Below, in pieces: positions 1 through 64,000 of a stretch of 64,000 bases of DNA. The position numbers were made by a program, and so were the translations under genes. The stretch comes from Moritella sp. PE36 (lineage in GTDB: Bacteria; Pseudomonadota; Gammaproteobacteria; Enterobacterales; Moritellaceae). Each line of letters opens with the position of its first letter. Position 1 is the first letter of the stretch. The stretch is taken from contig NZ_ABCQ01000002.1 in NCBI RefSeq assembly GCF_000170855.1, positions 1-64,000 of the forward strand, read 5' to 3'. The notes under the pieces were generated by a model. That model ran no database searches and was not told the DNA's origin. It saw only the letters and a program-made list of their open reading frames with translations.

Positions 1-934
1 ATTTGGCTAATGCTTTATCCCAATATGGCGGATGACCTATGGTGTCTTTCAAGAAATTAATGGTCGTTCTCACTCTGGCTGGTAAATGCTTATTGCGTGG
101 ATAGACGGCATAGGCTGGCATCTTTTGATTAGCGCGCCAGTCTGGTAACAGCTGCACCAGTTTACCAGTTTCCAATTCATCGGTGAGCAGATAACTGGCA
201 AGATAACCGATGCCTTTGCCAGCAATCAATGCATCTCTGACCGCTTCAGCGAGGTTGACACGGTAGTTTCCTGAGACACTGATGCTGAATTCTTCATCCC
301 CTCTGGCGAAAGACCAATGATTACAACTACGACTCTTGCTGTGGTAAGTCACGCAATTGTACTGGGTCAGCTCATCCGGATGTTGCGGAGTACCATGAGC
401 CTGCAAATATTCGGGCGCGGCGAGTAACAAGAAGCGAGTATCAGCGATGCGCTGAGCTACATAACCTTCGCTAATATCTTCATAAGTGGTGACCCAGAGA
501 TCGATGTCCTCCGCCAGCATATCAACCTTGTGATCGAACAAGCTGACATCGATAGTGAGTTGTGGATATTTTTTTTGCAGCTTATCCAAAGCCGGGATGA
601 TATGCAATGTGGCAAAAGATCGCGACAGTGCCAGACGAATATGACCTGAAATTTCATCTCGGGTATCAGTCACCAAAGTATCAGCCTCCTGAATAAGGGA
701 AACTATTTGGGCACTGTATTCCGCATAACGCTTGCCCTCTTCAGTCAGGGTTCGAGTTCGGGTGCTGCGATTAATCAGCTGAACACCCAGATCTTCTTCC
801 AAACTATGCAGTTGCTTACTCACATGGGAGACAGACACTTTGAGCATCTCTGCCGCCTTAGTTAGGCTACCGCTAGTAGCCAAGGCATTAAAAAATACGA
901 TCTGATAGGCTCTGTGCTGTAAAAAATCTTTCAT
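1..934 (-). CDS. LysR-family transcriptional regulator (partial at window edge)
   Basis: Minus-strand reading frame from the ATG at 934 down to base 1 with no stop, so about 311 codons are visible and the last few lie outside the window. The N-terminus (MKDFLQHRAYQIVFFNALA...) carries the winged HTH of LysR proteins, with the typical 'SLTKAAEMLKVSVSHVSKQL' helix-turn-helix at about residues 23-42, followed by an effector-binding domain. LysR proteins are normally about 300 residues, so nearly all of it is present. The neighbouring gene (nudC) is on the same strand and ends 90 bp upstream of this start. Target and inducer cannot be told from sequence. Confidence 0.88.
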   Translation of the reverse strand, partial: MKDFLQHRAYQIVFFNALATSGSLTKAAEMLKVSVSHVSKQLHSLEEDLGVQLINRSTRTRTLTEEGKRYAEYSAQIVSLIQEADTLVTDTRDEISGHIRLALSRSFATLHIIPALDKLQKKYPQLTIDVSLFDHKVDMLAEDIDLWVTTYEDISEGYVAQRIADTRFLLLAAPEYLQAHGTPQHPDELTQYNCVTYHSKSRSCNHWSFARGDEEFSISVSGNYRVNLAEAVRDALIAGKGIGYLASYLLTDELETGKLVQLLPDWRANQKMPAYAVYPRNKHLPARVRTTINFLKDTIGHPPYWDKALAK

Positions 935-1023
935 TTATCTGCCTGTATGACATGGAAAAGGCTGTATTTAACGAGGTAATACGCCGTCTTATAACGACGT
1001 AACTAACTGTACGACTACAAAAA

Positions 1024-1956
1024 TTAATCCCCTAGACTAAGCCAGTGAGCAATTAAATAACTCGAAATTGAATCGCCTCTTGGTACTTTAAAGCCGGGAG
1101 CGTCATCACCCCACTCGCCAAACGATTGTATTTCAGCGCGAGAAAACCAGCGGGCATCATCGATTTCATGTTTATCGACCTGAATATCATCACTGCTGGC
1201 ATCGGCAATAAAACCGAGCATGATAGAGGATGGAAATGGCCAAGGCTGTGAGGCTAAGTACTGCACGTTGGTAACGGCAATACCCGACTCTTCTTGTACT
1301 TCTCGGGCAACAGCAGTTTCTAATGTTTCACCGGGATCAACAAAACCTGCCAAGGTCGAGTACACGCCTTCTGGCCATTCGACTTGACGGCCTAACAGAC
1401 AACGCTCAATACCATCTGCAAACAGCTTTCGCACAATCATGATCACCGCAGGATCGGTACGTGGGAATGTTTGATGCTTACAATCTGGATTAGTACATAA
1501 TCGCGCATGTCCCGCAGTCGCGGATTTATTCACCGTGCCACAGCGTCCACAAAAACCATGCGAACGATGCCAAAAACCTAAACCACGCGCCAGTGCCAGT
1601 AGTGAAGCCGATTGGTTATCCAGTATCACCGCGACTTTACGCAGATCGCTAAATTCACCCTCAAGCAAAAATGCCGCCACTAACACGTCATCAACATGGG
1701 TTAAGTCCAACGCAAAATAAGGCGTATTGTCATTATTTTCATCAAGCCCTAAAAATACAGCGTCCTCTAAATTAAGATGCTGGACAGCCTCAAGCGTTAA
1801 AAATAACGGTGCGTTATTCGCTTTATTAAAATAGTTTTGATCTGTGTGGGTTAATACCCAACGGCTATTATTATTCTTTTGAGTTGCTAGCCACTCGGGG
1901 CTTTTACGTTGATTAGATGCACGGTCAAGTAACATCTCACTGTATTTAAGCATCAT
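1024..1956 (-). CDS. nudC: NADH pyrophosphatase NudC (Nudix hydrolase)
   Basis: Hydrolyses NAD(H) to NMN(H) and AMP; in E. coli the same enzyme removes NAD caps from RNA. Visible: a four-cysteine zinc ribbon (CGRC ... CTNPDC), a complete Nudix box (GFVDPGETLETAVAREVQEE, Gx5Ex7REVxEE pattern) and the NudC-specific SQPWPFP motif just after it. The open frame extends to a TTG at 2016, 3 bp past the LysR stop, but an AAGGA sequence sits at the right distance before the ATGs near 1956, so I place the start there (310 residues, longer than the 257 of E. coli because of the N-terminal NUDIX-like domain). It probably shares a transcript with the upstream LysR gene. Confidence 0.9.
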   Translation of the reverse strand: MMLKYSEMLLDRASNQRKSPEWLATQKNNNSRWVLTHTDQNYFNKANNAPLFLTLEAVQHLNLEDAVFLGLDENNDNTPYFALDLTHVDDVLVAAFLLEGEFSDLRKVAVILDNQSASLLALARGLGFWHRSHGFCGRCGTVNKSATAGHARLCTNPDCKHQTFPRTDPAVIMIVRKLFADGIERCLLGRQVEWPEGVYSTLAGFVDPGETLETAVAREVQEESGIAVTNVQYLASQPWPFPSSIMLGFIADASSDDIQVDKHEIDDARWFSRAEIQSFGEWGDDAPGFKVPRGDSISSYLIAHWLSLGD

Positions 1957-2019
1957 TATCATCCTTGCTGTTTTCTTATTTTTTTGTTGGCATGTATTCT
2001 GTTGGTCGTTCGTCAACGC

Positions 2020-2925
2020 TTAACTAAAGTTATCTGCTTGGCGTTGATAAAACTGATAAATGTGTTCGATAAACAACTTCACTTTTAATGGCTGAAGCTT
2101 GGTATACGGGTAAATAGCATAGATACCTAACGACTTAGCTACCTGTTTTGGCAATACTTCAACCAAGGTTCCCGCTTGTAAATCATCGGCCACCAGCACT
2201 TTAGGTACATATATCAGCCCTAAATTAAACAACGCCGCTTTGCGTAATGCCGCAGAGTTATTGGTACTGAAATTACCTGATATTTTTACGCTGTAGTCTG
2301 CTTCACGGCCTTTAAACAACCACTCATTCGCGCCGCTTTCTTGATGACTGTACGCCAAACAATTATATTTTTCTAAATCCTGGGGGCGTTTCGGTGTGCC
2401 GTTGTTAGCTAAATAGGCTGGCGATGCACAGATCACCCATTGCGCTTGTACTAGACGGCGGGCAATGTAGCTCGAATCCTGTAATGCACCAGTACGGATA
2501 GCCAAGTCAAAGTTGTTATCAATTAAATCGACAAAGCTATTGTCCAGATCCATATGCACATGAATATCGGGGTAACTGATACTAAAATCTGCTATCGCTT
2601 CGGCTAGGATTATTTCGCCAGACACAGTCGGTACGGTTAACCGAATAGAGCCGGACAAACTATCCCCTAGCCCATTCATGGCATCAACGGCACCTTGCAC
2701 CGATTGGTATATGGTTCTGGCGTGTTCAAAAAACACTTTACCGGCTTCCGTTAACGTTAACTTACGCGTGGTACGGAAGATCAATTGCACACCCATTTCT
2801 TTTTCTAAACGGGTAATGTGTTTACTCACTACTGACTTAGTTAAACCAACAATATCAGCAGCTTTACTAAAAGAACCTTGTTCGATTAGGTGATAAAAAA
2901 TTAAAAAATCATCGGTACTTCGCAT
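2020..2925 (-). CDS. LysR-family transcriptional regulator, divergent from D-lactate dehydrogenase
   Basis: 301 residues, ATG start, full LysR length. The HTH (GSFSKAADIVGLTKSVVSKH, about residues 17-36) is followed by a LysR substrate-binding domain of the class common in CrgA/DsdC-like groups (DFLIFYHLIEQGSF...; ...SGSIRLTVPT...). It is divergent from the D-lactate dehydrogenase gene at 3090 with a 164-bp shared control region containing a perfect 7-bp inverted repeat. That arrangement is classic for a LysR activator of the neighbouring enzyme gene; this is an inference from position. Downstream, nudC follows within a few bases to about 60 bases depending on its start. Confidence 0.9.
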   Translation of the reverse strand: MRSTDDFLIFYHLIEQGSFSKAADIVGLTKSVVSKHITRLEKEMGVQLIFRTTRKLTLTEAGKVFFEHARTIYQSVQGAVDAMNGLGDSLSGSIRLTVPTVSGEIILAEAIADFSISYPDIHVHMDLDNSFVDLIDNNFDLAIRTGALQDSSYIARRLVQAQWVICASPAYLANNGTPKRPQDLEKYNCLAYSHQESGANEWLFKGREADYSVKISGNFSTNNSAALRKAALFNLGLIYVPKVLVADDLQAGTLVEVLPKQVAKSLGIYAIYPYTKLQPLKVKLFIEHIYQFYQRQADNFS

Positions 2926-2971
2926 TATTGGTCCACTTTATGAAACAGTCATGTGTAATCGGGCTAGTATA

Positions 2972-3002
2972 TCAAACAGTTTAATGACGGTACTATGTTT
3001 GA
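2972..3002. promoter_or_regulatory. Inverted repeat in LysR/D-lactate dehydrogenase divergent promoter
   Basis: TCAAACA (2972-2978) and TGTTTGA (2996-3002) form perfect 7-bp arms separated by 17 bases, midway between the LysR start (2925) and the dehydrogenase start (3090). LysR regulators bind interrupted dyads in such divergent promoters. Assignment to the 2020-2925 regulator is inference. Confidence 0.4.
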
Positions 3003-3089
3003 ACCGCATCATTACAAAATTAAATAAACATAATGTGGCACATTAAAAACAAAATAAAAATAACATCGCCGCATTATTAGGAGCCTGCA

Positions 3090-5942
3090 ATGTCTGACCC
3101 TTACCACATACTGATTAGAAAATTACGCCAGTCCATTGATGAAAAACGTATTATCACCGACCCGACGCTCACTTTCGCTTACGGAACGGATGCCAGTTTC
3201 TATCGCTTAGTGCCAAAGCTGATCTTACAACTGGCTAATTTAGACGAAGTGGTATTGGTCATTAAGACTTGCTATGACATGGCTATCCCCGTGACCTTCC
3301 GCGCAGCAGGCACTAGCTTATCAGGACAAGCCTTGTCAGACTCGGTACTTATCATGCTGACCTCTGATTGGCGCGAACATAAAGTCTTAGACAACGGCAA
3401 ACAGATCTGGCTACAACCGGGTATTATCGGTGCTGACGCCAATAAGATCTTAGCCCCTTATCAACGTAAGATAGGTCCAGATCCAGCCTCGATCAATACC
3501 TGTAAGATCGGTGGTATTGCCGCCAACAATTCCTCGGGAATGTGTTGTGGCACCGCGCAAAACAGTTATCAAACCTTAGCAGGCATGACAGTGGTACTCG
3601 CCGACGGTACCGTACTGAATACCTTAGACAGTTATAGTGTGGCGCAATTTAAAATCAGTCATCACGAGATGCTCGATGATCTGACTAACCTTGCGCAAGC
3701 GTGTAAAGACAATACCCCATTAGCCGATAAGATCCGCCACAAATACCGCCTTAAAAATACCACAGGCTACAGCCTTAATTCGTTAACCGATTACAGCGAC
3801 CCGATTGATGTGTTACAGCATTTGTTTATTGGTTCGGAAGGCACGTTGGGCTTCATCGCGGATGTCACTTACAATACGGTGATCGACCATAGTTTCAAAG
3901 CCACGGGTCTGTATTTATTTGCCGATATTGAGCAAACTTGTTTGGCCGTAAGCGCACTTGCTAATACCAGTGTTGCCGCTGTGGAGTTAATGGATAATCG
4001 CGCCTTAAATTCGGTGGCAGATAGACCGGGGATGCCAGCGTTTATCACTCAACTATCTCAAGGCAACTACCCCACTGAAAAAAATTCCGAAGCCGCGGCA
4101 TTATTAGTTGAGATCCACGCTGAAAATGAAACAGCGTTAAAGCAGCAAGTAGCCGAAATTAGTGCATTGATAAACCAGTTTACCCCAACTGACGCGATTG
4201 AATTTAGTACTGATACCAAGATCTACAACCAGTTATGGGCGATCCGTAAAGAGCTGTTCCCCGCAGTAGGCGCGGTGCGTGAAGTGGGTACCACAGTGAT
4301 CATCGAAGACGTGGCATTTCCTATCGAACAATTAGCCGCGGCAGTACGTGACTTAGAGATCTTGTTAAAAAAATACCATTATGATGAAGCGATCATCTTT
4401 GGCCATGCATTAGCGGGCAACTTACACTTTGTGTTTACCCAAGCATTCGAAACAGAAAAAGAAATCAATCGTTACAGTAGTTTCATGGACGATGTGGCGC
4501 AGTTAGTCGCGGTCGAGTATCAAGGTTCATTAAAAGCCGAACACGGTACTGGCCGTAACATGGCACCGTATGTCGAGCTGGAATGGGGTAGCGAAGGTTA
4601 TGCCTTGATGCAAGAAATCAAACGCATCTTTGATAAGACCGGTATTTTAAACCCCGGCGTGATCTTAAATGATAATAAAAATAGCCACATTACCGATTTA
4701 AAAATCATGCCAGCAGCAGACCCACTGATTGATAAATGTATCGAGTGTGGTTTTTGTGAACCGGTTTGCCCATCACGCGAATTATCGCTAACGCCCCGAC
4801 AACGTAATACCGTATACCGAGAGATCAGCCGCTTACAGCGTAGCCAAGAAGATCCCGCGCGTCTTGCCGAATTAGAGAAATCGTTTAAATATTTAGGCAT
4901 TGATACCTGCGCCGCAACAGGTTTATGTGCAGAGCGCTGCCCAGTGGATATTAATACCGGTGACCTCATTCGCAAGTTACGCCAACAACATTCACCCATC
5001 GCCAATGTTATAGCCCGTTGGAGTAGCGATCACTTTTCTGGGATCACAACGGCAACACAAGCAGGGTTAACTGTCGCGAACGGTATCCACAGTGTATTAG
5101 GCACTAAAGTGATGCGTACTGTGACCAAAGCCACCCGTAAACTCAGTGGCGGAGCTGTACCATTATGGACGCCGAGCATGCCGAAAGCAGCAGGTAAAGT
5201 GAAGCTATTAGCCAGTGATGGTCTGGCGCATAAAAAAGTCGTCTACTTCCCAAGTTGTGCCGCACGTAATATGGGCACTGCAAAGAATACCATGGATAAC
5301 CGCCCACTTGCTGAAGTAACACAAGCGGTATTACAAAAAGCCGGTATTGAAGTGGTTATGCCAAGCAAGTTATCAGAAAAATGCTGTGGTATGCCGTATA
5401 AGAGCAAAGGTTTTGTGGATACCGCCTTGAGTAAATCGGCGCAGTTAGAAGCGGCATTATGGGAAGCATCTGAGCAGGGTAAACTACCAGTATTAATGGA
5501 TACCAGCCCCTGCGCGAGTACCAGTATTGAGATGATGACCAAAGACATCGCGATTTATGAACCGTTCCGCTTTGTGGCTGAGTTCGTGATGCCGCATGTT
5601 GATATAACGCCACAAGCTGAGCCTGTGATGTTGCACATTACCTGTACCTCACGTAAGCAAGGTTTAGCAGATGTAATGGAACAAGTCAGTCGAGCCTGTG
5701 CGCAACAAGTGATTATTCCAGACGACATTCAATGCTGTGGTTTTGCCGGTGATAAAGGCTTTACCATCCCAGAATTAAACGCATCGGCATTGTCTCCATT
5801 AGCACGTCAAGTACCGAGCAATTGCAGTGAGGGTTATTCGAATAGCCGAACATGTGAGATTGGTTTATCAGAGCACAGTGGAATTGAATACCGCTCGATA
5901 TTGTATCTGGTAGATAAAGTGAGCGAAAAGCGTGTTAGCTAA
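3090..5942 (+). CDS. FAD- and Fe-S-containing D-lactate dehydrogenase (Dld-II type)
   Basis: 950 residues. N-terminal half: FAD-binding oxidase of the GlcD/vanillyl-alcohol-oxidase fold (VTFRAAGTSLSGQAL near residue 71, FIGSEGTLGFI near 248). Then two 4Fe-4S motifs (CIECGFCEPVCP near 550 and CAATGLCAERCP near 607) and a GlpC-like C-terminus with two CCG motifs (CCGMPYKSKG, CCGFAGDKG). This order and size match the respiratory D-lactate dehydrogenase Dld-II described in Shewanella, which passes electrons to quinone; other D-2-hydroxyacid dehydrogenases share the architecture, so the substrate is probable rather than certain. Good ribosome site (AGGAG) 7 bases before ATG. A second, diverged copy of its last 13 or so codons lies at 6571-6618. 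Confidence 0.85.
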   Translation: MSDPYHILIRKLRQSIDEKRIITDPTLTFAYGTDASFYRLVPKLILQLANLDEVVLVIKTCYDMAIPVTFRAAGTSLSGQALSDSVLIMLTSDWREHKVLDNGKQIWLQPGIIGADANKILAPYQRKIGPDPASINTCKIGGIAANNSSGMCCGTAQNSYQTLAGMTVVLADGTVLNTLDSYSVAQFKISHHEMLDDLTNLAQACKDNTPLADKIRHKYRLKNTTGYSLNSLTDYSDPIDVLQHLFIGSEGTLGFIADVTYNTVIDHSFKATGLYLFADIEQTCLAVSALANTSVAAVELMDNRALNSVADRPGMPAFITQLSQGNYPTEKNSEAAALLVEIHAENETALKQQVAEISALINQFTPTDAIEFSTDTKIYNQLWAIRKELFPAVGAVREVGTTVIIEDVAFPIEQLAAAVRDLEILLKKYHYDEAIIFGHALAGNLHFVFTQAFETEKEINRYSSFMDDVAQLVAVEYQGSLKAEHGTGRNMAPYVELEWGSEGYALMQEIKRIFDKTGILNPGVILNDNKNSHITDLKIMPAADPLIDKCIECGFCEPVCPSRELSLTPRQRNTVYREISRLQRSQEDPARLAELEKSFKYLGIDTCAATGLCAERCPVDINTGDLIRKLRQQHSPIANVIARWSSDHFSGITTATQAGLTVANGIHSVLGTKVMRTVTKATRKLSGGAVPLWTPSMPKAAGKVKLLASDGLAHKKVVYFPSCAARNMGTAKNTMDNRPLAEVTQAVLQKAGIEVVMPSKLSEKCCGMPYKSKGFVDTALSKSAQLEAALWEASEQGKLPVLMDTSPCASTSIEMMTKDIAIYEPFRFVAEFVMPHVDITPQAEPVMLHITCTSRKQGLADVMEQVSRACAQQVIIPDDIQCCGFAGDKGFTIPELNASALSPLARQVPSNCSEGYSNSRTCEIGLSEHSGIEYRSILYLVDKVSEKRVS

Positions 5943-5959
5943 AAGATAAGTAGTGATTA

Positions 5960-5983
5960 ATAAGCAGGTTGCGGCCTGCTTAT
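5960..5983 (+). terminator. Hairpin after D-lactate dehydrogenase
   Basis: Stem ATAAGCAGG/CCTGCTTAT with a 6-base loop, 18 bp after the dehydrogenase stop. The U-tract is weak (CAATTTG). The identical stem recurs at 6681-6707. Confidence 0.6.
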
Positions 5984-6083
5984 CAATTTGACTGAATGAG
6001 TATACATTTATACTTTTTTAACTCTTTTCTCTCTATGATAATTTTATTATTGATAACTTTCCTTTTCCTGACGTCGAAAAAAT

Positions 6084-6569
6084 ATGGTGCTAAAAATAAA
6101 AAAAATACTCTTAGTATCATCACTCTCCGCAGTGCTTATATCCAGCTCTATCGCTATATATGCTTTAGAATCTATGAATATTGAATACCTTATTTCATAT
6201 GCGGATAATAATGGTAATGGAACTACAGAAAATGATATTCAGCAATTGCAAAACAATACGGGTATTGAATTTATATTGAATGGTTCGAATAATTACAAGT
6301 ATCAGACGGCTGAGATATTTTTAGATAATGGGTTAGATATTAACAGTATAAATCATTCCAGTGACCGTAATATAAACGCGTTACATTCCGCGGTCTTACT
6401 TAAAAATACAGACAATGTCTTATTTTTACTGAAACATGGAATAGACATTAATGCTAAAACTAAAAATGGGTTAACCGCATTAGATTGGGCTATAAAAACA
6501 TATGAAGTTAATCCGACCAAAGAACTCAGTGAAATCATTCAGATATTAGAAACAGCAAGTAACTCGTAG
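6084..6569 (+). CDS. Small exported ankyrin-repeat protein
   Basis: 161 residues. N-terminus has a basic start and a hydrophobic segment (KKILLVSSLSAVLISSSIAIYA) that looks like a signal peptide or membrane anchor. The C-terminal half contains two ankyrin repeats: NALHSAVLLKNTDNVLFLLK with following HGIDINAKTKNG, then LTALDWAIKTYE. Function unknown; ankyrin repeats bind proteins, and periplasmic ankyrin proteins are sometimes partners or immunity-type factors. It is more AT-rich than the genes around it, lacks a clear ribosome site, and sits between two copies of the dehydrogenase 3' end, so it looks acquired. Confidence 0.7.
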   Translation: MVLKIKKILLVSSLSAVLISSSIAIYALESMNIEYLISYADNNGNGTTENDIQQLQNNTGIEFILNGSNNYKYQTAEIFLDNGLDINSINHSSDRNINALHSAVLLKNTDNVLFLLKHGIDINAKTKNGLTALDWAIKTYEVNPTKELSEIIQILETASNS

Positions 6570-6570
6570 T

Positions 6571-6618
6571 TCGCAATTGTATCCAGTAAGTAAAGTGAGC
6601 GAGAAGCCTGCAGTCTAG
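6571..6618 (+). pseudogene. Orphan copy of the D-lactate dehydrogenase C-terminal tail
   Basis: Two bases after the ankyrin stop, the frame from 6571 reads SQLYPVSKVSEKPAV followed by TAG. The intact dehydrogenase ends SILYLVDKVSEKRVS. Nucleotides match at roughly 28 of 34 positions, with a core of TAAAGTGAGCGA shared exactly. No upstream coding part of the dehydrogenase remains, so this is a detached 3' tail rather than a gene. It is followed by the same hairpin stem as the intact gene. Confidence 0.6.
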
Positions 6619-6680
6619 ATAACAGCAATAGATAGACAGTAAGTTATTAGAAATAGTTTGACCCACAGTTCTTAACAAAA

Positions 6681-6707
6681 AATAAGCAGGTCGATGGCCT
6701 GCTTATT
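6681..6707 (-). terminator. Hairpin between ankyrin and CoA-transferase genes
   Basis: Stem AATAAGCAGG/CCTGCTTATT with a 7-base loop. On the minus strand it is followed by a run of U (complement of ACAAAAAAT), so it fits as the terminator for the CoA-transferase gene ending at 6751. The stem is the same as the one at 5960-5983. Confidence 0.65.
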
Positions 6708-6728
6708 CATTTCGTAATACTAAATAAT
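6700..6728. repeat. 29-bp direct repeat, left copy (GNAT 3'-end remnant)
   Basis: These 29 bases match 11690-11718 with one difference. Read on the minus strand they encode YYLVLRNE plus a TAA stop; the right copy is the genuine end of the GNAT gene (DYLVLRNE, TAA). The two copies flank the CoA-transferase/AraC/flavoenzyme block. Confidence 0.65.
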
Positions 6729-6750
6729 AGTCGTTATATATCCAGTCAGA

Positions 6751-8061
6751 TTACTTGCTAAGGCCGACAAAAACCGCTTCTTCGCGCAGTGCGTCACGGA
6801 AATCAGGGTGAGCAATTTGAATTAGCGCTTCTACACGCTGAGGAACAGAAAGACCACGAAGATCAGCGCTGCCGTATTCTGTAGCAATAATCTGAACATC
6901 ATTACGTAGTGTTGTCACAGGGGTACCAGTAGGTAGAGCAACACGGATCGTTGACGTGAGGCCATCTTTACCTTTATGCAGAGAAGCAAGGCAAAGAATA
7001 CTGATCCCCCCTTTTGACATTTGTGCGCCACGGATAAAGTCGACTTGACCGCCAGAACCAGATATTTGATTAAAACCAACACCTTCAGAAGCAACTTGCC
7101 CGGTTAGATCAGCCATGATGCAAGTATTTATCGACACGAAGTTATCATTTTTGGCAATTTCATATGGGTTTACAACTGTCGATACGCAACCCATTTCTAT
7201 TTCTGGGTTGTTGTGAACATAATCTATCAGCTCTTGCGAACCTGCTGTAAACGCTGTAATGATTTTGTTGGGCTTGTAGTTTTTCTTGGCACCACTAACC
7301 GCGCCTGCTTTACACAGTTCCATCATTGACTCAGTAAACATTTCAGTGTGAATACCAAGGTCTTGATGATCTTTTAACGCCATGCCCATCGCATTTGAAA
7401 TCGTACCTATACCGATTTGGATCGTCATACCATTTTTAACATAAGGGATAACGTGTGAAGCGATCGTCTTTTCAAGCTCAGATGGTTCGCCAGCTTTAGG
7501 ACCCGCAACAGGGTGATGACCCTCTGTAATATGCGTCACTTGGTCAACGTGGATCAAGTTATCTTCACCAGCAATATAAGGCTGGTGTTTGTTGATAATG
7601 GCAATGATGGTATCAGCATGCTTCATTGCTTCGTTATTACCGACACCACCACAAGCGCCCATGCTCATGTAACCTTTTTCATTTGGCGGGGTCATCTCTA
7701 CAACCATAACATTGGGTTGAATTTGATTAAATAGCTGCGGGAAATGAGAGAAATGGAAGTTGATCGTTTCAACGTTACCCGTTTTTTGAATTTTACGCTC
7801 AAGTGGCCCCATAAACAGGCTTATATGTTTAAAGCTACTGCGAAACTCGGGTTTCAAAAAACCATATGGATGAGTGATAAGACCCGTATATAACTCACAG
7901 TTTTTAACTTCTTCGACACGTTTTTCTAATTCAAGTAAAAACAGAACCGGAGTAGATAGTAGACCACCAGCCCATACTTTATCTTCTGATTTTATTAGTT
8001 TGGTTGCATCCGTTAGAGAAACAGTTTTACTTTCATAAGTATTTTTCCAAGTTGTCATCAT
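6751..8061 (-). CDS. Acetyl-CoA hydrolase/CoA-transferase family protein
   Basis: 436 residues, full length for the 4-hydroxybutyrate/butyryl-/acetyl-CoA transferase family (AbfT/Cat1/Cat2 relatives). Visible are GIGTISNAMGMAL, the region with the expected catalytic glutamate (HTEMFTESMMELCKAG, near residue 240) and the glycine-rich GSGGQVDFIRGA motif. These cytoplasmic enzymes move CoA between acyl groups through a glutamyl-CoA intermediate. Strong ribosome site (GAGAGG) before the first of two ATGs. Divergent from an AraC regulator and two genes from a 2-enoate-reductase-like flavoenzyme, which suggests a shared acyl-CoA or enoate pathway; the actual substrate is unknown. Confidence 0.85.
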   Translation of the reverse strand: MMTTWKNTYESKTVSLTDATKLIKSEDKVWAGGLLSTPVLFLLELEKRVEEVKNCELYTGLITHPYGFLKPEFRSSFKHISLFMGPLERKIQKTGNVETINFHFSHFPQLFNQIQPNVMVVEMTPPNEKGYMSMGACGGVGNNEAMKHADTIIAIINKHQPYIAGEDNLIHVDQVTHITEGHHPVAGPKAGEPSELEKTIASHVIPYVKNGMTIQIGIGTISNAMGMALKDHQDLGIHTEMFTESMMELCKAGAVSGAKKNYKPNKIITAFTAGSQELIDYVHNNPEIEMGCVSTVVNPYEIAKNDNFVSINTCIMADLTGQVASEGVGFNQISGSGGQVDFIRGAQMSKGGISILCLASLHKGKDGLTSTIRVALPTGTPVTTLRNDVQIIATEYGSADLRGLSVPQRVEALIQIAHPDFRDALREEAVFVGLSK

Positions 8062-8213
8062 AACCTCTCAATAATAGAAAATAAGAACCTATCTGTATTT
8101 AAATTCACTCATAACGTTCCGTTGTTATCAGTTAGGATCTTTTTATTTGCTGCCGCGTAATCCTTGCTCTTTGGCTCTACTATATTGATAAAAGGTCTGA
8201 ATGATTTTGCATT

Positions 8214-8270
8214 TCAGGTCAAGCGTATGACAAAACGGGTCAAGTATTAAAATTGAGACTTGGGTCACAC
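8214..8270. promoter_or_regulatory. Direct repeats upstream of CoA-transferase / AraC gene
   Basis: The 300-bp divergent spacer (8062-8361) contains CAGGTCAAGC at 8215-8224 and CGGGTCAAGT at 8236-8245, 21 bp apart, plus a third GGTCAC at 8263. Direct repeats about two helical turns apart are typical binding sites for AraC-family proteins. Likely the operator of the regulator at 8362. I see no small gene in the rest of the spacer. Confidence 0.45.
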
Positions 8271-8361
8271 ATGTGCCGATGCAGAATAGGACGTCAACGG
8301 TTGTGAAGCGTGCATGATTATATTAGTCTGAATTACAGTTAATTATTCTTGTTTTTGAGTT

Positions 8362-9390
8362 ATGCCAATAAAAAATAAATCGATTAAGCCATTGTTATCG
8401 TATTACATTCATCCCGGTTGGATGAACCTATTAACAAAAGCCGCGGATAAAGTGAATATTGAAATTTCGTATGGTGCTTCAAATCGTATTATGGCGTCTG
8501 AATCGAGCAAGAATATGGATGTTCGCGAAATCAGAGATTTTCATTATCAACTCTATCTCAATTCGGGTGATCCAACATTTACATTAGATGCAGCCAAACA
8601 AGTAACGCCGCTTACATTCGATAGTTACTCCCTCTGTTTATGGACATGCCCCGATCTTTTAACCTTGCTAAAAGATGCGGCAGCGTTTTGTATTACGCTA
8701 GGTTCGCCTATTCGACTCAGTTTTCATTTGACGCCGCAAGGGGATGCCGAAATTTGGTTATTTAATCAAGAACCGTTAAACAAAGAATCTCACATCACCC
8801 ATTTAGGGGTCACGTTGTATCTGGCAACACTTGTTCAGATTATTCATGAAACCACGGGGCATCAGCTCGATGAGTTGGCGGTGAAACTCATTACTTGGCC
8901 GTATGATGATAATCGCTTAGCTGAATTTGAGAAAATAATGCGCTGTCAAATTTCCACAGGCTCGCCCGTGAGAAAGATCCACATAATGCGTAAATACCTT
9001 CACAGACCATTGGTCACACAAAATCCTGAAATATATGCCAGCGCTCGTTCCCTATTACTTAATAAAGCCGCTCAACTTGAAGCCGATGATATTTTATTAC
9101 AGGTATATAACACGCTCGATAAGCAAGCTAATTTAGATAATTTATCTGCTGAAAGCATCGCTTCACAGATGCTTTTCAGTGTGCGAACTCTTAATCGTCG
9201 ATTAGCTGAAGTAGGAATGTCTTATCGGAGCGTAGTTGAGAAATATAAACTTGAAAAAGCACTGCAACTACTCAATCAACCGCATAGTAATATTACCGAA
9301 ATTGCCTTTCATTTAGGATTTTCAGATTTAAGTACATTTTCTCGCGCTTTTAAACGCTGGACTGGCTGCAGCCCGACAAAATCAACATAA
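8362..9390 (+). CDS. AraC-family transcriptional regulator (OruR/ArgR-like, Arabinose_bd-type N-terminus)
   Basis: 342 residues. N-terminal two thirds resemble the ligand-binding domain of the OruR-like AraC group; the last 100 residues hold the double HTH (ESIASQMLFSVRTLNRRLAE, then ITEIAFHLGFSDLSTFSRAF with the closing KRWTGCSPTKS). Such regulators usually control an adjacent catabolic gene. Placed between the divergent CoA-transferase and the downstream flavoenzyme, it is the natural local regulator of both. The ribosome site is poor. Confidence 0.88.
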   Translation: MPIKNKSIKPLLSYYIHPGWMNLLTKAADKVNIEISYGASNRIMASESSKNMDVREIRDFHYQLYLNSGDPTFTLDAAKQVTPLTFDSYSLCLWTCPDLLTLLKDAAAFCITLGSPIRLSFHLTPQGDAEIWLFNQEPLNKESHITHLGVTLYLATLVQIIHETTGHQLDELAVKLITWPYDDNRLAEFEKIMRCQISTGSPVRKIHIMRKYLHRPLVTQNPEIYASARSLLLNKAAQLEADDILLQVYNTLDKQANLDNLSAESIASQMLFSVRTLNRRLAEVGMSYRSVVEKYKLEKALQLLNQPHSNITEIAFHLGFSDLSTFSRAFKRWTGCSPTKST

Positions 9391-9565
9391 CGGAATGGAG
9401 CAAAAGACTCGCCAAGGATGATCCAAATCAACTTAGTTACTAATGACCTAAAGTGTCAAATCTATGGCTTGGAATGCAAAGTAATATGCGTAATGAATTG
9501 TTCTAATTAACCTCAGTTAGTGTAACAAAAACAATATTGTTACCATCAGTTACTGGAGTGAAACA

Positions 9566-11596
9566 ATGTTAAAACAATCGCATAAAGTGTTATTTGAATC
9601 TATGTATATTGGTAAGCTCAAACTAAAAAACCGTTATTCTATGGCCCCTATGGGTACCCTTGGATGTGTGGATGCCGATGGCGCGTATAACCAACGTGGT
9701 ATTGAGTATTACACCGCCAGGGCTAAAGGTGGTGTAGGCTTGATCATCACTGGCGTTAACATGGTTGAGAATACGCTTGAACCCTTCCCAATGCCATCGT
9801 TACCTTGCCCGACTAATCATCCCATTTCGTACATTCGTAATGGTAAAGAGCTGACAGAACGAGTCCATGCTTATGGGACAAAAATATTTGCTCAATTAAC
9901 AGCTGGATGGGGACGTTCTTGTGTGCCAGGTTTTACGCCAGCAGACAAATCCATTGCACCATCTGAAGCGCCTAACCGTTTCGACCCTACTATCATTCAC
10001 CGTGAACTCACCACGGAAGAAGTTAAATACTTTATTCATAAATTCATCGAAAGTGCTGTTATTGCCCAAAAATCTGGTTTTGATGGCGTCGAGATCCATG
10101 CGGTACATGAAGGCTACCTACTTGATCAGTTCACCATGGAGTTTTTCAATAAGCGTACCGATCAGTATGGCGGTAGCTTCGAAAATCGTTACCGTTTTGC
10201 GGTAGAAATAGTTAAAGGTATCAAGGCTGTTTGTGGTAAAGATTACCCCGTTAGCTTACGTTACTCAGTAAAAAGTAACATGAAATCCTTTGGTGAGGGC
10301 ATTCTACCGGGTGAAGATGCGGTTGAAGTGGGTCGTGATATGGAAGAGGGCTTACAAGCAGCTAAGTACCTGCAAGATGCAGGCTTCGATGCCCTTAACG
10401 TCGACGCAGGTTCCTACGACTCATGGTATTGGAACCATCCGCCTAACTACTTCAAACCTGGTATGTACAAACCCTACTGTAAAGCGGTATCTGAAGTCGT
10501 TGATATTCCAGTACTGATGTCTGGTCGTATGGAGAACCCAGACATGGCGAGTCGTGCTGTCATTGAACATGCCGCTGATGGTATTTCGATGGGTCGCCCA
10601 CTACTTGCTGATCCTGATGTGGTTAACAAGATCCGCCGAGGTCGTTTTGAAGAAGTCCGTCCATGTCTTTCCTGTCACCTTGGCTGCCTCGGCCGTATGG
10701 CTGAAATAGGCAACATCTCATGTGCAGTCAATCCGCGCTGTGGTCGAGAAGAAGAATATAAACTAACACCAACGCATAAAGCGAAAAAAGTGGTGGTGAT
10801 TGGAGGTGGCGTGGCCGGTATGGAAGCGGCACGTATTGCATCTGAACGCGGACATAACGTTGTGCTGTTTGAAAAATCAGATAACCTAGGCGGTAATGTT
10901 ATCCCTGGTTCACAAGCGCCATTCAAGCACGATGATAAGCAACTTATCACATGGTTTGAAGGTGAACTGACTCGTAAAAATGTTGACGTACGTATGAATA
11001 CAACGGCAACGAAAGCAACTATTGAAGCTGAACAACCAGACAGTGTGATCTTTGCAACAGGCTCTCGTCCAACGACTCCAACTTGGTTAGCCGGACAAGA
11101 CAAAGCACATGTTGCCATTGCAGAAGATGTACTGATGAACCCAGACCTAATCACTGACGAAAGTGTAGTGGTGATTGGCGGTGGTTTAGTTGGTTCCGAA
11201 ACGGCTCTGTGGCTTGCACAAAAAGGCAAAAAAGCAATCTTGGTTGAAGGTGCTGACGATATTATCGGTGGCCCACACGGTACTTGTTTTGCTAACTACC
11301 AGATGCTTAAAGAACTATTGGTTCAAGAAAACGTTGAAATTAAAACCTCAACCTTCTTAAAATCAATCACTGATAATGGCATTGAAATTTGCCCTGCGAA
11401 TGACCAAACTGCAGTGAGCGAAATCAGCGTCGATCACGTTATCCTTGCGATGGGTTATAAAGCAGAGCATAGCTTGTTTGATGAGTTAGCAAATGAACTG
11501 GATGTTGAAGATGTGTTTAACATTGGTGATAGCCAAGCAGCCCGAACCATTATGGCGAGTATCTGGGAAGGTTATGAAGTCGCTCGCTCATTGTAA
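9566..11596 (+). CDS. 2-enoate / 2,4-dienoyl-CoA reductase-like NADH:flavin oxidoreductase
   Basis: 676 residues with the three-part FadH layout: an Old-Yellow-Enzyme TIM barrel (residues about 1-350, with HEGYLLDQF and RTDQYGGSFENRYRF), a 4Fe-4S motif (CLSCHLGC ... C, starting near residue 367), then FAD and NAD(P) Rossmann folds (VVVIGGGVAGMEAA near 409, VVVIGGGLVGSETAL near 534). Relatives include E. coli FadH, clostridial 2-enoate reductase and bile-acid BaiCD/BaiH; I cannot choose among substrates. Strong GGAG ribosome site. With the nearby CoA-transferase this suggests reduction of an unsaturated acid or acyl-CoA. Confidence 0.88.
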   Translation: MLKQSHKVLFESMYIGKLKLKNRYSMAPMGTLGCVDADGAYNQRGIEYYTARAKGGVGLIITGVNMVENTLEPFPMPSLPCPTNHPISYIRNGKELTERVHAYGTKIFAQLTAGWGRSCVPGFTPADKSIAPSEAPNRFDPTIIHRELTTEEVKYFIHKFIESAVIAQKSGFDGVEIHAVHEGYLLDQFTMEFFNKRTDQYGGSFENRYRFAVEIVKGIKAVCGKDYPVSLRYSVKSNMKSFGEGILPGEDAVEVGRDMEEGLQAAKYLQDAGFDALNVDAGSYDSWYWNHPPNYFKPGMYKPYCKAVSEVVDIPVLMSGRMENPDMASRAVIEHAADGISMGRPLLADPDVVNKIRRGRFEEVRPCLSCHLGCLGRMAEIGNISCAVNPRCGREEEYKLTPTHKAKKVVVIGGGVAGMEAARIASERGHNVVLFEKSDNLGGNVIPGSQAPFKHDDKQLITWFEGELTRKNVDVRMNTTATKATIEAEQPDSVIFATGSRPTTPTWLAGQDKAHVAIAEDVLMNPDLITDESVVVIGGGLVGSETALWLAQKGKKAILVEGADDIIGGPHGTCFANYQMLKELLVQENVEIKTSTFLKSITDNGIEICPANDQTAVSEISVDHVILAMGYKAEHSLFDELANELDVEDVFNIGDSQAARTIMASIWEGYEVARSL

Positions 11597-11666
11597 AATT
11601 GATGCGAACTTGTCGCTATAACCTGCCGCTTAAAACGCCATATTAGTAAACGATAAATAAACACGA

Positions 11667-11694
11667 AAGCACAACAAGTTTCCTTGCTGTGCTT
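11667..11694. terminator. Convergent hairpin between flavoenzyme and GNAT gene
   Basis: Stem AAGCACAACAAG/CTTGCTGTGCTT (11 of 12 paired, one mismatch) with a 4-base loop. It overlaps the GNAT stop codon (minus strand) and lies 70 bp after the flavoenzyme stop. U-tracts are weak on both sides. Confidence 0.5.
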
Positions 11695-11718
11695 ATTCAT
11701 TTCGTAACACTAAATAAT
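11690..11718. repeat. 29-bp direct repeat, right copy (within GNAT 3' end)
   Basis: Matches 6700-6728 at 28 of 29 bases. This copy contains the last eight codons and stop of the intact GNAT gene. Confidence 0.65.
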
Positions 11719-12112
11719 CACCCACTACACCCGTACCTTTACCCACCTCGACAAACCCTTTCGCAAGATAAAACTGCATCGCTTTTTCATTCTTCACCAG
11801 GCATTTCAATATCTGCGGTCGGCCATTAAACTCAGTTAGCATAGCAAGTAACTTAGTACCAACGCCGATACCCTGCGCATCATCGGCAATAAACAAATGA
11901 TGGATGAAATTATCCGGTTCATAAACGGCGATAAAACCAAGTACCCTGTCACCAGTCACGGCTACATAAATAGTGTCATCGGTAACATGCGCATCAAAAT
12001 CCGTTAACTGATAACCGCGGCTATCCAACCAAGTGAAAGTTGACGTCCTTGATGCCATATAAAGCGCACGTAATGCCGGTAAATATTGCGGTGAGTATGC
12101 TGCTATTTCCAT
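11693..12112 (-). CDS. GNAT-family N-acetyltransferase
   Basis: 139 residues, complete GNAT fold: FIAVYEPDNFIHHLFI (strands 3-4), the acetyl-CoA loop DAQGIGVGTKLL (Q/RxxGxG/A type) near residue 79, and KNEKAMQFYLAKGFVEVG at the C-terminus. Substrate unknown; small GNATs of this kind modify amines on small molecules or protein N-termini. AAGGA ribosome site 7 bases before ATG. Its 3' end is duplicated at 6700. Confidence 0.85.
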   Translation of the reverse strand: MEIAAYSPQYLPALRALYMASRTSTFTWLDSRGYQLTDFDAHVTDDTIYVAVTGDRVLGFIAVYEPDNFIHHLFIADDAQGIGVGTKLLAMLTEFNGRPQILKCLVKNEKAMQFYLAKGFVEVGKGTGVVGDYLVLRNE

Positions 12113-12160
12113 ATAGCTGTTCCTTCTATATAACCATGATTTCCATATATAAGCTTATAA

Positions 12161-12793
12161 TTAGCTTCGAACTTGGCTTTCCCAATAACGGTATAGCCCG
12201 TCGATATCTTCAGAGCACATAAGCGGCATCGCGCCTTTCAGCTGTGCTTCCGTCCATGTCCACCACTGGATCTCGAGTAATATCTCAATTTGTTGCTGGG
12301 TAAATCGATAACGAATGTGCTTGGCCGGATTTGAGCCGACGATAGAATAAGGTGCAACATCTTTAGTCACCACGGCGCGGCTGGCAATAATCGCCCCATC
12401 ACCCACTTTAACACCACTCATGATCATCGCTTCGGTGCCAATCCAAACGTCATTACCAATCACGGTATCACCAGCGCGTTGAAAACCGTCTTTAGCATCG
12501 GCAAAGTTTTCATTATCTTGGTAAAAGAACGGAAAGGTACTGATCCACTGATGTTGATGGCCTTGATTACCGGCCATCATAAATACCGCACCCGAACCGA
12601 TAGAACAGTAACTGCCGATAATTAACTTATCAACATCACTGCGATCGGGTAATAAATAACGCGCGCAATCATCAAAGCTATGATGATGATAATAGCCAGA
12701 ATAATAACTGTGTTCGCCCACTATAATGTTTGGGTTTGTGACCTGCTCTTTCAGTGATTTTCCCACGAATGGGCTTTCAAAATAATTGTTCAA
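12161..12793 (-). CDS. catB: CatB-type (xenobiotic) O-acetyltransferase, chloramphenicol acetyltransferase family
   Basis: 210 residues, TTG start preceded by AAGGG. Left-handed beta-helix hexapeptide repeats ([47 protein letters not shown]) with the type-B chloramphenicol acetyltransferase signature region ([13 protein letters not shown]) including the loop histidines, and [15 protein letters not shown] near the end. Family members transfer acetyl from acetyl-CoA to hydroxyl groups; chromosomal copies in marine gammaproteobacteria may or may not give resistance. No integron or transposon features flank it. Confidence 0.8.
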
Positions 12794-12874
12794 CCTAGAC
12801 CCTTTTTACTTATGCTTTTTATAACGAGCTAATCAAATTAACGCACCGATTATCCCATTGTTGGACTGATAATC

Positions 12875-13414
12875 CTAACGTAAATCAGTGCGATGGATAC
12901 CGTAAACCGCATGGTCGATTATCTCACCATTAACGTTTTCAGTGTTACTAATAATACCTTCTAACACCATATTCAAACGCTCACAGACTCGACGACTTGC
13001 GGTATTGTCGACAGCGGCACATATCTCGACTTTGTCCATGTTTAACTCAGAGAATGCGTATTCAATTAAAAAGCTCACGGCTTTGGTTACGATGCCCGAA
13101 CCTTGGTATTTCTCACTTAACCAATAGCCCACTACAACCTTTTTTAATTCTTGATCAATACTGTTAAAACTGACATTACCCACCACAGTATGCTGATAAA
13201 CAATCGCACAAGTCATCGACTTACCTTCTGCGTATCCTTGCAATGATTTACGAATAAACTCAAGGAAGAAGGCTTCGTTATTGGCATGTGTCGCCCACGG
13301 TAACCATTTTGATATATAGGCACGTTCGGCTGTCACTATATCTAAATAACGACGAGCGAATGACGGCTGTACCAATGCTAACTGTAAATCTGGTCCAATA
13401 TTTAATGTAAACAT
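12875..13414 (-). CDS. RimL-like GNAT N-acetyltransferase
   Basis: 179 residues from the ATG at 13414, which has an AGGAG five bases upstream; the frame runs open to 13447 but lacks a site there. Similar to RimL/RimJ and SpeG-like GNATs: WLPWATHANNEAFFLEFI, VGNVSFNSID, VVGYWLSEKYQGSGIVTKAV (acetyl-CoA loop) and DNTASRRVCERLNMVLEG. RimL acetylates ribosomal protein L12, but relatives have varied targets, so only the family is secure. Third acetyltransferase in a row on this strand. Confidence 0.84.
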   Translation of the reverse strand: MFTLNIGPDLQLALVQPSFARRYLDIVTAERAYISKWLPWATHANNEAFFLEFIRKSLQGYAEGKSMTCAIVYQHTVVGNVSFNSIDQELKKVVVGYWLSEKYQGSGIVTKAVSFLIEYAFSELNMDKVEICAAVDNTASRRVCERLNMVLEGIISNTENVNGEIIDHAVYGIHRTDLR

Positions 13415-13531
13415 CCATACTCCTGAATATGATTTCTCTACCCTCATATTAAGATTTATTTATACCTCAAACAAGGTATTCGCTCACAGATGCAAAATAA
13501 AAATGAGCCAATGGCGATGGTTCGCAGGCAA

Positions 13532-14176
13532 TTAGGTTTGGGTATAACTAATGATATTGTGGATCGTCACTGGCTTCTCGGTCATATTACGGTAGCCGTG
13601 TTGCTGGTCAGCATTAAATTTAATACTCTGCCCTTGCTTTAAGGCATGCCACTGCTGTGCAATGCCATCGGCTGTGAGTGCTAAGAAGTATTCCATAGTG
13701 CCATCAACAGCAATGATATGTTCAACCACGCCAGCATTATGCGGTGCCGAAATATGTTCACGTTGTGGATCTAAAGTGATCTGGAATACTTCCAGTTTAG
13801 TCAGTGGGTCATAAGGAAATAATGTCACGATGTGAATATCATCTTCACTATTCTGCAATTTATTTAGGGCTGTATTTAACGATGTATTGGCCGAAGTTTC
13901 TGCCTGCGTTTGCGCTAAGTCGGTCAGAAAGTAAGACAGCGGCAGCTCAAAACCATTAGCGATATTCCATAATTTCACCACGGTTGGACTTGATTCCCCG
14001 CGTTCAATTTGCCCTAACATAGCTTTTGATACACCAGTATGTTGACTGGTTTTATCTAAACTCCAGCCTTTGTTACTGCGCGCCGTTTTAAGACGACTAC
14101 CTAAAGATGTGTGAATATTGATAATAATGCCCTTGGTGATCGCTCTTTTTGTAAAGTTATCTTTGTAATAACTCAT
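13532..14176 (-). CDS. sutR: XRE-family regulator with cupin domain, SutR-like
   Basis: 214 residues: N-terminal XRE HTH (LKTARSNKGWSLDKTSQHTG, VSKAMLGQIERGESSPTV) and a C-terminal cupin (HIIAVDGTMEYFLAL ... GQSIKFNADQQHGYRNM). It matches E. coli SutR (YdcN) in layout and in its divergent position to a YdcO homologue. SutR affects sulfur-utilisation genes in E. coli; the ligand is unknown. The first 20 or so residues are an extension compared with SutR and the true start may be internal. Confidence 0.82.
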   Translation of the reverse strand: MSYYKDNFTKRAITKGIIINIHTSLGSRLKTARSNKGWSLDKTSQHTGVSKAMLGQIERGESSPTVVKLWNIANGFELPLSYFLTDLAQTQAETSANTSLNTALNKLQNSEDDIHIVTLFPYDPLTKLEVFQITLDPQREHISAPHNAGVVEHIIAVDGTMEYFLALTADGIAQQWHALKQGQSIKFNADQQHGYRNMTEKPVTIHNIISYTQT

Positions 14177-14210
14177 TTGTTAAAAGCTGTCTGCTGTAAA
14201 AAAAGAAGCT

Positions 14211-14266
14211 TGTGCGTTATAACATACAGTGCTATTTTGAATAAATATTTGTGCGTTATTACGTAC
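14211..14266. promoter_or_regulatory. Two direct operator-like repeats between sutR and ydcO
   Basis: TGTGCGTTATAACATAC at 14211-14227 and TGTGCGTTATTACGTAC at 14250-14266: 15 of 17 identical, 39 bp apart, centred in the divergent spacer. They are good candidates for the binding sites of the adjacent XRE regulator. Confidence 0.5.
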
Positions 14267-14308
14267 AAACACTTTATCACGTAATCGATAATTGGAGAAG
14301 TAGCAGCA

Positions 14309-15544
14309 ATGATCAGCACAATTTTAAATAGATTAAACATGGGCTTTATTGCTGCTTTAATCGGCTTTACCAGCTCTATTGCCTTGATATATCAAGCCGC
14401 GTCTAATCTTGGGGCAGACTTAGTGATGATATCAAGTTGGGTGTTTGCATTAGGACTTGGCATGGGCCTCACTTCGATTGGTTTATCTATCTATTACCGC
14501 ACTCCATTATTAATAGCCTGGTCAACACCCGGTGCCGCGTTACTGATCACCAGTACCCAAGGCTTTAGCATTAATGAAGCCGTGGCTGCCTTTATCTTTT
14601 CCGCTTGTTTAATTACCCTGTCAGGTGTTTCAGGGTTATTTGAAAAGTTAATGGATCGCGTGCCGCTCCAAATCGCCAGTGCCATGCTGGCTGGGATCTT
14701 ACTGTCATTTGGTATTGAGGTATTTAATGTCATGAACGCTTCACCACAGCTTGTTGGTCTGATGTTTATCACCTATTTAGTCTGTAAAGCACTTATTCCA
14801 CGCTTTGCTATGTTAGTGATTTTAATTGTGGCAGTTACATCGGCATCGGTGCAGGGGTTGTTTGTCGTTCCTGAATTAGAATGGAGTATCGGCCAACTGG
14901 TATATATTGAGCCTGAGTGGAGTATCGCCGCGTTAATCAATATCGGCTTACCATTATTTCTTGTCACTATGGCGACTCAAAATATGCCCGGTATCGCCAT
15001 TTTAAAAGCCCATGGTTATCATGCCCCAGTATCAAAATTAATGACGGTGACAGGTATCACCAATATGCTTATTGCGCCCTTTGGTGGTTTTGGTATTAAC
15101 TTAGCAGCGATCACAGCAGCAATATGCATGTCAGAAGAAGCCGACCCAGATCCGAAAAAGCGTTATTGGGCTGCGGTCAGTGCAGGCACTTTCTATCTGT
15201 TAATGGGACTTTGTGCGTTAAGCCTAATGACCTTGTTCCAGGCCATGCCGTCGGCCTTGATATATGCGTTAGCCGGTATTGCTCTGTTCTCCACTATAGG
15301 TACTAGTTTACAGCAAGCTTTTGTTGAATCGCCTTACAAAGAAGCCGCACTCATGACCTTTTTAGTCACCGCATCGGATTTTACCTTGTGGAATATTGGC
15401 TCAGCATTATGGGGGATATTAGCGGGCTTAATCACGATGGTCATTATCACGGTTACTGCCGCGCTCAAGAGACCCATTAATACCGATTCAAACTCAAGCG
15501 CTAAGCCAAAGAACCAAATAACTCAATCCCTTAAAGTGAAATAA
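14309..15544 (+). CDS. ydcO: BenE-family inner-membrane transporter YdcO
   Basis: 411 residues, almost entirely hydrophobic with about 11-12 membrane segments; family hallmarks are IAWSTPGAALLI, GLPLFLVTMATQNMPG and APFGGFGINLAAITAAICMS. BenE proteins are benzoate/H+ symporter-like; E. coli YdcO has no proven substrate, so the cargo is uncertain. Paired divergently with the SutR-like gene as in E. coli. Ribosome site GGAG upstream of ATG. Confidence 0.88.
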   Translation: MISTILNRLNMGFIAALIGFTSSIALIYQAASNLGADLVMISSWVFALGLGMGLTSIGLSIYYRTPLLIAWSTPGAALLITSTQGFSINEAVAAFIFSACLITLSGVSGLFEKLMDRVPLQIASAMLAGILLSFGIEVFNVMNASPQLVGLMFITYLVCKALIPRFAMLVILIVAVTSASVQGLFVVPELEWSIGQLVYIEPEWSIAALINIGLPLFLVTMATQNMPGIAILKAHGYHAPVSKLMTVTGITNMLIAPFGGFGINLAAITAAICMSEEADPDPKKRYWAAVSAGTFYLLMGLCALSLMTLFQAMPSALIYALAGIALFSTIGTSLQQAFVESPYKEAALMTFLVTASDFTLWNIGSALWGILAGLITMVIITVTAALKRPINTDSNSSAKPKNQITQSLKVK

Positions 15545-15746
15545 CGGAAGACTCATGATTCAGATCAATAAATCCCTAATTTTATTGTTATAACTGTGAT
15601 TCAAATTGCGTTTTATGACCACCATCGTGACATGCTTCACACTTTAGAGCTTGAACTTTAATCCATATTGTAGTCTATTGATTCCCCTCAATTTATTATA
15701 CGGTCGGCACATTCATTTATGCTGTCTTATGAGCTTAAGGGAAGAC

Positions 15747-17285
15747 ATGACTCATACAACAAATAAAGAAAGAACTTTCGCATCGTCAGCGCAATTAGTC
15801 TCTATTACTGACCTTGATGGAAGGATCACTTACGCGAATAATGAATTCTGTACAGTTGCTGGATATACGCTTGAAGAATTAGTCGGTCAGCACCACAATA
15901 TAGTTCGTCACCCATCAATGCCTAAAGACGCTTTTGCCGATTTATGGGAGAAGCTAAAGCGTAACGATTCGTGGCGGGGTATGGTTAAAAACCGTTGTAA
16001 AAATGGCGATTATTATTGGGTAGATGCGTACGTAACACCTGTCTATGAGAATAACAAAGTAGTCGGTTACCAATCGGTTAGAACACTACCAAATGCCATA
16101 CAAAAACAACAAGCTCAGAAACTGTATGATACATTAAACAACGGCAAGTCAGTTTCTGATTTTCAGGCCAACATTAACGTAAGACGAATGATGGCAGCAG
16201 TGGTTATTATCGCGGCTTTTCTCACTAACTTGGCGTATGTCGATTCTATTCTGCCATCAATAGTACTACTCGTCTCTGTTTGTGTTATTGCTCTGATTTT
16301 TACCCAAGAACTATTTTTGTTTCCAAATTACGTCGCCAAAACGAAAGTTTTATTCGATAGTCCGTCACGTATTATTTTTTCAGGTAACGGTTTATTAGGC
16401 ATTATCTCTTATCCATTAGAATTATATAAAGCTCGGATCAGAACCATCCTAGGCAGAAGCCAAGATTCCGGACGAAAACTAGTAAAACTGGCTAATGAAT
16501 TAGAGCAAGCATCTCAAGAAATGTTGGAAGGAATCCAAGAAGAAAGTGATCAGTTGACCCAATTTGCAACCGCAATTACCGAGATGAGTTCCACCATTGA
16601 AGAGGTCAGTTTAAATACCAATCAAGCCCACGATAAAGTCTTAATCGTACAAAATGAATGCCAAGCAAACATTCGAATTATCGAAAAAAACCAAGGTAAA
16701 ATTAATAATTTAGTGAGTGACGTTGATAAAGCTGCTTCAAACGCGCTTGAATTGGTTGATGATGTTAATCATATTTCGGCTATTATGAGTGAGATCCAAG
16801 GCATTGCCGATCAAACCAACTTATTAGCACTTAATGCCGCAATTGAAGCAGCCAGAGCTGGCGAACAAGGTAGAGGTTTTGCTGTCGTTGCTGATGAAGT
16901 CAGAAATTTAGCCAGTCGAACGCAAGAAGCCACCATACAGATCCAGAACTCTGTGGTCGAATTACAAGATACTTTAACAACCTGGAGCAAGGTGATGCTG
17001 GCCAGCAAAGCTAACGCGGAAGAGTGCTCTGCAGATAGCGCAAAAATAGAACTCGCAATGGAACATATTATTACCAATGTTGACGATGTGAGTGATATGA
17101 CCGCACAAATAGCCACCGCGGCTGAAGAGCAAAGTATCGTAGCTCAACAAATGACTCAAAGTATCCATACTATCGATGGTATTTCTAAGCAAAATGCCAT
17201 ACATGCCACTCAAGTGAATAACTATGGCATTGAAGTAAACAAGAGCGCCGAAGAAATTGAAAAATTAAGCGCAACATTTAAATAA
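15747..17285 (+). CDS. Aer-like PAS-domain methyl-accepting chemotaxis protein
   Basis: 512 residues from the ATG at 15747 (AGGGA site just upstream; the frame is open from 15651 but the extra N-terminus is not Aer-like). PAS domain near residues 15-110 with [20 protein letters not shown] and [20 protein letters not shown] as in Aer, two membrane segments around 150-200 ([32 protein letters not shown]), and a C-terminal MCP signalling domain with the conserved hairpin tip ([20 protein letters not shown]). Probably senses redox or oxygen through a bound flavin and signals to CheA/CheW. Single gene unit with its own terminator. Confidence 0.9.
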
Positions 17286-17297
17286 TACCGAATGACA

Positions 17298-17334
17298 GTC
17301 CATGAAGCCTTATGCCGTCTTCGTGGACTTTTTT
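17298..17334 (+). terminator. Rho-independent terminator of chemoreceptor gene
   Basis: Stem GTCCATGAAG/CTTCGTGGAC (one G-U type pair) followed by six Ts, 13 bp after the stop. Confidence 0.8.
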
Positions 17335-17355
17335 AAATTAACGACACCGAACAAA

Positions 17356-17418
17356 TAATAACTTTCTAGCACAATCTAATAACTCTCTAGCACAATCTAA
17401 TAACTCTCTAGCACAATC
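17356..17418. repeat. Three tandem 21-bp repeats
   Basis: Units at 17356-17376, 17377-17397 and 17398-17418, TAATAACTCTCTAGCACAATC; the first differs at one base. The last unit ends on the first base of the minus-strand outer-membrane protein's stop codon, so the array lies immediately 3' of that gene. Confidence 0.85.
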
Positions 17419-18047
17419 TAAAACGTCAATTTTGCGCCAAGGTTCACCTGCCCTTGCCACATGAGTTCAGCATCAACCAACCACTTACAATTACCGCTAT
17501 TACAAAATAACGATTGTGAACTGCCAATAAATGTTGCGTAACCACGTAAATCGGCGAATAGTGAAAAATCGGGTGTCAATTCATATTCAGCACCGCCACC
17601 AATAGCCATAGAAAAATGCGTTTCATTAGAGAAACGTCCACTTGGGCGCATTTGTGTTAAACCAGCACTGGTGGTGATATAAGGGCGAAACTTACCTTGC
17701 GGGAAATATAACGCGCCACCCAAATGTAAATAGTCAGTATCAAGACCGGTCACCTCGGATTGATTTAAGTTATCGCCAATACTGAATTCTGTGGATTGGT
17801 GGCTATAAAGTAAATAAATGCTACCTGGATCTGGGGTTGTCACACCCGCCATAATGCCCCAATGCCCTGACTCTGCTATTTTGACTGAACTTTCTTCTTG
17901 GGTATTGCTATCGATTGTTGAAAAATCATTCGACCCAAAGCCATATCCACCAAACGGAGCGACAAATACCTCAGCGGCAGCAATTGCAGAGTGCATCAAT
18001 ACACTAATCGATAGCAAAATAGCACCAAATTGTTGCTTATACTTCAT
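17418..18047 (-). CDS. Outer-membrane beta-barrel protein
   Basis: 209 residues with a clear signal peptide (KQQFGAILLSISVLMHSAIA, cleavage near AAAEV) and alternating hydrophobic/aromatic strands ending in LGAKLTF, with the terminal phenylalanine typical of outer-membrane barrels. It resembles the small OmpA/OmpW-type 8-stranded porin-like group rather than a trimeric porin. Two cysteines in LFCNSGNCKW probably form a loop disulfide. Substrate unknown. AGGATG ribosome site. The 3' end abuts a 21-bp tandem array. Confidence 0.75.
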   Translation of the reverse strand: MKYKQQFGAILLSISVLMHSAIAAAEVFVAPFGGYGFGSNDFSTIDSNTQEESSVKIAESGHWGIMAGVTTPDPGSIYLLYSHQSTEFSIGDNLNQSEVTGLDTDYLHLGGALYFPQGKFRPYITTSAGLTQMRPSGRFSNETHFSMAIGGGAEYELTPDFSLFADLRGYATFIGSSQSLFCNSGNCKWLVDAELMWQGQVNLGAKLTF

Positions 18048-18191
18048 AATACATCCTGTAATATCATGATTGACTGTTAAAAATATAGCATTGCCACACT
18101 TTTATCCCCATCTACAGGATCACTTTTTCAACAAAAAACGATATACTGCCCTGCTCAACCGCCCTTTGGTTTCATAATACGAGAGACAGAT

Positions 18192-20105
18192 ATGCTGCAT
18201 CAGACGTTACAACACTACTTTGGCTATGATCAATTTAGAGAAGGCCAAGAAGCTGTCATTAACAGTATTGTCAGTGGAAATTCAAGTGCAGCCATCTTTC
18301 CAACTGGCTCAGGTAAATCATTATGCTATCAGATATCAGCATTACATTTACCAAACTTAACCTTAGTGATCTCACCGTTATTAGCCCTGATCCAAGACCA
18401 GTTATTATTTTTAAAGAAACATAACGTCGCGGCAGCTAAAATTGATTCGAGCATGTCAGTCGATGAAGTCAGAGAGACCATGTCAAAGGTACGCGAGGGG
18501 GAAGTTAAGATCTTAATGATCTCGGTTGAACGTTTGAAGAATGAACGCTTCCGTAGATTCATCAAACAAGTACCGATTTCATTATTGGTGATCGATGAAG
18601 CCCACTGTATTTCAGAATGGGGACACAACTTCCGTCCCGATTACTTGAAACTGCCGCAGTACCAAAAAGAGCTAAACATTAAACAAGCTTTATTATTAAC
18701 GGCAACCGCGACACCCGCCGTTATTAAAGACATGGAAACCAAGTTTAATATCAAACCAGAAGATATTATACAAACTGGTTTTCATCGCGCTAACCTCAGC
18801 TTATTAATGCACCCGATTGCCCAAGACAAGAAACTGCATGCGCTAACTCGTTGGTTAGGTAAAAAGGCCGGACAAGCATCCATTGTCTATGTCACCTTGC
18901 AAAGAACGGCAGAAGAGCTAGCCAGCGCTCTGCAACAAACGGGGATTGAAGCCGTGGCGTATCATGCCGGTATGCCCACCGAGATCCGTGAAGAAGTGCA
19001 GCAAAAATTTATGCGTAATGGCATCGACTGTATTGTTGCAACTATCGCTTTTGGTATGGGCATTGATAAAAGTAATATCCGCAACGTCGTGCATTTTGAT
19101 TTACCTAAGTCGATTGAGAACTACAGCCAGGAAATTGGTCGTGCAGGTCGTGACGGTAATGATTCACAATGTCTGGTATTAGCTAATTTAGATAACCAAA
19201 GTATTCTCGAAAACTTTGTTTACGGTGATACGCCCGAGCTCAATGGCATTGAAACGGTACTTAGCGAAATCCAAGCAGCTGGGACTGAATGGGAACATAC
19301 TTTATACGGGTTATCGATGAGTAGTAACTTGCGCCAAGCGCCGTTAAAAACCTTATTGGTGTATTTAGAAATGCAAGGCATCATCAAGCCTCTGTATTCC
19401 TATTTTGCTGAATACCGCTTTAAATTCTTAAAAGATCCAGCGCAAATACTTAATCAATTCAATGATGAAAAACGCGTATTTATTGAAGAAATATTTAACG
19501 CATCACCGGCGAAACGCACTTGGGCAACAGTTAACTTTGAACGTATGAGTGAGGGTTATCAAGAGCAGCGTAGTCGCGTGATCACCGCACTGGAATTTTT
19601 GCATGAACGCAATAACATTGTGCTTGAAAGCAAGTTAATGACCGATGTATATCAGATATTAAATTCACGCTTTGATAGCCAACAATTAGCCGAAACACTG
19701 CATCAACAATTTGCCAATAAAGAACAAAGTGAAATTAAACGCGTGCATGCAGTAGGCCAATATATTCAGAGTTCGCAATGCTTAAGCAAAGGCTTATCAA
19801 CTTACTTTGGAGATGACAAAGCGCCAGAACAATGCGGAACTTGCTCTGTCTGTCAGGGGCGCATTGCGCAGTTGCCACAACCCGCCAGCATGCCACCGCT
19901 ATCGATAGAGCACGTTGTCGAACTCAGCCAAGCGTTTATTAATGCTTGCGGAAAACAGCCTACGCCAGTATTAATCACCCGTTTCTTATCCGGCATAAGT
20001 ACCCCGTTATTCATGAAAATGAAAGCCAAGAAGATCAGTAACTTTGCCGCGCTGCAAGCCTATCCTTATCAGCAAGTATTAACCTTGCTCACCAACAACC
20101 AGTAG
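18192..20105 (+). CDS. RecQ-family ATP-dependent DNA helicase
   Basis: 637 residues. Superfamily 2 helicase motifs: FPTGSGKSLCYQ (near residue 36), VIDEAHCISEWGHNFRP (near 132, including the RecQ aromatic-rich loop), TATATP, and VHFDLPKSIENYSQEIGRAG. The zinc cluster (Cys near 530, then CGTCSVC at 547-553) is RecQ-like but lies about 150 residues further from the helicase core than in E. coli RecQ, after a winged-helix-like region. It is therefore a RecQ paralogue and perhaps not the housekeeping RecQ. It likely unwinds 3'-tailed DNA during repair. Confidence 0.85.
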   Translation: MLHQTLQHYFGYDQFREGQEAVINSIVSGNSSAAIFPTGSGKSLCYQISALHLPNLTLVISPLLALIQDQLLFLKKHNVAAAKIDSSMSVDEVRETMSKVREGEVKILMISVERLKNERFRRFIKQVPISLLVIDEAHCISEWGHNFRPDYLKLPQYQKELNIKQALLLTATATPAVIKDMETKFNIKPEDIIQTGFHRANLSLLMHPIAQDKKLHALTRWLGKKAGQASIVYVTLQRTAEELASALQQTGIEAVAYHAGMPTEIREEVQQKFMRNGIDCIVATIAFGMGIDKSNIRNVVHFDLPKSIENYSQEIGRAGRDGNDSQCLVLANLDNQSILENFVYGDTPELNGIETVLSEIQAAGTEWEHTLYGLSMSSNLRQAPLKTLLVYLEMQGIIKPLYSYFAEYRFKFLKDPAQILNQFNDEKRVFIEEIFNASPAKRTWATVNFERMSEGYQEQRSRVITALEFLHERNNIVLESKLMTDVYQILNSRFDSQQLAETLHQQFANKEQSEIKRVHAVGQYIQSSQCLSKGLSTYFGDDKAPEQCGTCSVCQGRIAQLPQPASMPPLSIEHVVELSQAFINACGKQPTPVLITRFLSGISTPLFMKMKAKKISNFAALQAYPYQQVLTLLTNNQ

Positions 20106-20124
20106 ACTTTTCTACCCGCATAAA

Positions 20125-20155
20125 AAATAGCGCTACAGATCCTGCAGCGCTATTT
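20125..20155 (+). terminator. Terminator after RecQ-like helicase
   Basis: Stem AAATAGCGCT/AGCGCTATTT with an inner CAG/CTG extension and 3-base loop; 20 bp past the helicase stop and also positioned for the convergent tpx gene (A-run upstream). Confidence 0.7.
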
Positions 20156-20220
20156 CATATTCATTATTCCAAACTAAGTTTAGAAACTTTAAGTCACTAT
20201 TTATGTTTAACCACTTATGG

Positions 20221-20718
20221 TTATAGTGCTTTAAGTGCTAGCTCATAGTTAGCTTCATCTGTGATTTCAGCAACTAATTCACTGTGTGTCACAACACCTT
20301 CAGCATTGATACATACTACAGCACGCGTCGTTAAACCACGTAAAGCACCATCAGGAATCGCAACACCGTAAGCTTCTGCAAACTCAGGGCTGCGGAATGT
20401 TGAAGCATGTTGTACGTTAGCAATGCTTTCAACTTCACAGAAGCGACCTGTCGCAAAAGGAAGATCTGCAGACACACATACCACAACTGTATTTTCTAAT
20501 GTTGCAGCAGCTTCATTGAATTTACGTACGCCAGTCGCACATACAGGCGTATCGATGCTTGGGAAAATGTTAAGTACAACATTCTTGCCCTGTAAACTAG
20601 CCAGAGTTAAATCAGATAAGTCTCCAGCAGTTAATGAGAAAGCTGGCGCTAATGAACCAACCGTAGGGATTGTACCTGAGATATTTACAGCATCGCCTTG
20701 AAAAGTAACTTGAGTCAT
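20221..20718 (-). CDS. tpx: Thiol peroxidase Tpx
   Basis: 165 residues from the ATG at 20718 (MTQVTFQGDAVNISG...), near the E. coli length of 168; the open frame extends to 20829 but the extra N-terminus is not part of Tpx. Atypical 2-Cys peroxiredoxin: peroxidatic cysteine in FPSIDTPVCATGV and resolving cysteine in SADLPFATGRFC. Reduces peroxides using thioredoxin. A perfect FNR-type box lies 55 bp upstream of the start. Confidence 0.95.
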   Translation of the reverse strand: MTQVTFQGDAVNISGTIPTVGSLAPAFSLTAGDLSDLTLASLQGKNVVLNIFPSIDTPVCATGVRKFNEAAATLENTVVVCVSADLPFATGRFCEVESIANVQHASTFRSPEFAEAYGVAIPDGALRGLTTRAVVCINAEGVVTHSELVAEITDEANYELALKAL

Positions 20719-20772
20719 ATTTTTATCCGTTTTATAAATGAATGTAATCATTGATTTAACCGCTAGCAAAAA

Positions 20773-20786
20773 TTGATCTAGATCAA
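20773..20786. promoter_or_regulatory. FNR-type binding site upstream of tpx
   Basis: TTGATCTAGATCAA is an exact match to the FNR consensus TTGATnnnnATCAA and a perfect palindrome. It sits 55 bp upstream of the tpx ATG, so it most likely controls tpx; E. coli tpx is also under oxygen-responsive control. Confidence 0.7.
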
Positions 20787-20909
20787 CAAAGTGATTTTTA
20801 ATATATAACGTCCCTACACCTGTGTACACTCCACAGCGTAAGTATTTGTCAGGTCTGACCTATTACATTTTTTATGTTGTTTTCTTCAAAAAATTCAACC
20901 ACAAAAAAA

Positions 20910-20932
20910 GGCGATGCATTAAATGCATCGCC
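20910..20932 (-). terminator. Terminator after nagE
   Basis: Stem GGCGATGCAT/ATGCATCGCC with a 3-base loop; an A-run on one side and T-run on the other make it functional in either direction. It lies between nagE (ends 20986) and tpx. Confidence 0.85.
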
Positions 20933-20985
20933 CTTTTTAACCCTTGGAGATTAACTACAAAGTAGCTAATCTCTATACAAGGCTA

Positions 20986-22440
20986 TTAAACAAGTTTCTT
21001 AAGTGCGTTAGCAACGAATTCAACTTGTGGACCAATCACTACTTGTACCGCAGTTTTACTTGGCTTGATCACACCTGGTACGTGGCGCTTAAGTTCAGCG
21101 TCATTTACAAGTGAAGAATCTTTCACGTCAAGACGTAAACGTGTTGCACAGTTATCAACGTGTACTAGGTTATCTTTACCACCAACAAGTTCGAAAACTT
21201 TAGCCGCGACTTCAGCGTGTGAAGCTTTACCCGCTTTAGCAGGAGCAACTGATTCTTCACCAGCGTCTTCACGACCTGGCGTTTTAAGGTCAAACTTAAT
21301 GATGATAGCGCGGAATGAAACGTAGTAGATTACGAAGAATGCAGCACCTTGAACCAGTAGCATGTACCAGTTAACAGCAAGTGGGTTACGTGAAGATAAT
21401 ACTAAATCAACTAAACCAGCACTGAAACCGAAGCCTGCAATCCACTGCATAGAAGCAGCGATGAATACAGAAACACCTGTTAAGAATGCGTGTAAAACGA
21501 ATAGTACCGGCGCAACGAACATGAATGAGAATTCTAGAGGCTCTGTAACACCCGTGAAGAATGTTGCGAAACCAGCAGCCATCATGATAGACGTTACTTT
21601 CGCTTTGTTTTCAGGCTTAGAAGTATGGATGAACGCTAGTGCAGCACCTAATAGACCAAACATCATGATTGGGAAGAAACCAGCTTGGTACATACCAGTA
21701 ACACCTACAGTCGCATTACCGTTAGCAATTGATTGTGCGCCACCAAGGAAGTTAGGGATATCGTTAATACCAGCAACGTCAAACCAGAATACTGAGTTAA
21801 GTGCATGGTGAAGACCAACTGGGATAAGCATACGGTTAAAGAATGCGTAGATACCAGCGCCTGAAGGACCCATATCTTTAATGCTAGTACCGAAAGTTAC
21901 TAGACCATCAAAAATCATTGGCCAGACGAACATAAGCACAAATGACAGACCCATCATTACAAAAGAAGTAACAATTGGTACTAAACGACGACCACTGAAG
22001 AAGGTAAGCGCTTTAGGCAGCTCAACTTCGCTGAAGCGGTTATATAGTTCAGCAGTGATAACACCCACCAAAATACCAACAAACTGGTTGTTTATTTTGC
22101 CGAATGCAGCAGACACTTCGTCAGCGCCAACACCTTGGATAGCAGCAACTGAACCCGGTGAAAGTAGCGTTGTCACAACGAGGAAGCCAACAAGACCAGC
22201 AAGCGCGGCTGAACCGTCTTTGTCTTTTGACATACCGTAAGCAACACCTACAGCAAATAGAAGAGACATGTTATCAATGATTGCAGCACCAGATTTGATG
22301 AAGAATGCTGCAAGCATGCTTTCACCGCCCCATGCTACTGGATCAATCCAATAACCAATACCCATTAATACCGCAGCAGCAGGTAGAACTGCCACTGGAA
22401 CCATTAGTGCACGACCAATCTTTTGTAAATAGCTAAACAT
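20986..22440 (-). CDS. nagE: PTS N-acetylglucosamine transporter, EIICB (NagE)
   Basis: 484 residues from the ATG at 22440 (MFSYLQKIGRALMVPVAVLP), which has AAGGA upstream; the frame is open to 22515. EIIC membrane domain (about residues 1-375; GLHHALNSVFWFDVAG, FFTGVTEPLEFSFMF) followed by EIIB with the phosphorylated cysteine in VDNCATRLRLDV near residue 432. No EIIA domain, unlike the 648-residue E. coli NagE, so it presumably takes phosphate from a separate glucose-type EIIA. Divergent from nagBAC, with shared NagC/CRP-like control. Confidence 0.93.
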   Translation of the reverse strand: MFSYLQKIGRALMVPVAVLPAAAVLMGIGYWIDPVAWGGESMLAAFFIKSGAAIIDNMSLLFAVGVAYGMSKDKDGSAALAGLVGFLVVTTLLSPGSVAAIQGVGADEVSAAFGKINNQFVGILVGVITAELYNRFSEVELPKALTFFSGRRLVPIVTSFVMMGLSFVLMFVWPMIFDGLVTFGTSIKDMGPSGAGIYAFFNRMLIPVGLHHALNSVFWFDVAGINDIPNFLGGAQSIANGNATVGVTGMYQAGFFPIMMFGLLGAALAFIHTSKPENKAKVTSIMMAAGFATFFTGVTEPLEFSFMFVAPVLFVLHAFLTGVSVFIAASMQWIAGFGFSAGLVDLVLSSRNPLAVNWYMLLVQGAAFFVIYYVSFRAIIIKFDLKTPGREDAGEESVAPAKAGKASHAEVAAKVFELVGGKDNLVHVDNCATRLRLDVKDSSLVNDAELKRHVPGVIKPSKTAVQVVIGPQVEFVANALKKLV

Positions 22441-22546
22441 ACAGCCATCATCCTTATCTAAGTTTAAAATCCAATTAAATGTTTTGTTCTTGTTATAGAA
22501 CTGTTGCAGTTCCATTAAAAGAACAGACTTTGTACTTACACCACAA

Positions 22547-22569
22547 CTTATTTCGTAATGTAAAGTAAG
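22547..22569. promoter_or_regulatory. Candidate NagC operator in nagE-nagB spacer
   Basis: Imperfect dyad CTTATTTC ... AAAGTAAG centred at 22558, similar to NagC sites of the TTATTT...AAATAA kind. Position in the divergent spacer supports this; not proven. Confidence 0.4.
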
Positions 22570-22612
22570 ATGGCGTTAATGACAAACCAAATTCACTTTT
22601 AATTCCCTGCAG

Positions 22613-22628
22613 TGTGATCTATTTCAAC
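22613..22628. promoter_or_regulatory. CRP-like site in nagE-nagB spacer
   Basis: TGTGATCTATTTCAAC: a perfect TGTGA half and a partial second half (TCAAC for TCACA). CRP activates the divergent nag operons in E. coli from the same position. Confidence 0.5.
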
Positions 22629-22646
22629 GATTTGAGCAGAAAAAGG

Positions 22647-22676
22647 TAAGTTTTGATAGCTGGATCCTAAAACTTA
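22647..22676. promoter_or_regulatory. Second inverted repeat in nagE-nagB spacer
   Basis: TAAGTTTT (22647-22654) and AAAACTTA (22669-22676), perfect 8-bp arms with a 14-base spacer. Its centre is about 103 bp from the candidate NagC dyad at 22558, close to ten helical turns, which would allow a repression loop as in E. coli. Confidence 0.35.
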
Positions 22677-22731
22677 ATTTACAATTAAAAAAAAGTATCA
22701 ATTACCATTTAAAAACTATAGAGAGTATCGC

Positions 22732-23541
22732 ATGAGATTAATTCCTTTAATTACCCCTGCTCAAGTCGGTCGCTGGAGCGCAGCTTACATCGTTAATAAA
22801 ATTAACGCGTTTAACCCAACTGCAGATAAGCCGTTTGTTTTAGGGCTACCAACTGGCGGTACTCCACTTACTACATATAAAGAACTGATCAAATTACACC
22901 AAGCGGGTGACGTTAGCTTTGAACACGTGGTTACTTTCAACATGGACGAATATGTAGGTATAGATAAAGATCACCCAGAAAGCTACCGCACATTCATGTA
23001 CAGTAACTTCTTCAATCATGTAAACATTCAAGATAAAAACGTTAACTTGTTGAATGGTAATGCAGAAGATCTTGATGCTGAGTGCCAACGTTATGAAGAT
23101 AAAATTAAGAGCTACGGTAAAATTAACCTATTCATGGGTGGCGTAGGTGTTGATGGTCACATCGCTTTTAACGAACCAGCATCATCACTGGCTTCACGCA
23201 CTCGTATCAAAACACTAACACAAGACACGCGGATTGCTAATTCACGTTTCTTTGATAACGATATTAGCCAAGTACCAAGACTAGCACTGACGGTTGGCGT
23301 AGGTACATTATTGGACTCACAAGAAATCTTGGTGTTGATCACTGGCCACAACAAAGCATTAGCACTTGAAGCAGCGGTTGAAGGTAGCGTAAACCACCTT
23401 TGGACTATCTCTGCGCTACAGTTACACCCAAAATCAATTATTGCTTGTGACGAACCAGCAACGATGGAATTAAAAGTTAAAACTGTGCGCTACTTTACAG
23501 AATTAGAAGCACAGAACATTCAAAGCTTTATTACGGAGTAA
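22732..23541 (+). CDS. nagB: Glucosamine-6-phosphate deaminase NagB
   Basis: 269 residues, close to the 266 of E. coli. Converts glucosamine-6-P to fructose-6-P and ammonia. Family motifs: [24 protein letters not shown] (general-base Asp), [20 protein letters not shown] (catalytic His) and RTRIKTLT. Allosteric-site residues typical of hexameric NagB are plausible but not checked. First gene of nagBAC; 4 bp before nagA. Confidence 0.96.
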
Positions 23542-23545
23542 GTCC

Positions 23546-24682
23546 ATGTATGCACTCACTAATTGTACTATCTACACAAACGACAGAGTGTTAACTGAGC
23601 ACTGTGTAATTGTCGATGGTGAATTCATTCATGATCTTGTTGCGCTTACAGATTGCCCAACAGATATCGAACGTATTGACCTTGCAGGTGCAAGCTTAAC
23701 GGCTGGTTTTATTGATTTACAACTCAATGGTTGTGGTGGTGTATTGTTTAATACGGATATTAGTATTAACACCCTTGAAATAATGCAACAAACCAATGAA
23801 CGCTTTGGTTGTACTAGCTACTTGCCAACATTGATCACGGCTACTGATACAGAAATGAAATCTGCTATTGATACCATGGCAGCGTATTTAGACAAGCACA
23901 GCAACCAAGCACTGGGTTTGCATTTAGAAGGTCCTTACCTGTCTACTGCGAAAAAAGGCATTCACAGCATTGACCTTATTCGTCGCAGTGAACAAACCAT
24001 GATCGATCATATCTGCAGTCACAGTGCCGTGATCAGCAAAGTAACCTTAGCGCCAGAAAATACGGATCCAGCACATATTCAGCAACTTAGCGCTGCAGAC
24101 GTATTGGTTTCTGTCGGTCATAGTAACGCCACTTATACTGAGTGTATGCAAGGTTTTGAAGCTGGCGCGCGTTTTGCGACGCATTTATTTAATGCTATGA
24201 GCTCAATTACAGGTCGCGACCCAGGTGTGGTAGGCGCAATTTACGATCATAAAGACGTTTACGCCGGTATTATCGTTGATGGTCACCATGTCGATTACGC
24301 GAATGTGCGTATGAGCCATAAACTAATGGGCGAAAAGTTAGTCTTAGTCACTGATGCTGTAGCGCCTGCAGGTGCTGACATCAAGTCTTTTGACTTCGTG
24401 GGCACAGAAGTGTTCTATCGTGATGGTAAATGTGTGGGTGCCGATGGTACACTAGGCGGCTCAGCATTAACGATGATCGAAGCAGTTGAAAATACAGTGA
24501 AACATGTTGGCATACCGCTAGATGAAACACTGCGCATGGCAAATCTATACCCAGCAAAAGCCATTGGTGTAGACGATAAACTCGGTAGCATTGCCAAAGG
24601 CAAAGTTGCTAATTTAACAGCCTTTGATGCGGACTTCACTGTTATCAAAACGATCGTAAACGGACAAGTGAAAAGCTTCTAA
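23546..24682 (+). CDS. nagA: N-acetylglucosamine-6-phosphate deacetylase NagA
   Basis: 378 residues, amidohydrolase superfamily. Removes acetate from GlcNAc-6-P made by NagE. Motifs: [20 protein letters not shown] (metal-binding Glu), SVGHSNATY (His), [11 protein letters not shown] (His) and [10 protein letters not shown] (catalytic Asp). GGAG ribosome site inside the end of nagB. Followed 2 bp later by nagC. Confidence 0.96.
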
Positions 24683-24684
24683 TT

Positions 24685-25908
24685 ATGAAACATAGCCCAG
24701 TCGCCAATATTGAATTTATTAAACAAGTCAATACCGCCTCTGTTTATCGCCTTATCGATGAACAGAAACAAATTTCACGTGTTGATTTAGCCAAACTTAG
24801 CGAGCTAGCGCCTGCAAGTATTACTAAGATGACACGTCAATTAATGGCGGCGGGGTTAATTAAAGAAGTTGCACAACAAGCCTCTACAGGTGGTCGACCG
24901 GCAATCTCACTAACCTGTGAAATAGATCCATTTATCTTTGTAAGTTGTAAACTGGGTCGTAATAATTTAACCATCGCCTTGCATGACATTGCAGGCACTA
25001 AGCTGATCGATTACCGAGTCGCTTTAGACTCAGCTCCCAACAATGATGTGATCCCGTTTTTATTAGCACAAATAGCTGACTTCATTAGCGCTAATATTAA
25101 CCCTAATGAACAACATCTGATCGCGATTGCGGTAACATCACCCGGCTTGATCGACCGTGAATCAGGCACCATTGTATATCTACCAAAACACAATTTGAAA
25201 GATATCCAGCTCGGAAAAATGCTCACTGAAGAGTTTAATGTGCCTGCGTATATTGCCAATCATACCCAATCGTTATCATTAGCAGAGTTATATTTTGGTG
25301 CGGCGCAAGATTGCCAAGACAGCGTATTATTGTCTGTGCATGACGGTGTTGGTTCCGGCATTATTAATAACGGTAAAATCTTTACTAACTACAATAACCA
25401 AGTTGGTGAAATCGGTCATATTCGCATTGATCCGCTGGGCTTGCCTTGTCACTGTGGCAGTCATGGTTGTTTAGAGACTATTGCCTCTAATGAAGCGATC
25501 CTGAAACAGATCAAGGGGTTAATTAAGCAAGGTCATGAAACCTGTCTAACGCCCGAAAACTTGACCATCGAAGCGATTTGTACTGCTGCAAATAACGGTG
25601 ATGAATTAGCGGTACAAGTACTGCAACGGGTGAGTAAATTACTCGGTCAAGCCATTGCAATCATAGTTAACTTATTTAACCCACAAAAAGTGTTAATCAA
25701 AGGTGAGATCGTGGCGGCAAAAGCACTCATGTTCCCGATGATTGAGCACTCTGTACAACAACATGCTTTAGGTAGCTTCGTGCCAAACCTAGTGATTAAT
25801 GAAGCTAAATTTCAAAATGAGCCATCAATGGCTGGTGTTGCTTTAGTCCGTAAAGCACTATTAGAAGGCAGCCTACTGAGCCACATTATTCATGAGCATA
25901 GCGCTTAA
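24685..25908 (+). CDS. nagC: ROK-family repressor NagC
   Basis: 407 residues, matching E. coli NagC (406). N-terminal winged HTH (ISRVDLAKLSELAPASITKM) and a ROK sugar-binding domain with the zinc motif CHCGSHGCLE in HIRIDPLGLP context. In E. coli, NagC represses nagE and nagBAC and is released by GlcNAc-6-P; placement as the last gene gives autoregulation. Confidence 0.95.
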   Translation: MKHSPVANIEFIKQVNTASVYRLIDEQKQISRVDLAKLSELAPASITKMTRQLMAAGLIKEVAQQASTGGRPAISLTCEIDPFIFVSCKLGRNNLTIALHDIAGTKLIDYRVALDSAPNNDVIPFLLAQIADFISANINPNEQHLIAIAVTSPGLIDRESGTIVYLPKHNLKDIQLGKMLTEEFNVPAYIANHTQSLSLAELYFGAAQDCQDSVLLSVHDGVGSGIINNGKIFTNYNNQVGEIGHIRIDPLGLPCHCGSHGCLETIASNEAILKQIKGLIKQGHETCLTPENLTIEAICTAANNGDELAVQVLQRVSKLLGQAIAIIVNLFNPQKVLIKGEIVAAKALMFPMIEHSVQQHALGSFVPNLVINEAKFQNEPSMAGVALVRKALLEGSLLSHIIHEHSA

Positions 25909-25921
25909 TTTAGCCGATGAC

Positions 25922-25955
25922 GGTACCTAAACAATTTCAGTACGTTTGGGTTACC
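25922..25955 (+). terminator. Weak hairpin after nagC
   Basis: GGTACCTAAAC pairs imperfectly with GTTTGGGTTACC; a T-rich stretch follows some 15 bases later. Low-confidence end of the nagBAC transcript. Confidence 0.35.
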
Positions 25956-26042
25956 CTGCCCCTGCTTGGTTATCATTTTCATTTTTGTTTGTTATAATCA
26001 TACCAATTCAGCCAAGCTGATAACCCTTTTTAATTATTGCTA

Positions 26043-26384
26043 ATGAGTATTGATATGCATTTCGATGACAATATCCGCATGGTTTTCTCCACCGAAAGCG
26101 GCCGTATTAAAGAAGAAAAACAAGTTGAAACGGCACCTGAAGGTGATGGCATAGTGCGTATTCGCCGCGAAACCAAAGGCCGTAAAGGTAAAGGCGCGAC
26201 AACAATTAGCGGTATCGAATTACCCGAAAAAGAATTAAAAGCCCTCGCCAAAGAATTGAAAAAGAAAAGCGGTGTTGGTGGCAGTGTGAAAGATTTCATC
26301 ATCGAAATCCAAGGAGATCAGCGAGATATGGCAAAAGAATTTTTAGAGAAAAAAGGCTATACCGTGAAACTCGCTGGCGGTTAA
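26043..26384 (+). CDS. yciH: SUI1/eIF1-family translation factor YciH
   Basis: 113 residues from the ATG at 26043; an ATG at 26055 (MHFDDNIRMVFSTESGRIKE) is equally possible and closer to E. coli YciH (108). The SUI1 domain is clear: GRKGKGATTISGIEL, KELKKKSGVGGSVKD, IEIQGDQRDMAKEFLEKKGY, ending KLAGG. YciH resembles eukaryotic eIF1 and is thought to act on the ribosome in stress; exact role unsettled. TATAAT at 25993-25998 is a likely -10 box. Confidence 0.92.
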   Translation: MSIDMHFDDNIRMVFSTESGRIKEEKQVETAPEGDGIVRIRRETKGRKGKGATTISGIELPEKELKALAKELKKKSGVGGSVKDFIIEIQGDQRDMAKEFLEKKGYTVKLAGG

Positions 26385-26581
26385 ATCCCCTATAGTGATC
26401 AAAGTAGTTATAACTACTTAATAAAGGCAATTATCAATGTGCGACATGTAATAGCAGATAGAACATTGATAAGCCATTATTTGCTGTAAGTTAGTCATTA
26501 AGGTGGGTACCAGAATTACCATAAGGGTAATTAAACGCACTATAGTTATTTGTAGAATAGTTATCTGTAGATACCTCGGCA

Positions 26582-26791
26582 TCATTTTGCCATTCTAAAT
26601 ATATATTCGAGTTCCCCCAGTGGGTGAGGATATAAATAGGGCATTGGGTTATTGTCTATTCGCCCATCAAAATAATGTCCCCCTCCCCGCTTACTATCAG
26701 GCCATTCAGAATTAGTGGGCTCCCCACTCGTATTACTACAACCGGATAAAAAGCCGAACATAAAGATGGCTATCAGCATAAGTTTCATCAT
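26582..26791 (-). CDS. Small putative lipoprotein
   Basis: 69 residues. N-terminus KLMLIAIFMFGFLSGC ends in a lipobox (LSGC), so the mature protein would be about 51 residues anchored by lipid at Cys18. Mature part is polar and aromatic (GHYFDGRIDNNPMPYLYPHP) with no domain I know. Good AGGAG-like site upstream (complement of TTCTCCTC). Function unknown. Confidence 0.65.
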   Translation of the reverse strand: MMKLMLIAIFMFGFLSGCSNTSGEPTNSEWPDSKRGGGHYFDGRIDNNPMPYLYPHPLGELEYIFRMAK

Positions 26792-26976
26792 TTTCTCCTC
26801 ATGTTATTACTGATACATACTAATGATCAATCAATTATAAATTAACTATAGCCCCAACCACGATAACCGTCACCTTAGCTCCACGCCTCTCTGCGTCTTT
26901 AAATACTTGTCATTTGTATCAAATCAAGGCAACATGACCTAGTCGACAATGATCATACGATCCTGTTCGATATAAT

Positions 26977-27311
26977 TCTCAGGGCGGGGTGTAATTCCCC
27001 ACCGGCGGTAATAATAAGGTATATGATTCATTAAGATGCAATCGTATTCCTATTTCAGCCCGCGAGCGCCTAAGCTATCTATTATTAATACAGTTATCTG
27101 ATTTATAAAGTAACCTAATTTAATAAAGTCATCGCTTAGGGTCAGCAGATCTGGTGAACGCTATGCCTCATAGCCTAGTCCAGAGCCGACGGTAATGAAC
27201 ATATTCATCGAGTATGTCGAAGTCCGGATGAGAGAGAATGTAAGATGCGTTAACGTCTGCCTTGGTAGATGGTTAATCACGCACCTCTAATTCTGCACGC
27301 CCTGATTCTGG
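26977..27311 (+). ncRNA. FMN riboswitch (RFN element) in the ribB leader
   Basis: All conserved RFN blocks are present: TCAGGGCGGGGTG ... CCCCACCGGCGGTA (26979-27009), GCCCGCGAGCGC (27059-27070), CAGCAGATCTGGTG (27143-27156), CCAGAGCCGACGGT and AGTCCGGATGAGAGAGAA (ends about 27240). One arm has an enlarged tip: stem CCTAAGC/GCTTAGG encloses 58 bases. Downstream, CGCCCTGA (27298-27305) is complementary to TCAGGGCG at 26979-26986, giving an alternative pairing for the expression platform, as seen in other gammaproteobacterial ribB leaders. Confidence 0.95.
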
Positions 27312-27351
27312 AACCCAATATTTTTATAGTTGTATATTAAGGATTTAAACC

Positions 27352-28005
27352 ATGAATCAGTCTTTACTTTCCCCTTTTGGCGACGCGATCACACGTGTTG
27401 AAACAGCACTAACAGCATTACGTTTAGGCAAAGGGGTTTTAGTTGTTGATGATGAAGACCGCGAAAATGAAGGCGATATGGTGTATGCCGCAGAGTCATT
27501 AACCAATGAGCAAATGGCATTACTGATCCGCGAAGGCAGTGGTATCGTGTGTGTTTGTTTACCTGACGAGCGGGTTAAACAGTTAGAACTTGCACCTATG
27601 GTCGAGAACAACTCAAGCCAATACGGTACTGCGTTTACTGTCAGTATTGAAGCCGCTGTTGGGGTTACAACGGGAGTATCTGCCGCCGATCGCGTGACAA
27701 CCATTAAAGCAGCTATTGCAGATGGCGCTGTACCTAACGATCTGGCCCGTCCAGGGCATGTTTACCCGCTACGCGCACAACCGGGTGGTGTATTAACCCG
27801 TCGCGGCCATACCGAAGGTACTATCGATTTAATGAAACTAGCCGGGCTTAAACCAGCAGGGGTATTATGTGAAGTAACCAATCCAGACGGCACCATGGCG
27901 CGTTTACCTGAGATCATCACCTTTGGTGAAAAGCACGATTTGCCCGTATTAACGATTGAAGATATTGTGACTTATCGTAATGCACTGTTAGAACAAGTAA
28001 GTTAA
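27352..28005 (+). CDS. ribB: 3,4-dihydroxy-2-butanone-4-phosphate synthase RibB
   Basis: 217 residues, the exact E. coli length. Makes the four-carbon precursor of riboflavin from ribulose-5-phosphate. Motifs: [17 protein letters not shown] (acidic metal-binding loop), [10 protein letters not shown] and [11 protein letters not shown]. No fused GTP-cyclohydrolase (RibA) domain. Controlled by the FMN riboswitch directly upstream; AAGGA ribosome site. Confidence 0.97.
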
Positions 28006-28032
28006 TAGTTAGATCAAGTAGGTTAACCAGTA

Positions 28033-28061
28033 AGGGCACACAAGAATACTTGCCGTGCCCT
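28033..28061. terminator. Terminator between ribB and DUF4382 lipoprotein
   Basis: AGGGCAC-A-CAAG / CTTG-CC-GTGCCCT hairpin, followed by TCTTCATTT. Serves the convergent ends of ribB (+) and the lipoprotein gene (-). Confidence 0.65.
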
Positions 28062-28098
28062 CTTCATTTAATAAGCATGTTGGTATTAAATCACCCTG

Positions 28099-29046
28099 TT
28101 ATAAGTTAAACGTATTCGAGCCTGAGTCACCGGCCGATAAACTAATCTCAACGAGCTGGCCAACAGGATCTGGTATCGTTAAACCATCGAACTGTATCGG
28201 ATCATCCGCAACCGCACTACAGCTAAACGCTAAGGTATAATCACCCGCCGGAAGGAAACCAAATGCGAAATCATTAACGGCATCGAGACCAGTTGACGCG
28301 TATGGCGCGATGAAGCCAGATGCAGACAAAGCACCATCATCAAACTCGCTATCTAACGGATCAAAATTATCAGCCAGAGCAGATATTACGAGATTCTTAC
28401 CTTGATATAAATAGACAAAATTTCCTGTATCAACGTCACAACCGCCAGCTTCAAGTAACATCTCATCAACACTACCACTCAGCGAAGCTGCACCATCATT
28501 ATCAATAATCGTCACTCCATGTGGTTTAAGGTTATAACCATTATTGTTATTATTGTTACCACGTAATACTAGAGATTGGCGTAAATCGAATTCAATGGTA
28601 AATGCCTGCACAGCTTCATCAGTAACGGTAAAACTACCTAATTTTAATTTATTACTGGGTTGTTTTAAATCTTCTTGTACGCCAAGAGCATCTGTTTTGA
28701 TCACATAGTTTAGATCTTGATCAGGTTCAATATGGATGATGAGGTTTTTATATTCACCGGTACGTAATACTATATCACTAATGATCAATGCCGATTGAGT
28801 GTCGGGATACTCTAATAAGTTAATTTGTTCATAGCCAGCTATATCATGAAAAGTACGTTCGCCGTCAGAATGAATAAACTCAAGCCGATCAAAAGCAATT
28901 ACCACAGCTGATAACCCCTCAACAGGTGCATCGGAAACCCAAAAATCAACACTGGAATAGGAATTCGAATCGCTATCACTACAGGCTGCGAGGAACAAAG
29001 GAAGGGAGGCAGCTACCAAAATTTGGGTTAATTTCACACATATCAC
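28099..29046 (-). CDS. DUF4382-domain lipoprotein
   Basis: 315 residues with a GTG start at 29046; a GTG three codons in (29037) gives the more usual KLTQILVAASLPLFLAAC signal ending in a lipobox. After Cys comes a serine/aspartate-rich linker, then a DUF4382 beta-sandwich (VDFWVSDAPVEGLSAVVIAF, INLLEYPDTQSALI, GEYKNLIIHI). An Asn6 tract (RGNNNNNNGYN) is encoded by AAY triplets. C-terminal part may be a second beta domain. Envelope-anchored, function unknown. Confidence 0.75.
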   Translation of the reverse strand: MICVKLTQILVAASLPLFLAACSDSDSNSYSSVDFWVSDAPVEGLSAVVIAFDRLEFIHSDGERTFHDIAGYEQINLLEYPDTQSALIISDIVLRTGEYKNLIIHIEPDQDLNYVIKTDALGVQEDLKQPSNKLKLGSFTVTDEAVQAFTIEFDLRQSLVLRGNNNNNNGYNLKPHGVTIIDNDGAASLSGSVDEMLLEAGGCDVDTGNFVYLYQGKNLVISALADNFDPLDSEFDDGALSASGFIAPYASTGLDAVNDFAFGFLPAGDYTLAFSCSAVADDPIQFDGLTIPDPVGQLVEISLSAGDSGSNTFNL

Positions 29047-29155
29047 CGTCTATAAATTAATTATAAATTAACTATAGACCCAAGTGTGACAAGAATCACA
29101 CTCAGACTAAATTACTAGTAATCGCGACAGTAACGAAACAATCAAAACGTGAATA

Positions 29156-31564
29156 TTAACTTGATGTTATATTAATCTGTTCAATTTTAATATTTTGAAT
29201 AAATGTTACAATATCAGCAGCAGGCAGCGGTTTACTAAAGTAATAACCCTGGCCATACTCACACTTATTGCTGGCTAAGAATTCAAGCTGTGATAATTCT
29301 TCAATGCCTTCAGCCACCACAGCTAAATTCATGCTATGTGACATAGCAATAATGGTTTCAATCAAAATTTCATCGCGCGTATTACCAATTTTATTCACAA
29401 ATGAACGATCTATTTTTATCTTATCAAGTTGGATCCGTGATAAATAACTTAGACTTGAATAACCCGTGCCAAAATCATCTAAGGCGATTTTGATCCCCAT
29501 CGCCCTGAACTGGGCAATTTTAGCTAACGCTTCATCATCACCATCAAGTAATACCGACTCTGTGATCTCCAAAGTCAAAAATTGCGCTTCAACTTCATGC
29601 TCTGCAAGTGCCAACGTAATAATTTCAATCAGTTCTGGATCCTGAAACTGAACAGGCGATAAATTAACCGCGACTTCATTAATACTTAGCACCGCTCCTC
29701 TGTGCCATAGTGCTAATTGTCGAATTGCTTCACACACGACCCAACGGCCAATACCAATAATTAAACCGGTTTTTTCTGCCAATTCAATAAACTCAACAGG
29801 CGGCACCATACCGCGGGTCGGATGCTGCCAGCGAACCAAGGCTTCTACAAGTTCATACTGACCCGTTTTTAGATTAATAATAGGTTGATAATGCAGACAC
29901 AGTTCACCACGACTAACAGCATCGCGTAACTCAACTTCTAATTCGAAACGTTCCCGACCTGCTTTTTCCATTTCAGGCACAAAAAAATTGATTCGGTTAG
30001 CGCTATGCTCATACGCCTTAGCGACAGCTAAGTCAGCATAACGAATCAATTGTCCTGCATCTTTATCATCACTATCTTGGCTTAAAGCAATACCACACCG
30101 GACCGGACAGGTATGTCGAACCTCCCCAAGTTGAATCGGCTCTGCAATCAATTGTAAAATACGCTTAACTCGCGTTTCAAGCTGTTGCTGGGTGGGATAA
30201 TGCAAAATACAAATAAATTCATCACCACACCAGCGACCGATAATTTCATCCGCTGCGCATTGTGTCGTTAGTTTGTTAGCAATATCGATTAATAACATAT
30301 CACCGGTATCATGGCCAAAACGATCATTGATTCGCTTAAAATTATCAAGATCGATCAGCACCAATGCAAAAGGAGTCTGACTGTGTGCTAATTCAGCATT
30401 TATTTTTTTTAACAGTGAAACACGATTAGGTAACTGAGTTAAATGATCAACATATACCAAACGTTCCAGTTCTTGCTGGTTATTCACTTGCTCAATAAGT
30501 ACTTGATCTAAATGTTCCGATAATAGCGACAGTTCATTACCCGTTCGAGAGACGGAGCCTGCCGTTAATATGGCTTGCTGGGGAGATGATTTGTAATAAT
30601 CGGTAACAAAGTTGGTAGTGGTATCCAGTAATTTATAAATAGGCAGGATGAATTCAATGCGTAAGCCCCAATACAATAAGAGGCCTAATGTGGTAAAGCT
30701 AAATAATAAAGTCAGTAAATTTAGCCGCAAACCCGCATAAGCATTAGCAAATGCACTCTCTAACGGTAATGCAACCACCACATACACATTATGATTAGCA
30801 TCGTCGGCAAACATCGGCGTATAAGCAATAAGGCGACGAATATTATCTGTCGAGGTGCTCTCATATACGCCAGTTTGGGCTGATAATTTATCCGTAAATA
30901 TCGATGATAAATCATCTTTTGTTTTGATACTCACCGCGCCATAATGCGATGCGATCACTTGGCCACCACTATCGACAATAAACGCCACGCCATCTTCTGG
31001 AAAATAATTATCGGTGAGCTGTCTTCCCCACCACTCAAGTGAAAGAACGACAACAGCGGCAGCGATGATAGTACCGTTATCATATACTGGCACCGAGAAA
31101 TTCATGAATGCAATACCAGTTGCTTTATCCTGTTGGAACTGACTCATTGCAAATGCACCGTGATCAATCGTGTTCCTGAAATAACGACGGTCAGTGACAT
31201 TAACCGCTTTCTGTAAAGGTAATGCATTACACAATAATTCACCATTTGCTAATGGTATACCCAGATTAACAAATAAGGGATTCAGGCGTAGCATACGTTG
31301 TAAATATTCGGAACACTCAGGGGCCGCTGGGGTTTTAGCGATAGGCTCATTCGCTAAATTAAGTAAGATATTTTTCGTATAAAAAATTTTATTTTGTTGC
31401 TGAGTAACCACCGTTTCCGCAAATAACAACGCGTCATCACGTATTTTTTGCTTTTCGTCGCTAAATTCACTCCATATATTGAACAACATCAGCGTTAGCG
31501 CTGGCACTAACGCCACGCTCAGAATAACAAAAAATTTAATCCCTATAGGTCTAATTACCGGCAA
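29156..31564 (-). CDS. Membrane Cache-GGDEF-EAL protein, probable c-di-GMP phosphodiesterase
   Basis: 802 residues, TTG start with AGGGA upstream. Membrane segment near 8-28, periplasmic Cache sensor (about 35-270), second membrane segment (LTLLFSFTTLGLLLYWGL), then GGDEF and EAL. The GGDEF motif reads RWCGDEF (near 446), with first Gly replaced by Cys, so cyclase activity is doubtful. The EAL domain has the key residues (VEALVRW, LEITESVLL, LDDFGTGYSSLSYL, IKIDRSFV), so hydrolysis of c-di-GMP is likely, with the altered GGDEF possibly a GTP sensor. Confidence 0.88.
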   Translation of the reverse strand: MPVIRPIGIKFFVILSVALVPALTLMLFNIWSEFSDEKQKIRDDALLFAETVVTQQQNKIFYTKNILLNLANEPIAKTPAAPECSEYLQRMLRLNPLFVNLGIPLANGELLCNALPLQKAVNVTDRRYFRNTIDHGAFAMSQFQQDKATGIAFMNFSVPVYDNGTIIAAAVVVLSLEWWGRQLTDNYFPEDGVAFIVDSGGQVIASHYGAVSIKTKDDLSSIFTDKLSAQTGVYESTSTDNIRRLIAYTPMFADDANHNVYVVVALPLESAFANAYAGLRLNLLTLLFSFTTLGLLLYWGLRIEFILPIYKLLDTTTNFVTDYYKSSPQQAILTAGSVSRTGNELSLLSEHLDQVLIEQVNNQQELERLVYVDHLTQLPNRVSLLKKINAELAHSQTPFALVLIDLDNFKRINDRFGHDTGDMLLIDIANKLTTQCAADEIIGRWCGDEFICILHYPTQQQLETRVKRILQLIAEPIQLGEVRHTCPVRCGIALSQDSDDKDAGQLIRYADLAVAKAYEHSANRINFFVPEMEKAGRERFELEVELRDAVSRGELCLHYQPIINLKTGQYELVEALVRWQHPTRGMVPPVEFIELAEKTGLIIGIGRWVVCEAIRQLALWHRGAVLSINEVAVNLSPVQFQDPELIEIITLALAEHEVEAQFLTLEITESVLLDGDDEALAKIAQFRAMGIKIALDDFGTGYSSLSYLSRIQLDKIKIDRSFVNKIGNTRDEILIETIIAMSHSMNLAVVAEGIEELSQLEFLASNKCEYGQGYYFSKPLPAADIVTFIQNIKIEQINITSS

Positions 31565-31693
31565 ACCATTCCCTTAAGCTAAAAATCCATTTAGCAATAT
31601 AGTTAATCTATATAATGAGATGTAGTTTACCGACAGAGTTAACAAATGTGAACCTTACAATGTGAACTAAGCCACATTTAAATAACATTAACG

Positions 31694-34210
31694 TTACATT
31701 GTCCGTCTAATTAACGTCACACTCGACATATTTAATAAACGCCAGCAACTTAGCAAACCAATCAGACCAACAAAGCCCGCACCAGCTCCAATCCCTAACA
31801 ACCAATACTCAAAGTGGAAAGTACCCGGCATCTCAAAGATACGGTTTTGTAAAATATACACGCCCAGCTCCATGGCAATACTTGCCATTAACCCAGCCAA
31901 CGCGCCCAGTGCTACAAATTCAAACAACACACTATTACGAAGTAAGCGTCCACTCGCGCCAAGCGTACGTAAAATAGCGAGCTCACGTTCACGTTCTTCC
32001 ATGCTGGCTTGTACTTGTGCCACCAACACTAAACTGCCAGCAAGCACCACCAGCACCAAAATAAACTCAATAGCAATGGACACCTGCCCTATCACGCTTC
32101 TTAACTGGGTAATAATAGCATCCACATCAATCAAGGTGATGGTTGGATATTGAGTTAAGAAATCCTGTAGCGCATCTTTCGCATCGTCCGGCACATATAA
32201 CGAGGAAATATAGGTCGCAGGGAAGTCCGCAAGCACATGTTGGTTGAAGATCATGTAAAAATTAGGCTGCAGCGTTTGCCAGTTCACTTTACGAATACTG
32301 CTCACCATCACCTTTACTTCTTCACTGCCTAATTGGAAGGTTAAGTTATCCCCTATCTCGACATCTAATTTATCTGCTAATGTCGATTCAATAGACACTA
32401 ACGCGCGGGTATCCTCTGGTTGCCACCAGCTACCTGCAACTAAACTGTTTTCATAAGGTAATGCATCGCGCCACGTCAGGTTTAACTCACGACCCACACC
32501 ACGGCGGCCGTTATCAGCAGACTTGGTTTCTTCCTTACTCACACGTTTGGTCACTTGGTCATCATTAATTTTGGTTAACCGACCGCGAACCACAGGAAAA
32601 AGACCACTAGATTGTATGCCTAACGAAGCAACAAAGTTGTCCACTGGCTCGACTTGGCTAGCGGTAATATTGACTAAAAATCGGTTGGCACTGTCATCGG
32701 GTAATTGCTTCTGCCAATCATCAATCAGGCCATTCTTCATGACCACGATAATCAATAACAGCTGAATAGCGATGGTAAAACTGATTAATTGCACCGCATT
32801 TTCATTAGCGCGACGTTTTAAATTAGCTAATGCTAAATGCCATGACTTACCCGCCTTACTACCTGCAGAACGTCCTGCCGACATAAACAAGCGACCAATC
32901 ACTAACAACACTAATGCCACCAGCATGCCACCAATTAATAACGCCGCACTGAGCACTGCATCTTGGCTAAACAAATACAGCAGCGTAAAAATAGCCAATA
33001 ACGACGGCACAGGATTCATTAACCGCGTGAATAAACTGGTATTGGCACCATTATCACGGCCACGTAATAGGGTCATAGGCGAAGTATTTACCAACTCTCT
33101 TAATGGCGTGATAGCAAACGCAACGGCGCAAATAATGCCGGTAACAATCGCGACTAAGAAAGGATAAGCCATATTACCGGTGGTCGAGGTATCAAGATAA
33201 TCGCGCATGGCATACAAGCCAATATTCAATATCAGATAACCGGCAACCAGCCCTAAACTGATACTCAATACACTAAGCAGCGACCAATGCAGACAATACA
33301 GCTTAGTCACATAACCCTTGGATGCGCCCATGGCTTTAAATACCGCGACCACTGATTGATGGCGCTGACTATAACGACGACTGGCCACCGCGACAGCGAC
33401 AGATGCTAAAACAATACCGAGCATACTGGCTAATGATAAGTATTTATCCGCTTTCGTTAGCGCTCTCGCTAAGGGTGAGTTTTGTGATTTGATATCATAC
33501 CAACGCTGATTATCAGTCAACTGTGGTTTGAACCATTGCTCAAATGCAGTGATATTGTCGGCTTCTCCGGCGAACAGGTATTTATAACTTAATCGGCTAC
33601 CGGGTTGGATTAGTTCTGTCTTCTGTATGTCTTGAGCATTAATAAACACCACAGGACCCGAACTAAACACACTAAAAGAGGCATCCGGTATTTGGGTAAT
33701 AATCCCGGTGACTTTAAAACGCTTAACCCCAACCTCAATGCTATCGCCCAGCTTAATGCCCAACTGCCTTAATCCCTTCGCCTCTAACCAAGCCTCTCCG
33801 GATTTTGGCGAGTTCGATGCAACCGCTTGGGTGGCATCTAACGACGGACTCACCAATAATTCACCGCGTAATGGGTAATCTGCCGAAACAGCAGACAAAG
33901 CCGCGAGCGCCATCGTTTCGTCGGTAAATACCATTGATGACATTTGGATCTGCTGGGCTTGAATTAATTCTAAACTAGTCGCTTTGGCTAATACGGCAGG
34001 ATCAATGACACTGCCGGTATCCAATACTCGATCAGCCGCAATAAAGGTACTGCTCTCAGCCGTTAATGCTTGCTTAACCCGACTAGAAAAACCTGACAAT
34101 GCAAATACCGCAGACACAGCCAGTACGATCGCTAACAAAATAATAGTCAGTTCACCGCGTTTTAATTCATGTTTTAATAATCGCAGGGAATGAATACGCC
34201 AATAACTCAT
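31694..34210 (-). CDS. ybbP: ABC transporter permease YbbP (FtsX/MacB-like)
   Basis: 838 residues, four FtsX-type membrane bundles around two large periplasmic parts, with about 10 membrane segments (TIILLAIVLAVSAVFALSGF at the start; FILVLVVLAGSLVLVAQVQA and ERERELAILRTLGASGRLL near the end). Overlaps the ybbA stop by 4 bp (ATGA), so the two are translationally coupled. YbbA-YbbP-type systems are next to tesA in E. coli as here. Proposed role is in lipid or lipoprotein handling; substrate unknown. Confidence 0.9.
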   Translation of the reverse strand: MSYWRIHSLRLLKHELKRGELTIILLAIVLAVSAVFALSGFSSRVKQALTAESSTFIAADRVLDTGSVIDPAVLAKATSLELIQAQQIQMSSMVFTDETMALAALSAVSADYPLRGELLVSPSLDATQAVASNSPKSGEAWLEAKGLRQLGIKLGDSIEVGVKRFKVTGIITQIPDASFSVFSSGPVVFINAQDIQKTELIQPGSRLSYKYLFAGEADNITAFEQWFKPQLTDNQRWYDIKSQNSPLARALTKADKYLSLASMLGIVLASVAVAVASRRYSQRHQSVVAVFKAMGASKGYVTKLYCLHWSLLSVLSISLGLVAGYLILNIGLYAMRDYLDTSTTGNMAYPFLVAIVTGIICAVAFAITPLRELVNTSPMTLLRGRDNGANTSLFTRLMNPVPSLLAIFTLLYLFSQDAVLSAALLIGGMLVALVLLVIGRLFMSAGRSAGSKAGKSWHLALANLKRRANENAVQLISFTIAIQLLLIIVVMKNGLIDDWQKQLPDDSANRFLVNITASQVEPVDNFVASLGIQSSGLFPVVRGRLTKINDDQVTKRVSKEETKSADNGRRGVGRELNLTWRDALPYENSLVAGSWWQPEDTRALVSIESTLADKLDVEIGDNLTFQLGSEEVKVMVSSIRKVNWQTLQPNFYMIFNQHVLADFPATYISSLYVPDDAKDALQDFLTQYPTITLIDVDAIITQLRSVIGQVSIAIEFILVLVVLAGSLVLVAQVQASMEERERELAILRTLGASGRLLRNSVLFEFVALGALAGLMASIAMELGVYILQNRIFEMPGTFHFEYWLLGIGAGAGFVGLIGLLSCWRLLNMSSVTLIRRTM

Positions 34211-35040
34211 AATGACTCACTCAGCGGCTGTTTTGTTGCTGACGATTCGGCAACTACAGGGTTTGCAGTTGCAGGCTCTGTCGCCATTGGTTTTGTAACG
34301 ACAGGTTTTGTAACTACGGCTTCTGTAACGACAGTCTCAGCAATTACTGGGGCAACATTGGCTTCACTTAGCTGGCCACTTTCCATGATCACTTGACGCT
34401 GACAACGCGCCGCTAATTTTGGATCATGGGTCACTAATATCAAAGTAGTGCCCTGCTGCTTATTAATTTCAAACAACAAATCTGCAATGTGAGATCCAGT
34501 TTTAGTGTCTAAGTTACCCGTTGGCTCATCGGCAAATAAAATATCCGGTTTAGAAATAAACGCTCGGGCAATCGCCACACGCTGTTGTTCACCACCAGAA
34601 AGCTGTGACGGAAAATGCTCAGCTCTATCGGTTAAATCAACTTTGGCTAATAATTCTCGGGCTAATTGTTCTGGGTTAGCCATGCCAGCTAACTCTGCCG
34701 GTAACATGATATTTTCCAACGCAGTTAAGCTATTGATTAATAAGAACTGCTGAAAAATAAAGCCAACATGTTTAGCGCGAACCGCACTGCGTTGCTCTTC
34801 ATTCAATTGGTGCAAGGGCTGATTTTTTAGAAAAACTTCACCGCTCGACGGTAAATCTAGCCCCGCTATAATAGACAATAGGGTAGACTTACCTGAGCCA
34901 GACGCACCAACAATCGCTAATGAATCACCAGCTACCACCGTTAAATCCATCGGATATAAGATATCGAGGGTTTTAGCCTCTGTTTTAACTGATTTAGTTA
35001 AGGCACTTACTTTTAATATAACGTCGGAATTTAGCTTCAT
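34207..35040 (-). CDS. ybbA: ABC transporter ATP-binding protein YbbA with repeat tail
   Basis: 277 residues from the ATG at 35040 (frame open to 35103). Walker [13 protein letters not shown], signature [15 protein letters not shown], Walker [13 protein letters not shown] and H-loop LVTHD all intact. E. coli YbbA is 228 residues; this one carries about 50 extra at the C-terminus made of VVTKP-type pentapeptide repeats. The start codon overlaps the divergent tesA start by 2 bp (shared CATG). Couples ATP hydrolysis to YbbP. Confidence 0.9.
34274..34333. repeat. 15-bp tandem repeats coding the YbbA tail
   Basis: Units GGTTTTGTAACGACA (34289-34303), GGTTTTGTAACTACG (34304-34318) and GCTTCTGTAACGACA (34319-34333), with a decayed unit before them. 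On the minus strand they encode successive [10 protein letters not shown] pentapeptides. Confidence 0.75.
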
Positions 35041-35665
35041 GTTTAAAAATGCCTTTAAAGTATTATTATTGATGGTTATCTTGTTACCTGCAGCACATGC
35101 CACAGCTAACCATAAAATTTTGTTATTGGGTGACAGCCTTAGTGCCAGTTATGGTATGACACAAAATGAAGGCTGGGTAACCCTGCTTAATCAACAGTTA
35201 GCAAAGCAAAATGCCCCGTATAACATTATCAATGCCAGTATCAGTGGTGAGACTACCGCTGGCGGCCTGTCTCGCTTACCGGGAATTTTGGCTAAGCAAT
35301 CAATTGATGCCCTGATCATCGAACTCGGTGGTAATGACGGTTTACGTGGTTTTCCGCCTAAGTTAATAAAAAGTAACCTAACGCAAATGGTGGATCTCGC
35401 ACACGCGCAGAATATTCCCGTGTATGTGATGAGTATTCGTATTCCACCTAATTATGGCCCACGCTACAGTAAAATGTTTACTGATGTATTTACCCAAGTT
35501 GGCAGTGAAAAAGACATTACCGTGTTGCCGTTTTTCATGGAACAGATCGCCGTAGACCCAAGCCTGATGCAAAATGACGGTATTCACCCCAACCGCACCG
35601 CCCAAGCTAAAATTGCCGATATCATGTCAAAACAACTCGCTAGAATTTACAGTGAGCAGAACTAG
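35039..35665 (+). CDS. tesA: Acyl-CoA thioesterase I / lysophospholipase TesA
   Basis: 208 residues, periplasmic SGNH hydrolase. Signal peptide FKVLLLMVILLPAAHATA; block I LLGDSLSASYGM with nucleophile Ser, block III GGNDGLRG, block V DGIHPNRTAQ with catalytic Asp and His. Hydrolyses acyl thioesters and lysophospholipids. Divergent from ybbA with no intergenic DNA: start codons overlap, so its promoter and ribosome site lie inside ybbA. Confidence 0.94.
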   Translation: MFKNAFKVLLLMVILLPAAHATANHKILLLGDSLSASYGMTQNEGWVTLLNQQLAKQNAPYNIINASISGETTAGGLSRLPGILAKQSIDALIIELGGNDGLRGFPPKLIKSNLTQMVDLAHAQNIPVYVMSIRIPPNYGPRYSKMFTDVFTQVGSEKDITVLPFFMEQIAVDPSLMQNDGIHPNRTAQAKIADIMSKQLARIYSEQN

Positions 35666-35780
35666 TCGTTGAAAGCTATGTAACAACAATGTAACTGGAT
35701 AAGATAAACCAGTTTGTCCGGCGCTGTCAGGATAGATTTCACAAATGCGGGTAAAGTACTGTCAGGACGCTTTATTTGCT

Positions 35781-35816
35781 CATCGCTATTTTAGATGTGA
35801 GTCTAAAATAGCGATG
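35781..35816. terminator. 15-bp perfect hairpin between tesA and polB
   Basis: CATCGCTATTTTAGA (35781-35795) and its exact complement (35802-35816) around the 6-base loop TGTGAG. It lies between the convergent ends of tesA and polB. There is no U-tract on either side, so it may stop or protect transcripts or be a remnant of a repeat element. Confidence 0.5.
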
Positions 35817-35833
35817 AAAAAGAATGGTTGGAA

Positions 35834-38305
35834 TTAAAATAATCCCATTTGTTGATCGGTTATCAAATCAAAGCTCAAGCCAATAAAGGGCAAGATACCA
35901 TCGGCAATGGGCTTAATTTGTTTTTCAATATAATGCTCAAAATCCAATACTGAATGTTGATGTTCAACCGCTTCAGGGCCATTCAAAGTAAGCACATAAC
36001 TGATCCACGCTTTGTGTTGATAACGTAATGGTTGCCCTAATTGACGGTTCTTCTCATCCGCGGCGCGCGCAGCTTTTACATGGGGCGGCACGTTTTTCAC
36101 ATATAGCGCTAATTCTTGGCGCAAACGTTTACGGTAAACCAACTTGTCGTTAAATTCACCCGCTAAGGTTTTCTCGACAATTTCCAGCACGTAATCTTCA
36201 ACCGCAATATTATGGAATACGCGATGGTATAACTCCATCTGGAACATCTTGGCTAAATCTGTCCAATCGGTGCGTACGGTTTCCAGCCCTTTGAAGATCA
36301 GCTTTTCCCCGTCTTTAGTATGCACTAATCCGGCATAACGCTTTTTACTGCCTTTATCCAAACCACGAATGGTGGGCATTAAGAACTTGTGATAATGCAC
36401 TTCGTATTCAATATCTAAGAAACAGTCAATATCGTAATCTTCACGTAAGAGTTGTTGCCATTGCTGGTTAATATACGCCGACAGCTCTGCGCCCATGCGG
36501 TCGGCTTGTAAACCGCGATCAGCTGACGACCCACTATAACCATCGGCAAATTTATCTGCATCGAGTAATACAAAGGTAGAGTCAGTATCGCCGTAGATAA
36601 CCTTGTACCCTTTGGCTTCGATCCAACCCGCAGTGGTCTGCATGATCTCTTGACCACGCATAGTGATCGACGAAGCTAAACGGGTATCATAAAAACGACA
36701 ACCGCCGGATCCTAATACCCCATAAAACGAGTTCATTAAGATCTTAATGGCCTGTGAACGGGCGGCATCTTTATCGAGTTTGGCTTGATCACGCTGCGCC
36801 CACAGTTCGGTAATAATATCAGGCAAGTAATGTTTATCCCGATCAAACAAACCACCACGGAAACCGGGTATAGCTTCAGTTGGGTTCTGTACCCCTTCTA
36901 GCAGCCCAACTGGATCAATTTTGAAAGTGCGGATAATCGACGGATACAGACTTTTGAAATCCAGTACGATCACGTGATCATACAACCCCGGGAATGAGTC
37001 CATCACGTAACCACCAGGACTCGCCATTACTCCGCTCTCGCGTAGATTCGGGGCGATATAACCAGCGCGGTGTAACTTAGGCAGATACACATTGGTGAAC
37101 GCCAATACCGAGCCACCGTTACGATCTAATTCCAATCCCGTTAACTGCGAGCGTAATAACAAGAAATCCAACAACCGGGTTTTAACAAAAATATCCCACA
37201 CTAATACGCAATCTTGCAGGTTGTATTTCGCTAGCTTGACCTTGTTAAAATGAAAGTCATGATTGATCTGTTCCATCCGGTTATCAACATCATCAGTATC
37301 TTTACCGACACCGAGTATTTCTTGTGCGACATTTTCTAAACTAAAACTAGGAAAGCTATAAGTTGCGGTTTTTAGGCTATCAATACCATCGACTACCACC
37401 CGACCATGTAAGGTTAAAAATCCTTGTTGTTGTGGGGTTCGGCCGTCACGCCAATGCAAGTTTTGACCACCGCGACCAAGCGCTAATTTAAGGTTATGGA
37501 AGGTGGCACGTTGGGCTAATAAACGGAAATCAAAGTTAATCACGTTCCAGCCAATAAAGATGTCAGGATCGTAACTAATGACAAAGGCTTGCAGTGCCAG
37601 TAATAAACTTTTTTCGTCAGCCACCCAGTGGATCAACGGCTCACTTTCGGGATCTTGCGCTAAGTCTTTCTCAGCTTTTTCTAGGTCTTTATCAAGAGGT
37701 TCGCCAATCATGTATACCCGTTTAAAAGGCTGACCGTCTGGGCAATACGCAGGGCTTAATGAATACAAACCAATAGAGTACAACTCACCGTGTTCTGAGC
37801 ACTCTATATCCAGTGAGACCTGTTTAATTTTGTCGACGAGATTATCTGGTAACGCGGCAGGTTTAAGCTGTGCTTGTTGAAATTCAACATAACCTTTGCG
37901 TTGTACTGGCGTACCAGTGAACTCAACAGCCCCTTTAACAAACCGTTCCATTAAGTAACGTTCTGCTGGGCGAATGTCTGCTTCTAATACCGTGACCAGC
38001 TTACGTCTTAATAATTCTTGTGCACGGTGAAAGTCATGCGAGGTACGGAAATAAAAAGCACTCATGAATTCTAAATCAAAGCTGCGCATTTTCAGATCTT
38101 TATAAGTAAAACGCGGATTCAATTCACTTAAACAAGCTAAGGCTGTGGTAAGTTGATCTTGAGGAATGAACATAACCAGCGGCTGAGTTGCCGGGATCAG
38201 TTTAACCGCACCCATTTCAGATGCTAACCAGTAACTTAATTCATTGTTACCATTGCGATCACGGCTATGGCGCGATAATAAAAAACCTAGATATATAGCA
38301 GACAA
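35834..38305 (-). CDS. polB: DNA polymerase II (PolB), family B
   Basis: 823 residues (E. coli 783). TTG start at 38305; no ATG is available before the upstream in-frame stop. Exonuclease motif SLDIECSEHGELYSIG, polymerase motif A DFKSLYPSIIRTFKIDP, motif B KILMNSFYGVLGSGGCRFYD and motif C YGDTDSTFV all intact. An SOS-induced repair polymerase with proofreading in E. coli; a LexA-like box 28 bp upstream suggests the same control here. Confidence 0.95.
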   Translation of the reverse strand: MSAIYLGFLLSRHSRDRNGNNELSYWLASEMGAVKLIPATQPLVMFIPQDQLTTALACLSELNPRFTYKDLKMRSFDLEFMSAFYFRTSHDFHRAQELLRRKLVTVLEADIRPAERYLMERFVKGAVEFTGTPVQRKGYVEFQQAQLKPAALPDNLVDKIKQVSLDIECSEHGELYSIGLYSLSPAYCPDGQPFKRVYMIGEPLDKDLEKAEKDLAQDPESEPLIHWVADEKSLLLALQAFVISYDPDIFIGWNVINFDFRLLAQRATFHNLKLALGRGGQNLHWRDGRTPQQQGFLTLHGRVVVDGIDSLKTATYSFPSFSLENVAQEILGVGKDTDDVDNRMEQINHDFHFNKVKLAKYNLQDCVLVWDIFVKTRLLDFLLLRSQLTGLELDRNGGSVLAFTNVYLPKLHRAGYIAPNLRESGVMASPGGYVMDSFPGLYDHVIVLDFKSLYPSIIRTFKIDPVGLLEGVQNPTEAIPGFRGGLFDRDKHYLPDIITELWAQRDQAKLDKDAARSQAIKILMNSFYGVLGSGGCRFYDTRLASSITMRGQEIMQTTAGWIEAKGYKVIYGDTDSTFVLLDADKFADGYSGSSADRGLQADRMGAELSAYINQQWQQLLREDYDIDCFLDIEYEVHYHKFLMPTIRGLDKGSKKRYAGLVHTKDGEKLIFKGLETVRTDWTDLAKMFQMELYHRVFHNIAVEDYVLEIVEKTLAGEFNDKLVYRKRLRQELALYVKNVPPHVKAARAADEKNRQLGQPLRYQHKAWISYVLTLNGPEAVEHQHSVLDFEHYIEKQIKPIADGILPFIGLSFDLITDQQMGLF

Positions 38306-38332
38306 AATTAACCAGTAAAAAGTAGTTTAAGA

Positions 38333-38348
38333 CTGGTTAAGTGTACAG
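38333..38348 (-). promoter_or_regulatory. LexA (SOS) box upstream of polB
   Basis: CTGGTTAAGTGTACAG fits CTGTn8ACAG with a single mismatch. Position (28-43 bp upstream of the polB start) and known SOS control of E. coli polB support it. Confidence 0.6.
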
Positions 38349-38432
38349 CATTTTTAGAAATGTGAACATAGTACTTAATCGTTGACAGTAGCCTGCGTAT
38401 CAAATGACTCACAACGTCGGATATCTAACAAA

Positions 38433-38464
38433 CTAGCTCTCAAACATAATTGTAAGTGAGCTAG
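38433..38464 (-). terminator. Hairpin downstream of TonB receptor gene
   Basis: CTAGCTC/GAGCTAG stem with some extra pairing inside; on the minus strand it is followed by TTTGTTAG. Weak candidate end for the receptor transcript. Confidence 0.35.
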
Positions 38465-38575
38465 CTGTCATCATTTAAATCACAACTTAGGTCGAGCCTG
38501 TCTATACGATAGTTGAAGTTTCATTTTTTAATCAATGAACTTAAGTCTTGATATTTTCATCTGACCAACAGATTT

Positions 38576-40813
38576 TTAAAAGTTTATTGCCAAACCTACT
38601 TTATAATTAATTCCAGGTGCAGTGAACCTATTCAATCCAACCCCATCACTATCAACCATATTAGTCGAACCAAATTCAGGAATACTTCTAACTGAATCCC
38701 AAGTTTTATATTTCTTATCTAACAGATTAAATACTCCCGCATTTATCTTAATATTTTTAGTCATCGTGTAATTAATGACTAAATCCATCAATAAAACGCT
38801 ATCACTAGTATACTTAGACTGCTTTCCATTACGAACCGTTTCTTTAGGGTCTTTTTTGTCGATGAAATTACTATAAAATCCAATTCTATAATCATATGTT
38901 GTATAAATAATATTGTTCATTATCTCTAATGGATTAACTCCCATTAAATAATCTCCATCACTTCCTTTACCTTTGCTGTAACTGATCCCAGTCTGATATT
39001 TAAGATCATCGTAAATATCTAAAAATGTAGATAAGTTCATGTCAAACCTCATATCCAATCCATAAATGTAAGCTTCATCTACATTTTGATATTGCATATA
39101 ATTCTGATCGTTAAACTCTGGCTGACCAGGATAAGCAGACCATGGATTTGGCACTTTTATTGTTTCCGATTTTAAGTCAATGAAATTATGATATTTAGTG
39201 TAATAAGGATTTAAATAAAACTGCCAATCATCTTCAACATATTCAAAGTGAATTTCATTTGTTATTCCAGTTTCTTGCTTTAGATTTTCATTTGGTTCAA
39301 TTCTATTTGCGGCGACTTTATCGCCGAATGAAAAATATAATTCATTTGCGTTTGGTGCTCTAAAGCCACTGTTTATTTTATATTTAACATTAATTTTATC
39401 TGTTAGCTGATTATCATAAATAGCAGATAAAGTGATTCCTGAAAATTTAGTATCCTCTGGTGCATCTAATGATGTCCCATAGAGGTGATTTGATATTGAT
39501 TTTCCACTCAAGGTCACATCATTTTGAAAGAAATCATACCTCGCTCCAAATGATATTAACTCTGATTCAGAAACGATCATCTCATGAGTTCCTGCTATAT
39601 AAAAAGAATCTGTTTCTACAGGTTCAATAATACTGTTTTCAGAGACGTAAGATTTCCCTCCAATAATACTAATATCAACATTATCATTTTGAAGTTTTTT
39701 CCGTTTATAGCCAATCATAAAATAATTTATCATTGGAATAGATAATACCTCATAATTTTTACTTGTTGCTTTTTGTTCAATACCAAATGAATCCTGCTTT
39801 ATGCTTCTTTCATAATGCTGGCTTAACTTTTCATCTTTAAAATAGTAAACATAACTATTATCTGTTTGATCAATTTTTTGATTATATATTTTAGTAGATA
39901 ATCGGTCTAAATAAATATGATTACTTAAATACTCCCACTCTAAAGAGTAGCGGCTTCTATCTCCAGAGCTATCGATAATACGATGACTTGAACCGAATAA
40001 CTCCCAAGATTTTTCATCAATATCTTTTTGGGTACTGAACTGCTCATAAGTAAGAATGACATTATTATTCTCATTTGGGGTTAACGTTGATTTAACAAGT
40101 AAATTAAATGATTTCTTATCGATAGGATCAGCACGTGATCTAGACTTACCATAAATATCAATACCCTCATCTCTGGTCTCTAATTCATGTCCATTTACGT
40201 CCGTATATAATACTAATAAGTCACCATATTTTTTTTTGAATGCGAGCCCGGTCGTATTCTTCAGCTCATTATTTTTACTTCCATACATCGTTTTATTGTA
40301 AAAACCATAATCATTACCTGGTAATATTATATCTTCTGCACTTTTAGTTTCAAAAGACACTGCACCACCCAAACTGCCAGAACCAGTAAATAATGAATCA
40401 CTTCCTTTTTTTATTGCTACCGACTTTATGGCATCTAATTCAATATCATTAATAGACCCATTAAAATAACCATAGCCTTTATAAATGTCATTCTCAAAAC
40501 TTTCACCCTGATGAATACCATCAACTAGAATTGAAACCCGATCTTCATCAACTCCTCGTATATTAAAACCACTGGTTCCAGCTCTTCCTTTTTGTACAAC
40601 TGATACGCCTAATTCACCTTTAACCAAATCATTAATATCTCCCACCATTTCATCATCTATTTTTTGATTGCTGATTTCGATGTTTGCTTCATTTAATGAA
40701 GACTCTCTTTTTGCTGTAATGACAACCTCTTGAACTGTTGTTATATCAGTGGCATAAACATTACAAGTTAATAATGAAAGAGGAATTAATGTTACTTTTA
40801 TTATTTTATTCAT
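38576..40813 (-). CDS. TonB-dependent receptor, haem/haemoglobin/transferrin type
   Basis: 745 residues: signal peptide (VTLIPLSLLTCNVYA), TonB box-like TVQEVVITAKRE, plug domain (GVSVVQKGRAGTSGFNIRG, VSILVDGIHQGESF) and a 22-strand barrel ending GLAINF with terminal Phe. The plug sequence resembles the haemoglobin/haem/transferrin receptor group (HutA/HmbR/TbpA relatives). It is clearly more AT-rich in codon use than polB or the MFS gene beside it, which suggests horizontal origin. No TonB/ExbB or haem ABC genes accompany it. Fur-like site upstream suggests iron control. Confidence 0.88.
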   Translation of the reverse strand: MNKIIKVTLIPLSLLTCNVYATDITTVQEVVITAKRESSLNEANIEISNQKIDDEMVGDINDLVKGELGVSVVQKGRAGTSGFNIRGVDEDRVSILVDGIHQGESFENDIYKGYGYFNGSINDIELDAIKSVAIKKGSDSLFTGSGSLGGAVSFETKSAEDIILPGNDYGFYNKTMYGSKNNELKNTTGLAFKKKYGDLLVLYTDVNGHELETRDEGIDIYGKSRSRADPIDKKSFNLLVKSTLTPNENNNVILTYEQFSTQKDIDEKSWELFGSSHRIIDSSGDRSRYSLEWEYLSNHIYLDRLSTKIYNQKIDQTDNSYVYYFKDEKLSQHYERSIKQDSFGIEQKATSKNYEVLSIPMINYFMIGYKRKKLQNDNVDISIIGGKSYVSENSIIEPVETDSFYIAGTHEMIVSESELISFGARYDFFQNDVTLSGKSISNHLYGTSLDAPEDTKFSGITLSAIYDNQLTDKINVKYKINSGFRAPNANELYFSFGDKVAANRIEPNENLKQETGITNEIHFEYVEDDWQFYLNPYYTKYHNFIDLKSETIKVPNPWSAYPGQPEFNDQNYMQYQNVDEAYIYGLDMRFDMNLSTFLDIYDDLKYQTGISYSKGKGSDGDYLMGVNPLEIMNNIIYTTYDYRIGFYSNFIDKKDPKETVRNGKQSKYTSDSVLLMDLVINYTMTKNIKINAGVFNLLDKKYKTWDSVRSIPEFGSTNMVDSDGVGLNRFTAPGINYKVGLAINF

Positions 40814-40836
40814 TTAAAAAAGACCTAGATACGAAT

Positions 40837-40855
40837 GCAAACAATTATCATTCAA
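40837..40855 (-). promoter_or_regulatory. Fur-box-like sequence upstream of TonB receptor
   Basis: GCAAACAATTATCATTCA region, about 24 bp upstream of the receptor start, holds ATCATT and AAnnATT elements of the Fur consensus; roughly 11 of 19 positions agree by eye. Supported mainly by the gene it precedes. Confidence 0.4.
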
Positions 40856-41150
40856 TGTCCATTTCGTGTCAATATTTATGACTATACATTAGCGATAAAA
40901 GCAGCCAATTAAGCCTCAAGGTGAATCTTACAGGCTTTAAACACCAAATTAATTCAGATAGGTGGTTTAACAAACAGATAAATATATTTAAATTGATAAA
41001 TGAAATAAGTAACTAGACTAATTTAAAGGGAATAAGAACTAACAGTAGAAATAACATAATCCGATATCAACATTTGTTTAAAATATGTTATAAGGTTTAT
41101 AGGAATCATTAATAAACAATTTTAGATTAAACAGATAAGAGAATACGCCT
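40856..41150. other. Divergent intergenic spacer
   Basis: AT-rich spacer between the TonB receptor (-) and the MFS gene (+). I see no RNA gene, repeat or reading frame in it apart from the Fur-like site at its left edge; it presumably holds both promoters. Confidence 0.5.
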
Positions 41151-43295
41151 GTGGTCACAACCCTTAAACCTTTCATATTACTGCTCATCAGTGGCTTTTT
41201 GCTCATGCTGGGTTATGGTTTGAGTAACATTTTATTGCCTGTACGCATGCAAAATGACGGTATCAGCGTCGATAACATAGGTATCATCTTATCTATGCTG
41301 TCTGTGGGCTTCTTACTGGGTGCTATCTATAGTCGCACGCTATTACAACGGGTTGGTCACATTCGCATATTTGCCATGTGCGGTAGCTTAACATCGGTTG
41401 CTATCTTGCTTTCAGGTCTGTATCCAGAACCATTAATGTTAGCCGCAATGCGCATGCTCACTGGGTTTTGTATGGCCTGTGCCAATGCCACACTCGATAG
41501 CTGGTTAAGTCATAGCGCCACAGAAGAAAGCCGTGGGCGAATATTATCGATTAACCAGATGGTGATCATGTCTGCGCTATTCTCTGGGCAATTCTTGTTA
41601 AACGTGGCCCCCGTTACCGATGTCACCTTGTTTGTTATCTCCGGTATTCTATTTAGTCTTTCTATTACCCCCATGGTGATCAGCAAGCATCAAGGGCCAC
41701 AGATTGAAGACAGTCAGTCCATGTCCTTAATGACTATCATAAAACTGTCACCACTCGGGGTGATCTGCTGTTTTTATGGTGGTTTTCTGTATGCAGGTTT
41801 AGTCAACATGTTGCCTATTTTTGCCAGTGATAATGGCATTCAAGGTTTTAACTTATCCGTATTCATGGGGGCATCAATCTTTGGTGCTATTATCTTTCAA
41901 TACCCAATAGCCTATTTATCCGACCGCTTTGACCGTCGTAAAACCATGATCGGTATGGTATTAACTATTGCGGCATTGTCTTTATTCGTGCCGCAACTGA
42001 TTAGTTCATCACAATTTAATCTCACCTTGTTGACGATTGCGGTCGTGATGGGGCTAACCGCTTGCCTCTACCCAATGAGCATGTCCGAAACCTTTGATAA
42101 AGTATTAAAAGAACAGATCCTCGCGGCAATGGGCTCCTTGCTACTCATTTACGCACTGGGTAGTATTCTGGGACCGAATCTCGCGTCAATCGCCATGAAT
42201 ATGTTTGGCAGTGCCGCATTATTTTCATTTATTAGCATAACGGCCATTACGTTACTGGCTTTGATCATTGGTAATATGTTCAAGCAGACAGCATTACCGC
42301 GCGATGAACAAGAAAACTTTATCATGCAAACCCCATCGGGCGTGGCATCAGAACTGGATCCTCGTACTCAGTATGCTCAGCCTTCTTTTGAACAAACAAC
42401 AGAAGTTGAAGTGGCTATTAGTTTGGCCGCTAACAATCCCGCAGCCGCCGTAAACATGGCTAAAACTTTAGCCATGCGCGACCCTAATGATGCCTCAAAC
42501 TTAGCCGCGGCACTAAGTACCATTGACGAAATTGATATTAGCCGTCTATACCGTGCGATCACAGCAGCCGCACCAGAGATGAGTATTCATATTGCCGAAG
42601 CGTTAACCAATGCCTCGCCAGAACAGGCTGAGGAATTAGTCGACTGGATCACCACCGAGCGCCCTGATCAATTTACTGATATTATTGTTGCCATCGCTAA
42701 CTCTATGCCAGACAACGGTATTGATATGATGGAAATTGCGGCTGAAAACATGGTTGACGATCATCAAGACGAATTGCTCGAAATGACCGACCAGTACATG
42801 ATAAATCTTTCTGATTCATTAGATGATATGCGTCCTGTCGATCGTACCGCAGCGGCTTCTGAACAAACGGCAACCGAGCTATATAACCGTTTAACCGATA
42901 TCTCCCCTACCCAGTCAGCCGACTTCGCTTTGGCGGTATCAGAAGCCTTACCAGAGTCATCAAATGTGGTCGCGGAAGCCTACGTCAGCAACCTCATTGA
43001 AAGTGAAGAAGCAACACCGGGAGATGCGACTGCGAACATTGAAAGTGCGGTTAATGATTATGTGAGTCAACTAGCAGAAAGTATCCCTGAATATGCCGTC
43101 GATATTGCCAGTACTATGATTGACTCAGTTCCCGATATCGCCTCTGACATGGTCGAAATCTTACAATGTTCTGATGTATTCGATGACAGTGACTTGAGTA
43201 TGTCGATCAAGGATAAACCAGAGCATGATGCGCTAGAAGAACAATTGCAATATGCCGTACAGACGCAAGCAGATGAGATTGATAAGAATAGTTAA
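41151..43295 (+). CDS. MFS transporter with long C-terminal helical-repeat domain
   Basis: 714 residues, GTG start with AAGAGA upstream. Residues about 1-383 are a 12-segment MFS permease (LLISGFLLMLGYGLSNILLP; MRMLTGFCMACANATLDSWL; YLSDRFDRRKTMIGM, the loop motif between halves). The remaining 330 residues are acidic, soluble and built of short helical repeats with a (S/A)xPxxAxxIAxxL pattern (e.g. AAPEMSIHIAEALTNASPEQ, SIPEYAVDIASTMIDSVPDI). Typical MFS proteins stop near 400. The tail would be cytoplasmic and might bind a partner. Substrate unknown. Confidence 0.85.
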   Translation: MVTTLKPFILLLISGFLLMLGYGLSNILLPVRMQNDGISVDNIGIILSMLSVGFLLGAIYSRTLLQRVGHIRIFAMCGSLTSVAILLSGLYPEPLMLAAMRMLTGFCMACANATLDSWLSHSATEESRGRILSINQMVIMSALFSGQFLLNVAPVTDVTLFVISGILFSLSITPMVISKHQGPQIEDSQSMSLMTIIKLSPLGVICCFYGGFLYAGLVNMLPIFASDNGIQGFNLSVFMGASIFGAIIFQYPIAYLSDRFDRRKTMIGMVLTIAALSLFVPQLISSSQFNLTLLTIAVVMGLTACLYPMSMSETFDKVLKEQILAAMGSLLLIYALGSILGPNLASIAMNMFGSAALFSFISITAITLLALIIGNMFKQTALPRDEQENFIMQTPSGVASELDPRTQYAQPSFEQTTEVEVAISLAANNPAAAVNMAKTLAMRDPNDASNLAAALSTIDEIDISRLYRAITAAAPEMSIHIAEALTNASPEQAEELVDWITTERPDQFTDIIVAIANSMPDNGIDMMEIAAENMVDDHQDELLEMTDQYMINLSDSLDDMRPVDRTAAASEQTATELYNRLTDISPTQSADFALAVSEALPESSNVVAEAYVSNLIESEEATPGDATANIESAVNDYVSQLAESIPEYAVDIASTMIDSVPDIASDMVEILQCSDVFDDSDLSMSIKDKPEHDALEEQLQYAVQTQADEIDKNS

Positions 43296-43349
43296 TATAT
43301 GCAATAGGAAGGTAAATAGAAAATCTGAATATCAAAGACAAATAAAAAA

Positions 43350-43382
43350 CAGAACTAACCTACAAGTATAGGGTTAGTTCTG
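43350..43382. terminator. Bidirectional terminator between MFS gene and nhaD
   Basis: CAGAACTAACC/GGTTAGTTCTG perfect 11-bp stem, 11-base loop, with A-rich DNA before it and TTTATC after. Serves the convergent ends. Confidence 0.75.
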
Positions 43383-43420
43383 TTTATCAATCACAGGTTA
43401 ATTTGTTTATTCATTACAAA

Positions 43421-44859
43421 TTAAAACAACGCGTCATTCAGCCATAGATGACAAAGAATAGAAGCGATGTAACCCAGTGCAATCACTGGAGCCCAACGTA
43501 AGTGGCCTGCAAACGTATACAGTCCACGCGCTTGACCCATCAGCGCCACACCAGCAGCAGAACCGATAGACAGTAAACTACCGCCCACGCCAGCTGTTAA
43601 CGTCACTAATAACCATTGCCCAAGTGACATATCAGGTTGCATGCTTAATACCGCAAACATCACCGGTATATTATCTACAACCGCAGACAAGAGACCGACT
43701 ACAACGTTAGCAACTGTGTATCCCACGTACCGTACATAATGCCAGAAGCCAGACTGAGATAACCCATAAAGCCTAAACCACCCACACACATGATCACGCC
43801 GTAGAAGAATAATAAGGTATCCCATTCCGCTTTAGCAACCTTGCTAAACACATCAAATGGCACCACACCACCAAGCTGTTCTAAGGCTTTTTCGTCGTTA
43901 GCAAGTTCTGCTTTCGCACGTTTACGCTCTAACGAGATTGGCAGCGTTTTACGCAAGAAGTATCCGAAGAATTGCAGATAACCCAGACCTGTCATCATGC
44001 CTAATACAGGCGGCATGTGTAACACGCTGTGCGCAGCAACCGCAGAGGCAACTGTTAGTAGGAATAGCAACACAATACGTTTGGCACCACGTTTAGTATG
44101 TACGACTTCTTGTACACCAGATAACTTGGCATTTTTAGGAATGAAGAACGTCATGATCGTCGCAGGTACAATGAAGTTAACCACAGATGGTAAGAATAAC
44201 GCAGCGAACTCATTAAATTCAACCATACCCTTTTGCCATACCATTAGGGTTGTAATATCACCAAATGGACTGAACGCACCACCCGCATTCGCGGCAACAA
44301 CGATATTAATACAAGCAAGGTTAATAAACTTCTTGTCTTCCCCCGCCACTTTCATTACCACCGCACACATAAGCAGTGCCGTGGTTAAGTTATCGGCAAT
44401 CGGCGAAATAAAGAATGCGAGAATACCGGTTAGCCAAAATAAGCCCCTAAGATCGAGACCTTTACCTAACATCCAACTACGTAATGCATCAAATAACTGA
44501 CGCTCTTCCATCGCATTGATGTAAGTCATCGCAACCAGTAAGAACAGCAATAGTTCGGCATACTCTAACAGGTTATGCCTAAATGCGGCTTCGGCTATAT
44601 CTGACATGCCCAAGCTAGCATAGTGCCAACCAATGAGGGCCCAAATAATACCCGCTGCTACCAGCACAGGTTTTGATTTCCGTAAATGTAAGTGCTCTTC
44701 CGCCATTACCAGCAAGTATGCGCAGGTAAAGATAATTACAGCAAAATAGCCTATTCTGGACGTAGTGAGATCAACGATTTCCCCACCGCCACCTGATGCA
44801 AACGCAAACGTTGCAGGTGCCAATCCAAACAAGATAACTAAAATAAGCTTCATTGCCAT
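43421..44859 (-). pseudogene. nhaD: Na+/H+ antiporter NhaD, broken by a one-base frameshift
   Basis: The 5' part reads 386 codons from 44859 and stops at 43699 after GIMYGTWDTQLLTL; the 3' part continues in another frame (YTVANVVVGLLSAVVDNIPV ... to the stop at 43421). Together they make about 479 residues, the normal NhaD length, and all conserved parts are present (SPIADNLTTALLMCAVVMKV, NAGGAFSPFGDITTLMVWQK, GGSLLSIGSAAGVALMGQAR). The break is at 43722-43724, where CCC (GGG in the gene) seems to have lost one base: restoring GGGG gives TWGYTVANV. NhaD exports Na+ or Li+ at alkaline pH. Real mutation or sequencing error cannot be told from here. Confidence 0.88.
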
Positions 44860-45162
44860 GTTATGTGCCTTCCCTCTCCAAATGATAAAAACCTGTATAA
44901 TGTATGTTAATAACTTGTTTTATGCTATTAGCAAAATCGATTTTAGTGAAATAATTACAATTTTTATGTTTCTTATCAATTAGCCATTAACTCAGCATTT
45001 ACGACTAAAACCTTGTCAGTAAATGAATATATCAGATTGAAATTAAATAAAATGCGAGATAAGCACTTGATAAAAAACAGTCTATTGCCTACCATCGAGT
45101 AACTATTAACACTAAATATTAACGTCACTTACCGCCGCTCGGCATCAGCAAGGATACCCACA
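44860..45162. other. Intergenic spacer nhaD-ybdG
   Basis: AT-rich divergent spacer of 303 bp. It contains TATAAT at 44896-44901 and a 12-bp palindrome AAAATCGATTTT at 44933-44944. No convincing gene or RNA. Confidence 0.45.
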
Positions 45163-46425
45163 TTGGATCAAGAATTAAGGTTAATCATTTCCCAGTGGCT
45201 CGCCGATAGCGATACATTAAACAATGCAGATTCAAACACTTATAACTTAATACTGGTTTTTCTATGTTTAAGTTTGGCTGCTGCCTCATACTTATTGGTA
45301 AAACGTGTTGTCATTAAAGCCATGAAGGTGATGTCGGAGCGCTCTAAAGTAACTTGGGATGATACCTTCGTGGCCCATGGCGTATTAGAGAAGTTTTCCT
45401 TGTTAGTGCCGCTATTGGTCATTGATATTCTATTACCACTGTTTACGGTATTCTCCCCCTTTATTACCGAAGTCTTAGGTCGTCTGCTTAGCGCGATGTT
45501 AGTGATCTTATTTATCCGCGGTGTTTATGCGGTTCTTAATGCCATTGCTGAAATAACAGACAAGCATGAGGCAACACAGCGATTACCGATCACCAGCTTT
45601 CTGCAATTAATTAAGCTTTTTTTATTTTTTGTGACCGCCGTTATTACCATCTCAATTTTGTCCAACCAATCGCCCCTCTACTTCTTAAGTGGCCTTGGTG
45701 TCGCGACTGGTTTCATCATGCTGATATTCAAAGATACCATTTTGGGTTTTGTCGCTGGTATTCAATTAGCCACCAACCAGATGGTGACCAGAGGTGATTG
45801 GATCCAAATGGATAAATACGGCGCTGATGGTACCGTTGAGGAAGTCTCACTAACGACAGTGAAAGTGCGTAACTTTGATAAAACCATTACCATGTTGCCT
45901 GCCTATGCTTTAGTGTCTGACGCCTTCAAAAACTGGCGTGGCATGAGTGAATCGGGCGGCCGTCGTATCAAACGTAGCCTCTTTATTGATATTCAAAGCA
46001 TCGGTTTTTTAACCAAAGATGAGTTACAACGTCTTAGTAAAATTCATTTATTAAAAAACTACCTTGCAGACAAAAGCTTTGATATCAATACCTTCAATCT
46101 AGATTTTAATGAAGATGAACAAGCAGTAAACAGCCGAGGTTTGACCAATATAGGCACATTCCGTGCTTATTTATTAGCGTATTTACAGCTGCATCCAAAA
46201 GTACGTAAAGACATGACGCTATTGGTCAGACAATTAGCACCAACAACACAAGGCATGCCAATCGAGATCTATATCTTTACCGATGAAATTCGCTGGGCGT
46301 TTTATGAAGACATACAAGCCGATATCTTTGACCATATCTTCTCGGTATTACCGGCATTTGGTTTGCAGGCTTTTCAGCAACCAAGTGGCAATGATGTGCA
46401 AGCGCTACGTCCTAAGCAATCTTAA
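45163..46425 (+). CDS. ybdG: MscS-family mechanosensitive channel YbdG (MscM)
   Basis: 420 residues, TTG start with AAGGA seven bases upstream. About five membrane segments, then the MscS pore and beta domain: LSGLGVATGFIMLIFKDTIL, GFVAGIQLATNQMVTRGDWI, KYGADGTVEEVSLTTVKVRN, SDAFKNWRGMSESGGRRIKR. The sequence follows E. coli YbdG (415 residues) closely to the end (RQLAPTTQGMPIEIY, QADIFDHIF). Gives small-conductance tension-gated efflux under hypo-osmotic shock. Confidence 0.92.
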   Translation: MDQELRLIISQWLADSDTLNNADSNTYNLILVFLCLSLAAASYLLVKRVVIKAMKVMSERSKVTWDDTFVAHGVLEKFSLLVPLLVIDILLPLFTVFSPFITEVLGRLLSAMLVILFIRGVYAVLNAIAEITDKHEATQRLPITSFLQLIKLFLFFVTAVITISILSNQSPLYFLSGLGVATGFIMLIFKDTILGFVAGIQLATNQMVTRGDWIQMDKYGADGTVEEVSLTTVKVRNFDKTITMLPAYALVSDAFKNWRGMSESGGRRIKRSLFIDIQSIGFLTKDELQRLSKIHLLKNYLADKSFDINTFNLDFNEDEQAVNSRGLTNIGTFRAYLLAYLQLHPKVRKDMTLLVRQLAPTTQGMPIEIYIFTDEIRWAFYEDIQADIFDHIFSVLPAFGLQAFQQPSGNDVQALRPKQS

Positions 46426-46652
46426 TAGCGAATACCTAAATAACTGAATAACTGATACATCTGAGTTGCTCCTACGTCCAAACATTTTAACGTTAGATTA
46501 AGCCCAACCAAAAATGGTTTTAAATAAATCAGCCTGTTCTAGCCAAAAAAGAGTAGTTTTCTGGTTTTATTAAGCCAGAACACCTTTCTTTTTATATCCG
46601 TTTTTATTATATTGCTAAGTTCTCCTAATCAACCGTAAGCTATTCAATACAA

Positions 46653-49184
<2,532 letters not shown>

Positions 49185-49220
49185 TATCTCAGCCCCTTAA
49201 TAACTGAAATATTACAGATG

Positions 49221-49253
49221 TGTAAAAGGTGAGCACCAGGCTCACCTTTTACA
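49221..49253. terminator. Bidirectional terminator
   Basis: TGTAAAAGGTGAG/CTCACCTTTTACA, 13-bp perfect stem plus an inner C-G pair. Between the convergent ends of the GGDEF-EAL gene and the lipoprotein gene. Confidence 0.8.
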
Positions 49254-49265
49254 TTTATGCTGACG

Positions 49266-49301
49266 TATTTCTATTTCTATTTCTATTTCTATTTCTATTT
49301 C
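49266..49301. repeat. Six tandem TATTTC hexamers
   Basis: Perfect 6-bp repeat, six copies, 5 bp from the stop of the lipoprotein gene at 49307 (its 3' side). Confidence 0.95.
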
Positions 49302-49306
49302 AGTAT

Positions 49307-49855
49307 TTAAATACGATGCGCTTTCTTAAACTCCGCCATTAATGCCTCTGGACGTTGTTTTTTATTGTTACTATTTAGTACGTAAATGACTGTTTTACCG
49401 TCAGGACCAGCGCCAATATCACTGAAACGTAATGCAGCTTCGCCAGAGTCACGCGTTAATTTCATATCCGCCCATGAACTAAATACATAGTAACGGTTGT
49501 CCATGAACATTTCGCCATAGAAAGGTCCTGTTACATCACGCTTACCTTGATATAGATCGACATGTTTGACGCCATCCAGTTTCTTTTTCTGCTCGCCTGT
49601 TAACGCAAATTTAAGCGTTTCGCCGTGCGGACCAGCACCGATAAATGCTTTAAAATAAGCGGTATGACCTAATTGCATGAAATCTTGATACAGGTCGAAA
49701 TCGCTAAACAAATAAATACGGCCACCTTTGTGTACTTCAAAGAATTGTTCAGTTTGTGCATTTGCAACCTGAGCAGCAGATGTTGTTGAAGCTGTTTCAG
49801 ACGTAGCACAACCGCCAAGTAAAATAGCCATAGTGAGTACAAGCGTTTTTTTCAT
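49307..49855 (-). CDS. Lipoprotein with duplicated YHS-like domain
   Basis: 182 residues. Signal and lipobox KTLVLTMAILLGGC. After an Ala/Thr/Ser linker come two similar modules of about 60 residues: GGRIYLFSDFDLYQDFMQLG...FIGAGPHGETLKFAL and NRYYVFSSWADMKLTRDSGE...DIGAGPDGKTVIYVL. Each has an aromatic strand, a short helix and a GAGPxGxT turn, as in YHS-type modules (which here lack obvious metal cysteines). Function unknown. Confidence 0.75.
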   Translation of the reverse strand: MKKTLVLTMAILLGGCATSETASTTSAAQVANAQTEQFFEVHKGGRIYLFSDFDLYQDFMQLGHTAYFKAFIGAGPHGETLKFALTGEQKKKLDGVKHVDLYQGKRDVTGPFYGEMFMDNRYYVFSSWADMKLTRDSGEAALRFSDIGAGPDGKTVIYVLNSNNKKQRPEALMAEFKKAHRI

Positions 49856-49973
49856 TCTGGGATCCTTCCAATATAATAATTTTACATCAATTAAGAGGAT
49901 GATATTAAGGCTTGTTAGTGACTAAGGTATTGCAGTTTTTTGACAGTAAGATGACAGGACACAGGCATAAAAA

Positions 49974-50017
49974 AACGCGCTAACCCTGTATCCATTAGAT
50001 AACAAGATTAGCGCGTT
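49974..50017 (-). terminator. Terminator of rnm-yciO-scpAB-rluB cluster
   Basis: AACGCGCTAA/TTAGCGCGTT stem on a 24-base loop; minus strand continues with seven U. 52 bp after the rluB stop. Confidence 0.8.
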
Positions 50018-50068
50018 AGCAGTAAAGTTTATTCTGTTATAACCAAAGCATTGTACTTAAACGTGTAA

Positions 50069-51076
50069 TTAGATACGAGTACGTTTTTTCGCTTTAGGGC
50101 CGCGCTGCTGTTTAGCTGGGCCTTTCTTACCTCTATGGAGCGGGATACCAGAACCTGTAGGCTTAGTACGACTTTTACCACGCGATTCAGTGGTTTCTTC
50201 GATTTCTTTACCCAATCGACCGCTTCTCGTCGGCTTTTGACGTGCGTCATTATTTTTCAATGAACGACGGATACGGCCTTGACGGATACGTGTTTCTTTA
50301 CGCTCTAAGCTACGCGCTGTTGTTTCTGGTGGTAATGAAACAAGAGTACGTAAATAGTTGATTTCTTCAAGTGCTAACTCTGACCAACCGCCACGTGGTA
50401 AACGGCGATCAAGTACTAAAGAACCATAACGGATACGGATAAGACGGCTTACCTGAATACCTTGAGATTCCCATAAACGACGTACTTCACGGTTACGACC
50501 TTCACTCAATAATACGTTGTACCATTGGTTAAGACCTTCGCCGCCAGTTCCCTCTGCAACACCTTTAATCTTTTGGAATTTGGCAGGACCATCTTCTAAT
50601 TCAACACCCATACGCAGGTTTTGAATAATTTTTGGTGTTACTTCACCAAAGATACGACAAGAGTATTCACGCTCTACTTCGTGACTAGGGTGCATTAGAC
50701 GGTTTGCTAGCTCACCATCTGTGGTAAATAATAATAGACCCGATGTATTGATATCAAGACGACCAATCGCGATCCAACGTCCACTCTTAAGTGGCGGTAG
50801 ACGATCAAATACAGTCTTACGACCTTCTGGATCTTTACGCGTACATAACTCACCTTCAGGTTTATGGTATGCAAGAATACGACATACAGCGTCTTCTTCC
50901 TTGACTACACTTACCGGATTACCGTCGAGACGTATTCTATCCACTTCTTCAACACGGGTACCCAATGTAACCATTTCACCATTAACGCTGACACGGCCTT
51001 CTGCGATCACAGCTTCCATCTCACGACGGGAACCTAAACCAGCACGTGCTAGTACTTTCTGTAGCTTTTCACTCAT
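50069..51076 (-). CDS. rluB: 23S rRNA pseudouridine synthase RluB
   Basis: 335 residues. N-terminal S4 RNA-binding domain ([20 protein letters not shown]) and RsuA-type synthase domain with the catalytic Asp in [20 protein letters not shown]. Isomerises U2605 in the peptidyl-transferase region of 23S rRNA. A basic, Lys/Arg-rich tail of about 90 residues follows ([20 protein letters not shown]), as is usual for RluB. Last gene after scpB, 91 bp downstream. Confidence 0.93.
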
Positions 51077-51167
51077 CAGTTTTCCTAAATATTAAGTTAC
51101 GATCTTATTTCGCAATTATAAAATGTTGTATGTATTAGATATCTAACAATGTCCTTTGTTGAACCCG

Positions 51168-51746
51168 TTAAATATCTAACAATGTTTCTTCGTCCATGGC
51201 GGCTAATTTAGCCAATAACGCTTCGTCCAATGGGGGTAACTCTTGGATACTTTTAATACCAAAGTAATCCAAGAATTGGGTCGTTGTCGCATACAAAGCC
51301 GGTCTACCCGGTACTTCTTTGCGGCCAATCACTTTGATCCATTCACGCTCTTCAAGCATATGGATCGTTTGACTGCTCACAGCGACCCCACGAACTGCTT
51401 CAATGTCACCCCGACTCACGGGTTGACGATAAGCAATCAGTGCTAATGTTTCTAATGTCGCGCGCGAATATTTCGCCGGTTTATCTTGCAACATACGCTG
51501 CAGCCAAGGCGTTAAATGAGAACGCGCTTGAAAGCGATAACCACTGGCTACTTCCACCAGTTCGATACCTTTATCATGATAATCGGCGCTTATTTCGCTA
51601 ATATAGGCGGTCACTTGCTGACGGCTTAAATCTTCGTCGGCAAGCACATCACGGCATAAAGCCGCTAATGATAACGGTTTCTTGGCAACAAAAATAGCTG
51701 CTTCAATAATCTGTTTATAAGGTGTTGTATTCACACTCTGATCCAT
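51168..51746 (-). CDS. scpB: Segregation and condensation protein ScpB
   Basis: 192 residues, two winged-helix domains: KQIIEAAIFVAKKPLSLAAL near the start and the conserved ALIAYRQPVSRGDIEAVRGV with GRPALYATTTQFLDYFGI. Dimerises and binds ScpA in the bacterial SMC/condensin complex. Starts 2 bp after scpA, so coupled translation is likely. Confidence 0.94.
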   Translation of the reverse strand: MDQSVNTTPYKQIIEAAIFVAKKPLSLAALCRDVLADEDLSRQQVTAYISEISADYHDKGIELVEVASGYRFQARSHLTPWLQRMLQDKPAKYSRATLETLALIAYRQPVSRGDIEAVRGVAVSSQTIHMLEEREWIKVIGRKEVPGRPALYATTTQFLDYFGIKSIQELPPLDEALLAKLAAMDEETLLDI

Positions 51747-51748
51747 AC

Positions 51749-52534
51749 TTATTCGGCTAAACTTAAGTATATCTCACCCAAAGGATTATTCTGGATAAGG
51801 CTAATTAAAGACTCTTTAAGTAACTCAAGGATCGCCAGAAAACTCACCACAATACCGCGTCGACCTTCTTTAGGATCGAGCACTTGATAGAAGGTTCGCA
51901 CTTTACCATCTTGCAGTAATGCCAATATATGGGTCATCTTTTCACGCGTGGTTAATACTTCACGTTGGATCTGATGATGCTCGAAGTGTTCTGCTTTCTT
52001 CAGCAATTTTTGCAGATTATACGCCAAGTCTCGCAGAGATACTTCAGCTAATAACGGTGTAGTAGTAATATTTTCTGGCAGCTGTGCGTTAGCAACAAAA
52101 ATATCGCGCTGGATCCTTGGATGCAGGTCCAAATCTTCTGCCGCATTCTTAAATATTTCGTATTCTTGTAACTGTCTGATCAGCACTAAACGTGGATCTT
52201 CGAGTTCTTCTTCTGCCACCACTAATTTAGGCAGTAGCAAACGCGACTTGATTTCCGCGAGCAAGGCCGCCATCACCAAATACTCACCGGCAAGTTCAAT
52301 TTTCAACGTGGTCATTAGATCCACGTATTCCATATATTGCGCGGTAATTTGTTGCATCGGTAACTGCAGAATATCGAGTTTTTGCTTTTTAATTAAATAC
52401 AGCAATAAATCTAATGGTCCTTCAAATGCGTCTAAGAATACACTCAGCGCATCTGGCGGAATAAACAAATCCTTGGGAACTTTACGTAATAACTCGCCAT
52501 TAACCTTGGCAATCGCAGCGCTAGACTCTACCAC
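51749..52534 (-). CDS. scpA: Segregation and condensation protein ScpA
   Basis: 261 residues, GTG start 3 bp after the yciO stop. Kleisin family: DAFEGPLDLLLYLIKKQKLD at the N-terminal helical domain and MAALLAEIKSRLLLPK, with a C-terminal winged helix (VVSFLAILELLKESLISLIQ). Bridges SMC heads with ScpB. Co-occurrence with ScpB and an SMC protein (elsewhere) is expected in species lacking MukBEF, but Vibrio-like species may have both. Confidence 0.94.
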   Translation of the reverse strand: MVESSAAIAKVNGELLRKVPKDLFIPPDALSVFLDAFEGPLDLLLYLIKKQKLDILQLPMQQITAQYMEYVDLMTTLKIELAGEYLVMAALLAEIKSRLLLPKLVVAEEELEDPRLVLIRQLQEYEIFKNAAEDLDLHPRIQRDIFVANAQLPENITTTPLLAEVSLRDLAYNLQKLLKKAEHFEHHQIQREVLTTREKMTHILALLQDGKVRTFYQVLDPKEGRRGIVVSFLAILELLKESLISLIQNNPLGEIYLSLAE

Positions 52535-52537
52535 TGG

Positions 52538-53158
52538 TTAAGCAAACGAGGATGCATCACCGGCACCTTGACGAACAATAACAGCATCACCTTCAGAATA
52601 ATCCACAACCGTTGTTACTTGCTCACCTAAGTAGCCGCCATTGATAATCAGCTCGACTTGGTTTTCAAGTTGGTCACGGATCGCTTCCGGATCAAATTCA
52701 GCGCCTTCATTACCCGGTAAGATTAACGACGTCGACATCATAGGTTCACCTAACGCTTCGAGTATTGCTAATGCAATCGTATTGTCAGGCACACGAATAC
52801 CGATGGTTTTACGCTTCGGATTCATTAAACGTCGTGGCACTTCTTTCGTGCCTTTAAAAATAAACGTAAATGGACCTGGGGTATTATTTTTAAGCGCGCG
52901 GTAAGCCTGGTTCTCAACACGTGCGTATAACGACAATTCTGATAGATCACGGCACAACAAGGTAAAATTATGATCTTTATCTAACTTACGGATCTTACAA
53001 ATACGCTCTAATGCGTTTTTGTCACCAAGATGACAACCTAGCGCATAGCCAGAATCGGTGGGATAAATGATCACACCACCATCACGTAAAATAGCAACGG
53101 CCTGACTGATTAAACGCGCTTGCGGATTATCAGGATGCACGTAAAAAAATTGACTCAT
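52538..53158 (-). CDS. yciO: YciO/Sua5/YrdC-family protein
   Basis: 206 residues, YrdC-like fold: AVAILRDGGVIIYPTDSGYA, KIRKLDKDHNFTLLCRDLSE, PGPFTFIFKGTKEVPRRLMN, KRKTIGIRVPDN, MMSTSLILPG. Equal in length and position to E. coli YciO (206, between rnm and the rluB region). Related to the TsaC step of tRNA t6A synthesis, but YciO itself has no settled role. Confidence 0.92.
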   Translation of the reverse strand: MSQFFYVHPDNPQARLISQAVAILRDGGVIIYPTDSGYALGCHLGDKNALERICKIRKLDKDHNFTLLCRDLSELSLYARVENQAYRALKNNTPGPFTFIFKGTKEVPRRLMNPKRKTIGIRVPDNTIALAILEALGEPMMSTSLILPGNEGAEFDPEAIRDQLENQVELIINGGYLGEQVTTVVDYSEGDAVIVRQGAGDASSFA

Positions 53159-53258
53159 AATAATGATTCCTTAACTGTTTATGACCCTTGCTGATACTGC
53201 TTAACTATTATTTAGCCATTCTAGCTCATACTTGTTTAGTTTGAGCTCCTCGCGCCAC

Positions 53259-54131
53259 TTAAGCATTTTGCTCGGCAGTGGCGACTGGTTTCGCATCGGC
53301 TTCAAGCCAAGACGACCACACTGGGGTACAATCTTTGGGGATATATAAATTGCGGCCTAGCTCAGTCCAGCTACTTGGTCGATGAAAATCAGAACCAACA
53401 GAGCCAGCTAAATTATAATCGCGACCATAACTGGCCAACAGGGTGCGCTCGGTAATACCTTGTTGTGGCTGTCCCACTTCGAGGGCATCACCACCCGCTT
53501 CTTCGAAGGCCGCTAATAATCTTTTAATCCATTTAGTTGACAGTTTATACTGCAGCGGATGAGCCAGTACAGCTTGCCCACCAGATTGATGTATTATTTC
53601 TATTGTTTGCTCAATTGTTGCCCAGTTGGGTGGCACATAACCAGTTTTCCCCTTCGCTAAGAAACGTTTAAATACATTTTGAAAGGTATTCTCAACACCT
53701 TGCTCAACCAAGTATTGGGCAAAGTGACTACGCGTGATACTGGCATCCCCAGCAAGCGCTTTAGCGCCTTCATAGGCACCAGTAATACGCGCTTTCGCTA
53801 AACGATTACCCATTTCAACCGCGCGTTCTTCACGCTTACTACGCTGTTCAGCTAAAAATGCTTGCAGTTCCGGATTAGCGAGGTCAACATTTAGGCCAAC
53901 TACATGAATTTCATGGTTTTGCCAGTTAGTTGAAACTTCAACACCATTGATCAAAGTAATAGGCAATGCATGCGCGGCAATCGTGTCATGCGCTTCTTGT
54001 AAGCCATTAGTGGTGTCGTGATCGGTAATAGCGAACACATCAACACGATGTTCAACCGCGCGTTGGACTAATTCAGCTGGACTTAGAGAGCCGTCAGAGG
54101 CTGTGGTATGAGAATGTAGATCGTAAATCAT
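53259..54131 (-). CDS. rnm: PHP-domain 5'-3' exoribonuclease RNase AM (YciV)
   Basis: 290 residues from the ATG at 54131 (MIYDLHSHTTASDGSLSP); the frame is open to 54185 but the usual start is here (E. coli 293). PHP motifs: DLHSHTTASDG, FAITDHDTTNG, GVEVSTNW, VLAHPLQYKL, GSDFH. In E. coli it matures rRNA 5' ends and hydrolyses 3',5'-bisnucleotides. Divergent from trpL with a 162-bp spacer, as in enterics. Confidence 0.92.
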   Translation of the reverse strand: MIYDLHSHTTASDGSLSPAELVQRAVEHRVDVFAITDHDTTNGLQEAHDTIAAHALPITLINGVEVSTNWQNHEIHVVGLNVDLANPELQAFLAEQRSKREERAVEMGNRLAKARITGAYEGAKALAGDASITRSHFAQYLVEQGVENTFQNVFKRFLAKGKTGYVPPNWATIEQTIEIIHQSGGQAVLAHPLQYKLSTKWIKRLLAAFEEAGGDALEVGQPQQGITERTLLASYGRDYNLAGSVGSDFHRPSSWTELGRNLYIPKDCTPVWSSWLEADAKPVATAEQNA

Positions 54132-54229
54132 AAAATAGAGTATATCCAGCGATAAAAAGTCAAAAAAGGCACAATAAGGCCCCATTATAAGTTTTATTTA
54201 ACAATTTCACACAAAAATTAATAAATGTA

Positions 54230-54271
54230 TTGACAGTAATAGCCCTAACCGCCTAAGTTTAACCTACTTAG
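54230..54271 (+). promoter_or_regulatory. trp promoter with candidate TrpR operator
   Basis: TTGACA at 54230-54235 and TAAGTT at 54254-54259 (18-bp spacer) make a plausible promoter. The dyad CTAAGT (54253-54258)/ACTTAG (54266-54271) overlaps the -10 box, as the trp operator does in E. coli, with central similarity to GTTAAC. TrpR assignment is inference. Confidence 0.5.
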
Positions 54272-54293
54272 ATAACTTTATGGCTCAAACGCA

Positions 54294-54347
54294 ATGCAAA
54301 ATATTACAAACCAAACAATCAGTTGGTGGTGGCACATCCCTCTCTAA
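54294..54347 (+). CDS. trpL: trp operon leader peptide TrpL
   Basis: 17 codons, MQNITNQTISWWWHIPL, with three consecutive Trp codons (TGG at 54324-54332) placed before the attenuator. Ribosome stalling at these codons in low tryptophan would favour the antiterminator. Too short for gene finders; recognised from the Trp run and the downstream hairpins. Confidence 0.93.
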   Translation: MQNITNQTISWWWHIPL

Positions 54348-54438
54348 ACGGGCATGTGATTTTGTGATATCTGCAGTAAATGTAAATCTACAAAAAATAA
54401 TAAACATTAAAGCCCGTTTCATTGAAACGGGCTTTTTT
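54346..54438 (+). promoter_or_regulatory. trp attenuator
   Basis: Terminator 3:4: AAAGCCCGTTTC (54409-54420) pairs exactly with GAAACGGGCTTT (54424-54435), followed by a T-run. Antiterminator 2:3: AAACGGGC (54346-54353), overlapping the trpL stop, is complementary to GCCCGTTT at 54412-54419. The mutually exclusive pairings are those expected for a Trp-responsive attenuator. Confidence 0.93.
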
Positions 54439-54475
54439 ATTGGAAATTTAGACACTCTAAAGCAAGGAAAGTGCG

Positions 54476-56107
54476 ATGACGCAACTATTAGCGCCAGGTA
54501 AATTACATTCGATTCAGCAAGATTGTCCGCACATTGACGATCCCCTTGCGTTTTATCGCCACATGTATCACCCCAGTGGTAACAGCCTATTATTAGAATC
54601 GGCTGATATCGTCACCAAGACCGCTCTGCAAAGTTTAATCTTGCTCGATGCCGCCGTTAAGATCGCCTGTTTTGGCCGCACGGTTGAATTCACCGCATTA
54701 ACCCTGAACGGTGAAAACCTGCTGCCTTTCTTAGCCGATGAGTTTAAAGCTCAACTTGGCAACGATGCGATTACCGCTCTGAGTCATCACAAATTAGCAT
54801 TAACCTTTGCGCCGACTGACGATAGCTTGGATGAAGATTCACGTTTACAGTCATCATCACCATTCGATGCCCTGCGGACCATTATCAAGCGTGTCATTCC
54901 AGAAACACCGTTTCATGAAGCATTATTCCTCGGTGGCTGTTTTGCCTATGACATGATTGCCAGTGTTGAAGAGTTACCCAGTGTGCCGGATGGCGCCAAT
55001 ATCTGTCCTGATTTTGTATTCTATATTGCCGAAACGTTAATTGTGATTGATCGTCAAACCCAACAATCGAAATTAATCGGTAGTGTCTTTGGTGGCGAGC
55101 ACTTTGCCACTGCACTTAACCAAATCCAAGCAAAATTAGCCCGTATCCAAACGGAGTGCACAACGGTATTAACGGCAACGCCAGAGTCTAAAGCCGCAGC
55201 GCTAACAATCAAGGTTGATATCAGCGACAGTGAGTTCTGCGCGACAGTTGAATATTTAAAAGACTACATCCGTAAAGGTGACATTTTCCAAGTGGTACCG
55301 TCACGTTGCTTTAGCTTACCTTGCCCAGATTCGTTAGCCGCTTATGCCAAACTAAAACAAACCAACGCCAGTCCGTACATGTTCTATCTGAACGATTCTG
55401 ACTTTGTGTTATTTGGCGCATCGCCAGAAAGTGCATTGAAATATGATGCGCAAACCAATGACGTTGAGATTTATCCGATTGCCGGTACTCGCCGTCGTGG
55501 TTTCCGTGCCGATGGTTCGATTTGCCCCGACTTAGATGGCCGTATCGAATTAGAATTGCGCCAAGACAAGAAAGAAACAGCCGAGCACATCATGCTGGTT
55601 GATTTGGCGCGTAATGACGTAGCCCGTATCAGTCAGCCCGGTACACGTTATGTCGCTAACCTATTAAATGTTGATCGTTACAGCTACGTGATGCACTTAG
55701 TGTCTCGTGTAAAAGGTAAACTACGTAACGACCTTGATGCCCTGCATGCATACCAAGCGTGCATGAACATGGGGACGTTAGTTGGCGCACCGAAGATCCG
55801 TGCCGCTGAACTGGTTCGTCAAGTAGAGCAACAACGCCGTGGTAGTTATGGCGGTGCCGTTGGTTACCTAACGGGTGATGGCACCATGGATACCTGTATT
55901 GTTATTCGCTCTGCATTTGTTAAAGATGGCACTGCCTATGTACAAGCTGGTGCAGGTGTAGTTTACGATTCAAACCCACAAGCCGAAGCCGAAGAAACCC
56001 GCAGTAAAGCAGCCGCGGTATTAAATGCCGTAGCCCTCGCACAAGGTTCATCATTAGCTGCCATCATGAAAGCAGAAGCTAACTCAACAACTAACAACGC
56101 TAAGTAA
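54476..56107 (+). CDS. trpE: Anthranilate synthase component I TrpE
   Basis: 543 residues. Chorismate-binding enzyme making anthranilate with TrpG. The LLES feedback motif for tryptophan binding is present near residue 40 (SLLLESADI); catalytic-domain motifs include [29 protein letters not shown] and [25 protein letters not shown], and [18 protein letters not shown]. First structural gene, AAGGAA ribosome site, 37 bp after the attenuator; followed 10 bp later by trpG. Confidence 0.97.
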
Positions 56108-56117
56108 CGGAGGCAAC

Positions 56118-56723
56118 ATGAGCAACACTTTATTTTTATTAGACAACTTTGACTCTTTTACTTACAACCTAGTAGATCAATTCCGCAGTCTCGGTCATGA
56201 GGTTAAAATTTACCGTAATAGCATCAGTGCACAAGTGATTAAACAGCAAATAGACCAATGTGAGAACGACCCCGTTGTGGTACTTTCACCGGGCCCAGGT
56301 AATCCATCTGAAGCCGGTTGCTTGTTGGAACTTATCCGCTTATGTCGCGGTCAATATCCTATGATTGGCATTTGCTTAGGGCATCAAGCACTGGTACAAC
56401 AGTATGGTGGCACCGTTGGCCGTGCAGAAGAAATCATGCACGGTAAAGCCTCATCGATTAACCATGATGGTCAGTTGATGTTTGCCGGTTTAAGTCAGCC
56501 GTTACCTGTTGCCCGTTATCATTCATTAGTGGCAACCAAAGTACCGAGCAGCTTAACCGTTAATGCCGAATTTAACGGTATGCCAATGGCAATTATTCAA
56601 CCAGAAGATAAAGTAATTGGTTTTCAATTTCATCCAGAATCAATATTAACCAGTGAAGGCGCTGAGCTGTTAAAAAATACCCTAGCATGGGCAACAGCAT
56701 CAGTAACCAGCCCTAAGGAGTAG
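56118..56723 (+). CDS. trpG: Anthranilate synthase component II TrpG (glutamine amidotransferase)
   Basis: 201 residues. Class I amidotransferase with nucleophile Cys in [24 protein letters not shown], and the His-Glu pair in [14 protein letters not shown]. Supplies ammonia to TrpE. Stands alone, not fused to TrpD as in E. coli. GGAGG ribosome site; 3 bp before trpD. Confidence 0.96.
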
Positions 56724-56726
56724 GTC

Positions 56727-57782
56727 ATGGCAGCATCAAACATCGTATCGGAAAACACGGCACCAGCAACAATCACCGTTATTCTAGAAAAGTTATACGC
56801 AAACCAAGTACTGACGCTTGAAGAATCAGAAACCGTGTTTACGGCGGTGGTACGAGGTGAAATGGACCCTATCGTACTTTCGTCAGTGTTAACGGCATTA
56901 AAAATACGTGGTGAACAGCCAGACGAGATTGCAGGTGCCGCGCAAGCATTATTGGCCGCAGCTACACCTTTCCCGGCAATAGACGAACTGCATGCCGACT
57001 GCTGTGGTACCGGTGGCGATAACATGAATACCATTAACATCTCCACAACAGCTGCGTTTGTCGCGGCTGCTTGCGGATTGAAAATGACGAAACATGGTAA
57101 CCGCAGCGTATCCAGTAAATCAGGCTCGTCAGATTTATTGGAAGCGTTTGGCATTAATTTAACCCAAACCCCAGAACAAGCAAAAGCCTGCCTGGACGAA
57201 TTGGGAATTTGCTTTTTATTCGCACCGCAATACCACGCCGGTATTCGCCATGCGATGCCAGTGCGCCAAGCCCTCAAAACCCGCACCATCTTTAATGTGC
57301 TCGGCCCACTGCTAAATCCGACGCGTCCACAAGTACAGTTAATGGGTGTATATGATGAATGTTTAATTCGCCCAATCGCCGAAACCATGGATAAACTCGG
57401 TGTGCGCCGTGCGTTAGTCGTGCACGGCAGTGGTTTAGATGAAGTCGCCCTACACGGTGAAACCAAAGTTGCCGAATTAAATAATGGCATGATCACTGAG
57501 TACACTTTAAGCCCTGCCGATTTTGGTGTGCAGCGTTATGACGTGGCCGAACTACGTGGTGGTAATGCTGCAGAAAACAAAGTTATTATCGAACGTCTGT
57601 TATCAGGTCACGGCAGTGACGCACAAAAAGCCGCCGTTGCCATCAACGTATCGGCATTATTAGTGATAGCCAAGTTAGCCACCGACTTTAAACAGGGCAC
57701 AGAATTAGCCATGGCGGCAATTGATGATGGCCGTGCATTAGCCCTAATCCACCAGCTAGCAGCAAAAAGTCAGCAAGTTTAG
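56727..57782 (+). CDS. trpD: Anthranilate phosphoribosyltransferase TrpD
   Basis: 351 residues. Transfers phosphoribose to anthranilate. PRPP-binding loop CCGTGGDNMNTINISTTAAF, KHGNRSVSSKSGSSDLLEAF, and PVRQALKTRTIFNVLGPLLN with HGSGLDEVAL. AAGGAG ribosome site inside the end of trpG. A 43-bp gap with a GTCTTAAC-type duplication separates it from trpC. Confidence 0.96.
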   Translation: MAASNIVSENTAPATITVILEKLYANQVLTLEESETVFTAVVRGEMDPIVLSSVLTALKIRGEQPDEIAGAAQALLAAATPFPAIDELHADCCGTGGDNMNTINISTTAAFVAAACGLKMTKHGNRSVSSKSGSSDLLEAFGINLTQTPEQAKACLDELGICFLFAPQYHAGIRHAMPVRQALKTRTIFNVLGPLLNPTRPQVQLMGVYDECLIRPIAETMDKLGVRRALVVHGSGLDEVALHGETKVAELNNGMITEYTLSPADFGVQRYDVAELRGGNAAENKVIIERLLSGHGSDAQKAAVAINVSALLVIAKLATDFKQGTELAMAAIDDGRALALIHQLAAKSQQV

Positions 57783-57825
57783 TCTTGGTCTTAACCTTAG
57801 TCTTAACAACAGGAAGGAAGCATAA

Positions 57826-59214
57826 ATGTTAACGCAAGAGTTACAGCAAACCATTCTCGGGAATATTGTTGACGATAAAGTGACTTGGGTTGCCGCGCGC
57901 AAAATCAGCCAACCATTAGCGAGTTTCATTGCTGATTTAACACCGACAGATCGTGACTTTTATGCCGCGTTATCGGGTAAACCAACCAAGTTTATTCTGG
58001 AATGTAAAAAAGCATCCCCATCAAAAGGGCTCATTCGCCCAGAATTTGATTTAGAGTTAATTGCTGGCGTCTATAAAAACTATGCGGCTGCAGTTTCTGT
58101 ATTAACGGATGAGAAATACTTCCAAGGTGACTTTGACTACATCACTAAAGTACGTAATATCGTTACGCAACCGGTGATCTGCAAAGATTTTATCATTGAC
58201 GAATACCAAATTTACTTAGCCCGTTTATACCAAGCCGATGCAACGCTATTAATGTTATCTGTATTAGATGATGCAGAATATATCGCCTTAGCAAAAGTCG
58301 CTCACAGCTTAAACATGGGCGTGCTTACCGAAGTCAGTAATGAAGCAGAATTAGTGCGTGCGATTGCGCTAGATGCAAAAGTGATCGGCATTAATAACCG
58401 TGACCTACGCGACTTATCCATTGACTTAAACCGCACCAAAGAGATTGCCCCGAAGATCCCAAGTGATCGTATCATCATTTCAGAGTCGGGCATCTACAAT
58501 AACCAACAAGTCCGTGATTTAGCCAACTACGCAAATGGCTTCTTGGTTGGCAGTTCATTAATGTCGCAAGACAACGTTGATTTAGCTTGTCGCCGGTTAA
58601 TTTTAGGTGACAATAAAGTCTGTGGCCTTACCCGTCCAGAAGATGCAAAAGTAGTGTATGAACAAGGCGCTATTTATGGCGGACTTATCTTTGCACCAAA
58701 ATCACCACGTTGTGTTAACGTAGCAACAGCGCAACAGGTCATTGCAGCTGCACCACTAGCTTACGTGGGTGTATTTGTGAATGAACAAGCAACAGTCGTG
58801 GCCCAGCTGGCTAATCACTTAGGTTTAGCCGCGGTACAATTACACGGCAGCGAAGATGCAAGCTACATTGCGATATTAAAAACCTTACTCAATAACGACA
58901 TACAAATTTGGAAAGCGCACGGGGTTAGCGAACAAGCACCCGATTTAAGCCAAGCCAAGGTTGATCGTCATTTAGTTGATAGTAAGGTGGCGGGACAATC
59001 AGGTGGCACAGGACAGACATTTGATTGGTCGTTATTAACACCTGAAGATTGCAGTCAACTGATGCTGGCAGGCGGTTTAACACCTGACAACGTACAAGAC
59101 GCAGCGAAACTCGGTTGCTTAGGGCTAGATCTAAACTCAGGATTAGAATCAGCACCCGGTATTAAAGATACAGACAAAATTATCGCGGCATTTAGCGCGC
59201 TTAGACATTATTAA
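57826..59214 (+). CDS. trpC: Bifunctional indole-3-glycerol-phosphate synthase / PRA isomerase TrpC(F)
   Basis: 462 residues: IGPS domain ([64 protein letters not shown]) to about residue 255, then PRAI ([52 protein letters not shown]). Fused as in enterics and vibrios. Carries out isomerisation, then ring closure to indole-3-glycerol-P. Good AGGAAGG site. Confidence 0.97.
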
Positions 59215-59225
59215 AGGAACTTATC

Positions 59226-60416
59226 ATGGCAAAACTTAATGCCTTTTTTGGCGAATTTGGCGGCCAATACGTATCGCAAATCTTAATACCTGCATTAGAT
59301 GAATTAGAAGATGCATTTATCGATTCACAAAATGATCCGGCCTTCGAAGCAGAGTTTCAGAAACTGTTAAATGAATACGCGGGTCGTCCAACACCATTGA
59401 CGCTATGCCGTAACATTACTAAAGGTTCAAAAACTAAGATCTACCTAAAACGTGAAGATCTACTTCACGGTGGCGCGCATAAAACTAACCAAGTATTGGG
59501 TCAAGCATTACTGGCTAAACGCATGGGTAAAACCGAGGTCATCGCAGAAACAGGCGCAGGCCAACACGGTACTGCATCTGCGCTAGCCTGTGCGTTACTG
59601 GGTCTCAAATGTCGCATCTACATGGGTGTGAAAGACATGGAACGCCAAAAGCCCAACGTATTCCGCATGAAGTTAATGGGTGCCGAAGTCATTCCCGTTG
59701 ATTCTGGCGCAGGCACATTAAAAGATGCCTGTAACGAAGCATTACGCGACTGGTCTGCCAACTACGAAAATGCCCATTACCTATTGGGTACTGCTGCAGG
59801 TCCTCACCCATTCCCAACGATTGTGCGTGAATTCCAAAAAATGATCGGTGAAGAAGCCAAACAACAGATCTTAAAAGCAGAAGGTCGCTTACCTGATGCT
59901 GTGATTGCCTGTGTAGGCGGTGGTTCGAATGCCATTGGTATATTCAATGACTTCATCGAGGAAGAAGGTGTCAAACTGTACGGTGTTGAACCTGCAGGTA
60001 AAGGCATTGCGACTGGTCAGCATGGCGCGCCAATTGCCGAAGGTACTAACGGGATATTCTTTGGTATGCACTCATTATTGATGCAAGATAACTATGGTCA
60101 GATCCAAGAATCATATTCAGTATCAGCTGGTTTGGATTTCCCATCAGTCGGTCCACAACATGCGCATCTATATACCACTGGCCGTGCAGAATACCCGTCA
60201 GTAACCGATGATGAAGCATTAGCCGCATTCCAGTTATTATCATGTAAAGAAGGCATTATCCCTGCGTTAGAATCATCACATGCATTAGCGTATGCACTAC
60301 AGATGATGGAACAGGATATGGATAAAGAACAAATTTTAGTGGTGAACTTATCGGGTCGTGGTGATAAAGATATCTTTACCGTTGCTGATATTCTTGAAGG
60401 TAAAGGAGCATTATAA
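59226..60416 (+). CDS. trpB: Tryptophan synthase beta subunit TrpB
   Basis: 396 residues, as in E. coli (397). PLP lysine in [18 protein letters not shown], phosphate-binding loop [21 protein letters not shown] with the catalytic Glu, and the closing [10 protein letters not shown]. Joins indole and serine. Stop overlaps the trpA start by one base (TAATG). Confidence 0.97.
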
Positions 60417-61222
60417 TGGGACGTTATCAACAAACTTTTGCTGCACTCGCAGAAAAAAATGAAGGCGCTTTCGTTCCATTTGTAACGATTGGCGATCCAA
60501 ACCGCGAACAATCAATGGCGATCATCGAAACGCTAATTGCAGCAGGTGCTGACGCGTTAGAACTGGGTATTCCATTCTCGGATCCGGTGGCTGATGGCCC
60601 AACGATCCAAAAAGCCACATCACGTGCATTAAACGTGGGGATCAACCCAGATATCTGTTTTGAAATGCTCACCGAGATCCGCGCGAAATACCCGCAAATA
60701 CCCATTGGTTTATTACTGTATGCCAACCTGGTTTACGGTAACGGTACCGATAAGTTTATGGCTAAAGCCGCTGCGGCTGGCGTTGACTCATTATTGATTG
60801 CCGACGTACCAGTACAATACGGTCAGCAATTTAAAGAAGCTGGCGATAAAGTCGGTATCGAAAGTATCTACATCGCACCGCCAAATGCCGATGACGCGAC
60901 ACTGCAACTGGTAGCAGAGCAAGGGTCTGGTTACACTTACCTGCTTAGCCGCGCAGGTGTAACAGGTGCAGAAACCAAAGCAGGAATGCCTATTGGTCCG
61001 TTATTAGACAAGCTAAAATCATTTAATGCCGCGCCTTGTCTACTTGGTTTTGGTATTTCATCACCAGAGCAAGTGAAACAAGCTGTCGCAGCAGGTGCTG
61101 CAGGTGCAATTTCCGGTTCAGCCATTGTAAATATCATCGAGAAAAATCTAGGTGATAATGCACAAATGCTGCAAGAACTGGCTGAGTTTGTCACGCCAAT
61201 GAAAGCTGCGACAGTTAAATAG
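60416..61222 (+). CDS. trpA: Tryptophan synthase alpha subunit TrpA
   Basis: 268 residues, exactly the E. coli length. Catalytic Glu in [20 protein letters not shown] and Asp in [10 protein letters not shown]; phosphate site [10 protein letters not shown] and GAISGSAIV. Cleaves indole-3-glycerol-P and channels indole to TrpB. Translationally coupled to trpB; last gene of the operon. Confidence 0.97.
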
Positions 61223-61240
61223 TCGCACATAAACAAAATA

Positions 61241-61503
61241 TATACCTAAGTTACTTCAAGATGCTATATCAGAGACGAACAGGGATATCAGAACAAGGCG
61301 CAATATGTAGATAATGGTTATTCCATTTTCAAATATTGTAACGCGGTGCTGTTATTCCTGCTCGCCTCCCTTAGGGCAAGCCGAACGAAGGCATCTTCGG
61401 CGTTAGACGTCTTGATTGAGAATAACTAAATCATCGACTTAATGCCTTGAATATCCTCTCCGTTCGGTTTGCTGATTGTGCATCTTGAAATAGCTTGGGT
61501 ATA
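61241..61503. mobile_element. MITE-like element with 24-bp terminal inverted repeats
   Basis: The left end (61241-61264, TATACCTAAGTTACTTCAAG...) and the complement of the right end (61480-61503) agree at 21 of 24 bases. The interior is also loosely palindromic, so the 263-bp unit could fold into one long imperfect hairpin. Flanks show TA. No coding capacity. It sits between trpA and the operon's terminator. Similar repeats are scattered in genomes of Shewanella/Vibrio relatives, from memory only. Confidence 0.6.
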
Positions 61504-61517
61504 ACGCTTTACCAATT

Positions 61518-61590
61518 AAGCCCTTAGTGCCTATTATTATGACTATCGCAAACGATGGTGATGATAGAATGGTGCTAAGGGCTTTTTTAG
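61518..61590 (+). terminator. trp operon terminator
   Basis: AAGCCCTTAG (61518-61527) pairs with CTAAGGGCTT (61575-61584), extended by G-U pairs to about 14 bp, then TTTTTT. The loop holds a smaller ATCG/CGAT hairpin. Displaced nearly 300 bp from trpA by the MITE-like element. Confidence 0.75.
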
Positions 61591-61659
61591 CACTACAATT
61601 TATTTTTTAGTACTGTAGATCATTCATCGCATTGCCCCCTTAAGGAACAAGGAAGCGCT

Positions 61660-63534
61660 ATGACAGGTTATTTCATTCAAGCATTCATCTATCTGTTTGC
61701 AGCAGTTATCGCTGTACCTATCGCCAAGCGTCTGGGTTTAGGTTCTGTACTCGGTTATTTAATTGCCGGGGTTATTATCGGCCCTGTTATTGGCTTAGTC
61801 GGCAGTGAAACCGCCACCATCCAGCATTTTGCCGAGTTTGGTGTGGTGATGATGCTGTTTCTAGTGGGACTAGAATTAGAACCGCGCATGCTCTGGGATA
61901 TGCGCCATCGTCTGATAGGGTTAGGTGGATTACAAGTTGGTTTGACGACGGCTGCAATAATGGGCATCGGCCTTGCGCTTAATTTAGACTGGGGACTTGC
62001 GCTGACCATTGGCTTGGTATTCTCACTGTCATCTACCGCGATAGTATTGCAAACCTTTAACGAAAAAGGCCTGACAAAAACCGAAGGTGCGCGCTCTGCA
62101 TTCTCAGTATTACTGTTTCAAGATATCGCCGTGATCCCAATGCTGGCGTTAATTCCCTTATTAGCTATTCCAGAGTTAGTGGAGCAGGCACAAAATGCCG
62201 TACAAGCAGCCAGCGCGCAACATGAAGAGTTATCCTTAGTCGCCAATATTTCTGGCATTTATTACGCGCTGGTGATCATAGTGGCGATCACCGGTGTGAT
62301 TGTCGGTGGTCATTACCTCAGTCGACCATTATTTAACTTTGTGGCAAGCTCTAAAGTACCTGAGATCTTTACGGCCGCAGCATTAATGCTGATAATAGGT
62401 ATTGCCGCACTCATGAATTTAGTCGGGCTATCTCCTGCTCTGGGTGCATTCTTAGCCGGTGTGGTACTAGCAACCAGTGAGTTTAGACATCAGTTAGAAA
62501 CAACGATAGAACCATCTAAAGGGCTGTTACTCGGTTTATTCTTTATGACCGTGGGCGCGGGTATTAATTTTACTATCTTGTTTAACGACATCAGTACCAT
62601 TCTCGCGATCACCCTAACCTTAATGTTAGTCAAAAGTTTAGTGCTGTTTATTTTAACCTTAGTATTTAAGATCAAAGGCAGTGATCGCTGGTTATTAGCC
62701 CTCAGCTTGGCGCAGGCTGGTGAATTTGGCTTTGTATTAATCGGCTTTACTGTGAGCAACCATGTACTACCGGTTGACTTAGCACAGACCTTATCATTGT
62801 CTGTTGCCCTGTCTATGTTCTTAACGCCCGCGTTATTTATCTTTTATGACCGCGTGATACTGCCCCGCTATGTCGATAAAACTAATCAACAAGCAAGCGA
62901 TGATATTGATGAACAAGGTGATGTGATCGTAGCTGGTATCGGCCGTTTCGGCCAAATTGTCAATCGTCTGTTACTTGCTAATGGCGTGAAAACCGTGGTA
63001 CTGGATCATGACGTTAGTATGATCCAAAGAGTGCGCTCATTTAACATGAAAAGTTATTTTGGTGACGCAACCCAACTACGTTTACTTGAAACAGCAGGGA
63101 TCGCTAACGCCAGTTTATTCATCGTCGCCATTGATGATAAAGCCAGAGCCGTTGACCTGGTACGTTACATCAAGCAACATTACCCACAAGTCAAAATATT
63201 AGCCCGTGCCTATGACCGTGGCCATGGTTATTCCCTACGCCATGCAGGCGCTGATCATGTGGTCAGCGAAACCTATCATTCAGCCTTAATACTCGGCTCT
63301 CATGCCCTGACTAATTTAGGCTTTAGTGAACACCAAGCAAAAGAAGTAGAGCTCACCTTTAAAGAAATTGAAAAGCAAAGTAAAACAACCTTATACCAAA
63401 CCTGGTTGAATAATAGCGAAGACGATAAGTTTAATACCGCTTATCGTGACCTGTATTTACAACTTGAAGACAGCTTAGCAGACGTGATGAAAAATAAAGA
63501 TAAGTCTGAAAAACCACTACACTTCGATATTTAA
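61660..63534 (+). CDS. KefB/KefC-family monovalent cation:proton antiporter
   Basis: 624 residues, CPA2 family. About 12-13 membrane segments (GSVLGYLIAGVIIGPVIGLV; VVMMLFLVGLELEPRMLW; LGAFLAGVVLATSEFRHQLE) followed by a TrkA-N NAD-binding domain (VIVAGIGRFGQIVNRLLLAN, residues about 425-545). Layout matches the K+ efflux systems KefB and KefC, gated by glutathione adducts in E. coli. No KefF/KefG ancillary gene is adjacent, so I do not choose between them. AAGGAAG ribosome site. Confidence 0.9.
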   Translation: MTGYFIQAFIYLFAAVIAVPIAKRLGLGSVLGYLIAGVIIGPVIGLVGSETATIQHFAEFGVVMMLFLVGLELEPRMLWDMRHRLIGLGGLQVGLTTAAIMGIGLALNLDWGLALTIGLVFSLSSTAIVLQTFNEKGLTKTEGARSAFSVLLFQDIAVIPMLALIPLLAIPELVEQAQNAVQAASAQHEELSLVANISGIYYALVIIVAITGVIVGGHYLSRPLFNFVASSKVPEIFTAAALMLIIGIAALMNLVGLSPALGAFLAGVVLATSEFRHQLETTIEPSKGLLLGLFFMTVGAGINFTILFNDISTILAITLTLMLVKSLVLFILTLVFKIKGSDRWLLALSLAQAGEFGFVLIGFTVSNHVLPVDLAQTLSLSVALSMFLTPALFIFYDRVILPRYVDKTNQQASDDIDEQGDVIVAGIGRFGQIVNRLLLANGVKTVVLDHDVSMIQRVRSFNMKSYFGDATQLRLLETAGIANASLFIVAIDDKARAVDLVRYIKQHYPQVKILARAYDRGHGYSLRHAGADHVVSETYHSALILGSHALTNLGFSEHQAKEVELTFKEIEKQSKTTLYQTWLNNSEDDKFNTAYRDLYLQLEDSLADVMKNKDKSEKPLHFDI

Positions 63535-63586
63535 TAATACAGCGACATTTAGTAATAACACTACATAAAAAGGCTGAATAAATAGT

Positions 63587-64000
63587 ATGACTCCAGCAGT
63601 AAAATTAGCTAAAAAAGCAAAAGTAGCCCACAAAACCCATGAATATAAACATGATTCGAGTGCTGGATCTTATGGTTTAGAAGCGGCGGAAAAAATGGCC
63701 GTCGCCGCCGAACGCATATTCAAAACACTGGTAGTCGATGTTGGAGATAAGAAGCTTGTCGTTGCTGTAGTGCCAGTTACCGCAATGTTGAATTTAAAAG
63801 CCATTGCCAAAGTAGCAAAAGCCAAAAAAGCAGTAATGGCGGATAAGAATGATGTGATGCGCTCGACGGGTTACGTACTTGGTGGGGTGAGTCCGTTGGG
63901 ACAAAAGAAACGCTTACTCACTATCATTGATAGTTCAGCACAAACACATGAAACAATCTATGTCAGCGCGGGTCGTCGCGGCTTAGAGATCGAACTAAGC
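63587..64000 (+). CDS. ybaK: Cys-tRNA(Pro) deacylase YbaK (partial)
   Basis: Open frame from the ATG at 63587 to the window edge, 138 codons of an expected 159 or so. YbaK/EbsC fold: KLAKKAKVAHKTHEYKHD, AAERIFKTLVVDVGDKKLVV, VMADKNDVMRSTGYVLGGVS and PLGQKKRLLTIIDSSA, which include the conserved Lys and the GGxSPxG loop. Removes cysteine mischarged on tRNA-Pro. Follows the antiporter by 52 bp. Confidence 0.92.
   Translation, partial: MTPAVKLAKKAKVAHKTHEYKHDSSAGSYGLEAAEKMAVAAERIFKTLVVDVGDKKLVVAVVPVTAMLNLKAIAKVAKAKKAVMADKNDVMRSTGYVLGGVSPLGQKKRLLTIIDSSAQTHETIYVSAGRRGLEIELS

What the first reader, a model, noticed from the sequence alone, without database searches (positions are those of the whole stretch)
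5900..6618. Ankyrin gene sits between two copies of the D-lactate dehydrogenase C-terminal tail
The dehydrogenase ends SILYLVDKVSEKRVS-stop at 5942. Right after the ankyrin stop, 6571-6618 reads SQLYPVSKVSEKPAV-stop, clearly the same tail in diverged form. Both tails are followed by a hairpin with the same stem. So a roughly 0.65-kb piece carrying an AT-rich exported ankyrin gene seems to have arrived together with a replacement 3' end for the dehydrogenase, like elements that restore the gene they enter. It lies just beside the other insertion, suggesting a hotspot.
Basis: partly seen in the sequence, partly recalled or inferred. Interest (0 to 1): 0.72.

Follow-up and report, generated by a model that had tools for sequence, protein, structure and literature searches.

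The report
Orphan immunity-type gene inside duplicated gene-end
A small exported ankyrin gene in a Moritella bacterium is the left-over second half of a widespread two-gene unit that looks like a toxin-and-antidote pair, and it sits between two copies of the end of a neighbouring enzyme gene because the unit was inserted together with a duplicate of the local DNA, a footprint that recurs around the same unit in unrelated bacteria.

Summary
The last 48 bp of the D-lactate dehydrogenase (LDH) gene recur, decayed, 1 bp after the ankyrin stop (35/48 identical; 0 of 3000 shuffles reach that), and both copies are followed by the same terminator stem. Of ten congeners only Moritella sp. JT01 has the same junction. 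Seven have a single tail followed directly by a GNAT gene; two carry other cargo there, so the gap is a hotspot. The ankyrin is not recent: its synonymous divergence from JT01 (0.48) equals that of LDH (0.47), with dN/dS 0.19. It is the orphaned second gene of a conserved pair: ORF1 (about 157 aa, no known family) plus a membrane-anchored or exported ankyrin. ORF1 is deleted in the window and frameshifted in JT01. The pair occurs at many unrelated loci. hcp lies directly upstream in two independent lineages and most carriers have a T6SS, so I read it as a T6SS-type effector-immunity pair and the window gene as orphan immunity (toxicity untested). Host DNA (55 to about 780 bp) is directly duplicated around the pair at several unrelated loci (6/40 against 5/227 control sites), once as the last 42 bp of the upstream gene, as here. 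No recombinase is present; one-sided homologous plus illegitimate recombination fits best.

The parts
3090..5942 (+). D-lactate dehydrogenase (FAD/FeS, 950 aa), host gene; its 3' end is intact
   Evidence: 92-96% identical orthologues at one place in all 10 congeners
5895..5983 (+). first (working) copy of the duplicated stretch: last 48 bp of LDH, spacer, terminator stem 5960-5983
5984..6063 (+). leader of the inserted unit; 78% identical to the JT01 leader (the 112-bp match also takes in the terminator upstream)
6064..6093 (+). remnant of ORF1: last 9 codons FPDVEKIWC plus stop, overlapping the ankyrin start; the rest is deleted relative to JT01
   Evidence: family C-terminus ..VWG/..IW
6084..6569 (+). 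orphan ankyrin gene, 161 aa, hydrophobic N-terminal anchor/signal, Ank_2/4/5 hits; lacks a ~19-aa inner stretch present in JT01
6571..6618 (+). second, decayed copy of the LDH tail (35/48)
6619..6707 (+). second copy of spacer and terminator (stem 6681-6707)
6703..6728 (-). remnant of the 3' end of the GNAT gene, left border of the neighbouring CoA-transferase block; repeated at 11690-11718

Best explanation
The ankyrin gene is an orphan immunity-type gene left from an inserted two-gene unit. (1) Shown: the unit is ORF1 (about 157 aa, cytosolic, no known family) followed within a few bases by an ankyrin protein with an N-terminal membrane anchor or signal. (2) Shown: in the window and in Moritella sp. 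JT01 the unit lies between LDH and GNAT with the last 48 bp of LDH plus spacer and terminator on both sides: the left copy completes LDH, the right one is an abandoned end; equal synonymous divergence points to one event in a common ancestor. (3) Shown: ORF1 was lost independently (deletion in the window, frameshift in JT01), while the ankyrin stayed under purifying selection. (4) Inferred: ORF1 is an antibacterial effector delivered by the type VI secretion system through Hcp, and the ankyrin neutralises it in the periplasm or at the inner membrane; kept alone, it protects against neighbours still armed with that effector. (5) Inferred: insertion used no recombinase of its own; most likely one end of incoming DNA paired with the homologous LDH end and the other end joined by illegitimate recombination just upstream of the resident LDH end, which leaves both neighbours working and a direct duplication as footprint.
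For: Same junction (ankyrin stop, then TTCG of the LDH tail) in the window and JT01. Seven congeners have LDH-terminator-GNAT with one tail. dS of ankyrin 0.476 against LDH 0.468, ankyrin dN/dS 0.19. Ankyrin directly behind ORF1 in nearly all gammaproteobacterial loci (36 of the 37 loci L094-L130; the other ends at a contig edge). Hydrophobic N-terminus in 32 of 33 ankyrins. hcp (PF05638) directly upstream of ORF1 in L098, L105, L106, L108 and L136, and an hcp remnant in L102. 6 of 7 ORF1-bearing genomes have TssK against 173 of 395 in the order; the exception has a shortened ORF1. Arrays of extra ankyrins in L098, L102, L103, L109. Host DNA repeated around the pair at 6 of 40 sites against 5 of 227 control sites, Fisher p = 0.002, including the last 42 bp of a response-regulator gene in L104, and PHP-gene copies in G175. 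Ankyrin immunity has a solved precedent, Tli for Tle6 (PMC11470151); HFIR was proposed for effector-immunity modules (PMC5361080).
Against: No experiment shows ORF1 is toxic or secreted. ORF1 has no family or fold match. hcp neighbours come from only two independent lineages (a cluster of related MAGs and Aquisalimonas). ORF1 homologues of Alphaproteobacteria and Acidobacteria have no ankyrin. The T6SS association is weak (p = 0.03). Most pair loci show no flanking repeat. The control sites do not tell whether any insertion of this size would show such repeats; the neighbouring CoA-transferase block, which has no ORF1, also has a 29-bp one. Patchy presence needs three or four losses if the insert is ancestral.
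Confidence: 0.6

Rival explanations
1. A tandem (merodiploid) duplication of the LDH end and terminator arose first, or the unit integrated as a circle by a single crossover in the LDH end, giving the flanking repeats by ordinary homologous recombination.
For: Direct repeats of very variable length with an intact gene on one side are what single-crossover integration gives; L101 has a 376-bp repeat with sharp, well preserved ends; arrays exist.
Against: A circle must already carry the local host sequence, so it needs an earlier joining event; no plasmid or phage record carries ORF1.
Confidence: 0.25
2. Remnant of a site-specific integrative element that uses the LDH 3' end as attachment site and restores it.
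For: Gene-end duplication with an intact left gene is the classic picture; L104 shows the same with another gene.
Against: No recombinase in the window insert or in JT01; duplicated stretch varies 55-780 bp and includes promoter regions as well as gene ends; targets are unrelated genes.
Confidence: 0.08
3. The pair is not an effector-immunity pair but a housekeeping or stress pair (ORF1 an enzyme or scaffold, ankyrin its membrane partner), and the orphan is simply decaying.
For: Ankyrin-less ORF1 homologues in other phyla; the window ankyrin lacks an inner stretch of about 19 aa.
Against: hcp adjacency, ankyrin arrays, scattered strain-specific sites, retention of the second gene after loss of the first, dN/dS 0.19.
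Confidence: 0.25
4. The tail resemblance is chance.
For: 48 bp is short.
Against: 0 of 3000 shuffles; repeated together with the terminator in JT01.
Confidence: 0.01

Closest known systems
Orphan immunity genes and sequential effector displacement in Vibrio cholerae T6SS clusters (Kirchberger 2017, PMC5361080)
   Same: immunity gene kept after its effector is gone; module proposed to be joined with one homologous anchor and one illegitimate end; pieces of a gene end displaced downstream
   Different: here outside any T6SS cluster, behind metabolic genes, and the duplicated piece belongs to an unrelated host gene
Tle6-Tli (ankyrin immunity lipoprotein) of Enterobacter cloacae (PMC11470151)
   Same: effector gene followed by exported ankyrin-repeat protein
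   Different: ORF1 is a 157-aa protein with no lipase domain or detectable similarity; the window ankyrin is anchored, not a clear lipoprotein
Integrative elements that restore the 3' end of the target gene (from general knowledge)
   Same: intact gene on one side, displaced gene end on the other
   Different: no integrase, no constant core length, unrelated targets

Membership tests
T6SS effector-immunity pair | two adjacent co-oriented genes, effector then immunity | tested here: met
   nearly all gammaproteobacterial loci have ORF1 then ankyrin, same strand
T6SS effector-immunity pair | genetic link to Hcp/VgrG/PAAR | tested here: inconclusive
   hcp next to ORF1 in 5 loci plus one remnant, two independent lineages only
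T6SS effector-immunity pair | host genome has a T6SS | tested here: met
   6 of 7 genomes; the window's own genome has two TssK and two Hcp genes
T6SS effector-immunity pair | effector toxic, immunity protective | not testable with these tools
   needs expression tests
Orphan immunity gene | immunity homologue without its effector, retained by selection | tested here: met
   ORF1 deleted in window, frameshifted in JT01; ankyrin dN/dS 0.19; holds only if the pair is an effector-immunity pair
Site-specific integrative element restoring a gene end | integrase gene and constant core repeat | tested here: not met
   none in the insert; repeat length varies 55-780 bp
Homology-facilitated illegitimate recombination | one homologous border, one non-homologous border | tested here: inconclusive
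   left border is in LDH sequence, right border abuts the ankyrin stop; no donor genome to show the crossover

The most novel reading that the evidence does not exclude
ORF1-ankyrin is an undescribed T6SS effector-immunity family that spreads through Gammaproteobacteria as a recombinase-less cassette, and its landings leave long direct duplications of the target that keep both neighbouring genes whole; such footprints would let one find orphan immunity genes and their landing sites from sequence alone.
Probability: 0.35. Interest if true: 0.68.

Novelty: new variant of a known kind. Interest (0 to 1): 0.52.

Why it matters
If right, it adds an uncharacterised effector-immunity family with no Pfam model, gives a datable case in which an immunity gene outlived its effector twice, and offers a sequence footprint (host DNA duplicated around the pair) for how such modules get into chromosomes without a transposase or integrase, a step that Kirchberger et al. 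could only propose.

Tried and rejected
A genome-wide terminator repeat as recombination site: only local matches. Donor-type replacement tract in LDH: sliding identity shows a general mosaic, no clean breakpoint near the 3' end. Inferring which tail is ancestral from stop codon (TAA/TAG) and spacer length: signals conflict. Plasmid or phage carriage: no ORF1 match. PADLOC, Pfam, NCBIfam, PHROGs, PDB sequence and Foldseek for ORF1: nothing beyond isolated single-member chance hits. Empty-site test for the G175 case: the PHP gene is itself absent in the other six genomes of that genus. The AAA ATPase insert of G003 at the same gap has no flanking repeat. An empty-site search around L104 was not possible.

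Full report
WHAT WAS CHECKED. The window's LDH gene (3090-5942) ends SILYLVDKVSEKRVS-stop, and 6571-6618 reads SQLYPVSKVSEKPAV-stop. At DNA level 35 of 48 bases agree without gaps; 3000 first-order shuffles of the downstream region never exceed 30, and the next best place in 64 kb scores 27. Both copies are followed by a stem AATAAGCAGG...CCTGCTTAT (5960-5983 and 6681-6707). That stem is not a dispersed repeat in the genome.

RELATIVES. All ten congeners held have LDH at one place. G005 is Moritella sp. JT01 (contig of the same length and content), so the genus is Moritella. Seven congeners (G001, G002, G004, G006, G008, G009, G010) have LDH, one tail, a hairpin, then a convergent GNAT gene. 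JT01 has the ankyrin at the same junction, with a second tail decayed by different small deletions. G007 has the CoA-transferase/AraC/oxidoreductase block that also follows in the window; G003 has a two-gene AAA-ATPase insert. The gap is therefore a hotspot with three kinds of cargo in 11 genomes.

AGE. The two ankyrin carriers lie in two well supported clades among non-carriers. Synonymous divergence between them is 0.476 for the ankyrin (161 codons) and 0.468 for LDH; other LDH pairs among the six closest genomes span 0.28-0.67. The simplest reading is one insertion in their common ancestor and several losses, easily made by recombination between the two tails; transfer of the whole locus at about that age is not excluded. 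Ankyrin dN/dS is 0.19, so the gene has been under selection for most of that time, although the window copy lacks a stretch of about 19 residues.

WHAT THE ANKYRIN IS. In JT01 a further gene, frameshifted, lies between terminator and ankyrin. Its intact homologue forms a pair with an ankyrin paralogue elsewhere in the window's own genome (G000:C126, beside serA). In the window only its last codons FPDVEKIWC-stop remain (6064-6093), overlapping the ankyrin start. A search of 395 genomes of the order found ORF1 in 7, and a scan of 84,980 species genomes found 48 loci. In the loci L094-L130, nearly all gammaproteobacterial, the ankyrin follows directly in 36 of 37; the other is cut by a contig end. 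32 of 33 ankyrins tested have a hydrophobic N-terminus, and the genes mostly touch or overlap. Most of the remaining loci, mainly Alphaproteobacteria and Acidobacteria, have ORF1 without an adjacent ankyrin.

LINK TO TYPE VI SECRETION. hcp lies directly upstream of ORF1 in L098, L105, L106 (broken), L108 and L136, and an hcp remnant in L102; these represent two independent lineages. 6 of 7 ORF1-bearing genomes in the order have TssK against 173 of 395 overall (p = 0.03); the exception has a shortened ORF1. Some loci hold strings of extra ankyrins, as known for orphan immunity arrays. Ankyrin immunity is documented for Tle6 (PMC11470151). The reading as effector and immunity is an inference; ORF1 has no family, PDB or fold match.

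HOW IT GOT THERE. Around the pair, host DNA is directly repeated in L100 (mutS end and beyond, about 780 bp), L101 (nfeD end plus purU start, about 380 bp), L104 (last 42 bp of a response-regulator gene plus 12 bp, 78%), L112 (73 bp upstream of mfd, 90%), L113, L126 (about 750 bp), G175 (589 bp of a PHP gene), and in the two Moritella loci. With 2-kb flanks and the pair array L103 left out this is 6 of 40 sites against 5 of 227 control sites in the same contigs (p = 0.002); the window, JT01 and G175 are not among the positives of that count. The second copy begins 1 bp (window), about 9 bp (L112), 37 bp (L104) and 53 bp (L100) after the ankyrin stop. No recombinase is encoded in the window or JT01 insert, and neither plasmid nor phage records hold ORF1. 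Variable length and unrelated targets speak against an integrase. One homologous anchor plus one illegitimate joint (homology-facilitated illegitimate recombination, HFIR), as proposed for V. cholerae modules (PMC5361080), or single-crossover integration fit better. Insertions of this kind leave both neighbours whole, so selection would favour them in compact genomes. The neighbouring CoA-transferase block shows a 29-bp repeat of the GNAT end, so the process is probably not special to this family.

VERDICT.

Noticed in passing
window 6703-11718: CoA-transferase / AraC / NADH:flavin oxidoreductase block inserted between the LDH terminator and GNAT, flanked by a 29-bp direct repeat of the GNAT 3' end; shared with G007 only.
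   Followed up: partly
L039 (G003), about 70-1620 bp after the LDH stop: Two-gene insert (137 aa plus AAA ATPase 383 aa, looks like a defence pair) directly behind LDH, replacing the terminator, without flanking repeats.
   Followed up: partly
L093:2914-3925: Intact ORF1-ankyrin pair beside serA in the window's own genome; its ORF1 is about 49% identical to the JT01 one.
   Followed up: yes
L038 (JT01), contig 261450-261560: GNAT is reduced to its 3' end and joined to a CatB-type acetyltransferase that has an inner deletion.
   Followed up: no
L048:6342-6635: Decayed solo ankyrin of the same family between a GGDEF gene and a Nudix gene in G009.
   Followed up: partly
L131-L138: Mostly stand-alone ORF1 homologues without ankyrin in Alphaproteobacteria and Acidobacteria, shorter at the C-terminus; function unknown.
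   Followed up: no
L098, L099, L102, L105, L108, L109: One Ectothiorhodospiraceae MAG (NORP100) holds six ORF1 loci, several with hcp or extra ankyrins; another MAG (D96SM.bin.23, L103) has an array.
   Followed up: partly
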